Assembly: GCA_900321945.1 (NCBI GenBank)
Contig: ONXY01000543.1
Coordinates: forward strand, 1 to 13,387
Direction of reading: 5' to 3'
From: an uncultured Eubacteriales bacterium
Lineage (GTDB): Bacteria; Bacillota_A; Clostridia; Christensenellales; Aristaeellaceae
DNA length: 13,387 nt
The notes under the pieces were generated by a model. It made no database searches. It worked only from the letters and a program-made list of their open reading frames with translations, and was not told the origin of the DNA. The position numbers and the translations under genes were made by a program. Positions 1 to 13,387 of the stretch are shown here, piece after piece (position 1 is the stretch's first letter; each line of letters starts with the position of its first letter).

Positions 1-1584
1 TATCTGAACTGGTCTCATTACCGGATGGAGTTCACCAGCGAATTCAACCCGAAAACCGGCAAGGTTGACGCCGGAAAGCCCGCCGGTCCCCTGCAGGTTC
101 TCGGAAACACAAGAAAGCGCGGAACGCTGGTTCGTTTCCTGCCGGACGACGCCATTTTCGAGGACGTCCGCTTCAACGGGGAGCAGGTAGCCCGGCGTCT
201 TCAGGAACTGGCCTATCTGAACCGCGGGATCAGAATCACCTTCACGGACGAAAGGGTGGCGGACAGCGCGGGCCGCGTCCGTGTTTTCTGTTACGACGGC
301 GGAATCACGGATTATGTGCAGTATCTGAACGCCGGAAAGACGGCGCTTCACCCCGACGTAATCTATATGGAAGGAAGCCGGGACACAGTTATCTGCCGGG
401 CCGCGATCCAGTACACGGACGGGTACAATGAATCCCTTTTCTCCTATGTGAACAATATCAACACGCCGGAAGGCGGTTCCCATGAAACGGGCTTCAAAGC
501 CGCCTTTACCAAATGCCTTAACGATTACGCGCGCCGGACGGGCCTTCTGAAGGAGAAGGACAGCAATCTGGCCGGCGAGGATTTCCGGGAAGGGCTCACC
601 TGCGTCCTGACCACCATGGTCAAGAATCCACAGTTTGAGGGGCAGACGAAAGGGCGTCTCGGAAACAGCGAGGTCCGCCCCGCTGTGGAAGCTGTCATCA
701 CCCAGCAGATGACGGACTGGCTGGACAACCTGAAGAATCAGGAAACCGCTTCCGCGATCGTAGGCAAGGCGATCCGGGCGGCTCAGGCCCGGGAAGCCGC
801 CCGGAAAGCCCGGGACAATTCCCGGAAAGCCTCCGCCCTGGAGGCCGCGCCGCTGGTCGGAAAGCTTTCCGCCTGCACCGGCCGGAAGTGGGAGGACAAC
901 GAGCTTTTCATCGTGGAGGGGGATTCCGCAGGCGGCAGCGCCAAGCAGGGCCGGGACCGTCGTTTTCAGGCCATTCTCCCCCTCAGGGGAAAGCCTCTCA
1001 ACGTGGAGAAAAAGCATCTGGATCAGGTTCTGGCCAACGAGGAGTTCCGTTCTCTGATCACCGCTCTCGGAACCAGCATCGGCGAAACCTTTTCCCTGAA
1101 CAATCTGAAATACGGAAAAGTCATTATCCTTTCGGACGCGGATCAGGACGGAGCGCATATCCGCGCCATCCTGCTGACCTTCTTCTTCCGCTATATGAAG
1201 GAGCTTATCACCGGAGGGCACGTGTATATCGGCATGCCTCCGCTCTACAAGGTCCAGAAGGGCAGCCGCGTTCTCTACGCCTACGACGACAGGGAACTCG
1301 GAAAAGCCGTGAAAGCCGTGGGCAAAGGATACGCGCTGCAGCGTTACAAGGGGCTCGGAGAGATGAATCCGGAACAGCTGTGGGAAACCACCATGGATCC
1401 CTCTCAGCGGAAGCTGATGCGCGTTTCCATAGAGGACGCCGCCCAGGTCGACAGGCTGACCACGATTCTGATGGGGGACAAGGTCGAACCGAGAAGGGAC
1501 TATATCTCCGAGCACGCGGATTTCAACCGTCCGGATGATTTCGTCCCGGCGGACGACCCGCAGACCTCCCGGGAAGGAGCGTGA
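1..1584 (+). CDS. Type IIA DNA topoisomerase B subunit (GyrB/ParE family), 5'-truncated
   Basis: ATPase-bearing B subunit of a gyrase or topoisomerase IV; it pairs with the A subunit encoded next to pass one duplex through another using ATP. The reading frame is open from base 1, so the gene begins outside the window; the ATG at 25 is internal. About 527 residues are visible, and most of the N-terminal GHKL ATP-binding region is missing. Seen, numbered from the first visible codon: transducer domain with NNINTPEGG and the QTK loop (Q215-K217, in [13 protein letters not shown]); Toprim domain with catalytic [11 protein letters not shown] (E306) and DADQDG (D379, D381, D383); [10 protein letters not shown] near 447; [10 protein letters not shown] near 490. 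LNVEK after PLRGK and the [10 protein letters not shown] stretch are closer to GyrB than to ParE, from remembered family sequences. The stop overlaps the next start (GTGA), so translation is probably coupled. Family certain; gyrase versus topoisomerase IV is open. Confidence 0.95.
1574..1579 (+). promoter_or_regulatory. Ribosome binding site that bears on the A-subunit start
   Basis: AAGGAG lies only one base before the GTG at 1581 but ten bases before a second in-frame GTG at 1590. Spacing of about 5 to 10 bases is usual, so 1590 is a reasonable alternative start that would shorten the A subunit by three residues. The 1581 start gives a typical GTGA stop/start overlap with the B subunit. Confidence 0.5.
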
Positions 1585-4079
1585 CGGAAGTGGCCGGAAA
1601 GAAAAAAGCCGCGGACGCGCCCATCGTGAAGGACGATCCCTCCCGGATTCTGGATACCAGTATGGAGGACGTCATGCACAACAGCATGATGCCCTATGCG
1701 GAGCACGTCATTCTGGACCGGGCCCTTCCCCGGGTGGAGGACGGGCTGAAACCCGTCCAGCGCCGTATTCTGTATACCATGATGGAACTGGGCACCACGC
1801 CGGACAAGCCGCACCGCAAATGCGCCCGTATCGTCGGGGACTGCCTGGGCAAATATCATCCTCACGGGGATTCTTCCGTATACGGCGCGCTCGTGCACCT
1901 CGCACAGGATTTTTCCATGCGCGCGCCGCTGATCGACGGTCACGGAAACTTCGGTTCCATCGACGGGGACAGCCCGGCCGCCATGCGTTACACAGAAGCG
2001 CGCATGGCTCCCCTGGCGCTTCAGATGCTCCGGGATCTGGAGAAGGATACCGTTCCCTTCCGGCTGAACTTTGACGACACCCTGAAAGAGCCGGATATGC
2101 TTCCGGCCCGTTTCCCCAATCTGCTGGTAAACGGCGCGAGCGGCATTGCCGTGGGTCTGGCCACGAATATCCCGCCTCACAATCTGGGCGAATCCGTCCG
2201 TGCCGTGATCGCGCAGATGGAAGACCCGGACATTTCTCTGGACGGGCTCATGAGGATTCTTCCGGGGCCCGACTTCCCGACCGGCGGCATTCTGCTCAGG
2301 AACGAGGAACTCCGGCGCGCTTATGAAACCGGAAGAGGAAAACTGACTCTCCGGGCCAGGGTTTCCGTGGAGGACGGTCCCGGCGGGCGGAAAATCCTGG
2401 CGGTCACGGAAGTTCCCTATCAGGTGAACAAGGCGGCCATGCTGGAAAAAATCCAGAAGCTCAGCGAAGAAAAGAAGGCCGCTCTCGGCGGGATTTACGA
2501 CATCCGGGACGAAAGCGACCGTTCCGGCATGCGGGCCGTCATCGAGCTCCGGAAGGACGCTGATCCGGCTAAAATTCTGGCTTATCTGTATAAGTATTCT
2601 GATCTTCAGATCACCTTCGGCGTGAACATCGTGGCCATCGCGGACGGAAAGCCCGTTCAGATGGGGCTGAAGCAGATGATCGCCTGCTACATCGATTATC
2701 AGAAGAAGGTCGTTGCCAGGCGGACGCAGTTCGAGCTGAACCAGGCCAGAGCCCGCGCCCATATTCTGGAAGGCCTGATGGTCGCGCTGGATAATCTGGA
2801 CGAGGTAATCGCTCTGATCCGGGCCAGCAGAAGCCCGAAAGAGGCCAAAGCGGCCCTGATGGAGCGTTTTGCCCTTTCCGACGTGCAGGCGCAGGCGATT
2901 CTCGACATGCGTCTGCAGCGGCTGACCAATCTGGAGATTGCGGCGCTGCGGAAGGAATACGCCGAGATTCTGAAAACGATCGCGCGTCTTGAGGGGATCC
3001 TGAAAAGCGAGAAGAAGCTGCTCGGAGTGATCCGGAGCGAAATGCTGGAAATCGCGGATCAGTACGCGGATCCGCGCCGTACGGCTTTCGAGGAGCCCGC
3101 GGACGCCCCCGCCGATCTGCCGGAGGAAACGGTTCTCCCGGAGGACGCGGCGGTGGTGTATACCCGGAACGGATATCTGAAGCGTATATCCCCCCTGCTT
3201 CTGAAGCGGAATCCCCTGCCTTCGGCGCGCGAGAGCTTTGAGGAGAGCCCGCTCTTCCTGCTGAACGCCACGACGGCCGAGACCCTGTATTTCCTGACGG
3301 ATCTGGGCAGCTGCTATCCCCTTCCCGTCAGCCGGCTGAACGAGCTGAAGCCGAAGGACCGCGGGCAGCTGCTTTCCGGTGTGCTGGCGGACATAGAAGA
3401 AAACGAGAATCTTCTTCTTATGCTTTCCGCCTCTCCCCGGGATCTGGAGAAGGAGCCTGACCTGGTCTTTATTACGGCCCAGGGTATGGTCAAGCGTTCC
3501 GCGGCGGCGGAATATGCCGTGCGCAGCCGGAAATACCCCGCCCTGTCCCTGAAAAAGGGAGACCGGCTGGTTCAGATTCTCCGGGTTTCATCCGAGGGGG
3601 ACCTGCTCCTGGTCTCCCGGGGGGGCATGTGCATCCGCTTCCCCCTTTCCTCGGTTCCCGTTCAGGGCCGTACGGCCGCCGGCGTGAAAGGCATGTCCCT
3701 GGATCCCGGCGACGAGGTCTGCTGGGCCGGTCAGCTGGAGAAGGATGATGAAATCGTTCTCATTTCGGAGCGCGGATGGGGCAAACGCGTCCCGCAGATG
3801 GATTTCGAGCCTCAGAACCGCGCCGGGAAAGGCGTTCACTGCTTCAGCTTCAACCGGAACGGAGCCAACGGCAAGTATCTGACAGGCGTCTGCAAAACCC
3901 GGGAAAGCGTTCCCTCCACGCTGCTGATCTCCCAGCTCCGTTCCCCGCGGACGCCGCTGGACAAGGACGAAATTCTTCTCCAGGGGAAGCAGGGCCGCGG
4001 CATGCCATACGTCATGGCGATTCTCGACGACATCATCACCGGCGTCGCCGGTGTTGAGACAATAAGCGATAAAGAATAA
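1581..4079 (+). CDS. Type IIA DNA topoisomerase A subunit (GyrA/ParC family)
   Basis: DNA-cleaving subunit partnering the B subunit just upstream; 832 residues, in the GyrA size range. Seen: winged-helix breakage-reunion domain with the catalytic tyrosine in [10 protein letters not shown] (Y137), the [10 protein letters not shown] segment (93-102) and [14 protein letters not shown] before it; coiled-coil tower around 370-480; then a C-terminal beta-pinwheel. The pinwheel has GyrA-like [10 protein letters not shown] (696-705) and, at 745-751, QNRAGKG, a degenerate form of the GyrA box Q(R/K)RGG(R/K)G. Positions matching GyrA Ser83 and Asp87 are S98 and G102; the acidic residue that helps anchor quinolones is thus absent. 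The start is GTG at 1581 or 1590. A gyrase-derived topoisomerase IV is plausible, especially if a standard gyrBA pair lies near dnaA elsewhere, which cannot be seen here. Family certain, subtype uncertain. Confidence 0.95.
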
Positions 4080-4095
4080 GGAGGAATATCACACA

Positions 4096-4437
4096 ATGGC
4101 AAGACAGAATTTCGGCGGTTTCGGCGGCGGAAACATGCAGCAGCTGATGCGCCAGGCGCAGAAAATGCAGCAGCAGCTGCAGGAAACGCAGGAGAAGCTG
4201 GATGCCGCGGAATATGAGGCGGCTTCGGGAGGCGGCATGGTCACGGTGAAAATCACCGGGAAGCCCGAGCTGACCGCGATTACCATCGATCCCCAGGTCG
4301 TGGATCCGGACGATATCGAGATGCTGCAGGATCTGATTATCGCCGCGGTGAACGAGGCGCTGCGCAAAAGCGAGGAAACCAAGGCCGCCGCCATGAACCG
4401 TATGGCGCCCGGCATGGGGATGGGCGGGCTGTTCTGA
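4096..4437 (+). CDS. ybaB: YbaB/EbfC family nucleoid-associated protein
   Basis: Small DNA-binding protein of 113 residues, the usual family length. Family members form tweezer-shaped dimers that bind DNA and are commonly encoded just before recR. Seen: a Gly-rich start, a Gln-rich amphipathic helix ([19 protein letters not shown], about 15-33), the central [18 protein letters not shown] strand region, the [21 protein letters not shown] helix region and a Gly/Met-rich C-terminal tail, all standard for the family. The start is well set: AAGGAGG at 4078-4084 stands 11 bases before the ATG and overlaps the stop of the upstream topoisomerase gene. recR follows after two bases. dnaX, the commonest upstream neighbour of this pair, is replaced here by topoisomerase genes. 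Confidence 0.95.
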
Positions 4438-4439
4438 TC

Positions 4440-5039
4440 ATGAGCGAACAGATAGAACCGATCGCCTCCATGGCCGCTGAGCTGAACCGGCTGCCCGGCA
4501 TCGGAAAAAAGACCGCCCAGCGGCTGGCCTATTTCGTGGCCTCCATGCCGCTGGAGGAAGTGCGCGCCCTGTCCGTGGCGCTCTGGGAAGGGCGGAAGGC
4601 CATCCGCTTCTGCAGCGTCTGCGGAAACTATGCCTCCTCCGACGTCTGCGCCGTCTGCGGGGATGAAAGCCGGCACAACGGACAGATCTGCGTGGTGCGC
4701 GATCCGAGGGACGTCGCGGCAATCGAGCGGATGCACGAATACGGGGGCCTTTACCACGTCCTCCACGGAACTCTCTCCCCCATGGACGGAATCGGGCCGG
4801 ATCAGATCCGGATCCGCGAGCTTCTCAGCCGTCTGGAGACGGAAAAAGTCGACGAGGTTATTCTCGCCACCAATCCCGACGTGGAGGGAGAAGCCACCGC
4901 CTCCTATCTCGCCCGGCTGCTGAAGCCGCTCGGCGTCCGGTGCACCCGCATCGCGCACGGCGTACCCGTCGGCGGGGATCTGGAGTATACGGACGAAGTC
5001 ACCCTGCAGAAGGCTCTGGAAGGCCGGAGAGAGGTCTGA
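4440..5039 (+). CDS. recR: Recombination mediator protein RecR
   Basis: RecR acts with RecO (and RecF) to load RecA at single-stranded gaps during recombinational repair. The product has 199 residues, the normal length. Seen in order: helix-hairpin-helix ([18 protein letters not shown], about 15-32); a four-cysteine zinc site (C58, C61, C70, C73); a Toprim domain from about 81 with [20 protein letters not shown] (143-154) and a C-terminal segment with [14 protein letters not shown], the canonical RecR ending. The ATG lies two bases after the ybaB stop and has only a weak Shine-Dalgarno sequence, so translation is probably coupled to ybaB. All key residues are present and nothing is unusual in the protein. 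Confidence 0.97.
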
Positions 5040-5041
5040 GA

Positions 5042-6115
5042 ATGAACGATATGGCTTTGATCACCGCCCTTCTTCTTCTGGCCTGTCTGACGCTTCTGAT
5101 CATCCTGCTTTTCAGGCAGAGTTCGGGGCTTCACCGGCAGGAGGAAGGCCGTCTGCGTCAGGAGCGCGGTCTGGAAGATCTGGGTAACCAGCTTCTGGAC
5201 GAGCTGGACGCCCAGAGGGATCAGACCATGGATTCCCTTTATCAGGGAAATCAGCATCTGATGGCTACGCTCAGCCAGATGGGCCAGAGTCATTCCACGC
5301 TGCTTGAGAACATGCTGGCGTCGGTTTACAAGGGACTCGGGGAGATGCAGAGCGTCGCCTCGGGCGTGGGCGACCTGAAAAAGGTCATGACCAACGTGAA
5401 AACCCGTGGCATCTGGGGGGAGATCCAGCTGGGAAACCTGATCCGCCAGAGCCTCGCCCCGGGCCAGTATGAGGAAAACGCGGAGGTCGTTCCCGGTTCC
5501 GGCGAGCGGGTGGAATTCGCGATCCGTCTTCCCGATCAGAGCGGAAACACCGTCTGGCTGGCCGTGGACAGCAAGTTCCCGCAGGAGAGCTATCTCCGTC
5601 TTGTGGACGCTTCCCGCAGAGAGGACGCGGCTGCCGCGGAGGAAGCCAAAAAAGCTCTGATCCGCAGGATCAGAGCCGAGGCGAAAACGATTTCGGAGAA
5701 ATACATCTCCCCTCCCCATACGGCTGATTTCGCTTTCATGTTTCTTCCGACGGAGGGGCTCTATGCCGAGGTGCTTCAGAGTCCGGACGTGGTGGAATCC
5801 GTCCAGAGGGAGCAGCGGGTGGTCATCGCAGGCCCGGGCACCTTCTCCGCCATGCTGAGCGCTCTCCAGATGGGATTCCGCACGCTGACCGTTCAGCAGC
5901 GGTCCTCGGAAGTGTGGCGTCTTCTCGGTCAGGTTGAAAATGAGTTTGCCCGGTTCACGGAAAGTCTGGAAACCGCCCGTCTCCGTCTGAATCAGGCGGA
6001 GGAGGCTCTGGACACGGCTTCTTCCAGGGCCCGTTCGCTTCAGCGGAAGCTGAAAGCCGTAACCTCGGAATCCCTTTTCCCCGATGAGGGGAAACCCCGT
6101 TCCGGTGATTCATAA
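5042..6115 (+). CDS. rmuC: RmuC family DNA recombination protein (predicted membrane-anchored nuclease)
   Basis: RmuC proteins limit recombination at inverted repeats and are predicted to have a PD-(D/E)XK-like nuclease fold; their biochemistry is poorly known. The product has 357 residues. Seen: one N-terminal membrane helix (about 5-24, ALITALLLLACLTLLIILLF); a polar, Gln/Glu-rich coiled-coil stretch (about 30-115); the family hallmark TRGIWGEIQLGNLI (121-134); then VEFAIRLP and VDSKFP (175-180), where D176 and K178 are candidate catalytic residues; and a C-terminal coiled coil (about 310-345). The ATG two bases after the recR stop was chosen because the open frame further upstream lies inside recR and precedes the membrane helix. 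It belongs to the topoisomerase-ybaB-recR run and fits its DNA-maintenance theme. Confidence 0.93.
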   Translation: MNDMALITALLLLACLTLLIILLFRQSSGLHRQEEGRLRQERGLEDLGNQLLDELDAQRDQTMDSLYQGNQHLMATLSQMGQSHSTLLENMLASVYKGLGEMQSVASGVGDLKKVMTNVKTRGIWGEIQLGNLIRQSLAPGQYEENAEVVPGSGERVEFAIRLPDQSGNTVWLAVDSKFPQESYLRLVDASRREDAAAAEEAKKALIRRIRAEAKTISEKYISPPHTADFAFMFLPTEGLYAEVLQSPDVVESVQREQRVVIAGPGTFSAMLSALQMGFRTLTVQQRSSEVWRLLGQVENEFARFTESLETARLRLNQAEEALDTASSRARSLQRKLKAVTSESLFPDEGKPRSGDS

Positions 6116-6118
6116 TAA

Positions 6119-6133
6119 TCATTTAATAAATGA
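6119..6133. repeat. Perfect 15-bp AT-rich palindrome between rmuC and galM
   Basis: TCATTTA-A-TAAATGA is a 7-1-7 perfect inverted repeat filling most of the short gap between the rmuC stop and the galM ribosome binding site. It is strikingly AT-rich against its GC-rich flanks. It could be an operator or merely a weak hairpin; no convincing promoter was found around it. Confidence 0.5.
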
Positions 6134-6140
6134 AAGGAGA
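6134..6140 (+). promoter_or_regulatory. Ribosome binding site fixing the galM start
   Basis: AAGGAGA lies nine bases before the ATG at 6150. It rules out the in-frame ATG at 6084, which lies inside rmuC. Confidence 0.75.
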
Positions 6141-6149
6141 TCTGTCTGC

Positions 6150-7217
6150 ATGTCCATCAAAACCGAAATCTGGGGGAAATCCCCGAAAGGGAAAGACGTT
6201 CGCCGCTTTACCCTGACCAACGCAATGGGCGCTTCCGTTTCCGTAATCGAGTGGGGGGCCATTCTCCAGAGCATCATCGTTCCGGACGCGGGGGGGAATA
6301 TGGACGACGTGGCGCTGGGTTTTGACAGTCTGGACGCCTACCTGAAGCCCCATGGAAGCATGGGGGACACGGTCGGCCGCTACGGAAACCGCATCGGCGC
6401 GGGAAAGTTCACCATCGACGGAACCGCGTACCAGGTAGCTCTGAATGATCACGGCATAAACCATCTTCACGGCGGAAACGTCGGCTTCGCGGCGCATTTC
6501 TGGACCGGAACTCCCCTGGAGGGCGATCACGAGGATTCCGTATCCTTCCACCGGATCTCCCCCGACGGAGAGGAAAACTATCCCGGTACGCTGGACGTCA
6601 CGGTAACCTATACCTGGAACGATCAGTGCGATCTGATTATCCGCTACGAAGCCGTCACGGACAAGCCCACTCTCTGCAATCTGACCAACCACACCTATTT
6701 CAATCTGGCCGGGCACAGCCACGGCACCATTCAGGATCACGTGGTCACCATTAACGCGGACGTCGTCACGAAAGTGGACGCGCATCTGATTCCGACGGGA
6801 GCCTACATGCCCGTTCTGGGCACGCCGCTGGATCTGCGGGACGGACTGCTGGTCGAGGAGGGACTCGCGGTTATGGATTCCTGCCCTCAGATGATTCCCG
6901 CCGGCGGATATGATCACAATTTCGTCCTGGCCAAAGGAGAGTCGATGGGATTCGCCGCGGGCGTTTACCACGAGGAATCCGGCCGTTACATGGAGGTGCT
7001 GACGGATCAGCCCGCCATCCAGTTCTATACCGCCTGCACCACAAATCTCACCGGCGGCAAAGACGGCGCGTCCTATGGGAAGTATTCCGGATTCTGCCTG
7101 GAAACCCAGCACTGCCCGGATGATCCGAATCATCCCAATTTCCCCGGGACTACGATTCTCCGCCCCGGCGAAAAGTATGACACCACCACAATCTACGCGT
7201 TCCGCGCGGACGACTGA
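6150..7217 (+). CDS. galM: Aldose 1-epimerase (galactose mutarotase)
   Basis: Interconverts alpha and beta anomers of aldohexoses and some pentoses so that downstream kinases and isomerases are supplied; cytoplasmic, since no signal peptide is seen. The product has 355 residues, typical of the family. Active-site residues, by analogy with the Lactococcus enzyme, are all visible: R81 in GRYGNRIGAGKF, H107 in NHLHGG, H181 in NLTNHTYFNL, D255 in GGYDHNF and the base E318 in CLETQHCPDDPNHP. The start is set by AAGGAGA nine bases upstream. It lies 34 bp after rmuC on the same strand and is followed by a strong terminator, so it may be the last gene of the upstream transcript. Functionally it belongs with the sugar genes on the opposite strand. 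Substrate preference (galactose, glucose or xylose) cannot be read from the sequence. Confidence 0.96.
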   Translation: MSIKTEIWGKSPKGKDVRRFTLTNAMGASVSVIEWGAILQSIIVPDAGGNMDDVALGFDSLDAYLKPHGSMGDTVGRYGNRIGAGKFTIDGTAYQVALNDHGINHLHGGNVGFAAHFWTGTPLEGDHEDSVSFHRISPDGEENYPGTLDVTVTYTWNDQCDLIIRYEAVTDKPTLCNLTNHTYFNLAGHSHGTIQDHVVTINADVVTKVDAHLIPTGAYMPVLGTPLDLRDGLLVEEGLAVMDSCPQMIPAGGYDHNFVLAKGESMGFAAGVYHEESGRYMEVLTDQPAIQFYTACTTNLTGGKDGASYGKYSGFCLETQHCPDDPNHPNFPGTTILRPGEKYDTTTIYAFRADD

Positions 7218-7230
7218 TCCTCCGCTGAAA

Positions 7231-7261
7231 ACGCGCCGCGGGCATCATGCCCGCGGCGCGT
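7231..7261. terminator. Bidirectional hairpin terminator between galM and nrdR
   Basis: A perfect 14-bp GC-rich stem (7231-7244 with 7248-7261) has a 3-base loop. On the + strand it is followed by TCTTTTT; on the - strand it is followed by TTTT. It stands between the convergent ends of galM (7217) and nrdR (7277) and can serve both transcripts. Confidence 0.93.
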
Positions 7262-7276
7262 TCTTTTTCCTGCGGT

Positions 7277-7738
7277 TTACATCTTATGTTCGTCAACCAG
7301 TTTCTGAAGCTCCTGCATAAACGTCCCCAGGTCCGTGAACTTCCGGTATACCGCCGCGAACCGTACGTACGCGACGTCATTCAGCTCCTTCAGTTCCGCC
7401 ATGACCAGATCCCCGATCTGTTCCGTAGCGATCTCTCCTTCCATGGACGCGTAGCATTTCTGCTCCACCCGGGCCACAATCTCGTCGATTTCCTGCATTC
7501 TGACGGGAAGCTTGTCGCAGGCATGCACAATTCCGGCCTTGATCTTCTGGCTGTCAAACAGCTCCCGGCGGCCGTCCTTCTTCACGACGAACAGCGGGTT
7601 CATCTCCACCTTCTCGTAGGTCGTAAAGCGGCGGCCGCAGTTGATGCATTCCCTTCTCCTGCGGATGCTGTTGCCGTCGTCCGTGGGGCGGGAATCGATT
7701 ACCTTGCTGTCGGTGCAGCTGCAGTACTGGCATCTCAT
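7277..7738 (-). CDS. nrdR: Transcriptional repressor NrdR
   Basis: Zinc- and nucleotide-dependent repressor of ribonucleotide reductase genes; it senses ATP/dATP through an ATP-cone and binds tandem NrdR boxes. The product has 153 residues, the normal length. Seen: MRCxYC zinc ribbon (C3, C6, C31, C34); the invariant DSRPTDDGNSIRRRRECINCGRRFTTYE block (15-42); and an ATP-cone from about 48 (PLFVVKKDGRRELFD), with EIATEQIGDLVM and AYVRFAAVYRKF. The ATG overlaps the xylB stop (ATGA). A good ribosome binding site (GGAGG on the - strand, 7748-7752, nine bases upstream) sits inside the end of xylB. Co-transcription with xylulokinase is unusual, and the shared promoter region holds a candidate NrdR box (9284-9299), suggesting autoregulation. 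No nrd reductase genes are in the window. Confidence 0.97.
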   Translation of the reverse strand: MRCQYCSCTDSKVIDSRPTDDGNSIRRRRECINCGRRFTTYEKVEMNPLFVVKKDGRRELFDSQKIKAGIVHACDKLPVRMQEIDEIVARVEQKCYASMEGEIATEQIGDLVMAELKELNDVAYVRFAAVYRKFTDLGTFMQELQKLVDEHKM

Positions 7739-9264
7739 GCGTCCAGACCTCCGAGCTGCTTAAAGAGCTCCATGTTGGCCGTGTACAGCTTTTTATAGAC
7801 GGCGTAGACTTTCGCGTACTTCGGAACGTTCTCCGGAATCGGATCCTGAGAGGGATTCACGCGGATCATCTGACGGCAGGCTTCCTGTACGGAGGGATAC
7901 AGTCCCGCTCCGACGCTGGCGAGAATCGCCACGCCCAGCGCGGGCCCTTCCGTGTTGACAGTCGTTGCCACGGGGCAGTTCATCACGTCCGCCAGCATCT
8001 GCCTCCACAGCGGGCTCTTCCCGCCGCCGCCGCAGGCCAGCATCGTCTCAGGCGCGACGCCCATCTCAGCCAGAATGCCGAGACAGTCGTTCAGGCTGAA
8101 GCTGACGCCCTCCATAACCGCCCGGAGCAGATCCCGCCGCTGATGCATGGCGGAAAGTCCGAAGAAGATGCCCCGGCAGTCGCTGTCCAGGTGGGGCGTC
8201 CGTTCGCCCATCAGATAAGGCGCGTACAGAAGCTTGTTGGCGCCGATCGGGCTCATGGAGGCCTCCCGGTTTGTCAGTTCGTAAGGATCCACCCCCATCT
8301 GCGCCGCGACGTCCTTCTCAGCCGCGCAGAATGTATCCCGGAACCACTTCAGGCTCAGGCCGGCGGCCTGGGTCACGCCCATGACGTGCCACGCGCCGGG
8401 AACGGCGCAGCAGAACGTGTGTACGCGGCCCTTCGGATCAATGGCCAGCTTGTCCGTATGCGCGAAAACCACGCCGCTCGTGCCGATGGTGGTGAACGCT
8501 TTTCCGTCCTCCACCACGCCTGTGCCGACCGCCGCCGCCGCGTTGTCCCCGGCGCCTCCGACCACCAGCGTTTTTTCGCTCAGGCCGGTCTTCTTCGCCG
8601 CCTCCGCGGAAATATGTCCGGTCACCTCGCAGCTTTCATAAACCTTTGCCAGCAGGCTCTTGTCGATATCAAGAATCTTCAGCAGCTCGTCGCTCCAGCA
8701 GCGGTTCGGAACGTCCAGCATCTGCATGCCGCTGGCGTCGGAAACCTCCGTAGCGTAATCGCCAGTCAGAATAAAGCGGACGTAATCCTTGGGAAGCAGC
8801 ACGTGCCGGCAGCGGGCATAGTTTTCCGGTTCATGGTTGCGGACCCAGATCAGCTTGCCGAGGGTGAATCCGGGCAGAGCGGGATTGGCCGTAATCCGGA
8901 TCAGATTGTCGTAGCCGACCTTTTCCGTAATCTCCGCGCACTCCTTCGCGGTCCGCTGGTCGCACCAGATAATGGAGGGCCGGATCACCTGATTCTCCCC
9001 GTCGAGCATCACCAGGCCGTGCATCTGGCCGCTGATGCCCAGAGAAACGACATCCTCCGGATTGACTCCGCTTTTGTTCAGTACGGTCGAAATCGTGGAA
9101 AGCGCGGCGTTGGCCCAGTCGGCGGGATCCTGTTCCGCCCAGCCGTTCTGCGGCTGATACATGGGATACTCCACAGTCGCGGAGGCCATGGCTTTACCGG
9201 TCTGGTCGAACAGTACGGTCTTGGTTCCCGACGTACCCAGATCAATGCCCAGTACGTATTTCAT
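7735..9264 (-). CDS. xylB: Xylulokinase (FGGY family carbohydrate kinase)
   Basis: Phosphorylates D-xylulose with ATP to xylulose 5-phosphate, bringing xylose into the pentose phosphate pathway; cytoplasmic. The product has 509 residues, typical of XylB. Seen: N-terminal phosphate-binding motif GIDLGTSGTKTVLFD (6-20); ISGQMHGLV (77-85) and WCDQRT (100-105), which mark the xylulokinase branch of FGGY; GFTLGKLIWVRNHEP (132-146); GGAGDNAAAAVGTG, whose D240 is the expected catalytic base; and GGGGKSPLWRQMLAD near the C-terminus for nucleotide binding. It follows the GH10 xylanase gene on the same strand but has its own perfect-consensus promoter. Its stop overlaps the nrdR start. The ribosome binding site is modest (GGGAG twelve bases upstream), and a cre-like sequence overlaps the start codon. 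Glycerol or other FGGY kinase activity is less likely given QMHG and the xylan context. Confidence 0.95.
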   Translation of the reverse strand: MKYVLGIDLGTSGTKTVLFDQTGKAMASATVEYPMYQPQNGWAEQDPADWANAALSTISTVLNKSGVNPEDVVSLGISGQMHGLVMLDGENQVIRPSIIWCDQRTAKECAEITEKVGYDNLIRITANPALPGFTLGKLIWVRNHEPENYARCRHVLLPKDYVRFILTGDYATEVSDASGMQMLDVPNRCWSDELLKILDIDKSLLAKVYESCEVTGHISAEAAKKTGLSEKTLVVGGAGDNAAAAVGTGVVEDGKAFTTIGTSGVVFAHTDKLAIDPKGRVHTFCCAVPGAWHVMGVTQAAGLSLKWFRDTFCAAEKDVAAQMGVDPYELTNREASMSPIGANKLLYAPYLMGERTPHLDSDCRGIFFGLSAMHQRRDLLRAVMEGVSFSLNDCLGILAEMGVAPETMLACGGGGKSPLWRQMLADVMNCPVATTVNTEGPALGVAILASVGAGLYPSVQEACRQMIRVNPSQDPIPENVPKYAKVYAVYKKLYTANMELFKQLGGLDA

Positions 9265-9274
9265 TCCGTTTTCA
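9261..9274 (-). promoter_or_regulatory. Possible CcpA (cre-like) site over the xylB start
   Basis: On the - strand TGAAAACGGAATGA matches the left half of the catabolite-response consensus (TGWAARCG) fully, but the right half poorly. The position over the start codon would suit a block to transcription. Weak evidence from a half match. Confidence 0.2.
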
Positions 9275-9283
9275 CACTCCCGA

Positions 9284-9299
9284 ACACAAAATATAGTGG
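9284..9299. promoter_or_regulatory. Candidate NrdR box in the xylB-nrdR leader
   Basis: On the + strand the site reads ACACAAAATATAGTGG. Against the published NrdR-box consensus acaCwAtATaTwGtgt it fits 14 of 16 positions. It lies just downstream of the predicted transcription start of the operon that encodes NrdR itself. NrdR boxes usually occur in pairs; a half-site (TTGTGG, 9324-9329) is in phase about 30 bp away, centre to centre, but the rest of that second box is poor. Confidence 0.55.
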
Positions 9300-9314
9300 T
9301 ATCCAGATAATTTG

Positions 9315-9343
9315 ATTATAGCCTTGTGGTTTTCTCCTGTCAA
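9315..9343 (-). promoter_or_regulatory. Perfect-consensus sigma-A promoter for xylB-nrdR
   Basis: On the - strand TTGACA (9343-9338), a 17-base spacer and TATAAT (9320-9315) match both housekeeping hexamers exactly. Transcription would start near 9308, giving a leader of about 43 bases. An imperfect palindrome, ATAAT-TTG-ATTAT (9307-9319), overlaps the -10 element. A promoter this strong usually needs a repressor to be regulated. Confidence 0.88.
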
Positions 9344-9366
9344 TAGCGCATGGCGAAAAGCAGGCT

Positions 9367-10443
9367 TCAGACGGAATCCGGATCCGCCACGGCCCAGAAG
9401 GCAGGCTTGGGATTCCCGCTTCCGTCGAAGAGCAGCGGATATTCCTTCGCCCGCCAGCTCATCCGGTCCGTCACGCCCCAGACCTGCACCGCCTCGATCT
9501 GTCCGCTTCGGCTCCGGAGCAGCTTCATCAGATTCGCGTAAAACAGCGCCTGCGTGCGGAAGGCGGTTTCCGTGTTTCCGGATGTACCGACGTCCAGCTC
9601 GCTCACACGCAGTTTCAGCCCGAGGCTCCCGATGTCGTCCAGCGCGTCGCGGATCATGATCAGGGACGGAAAGCCGGTGCTGTGATGCATCTGGAATCCG
9701 TATCCGTCGATATTCCCTTCGGCGGCGAGCCTGTCAAGCAGGCTCCGGATTCCTTTCCTTTTTCCCGCGGCCGCGGTGTTGTAGTCGTTGTAATAGAGCA
9801 GCGTACCTTCCGGCGCGTATTTTCTGGCCAGCTCAAACGCTCTCTCCGGATAGTCCTCCCCGATAATCTCCAGCCAGCGCGAATTCCGGAGCTTTCCGGT
9901 TCCGTCGTCGACCGCCTCGTTCAGAACGTCCCAGGAAACGACCACCCCCGGAAAATTCTCCTCCATGTACGTCATGACGCCGCGGATATAGTTTTCCAGC
10001 CGTCCCAGCATGACATCCCGGCTTACCGCCGGGGCGGACGCGTCGTATCCTTCATGGAAAAACGCCTCCGGCGTCTGGCTGTGCCAGACGAGCACGTGCC
10101 CGTGAACCTTCAGCCCGTTGCTCTGCGCGAACCGGAGCAGCGGCCCGGCCGCGTCAAACCGGACCGCCGCGGCCGTCTCGTCCTCCTCCGCGAGCTTTCT
10201 GCTCGCGGAAACGTCGAGTACCGCGTCCGGTTTCAGTTCGTTCTCCGGCGTCAGAATGCTGAACTGCGCTTTGATCAGGCGCATCATTCCGATGTCGCGG
10301 AACGCGGACTGCGGCGCCGCCGCGCCGAAATCGAAATGCTCCGCGTAAATCTCCTTCAGGGACGGCAGATCCTCCGCGCGGGCGGCCGGGCCGAAAACCG
10401 GCAGGCAGAAAACGCAGATCAGGCTCAGGATCCTTCGGATCAT
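9367..10443 (-). CDS. Secreted endo-1,4-beta-xylanase, glycoside hydrolase family 10
   Basis: Retaining endo-xylanase that cuts internal beta-1,4 bonds of xylan outside the cell. The product has 358 residues: a Sec signal peptide (MIRRILSLICVFCLPVFGPAARA, likely cut after A23) and one GH10 barrel with no carbohydrate-binding or anchoring domain. Seen: TPENELKPD (65-73), HGHVLVWHSQTPEAFF (114-129), the acid/base glutamate E176 in WDVLNEAVDD, YYNDYN (217-222), the nucleophile E282 in RVSELDVGT, and VWGVTDRMSWR near the end. A strong AGGAGG (10453-10458) lies nine bases before the ATG. No promoter was found in the 90 bases upstream, which instead hold the binding-protein terminator and a GC-rich hairpin, so expression is probably by read-through from the binding-protein gene. 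The neighbouring transporter and xylB support a xylan role. Confidence 0.95.
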   Translation of the reverse strand: MIRRILSLICVFCLPVFGPAARAEDLPSLKEIYAEHFDFGAAAPQSAFRDIGMMRLIKAQFSILTPENELKPDAVLDVSASRKLAEEDETAAAVRFDAAGPLLRFAQSNGLKVHGHVLVWHSQTPEAFFHEGYDASAPAVSRDVMLGRLENYIRGVMTYMEENFPGVVVSWDVLNEAVDDGTGKLRNSRWLEIIGEDYPERAFELARKYAPEGTLLYYNDYNTAAAGKRKGIRSLLDRLAAEGNIDGYGFQMHHSTGFPSLIMIRDALDDIGSLGLKLRVSELDVGTSGNTETAFRTQALFYANLMKLLRSRSGQIEAVQVWGVTDRMSWRAKEYPLLFDGSGNPKPAFWAVADPDSV

Positions 10444-10465
10444 TTCCGATTTCCTCCTTTCTGAA

Positions 10466-10482
10466 GCCGCGGCGGCCGCGGC
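10466..10482. repeat. GC-rich hairpin just upstream of the xylanase ribosome binding site
   Basis: GCCGCGG-CGG-CCGCGGC forms a 7-bp all-GC stem with a 3-base loop. It lies between the terminator at 10494-10516 and the AGGAGG at 10453-10458. No T-run follows it on the - strand, so it is unlikely to be a terminator; it could protect the 5' end of a processed xylanase mRNA. Confidence 0.45.
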
Positions 10483-10493
10483 GATACAAAGAA

Positions 10494-10516
10494 GGACCGC
10501 TCGGAACGAGCGGTCC
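10494..10516 (-). terminator. Hairpin terminator after the sugar-binding protein gene
   Basis: A perfect 10-bp stem (10494-10503 with 10507-10516) with loop GAA (TTC on the - strand) is followed on the - strand by TTCTTTGT. The U-tract is broken, so termination may be partial, letting some transcripts continue into the xylanase gene, which lacks its own visible promoter. Confidence 0.85.
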
Positions 10517-10533
10517 GGAATAATATGGAGCTT

Positions 10534-11991
10534 TTATTCGGCGGGAGCTTCTTCAGCGGCCGCAGCTTCTTCAGCGGCGGCAGCCTCTTCGGCAGCCTTC
10601 TTGGCCTCCAGCTCTTCCTTCGTCATGTCGCCGTTGAACACAGCAAGCATATCCTGCCAGACGGGGGTCGCGGACTCGACGGCCTCGGCGGGCGTCATGC
10701 TGCCGATCGGGCCCCACAGCAGGGCGCTGCCCAGCACGTCGTTGGTGGAGCCGAGCAGGTAGGTCTTGTTCGCGACGGTGTGCTCGTCCTCGCGCATCAT
10801 GGCGTAGGTTTCGTCCACGGCGCGCTCGTCGGTGTAGTTGTACTTGTTTCCGATCCAGGCATCCTCGACGTCCACGCCGGGGGTGTCGTTGGTGTACAGG
10901 TCGTAGATCATCTGAATCTTCAGAGAGGTCTCTTCGTCGTACACGTTCGGAATACCGTAGATGTTGTCGCAGGCCATGGCGTAATAGTCGGTCGCGTTGG
11001 GTCCCTTGGGATACATCACGCAGCCCCACTCGTCAGCCATGTCGGCCATCTCGGAATTGTCGTTGAAGCCCTGCCAGGTCTGGCCGGCGTAGAAGGCGGT
11101 GGTTCCCTGCTTCCAGAAATCCTTGAACCAGTCCCAGTTGGAGCCTTCGGGCTGCGGAGCGCCGTAGGTTTCCCACATGGTCTTCCGCATCTGAAGCGCG
11201 TCCAGAGCTTCCTGGGAATTGCAGGCGATGGCCAGTTTGCCTTCGTCGTTGTAGTCGAAGAAGGAGGCGCCGTTGCTGAAGATCAGGCCGGTGGCCAGAT
11301 CGTCGCCGGAACCGGTCATGCCCCAGATGTCGTTGATGCCGTCGTTGTCCAGATCACGCTGAACCTTTTCCATGATGCCCAGCATCATGTCCCAGGTCCA
11401 GGTGCCGTCGGCCTGCGCGTCGTAGATGGATTCGGGCTCGATGCCCGCTTCCTTCAGAACCCGCTTGTTGAAGAAGATGCAGCTGCGGGGCTCGGTCTTG
11501 CCCACATGCACGCCGTAGACCTTGCCGTCCTTGGTCATGACGTCCAGAGCGGCCTTGTTCCACTTTTCGCCGGACAGATCGATGGTCCAGGGCATATACA
11601 GATCGTTCGCCAGAGGCGTGCCTTCAAAGTCGGCGGCGACCGCCACGAGGCAGAGCTTGCTGTTGTCGCCGTTCATGACCATGTTCGCGAGCTCGGCGGG
11701 GTTTCCGGCCCAGTCGCTCAGCGCGGTCTCAACGATCTTGCAGTTGTAGGTGGCTTCCAGCCAGTCGCGGTATTCATACAGCTTCTGGGTTTCCTCATCC
11801 GGCTCCGCGGAGCGGGCGCTGTGATTCTCGTCGTCGCTGCTCCACCAGTCGTAGATGTAGATCGTCTGGCCGCCGAAGTCGAGCCCTTCGATCACTTCCG
11901 GATAGCCTTCCGGAACGTCCGCTTCGGCCAGCACGCCGCAGCATCCGAACAGCAGCATAGCCGCCAGCATCAGGGAAATGATTTTCTTCAT
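10534..11991 (-). CDS. Extracellular solute-binding protein, CUT1 sugar ABC transporter
   Basis: Captures a sugar outside the membrane and delivers it to the permeases encoded upstream on the same strand; xylo-oligosaccharides are the likely ligand from context only. The product has 485 residues. Seen: Sec signal peptide, either cut after VLA (A22) or lipidated at C17/C18 (LLFGC is a poor lipobox because of Phe); family-1 features such as GKVYGV (156-161), FFNKRVLKEAGIEPE and TWTWDMM; a calcium-loop-like DLDNDGINDIWG (213-224); and ALLWGP. The last 25 or so residues are a low-complexity Ala/Glu tail with a six-residue period. AGGAGG (12002-12007) lies ten bases before the ATG. It has its own strong promoter, separate from the permeases, and is followed by a terminator, which suits the high amounts of binding protein needed. 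Confidence 0.92.
   Translation of the reverse strand: MKKIISLMLAAMLLFGCCGVLAEADVPEGYPEVIEGLDFGGQTIYIYDWWSSDDENHSARSAEPDEETQKLYEYRDWLEATYNCKIVETALSDWAGNPAELANMVMNGDNSKLCLVAVAADFEGTPLANDLYMPWTIDLSGEKWNKAALDVMTKDGKVYGVHVGKTEPRSCIFFNKRVLKEAGIEPESIYDAQADGTWTWDMMLGIMEKVQRDLDNDGINDIWGMTGSGDDLATGLIFSNGASFFDYNDEGKLAIACNSQEALDALQMRKTMWETYGAPQPEGSNWDWFKDFWKQGTTAFYAGQTWQGFNDNSEMADMADEWGCVMYPKGPNATDYYAMACDNIYGIPNVYDEETSLKIQMIYDLYTNDTPGVDVEDAWIGNKYNYTDERAVDETYAMMREDEHTVANKTYLLGSTNDVLGSALLWGPIGSMTPAEAVESATPVWQDMLAVFNGDMTKEELEAKKAAEEAAAAEEAAAAEEAPAE
10546..10599. repeat. 18-bp tandem repeat coding for the Ala/Glu tail
   Basis: Two near-identical 18-base units (10546-10563 and 10564-10581, differing at one base) and a third diverged unit (10582-10599) code on the - strand for the EEAAAA-type tail at the C-terminus of the binding protein. 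The near identity at DNA level points to recent slippage expansion. Confidence 0.75.
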
Positions 11992-12021
11992 ACCGGGAAA
12001 ACCTCCTTTTTTATATCCTTA

Positions 12022-12034
12022 AACGGACTCCGTT
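12022..12034. repeat. Short inverted repeat in the binding-protein leader
   Basis: AACGGA-C-TCCGTT is a perfect 6-1-6 palindrome in the 5' leader of the binding-protein gene, between the promoter and the ribosome binding site. The single-base centre makes it a better fit for a protein site than for an RNA hairpin. Weak evidence. Confidence 0.3.
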
Positions 12035-12084
12035 CCGGGCCCGTTCAGGTGCTTTTTGTGCGTTTTCCTTGTTCCGCATGGAAA

Positions 12085-12113
12085 ATTATAGAACAGTTTT
12101 CTTCTTATTTCAA
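12085..12113 (-). promoter_or_regulatory. Sigma-A promoter of the sugar-binding protein gene
   Basis: On the - strand TTGAAA (12113-12108), a 17-base spacer and TATAAT (12090-12085) form a near-perfect housekeeping promoter in the gap after the MalG-type permease gene. Transcription would start near 12078, leaving a leader of about 87 bases. Confidence 0.85.
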
Positions 12114-12120
12114 GTATCAG

Positions 12121-12156
12121 TCTTTGCATTTTTTGCTGTCGTCGCATTTTGTGCTG
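12121..12156. repeat. 18-bp tandem direct repeat upstream of the binding-protein promoter
   Basis: Two head-to-tail 18-base copies (12121-12138 and 12139-12156) agree at 15 of 18 positions; on the - strand the shared core is CAGCAnAAAATGC. They start right after the permease stop codon and end seven bases before the -35 hexamer, at about -43 to -78 from the predicted start. This is where an activator binding direct repeats, such as an AraC-type regulator, would sit. Confidence 0.55.
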
Positions 12157-13167
12157 TTATTCCTTCGATCCGGTCATGGCCAGGCTCTCCACGAACGTTC
12201 GCTGCGTGAAGCAGTAAAGGATAATCAGCGGGATGCAGCAGATCAGCACGGCGATGGAAATCAGCTGAAGCTGGCGCCCGTTGGGTACGATGACGGACTG
12301 GGTCGCGTCTTTCGAAAAATAGCGTCCCATCCGGCTGGCCATGGTGCTCAGCCGCACGGAATACATGTTGTAGCCCGTCAGGAAGTTGCGGGTGTAGAAC
12401 AGATCGGTCCACTGCCAGACGAAGCTGAACAGGAAGCAGCTGGCGATCGTCGGCAGGGCGTCGGGCAGCATGATTTTCACAAACGTATGCATGGTTCCGC
12501 AGCCGTCCACGTAAGCCGCCTCCTCCAGGCTTTCCGGAACGCTCCTGAAGTACTGGCGCAGCATGTAGATGAACAGGCCGTTCTTCAGACCCATGCAGGT
12601 CAGGCTCATCATGACGTAAGGAAGCAGCGAGGAGCGCAGGTTGACCGCGGACCCGGTCGTCGCCTTCAGGATGCCGAAAATATCGAAGTTCGCGAAGGTC
12701 ACGTAGAGGGCCGTCTGGATTGTCTGCGGCGGAATGATGATCAGCAGAACGACGCACGCGAACCAGAATTTTTTCAGCGGAAACTCGAACCGGGCGAAGC
12801 CGTAGGCCACAAGCGTCGCCGCGACGACCTGGCAGACGGAAATGACGACGGCGATCCACAGGGTATTGATCATGGAAATCGGAAGATCAGTCAGGTCCGC
12901 CACAATCTTGTAGTTCTCCAGCGTAACGTGCCGGGGAAGCAGGATGATGGTGGAATCGTACAGATCCGGCTCGGTCATCAGGCTCATGGAAAAGCGGGTC
13001 AGCATCGGCTGGATGATCATGAAGCAGAGGCCGAACATCAGCAGCGCGCGCACCACCGAAACGGTAATCTGCTTGATTCTGCGTCTGAGCAGATACCCCT
13101 CGCTTCTTCTGTTGCGGGCCCAGAAATCTTTGCTTTTCCCGATATAGACCGTATTGTCCTTACTCAT
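12157..13167 (-). CDS. Carbohydrate ABC transporter permease, MalG type (CUT1)
   Basis: One of two membrane subunits forming the sugar channel; it docks with a shared ATPase and the binding protein. The product has 336 residues, slightly longer than usual because of a polar, Arg-rich N-terminus (1-35) before the first membrane helix. Seen: about six membrane helices (near 38-56, 98-122, 133-153, 178-202, 238-257, 300-320) and the EAA loop EEAAYVDGCGTMHTFVKIMLP (215-235), whose conserved E, AA, DG and final P contact the ATPase. The start overlaps the end of the MalF-type permease by 8 bp, so the two are translationally coupled. No ATPase gene is in the window; CUT1 systems in Gram-positives often share an MsmK-type ATPase encoded elsewhere. 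No clear terminator follows, so some read-through to the binding protein is possible. Confidence 0.94.
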   Translation of the reverse strand: MSKDNTVYIGKSKDFWARNRRSEGYLLRRRIKQITVSVVRALLMFGLCFMIIQPMLTRFSMSLMTEPDLYDSTIILLPRHVTLENYKIVADLTDLPISMINTLWIAVVISVCQVVAATLVAYGFARFEFPLKKFWFACVVLLIIIPPQTIQTALYVTFANFDIFGILKATTGSAVNLRSSLLPYVMMSLTCMGLKNGLFIYMLRQYFRSVPESLEEAAYVDGCGTMHTFVKIMLPDALPTIASCFLFSFVWQWTDLFYTRNFLTGYNMYSVRLSTMASRMGRYFSKDATQSVIVPNGRQLQLISIAVLICCIPLIILYCFTQRTFVESLAMTGSKE

Positions 13168-13387
13168 AGGACTTCACCGCCTTCGTGATAATGAGTGCGC
13201 TGACCGCGATAAACAGAAGCGCGACGGCGAAATAGATCCAGCTCATGGCCGAAGCGACGCCGAAGTTGAGCTGAACGCCGTACATGACCGTGTTGATCCG
13301 TTCCATGACGCGGTTGTCGTTCTTCATGAAGAAGTCGATGATCGTGTAGATGCAGTTCACCAGCAGCAGCGGGCTGACCATCGGGAA
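13160..13387 (-). CDS. Sugar ABC transporter permease, MalF type (CUT1), C-terminal part only
   Basis: The reading frame continues through the window edge, so only the last 75 residues or so are visible; the ATG at 13381 is internal. Seen: FPMVSPLLLVNCIYTIIDFF, then VMERI, GVASAMSWIYF and a final membrane helix (WIYFAVALLFIAVSALII). This is the standard end of the first permease of CUT1 systems. It overlaps the MalG-type permease start by 8 bp, the usual arrangement for the two channel subunits. The EAA loop lies outside the window. Confidence rests on the typical C-terminal pattern and the neighbour. Confidence 0.88.
   Translation of the reverse strand, partial: FPMVSPLLLVNCIYTIIDFFMKNDNRVMERINTVMYGVQLNFGVASAMSWIYFAVALLFIAVSALIITKAVKSYE

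What the first reader, a model, noticed from the sequence alone, without database searches (positions are those of the whole stretch)
9284..9299. NrdR box in the leader of an operon that encodes NrdR together with xylulokinase
ACACAAAATATAGTGG fits the NrdR-box consensus at 14 of 16 positions and lies about 9 to 24 bases after the predicted start of the xylB-nrdR transcript. If real, NrdR represses its own operon and with it a pentose kinase, tying pentose entry (xylulose 5-phosphate to ribose 5-phosphate and PRPP) to the nucleotide state sensed by the ATP-cone. NrdR is normally known for ribonucleotide reductase genes, so a catabolic kinase under it would be new as far as I know.
Basis: partly seen in the sequence, partly recalled or inferred. 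Interest (0 to 1): 0.72.

Follow-up and report, generated by a model that had tools for sequence, protein, structure and literature searches.

The report
NrdR operator controlling xylulokinase–nrdR operon
In a group of gut Clostridia, the regulator that normally shuts off DNA-precursor synthesis appears to sit on the switch of an operon holding its own gene and a sugar kinase, so sugar-kinase supply may be tied to the cell's DNA-precursor level.

Summary
ACACAAAATATAGTGG (9284-9299) matches the NrdR-box consensus at 14 of 16 positions, the only such hit in the window (0 in 200 shuffles), behind a 12/12 sigma-70 promoter. A matrix from boxes before nrdD in relatives scores it 19.2 bits; the window's next best site scores 3.0.

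A second arm, CCACAA, abuts the -10 element 30 bp upstream (9324-9329). Arm and box occur together in 22 of 32 xylB-nrdR loci and in none of 8 close relatives with nrdR elsewhere. Spacers of 13-16 bp fit NrdR box pairs. A composite pattern made from these leaders occurs in 28 of 308 family genomes, once each, always before xylB.

Best reading: NrdR represses its own operon, and the first gene, usually the only above-cutoff xylulokinase, goes with it. Whether xylB control is purpose or by-product is unresolved; ten linked loci lack the operator. Binding and repression are inferred, not shown. A second non-RNR candidate target turned up: an uncharacterised gene followed by a phosphosugar mutase.

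The parts
9284..9299 (-). Strong NrdR box, CCACTATATTTTGTGT on the transcribed strand, about +10 to +25
   Evidence: 14/16 to consensus, 0 in 200 shuffles; 19.2 bits with nrdD-trained matrix; conserved in 22 of 32 linked loci
9314..9329 (-). Second, degenerate NrdR box: left arm CCACAA (9329-9324) conserved, right arm replaced by the -10 hexamer
   Evidence: CACAA invariant in 22 of 22 box loci, 29-32 bp upstream of the strong box; [AC]CACAA-N3-TATAAT absent in 10 of 10 linked loci without box and 8 of 8 close unlinked loci
9338..9343 (-). -35 element TTGACA
9315..9320 (-). -10 element TATAAT
   Evidence: found in 22 of 22 box loci
9277..9281 (-). Likely ribosome-binding site GGGAG of xylB
   Evidence: read from sequence
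7735..9264 (-). xylB, xylulokinase (FGGY family, 509 aa), first gene of the operon
   Evidence: TIGR01312 575 bits, cut-off 380; PF00370/PF02782
7748..7752 (-). Likely ribosome-binding site GGAGG of nrdR, inside the end of xylB
   Evidence: read from sequence
7277..7738 (-). nrdR, Zn-ribbon/ATP-cone repressor (153 aa), overlapping the xylB stop by 4 bp (ATGA)
   Evidence: TIGR00244 181 bits, cut-off 125; PF22811 + PF03477; PDB NrdR 9fvr E=5e-38
7230..7262 (.). Hairpin between the convergent galM and nrdR; terminator-like on the + strand, possibly serving both
   Evidence: 15-bp stem, reported for + strand only

Best explanation
The leader is a two-box NrdR operator. A strong 16-bp box lies in the first transcribed bases; a second box, of which only the upstream arm CCACAA survives, overlaps the -10 element 30 bp upstream (14-bp spacer, about three helix turns centre to centre). 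Inferred mechanism, by analogy with studied NrdRs: when ATP and dATP are bound, an NrdR tetramer grips both boxes, covers the -10 and start region and blocks RNA polymerase. Because xylB and nrdR overlap and no separate nrdR promoter was found, NrdR would limit its own synthesis and the xylulokinase with it. Shown by sequence: boxes, spacing, promoter, gene order, conservation, matching boxes before nrdD in relatives. Inferred: one transcript, binding, repression, direction of response.
For: Unique hit in the window and 0 of 200 shuffles. 19.2 bits with a matrix trained on 14 nrdD-upstream boxes, whose own leave-one-out scores are 12.1-23.5; 0 of 5000 shuffled leaders reach it. Box at rank 1 of its whole locus in 22 of 22 box loci including the window. 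Half-box and box carry 1.0-2.0 bits per position; most positions between the -10 and the box carry 0.1-0.8, except two A's just before the box (1.3, 1.7). The two elements are present or absent together: 22 of 22 against 0 of 10 and 0 of 8. In relatives' nrdD leaders, 14 of 22 show a box followed 15-17 bp later by a weaker one ending in the TTGAC of a likely -35. Composite operator in 28 of 308 family genomes, 0 reversed-pattern controls, 28 of 28 just before xylB. Spacers of 13-16 bp agree with the 14-17 bp that NrdRs bind (PMC12051234, passages). An NrdR box over a -10 is described in P. aeruginosa RNR promoters (PMC4409342, passages). NrdR often controls its own gene (PMC9110341, abstract).
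Against: No binding or expression data. Ten of 32 linked loci lack the operator, five of them inside the clade that holds the box loci. The weak box keeps only one arm; in E. coli nrdAB a predicted box over the -10 turned out not to make a good NrdR site (PMC12176259, passages). The window's own genome is not held, so its nrdD promoter could not be read. nrdD training boxes were picked by consensus match; 6 of 22 nrdD loci had no box of 13 or more matches. The 22 box rows were chosen because they have the box, and the composite pattern was made from them.
Confidence: 0.82

Rival explanations
1. Passenger version: the operator is kept for nrdR autoregulation; co-repression of xylB is a by-product of gene order.
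For: In 8 close relatives with nrdR elsewhere, xylB has no box. In 6 of those 8 (G019, G020, G022-G024, G026) the stand-alone nrdR promoter carries a box-like element over its -10; 3 of the 6 score 13.8-15.7 bits, the others 6.3-8.1. Autoregulation of nrdR is known (PMC9110341).
Against: The other 2 of 8 (L134, L139) show no such element. xylB stays first in the operon in all 22 box loci although it is the only above-cutoff XylB in 17 of 18 genomes examined (FGGY kinases below the cut-off exist). A second sugar-phosphate gene pair also has an NrdR-like box.
Confidence: 0.5
2. Purpose version: control of xylB is selected, so that high dATP slows feeding of xylulose 5-phosphate into ribose 5-phosphate and PRPP.
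For: Operator before xylB in 28 of 308 family genomes; similar box before an uncharacterised gene in 21 of 308, followed by a phosphosugar mutase in 19 of those 21.
Against: Ten linked loci do without it. No above-cutoff xylose isomerase by TIGR02630 or TIGR02631 in 18 genomes, one sub-cutoff match in G011, so flux through XylB is uncertain. No metabolic data.
Confidence: 0.35
3. Another DNA-binding protein, not NrdR, uses this palindrome.
For: The palindrome is assigned by likeness only; no binding data.
Against: Like motif and spacing before nrdD in relatives' genomes; nrdR is in the operon itself; two-box spacing fits NrdR.
Confidence: 0.08
4. The site is an RNA hairpin in the 5' leader or a chance AT-rich palindrome.
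For: A dyad can fold as RNA.
Against: The conserved half-box lies upstream of the inferred start and would not be transcribed; chance is made unlikely by shuffles and conservation.
Confidence: 0.02

Closest known systems
NrdR-box pairs before ribonucleotide reductase operons (E. coli nrdHIEF, nrdDG, nrdAB; Listeria, Streptococcus)
   Same: 16-bp dyad with consensus acaCwAtATaTwGtg (PMC4009431, passages), two boxes, 14-17 bp apart, overlapping promoter elements
   Different: Target is xylB-nrdR; one box is reduced to a half-site fused with the -10
nrdRJ operon of Streptomyces coelicolor
   Same: NrdR boxes before an operon that holds nrdR (PMC12051234, passages); NrdR often controls its own gene (PMC9110341, abstract)
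   Different: There the partner gene is nrdJ, a ribonucleotide reductase (recalled); here a sugar kinase
NrdR box before topA in Pseudomonas aeruginosa
   Same: Non-RNR target with an NrdR box (PMC4409342, passages)
   Different: Single box, and NrdR acts as activator there; here a pair placed for repression
Proteobacterial NrdR regulons (196-genome comparative study)
   Same: Same repressor family
   Different: NrdR was never found under autoregulation there (PMC5343134, passages)

Membership tests
NrdR repressor family | N-terminal Zn ribbon and C-terminal ATP-cone over full length | tested here: met
   PF22811 71.8 bits, PF03477 87.5 bits; TIGR00244 181 bits over residues 1-147; NrdR structures, best E=5e-38
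NrdR repressor family | ATP/dATP-dependent DNA binding | not testable with these tools
   needs biochemistry
NrdR operator | 16-bp palindromic box fitting the consensus | tested here: met
   14/16, 19.2 bits
NrdR operator | second box 14-17 bp away | tested here: inconclusive
   spacing met (14 bp in the window; 13-16 in 22 loci), but only the upstream arm of the second box is conserved
NrdR operator | overlaps the RNA polymerase site | tested here: met
   weak box contains the -10, strong box about +10 to +25
NrdR operator | same motif before RNR genes of the same genomes | tested here: met
   16 of 22 nrdD loci examined (of 30 returned) had a box with at least 13/16 in the best pair; relatives only, own genome not held
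NrdR operator | binding by NrdR and derepression on its loss | not testable with these tools
   no experiment
Xylulokinase XylB | equivalog score above curated cut-off | tested here: met
   TIGR01312 574.9 vs 380.25
Xylose catabolic operon (xylAB) | xylose isomerase partner in the genome | tested here: inconclusive
   no above-cutoff TIGR02630 or TIGR02631 match in 18 relatives; these are mostly draft metagenome assemblies and other isomerase types were not sought; own genome not held

The most novel reading that the evidence does not exclude
In this clade NrdR is not an RNR-only regulator but a dNTP-responsive brake on sugar-phosphate supply as well: its regulon takes in nrdD, the xylulokinase-nrdR operon, and an uncharacterised gene followed by a phosphosugar mutase, so that dATP sensed by the ATP-cone sets how much sugar is committed to the pentose and nucleotide pathways.
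Probability: 0.3. Interest if true: 0.75.

Novelty: new variant of a known kind. Interest (0 to 1): 0.52.

Why it matters
NrdR is described as a ribonucleotide-reductase regulator; in the passages I saw, topA is its one tested non-RNR target. A conserved NrdR-type operator on an operon that pairs nrdR with a genome's usually single above-cutoff xylulokinase would widen its reach to carbon metabolism and gives a directly testable link between dATP sensing and pentose phosphate supply. It also documents an operator in which a promoter hexamer takes the place of one arm of a box, seen here at the -10 and, in relatives' nrdD leaders, at a likely -35.

Tried and rejected
Own-genome scan: not possible, no genome held. 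Class I/II RNR (PF02867) as further targets: 0 of 20 genomes. RNA hairpin explanation set aside because the half-box would not be transcribed. Internal promoter for nrdR: none by scan in window 7000-8000, none by a simple pattern over the last 60 bp of xylB plus the gap in 32 of 32 linked loci. Solo nrdR promoters as a clean second copy of the operator: only partly convincing, and absent in 2 of 8. The first family scan used a wrong spacing range and found 1 of 300 genomes; the corrected range gave 28 of 308. One box (L108) in the first training set lies about 800 bp before its nrdD; it was replaced by L129 and the window's score hardly moved (19.0 to 19.2; the pseudocount was also changed). 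Papers holding both nrdR and xylB: 3, one seen at passages (PMC7051946: NrdR and XylR regulons listed apart), two not opened (PMC8645129, PMC3212961). No paper in the library held NrdR, NrdR box and xylulokinase together. Other literature searches, listings only unless cited. No paper was read whole. Rodionov and Gelfand 2005 was not seen. On rechecking, confidence in the best explanation was lowered from 0.85 to 0.82 because the E. coli nrdAB result had been left out, and the other-protein rival raised from 0.07 to 0.08.

Full report
What was checked. It is the only 14/16 match to the NrdR-box consensus in the window, with none in 200 dinucleotide shuffles. The promoter before it is a perfect TTGACA-17-TATAAT. 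The two genes are a xylulokinase (TIGR01312, 575 bits) and NrdR (TIGR00244, 181 bits), overlapping by 4 bp. No promoter-like site was found in 7000-8000; a hairpin follows nrdR, reported as terminator-like on the + strand only.

Relatives. One scan of genome contigs with XylB gave 80 loci (the best 80 of 201). In 31 of them nrdR lies downstream of xylB on the same strand, 32 with the window. The gap is -4 to 117 bp in 29 of 32 and 322, 392 and 633 bp in L035, L036 and L038. In 22 of these 32 (21 loci plus the window) a box of the form CCACTATATTTTGTGK or a near variant begins 30 to 35 bp before the xylB start. In 8 close relatives (81-85% identical XylB: L025, L026, L028, L029, L030, L032, L033, L037) nrdR lies elsewhere in the genome and xylB has no box. 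Ten linked loci also lack it (L007, L015, L021, L023, L027, L034-L036, L038, L039); L023 has a different box-like site over its -10 scoring 11.1 bits. The other 41 of the 49 loci without nrdR are more distant and some are cut short downstream of xylB.

Phylogeny. On a tree of 51 of the 81 XylB proteins (the window and L001-L050), the 22 box loci sit in one supported clade of 27 rows together with five linked loci without box; the other five boxless linked loci lie outside it. Many inner branches are open, so gain and loss cannot be ordered firmly.

The second element. Aligned on the -10, the 22 leaders show an invariant CACAA three bases before TATAAT. Between the -10 and the strong box most positions carry 0.1-0.8 bits, except two A's just before the box. 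The arm begins 29-32 bp before the strong box (30 in 11, 31 in 8, 32 in 2, 29 in 1), a spacer of 13-16 bp. [AC]CACAA-N3-TATAAT is present in 22 of 22 box loci, in 0 of 10 linked loci without box and in 0 of 8 close unlinked loci. NrdRs bind box pairs 14-17 bp apart, and four-turn spacings too (PMC12051234, passages). Boxes over promoter hexamers are described: the -35 in S. pneumoniae nrdDG and the -10 in P. aeruginosa (PMC4409342, passages). As a caution, in E. coli nrdAB the predicted box over the -10 did not make a good site; the true pair lies downstream (PMC12176259, passages).

Is it NrdR's motif in these genomes? The 20 genomes examined have class III RNR (NrdD match in 20 of 20, over the cut-off in 19) and no class I/II large subunit (0 of 20). 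Upstream of nrdD, 16 of 22 loci examined (of 30 returned) have a box of at least 13/16, often with the core CACAAGATATWGT. In 14 of 22 a weaker box ending in TTGAC, a likely -35, follows 15-17 bp later. L104, L107, L108, L114, L116 and L118 had no box of 13 or more. A matrix from 14 nrdD-upstream boxes scores them 12.1-23.5 when each is left out, and scores the window's box 19.2; the next best window position scores 3.0 and the best of 5000 shuffled leaders 16.7. With a first version of this matrix the leader site ranked first in its locus in 26 of 32 linked and 3 of 49 unlinked loci; four of those 26 are weak or misplaced sites in loci counted as boxless (L007, L021, L023, L036).

Family-wide scan. 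A composite pattern made from these leaders was run over the 308 held genomes of the family: 28 genomes had one match each and no genome matched the reversed control. All 28 matches lie 16-23 bp before a xylB start. nrdR lay beyond the fetched flank in those 28, so linkage was not rechecked there; at least 12 are genomes of loci already counted (G001-G012). A looser single-box pattern gave 36 forward-strand hits in 20 genomes, xylB boxes included, against 6 for the reversed control.

How it probably works. Inferred from studied NrdRs: ATP/dATP-loaded tetramer on both boxes, polymerase excluded from the -10 and start. The result would be negative autoregulation with xylB in the same transcript. 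Whether xylB is the point or a passenger cannot be decided here. For passenger: in 6 of 8 close genomes with separate nrdR, nrdR has a box-like element over its own -10, convincing by score in three; in the other two (L134, L139) there is none. For purpose: this is the only above-cutoff XylB in 17 of 18 genomes (related kinases below the cut-off exist), and another gene pair outside RNR has a similar box. Against purpose: no above-cutoff xylose isomerase in 18 genomes by two models, and ten linked loci live without the operator.

A second candidate target. CCACAANATNTAGTRT seven bases before a TTGAC occurs in 21 of 308 genomes, no reversed controls. It begins 84-113 bp before an uncharacterised protein of about 177 aa in 21 of 21, with a phosphosugar mutase further down in 19 of 21 (no hit within the flank in L226 and L232). 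In one example (L170) the protein has no Pfam or NCBIfam match and the mutase matches PGM_PMM domains. Distant homologues L184-L187 have no convincing box. A conserved stretch upstream of that box (TTACAAAAAGTT...) is not NrdR-like and is unexplained.

Against the literature. [quoted passage not shown] topA is a tested non-RNR target (PMC4409342, passages), and other targets have been predicted in Lactococcus (PMC7051946, passages). I found no paper linking NrdR with xylulokinase in the open library (two of three co-mentions not opened), which lacks most subscription papers. Verdict: a real, conserved NrdR-type operator; a new variant of NrdR autoregulation with a sugar kinase in the operon.

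Noticed in passing
L170-L182, L217-L237 (upstream of the ~177-aa YKPxFQYxFRP protein): NrdR-like box before a likely -35 of an uncharacterised gene followed by a PGM/PMM-family mutase; 21 of 308 family genomes by pattern. Also a conserved TTACAAAAAGTT stretch upstream of the box with no explanation.
   Followed up: partly
L154 277-324 (G012:C41:8776-8823): NrdR box pair, 21.0 and 17.5 bits, 32 bp apart, before a small ORF and a helix-turn-helix-like ORF (by eye); the surroundings may be mobile.
   Followed up: no
L095 1501-1516 (G017:C14): Box between a ParA-like gene and a divergent dGTP triphosphohydrolase-like gene (names by eye from the translation, no family search), with a weaker partner 30 bp away.
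   Followed up: no
L137, L138, L140, L146, L150, L153: Stand-alone nrdR promoters share CAAAATGTGGTATAAT-like sequence, partly NrdR-box-like, over the -10.
   Followed up: partly
nrdD leaders among L104-L123 and L129: Weak NrdR box whose right arm is a likely -35 hexamer (ATATTGACT), mirror of the xylB leader where the -10 replaces an arm.
   Followed up: yes
18 genomes G001-G012, G019, G020, G022-G024, G026: Xylulokinase present but no above-cutoff xylose isomerase by TIGR02630 or TIGR02631.
   Followed up: no
window 9367-10443 (-): GH10 xylanase gene ends about 24 bp before the xylB -35, with no terminator reported between, so read-through into xylB is possible.
   Followed up: no
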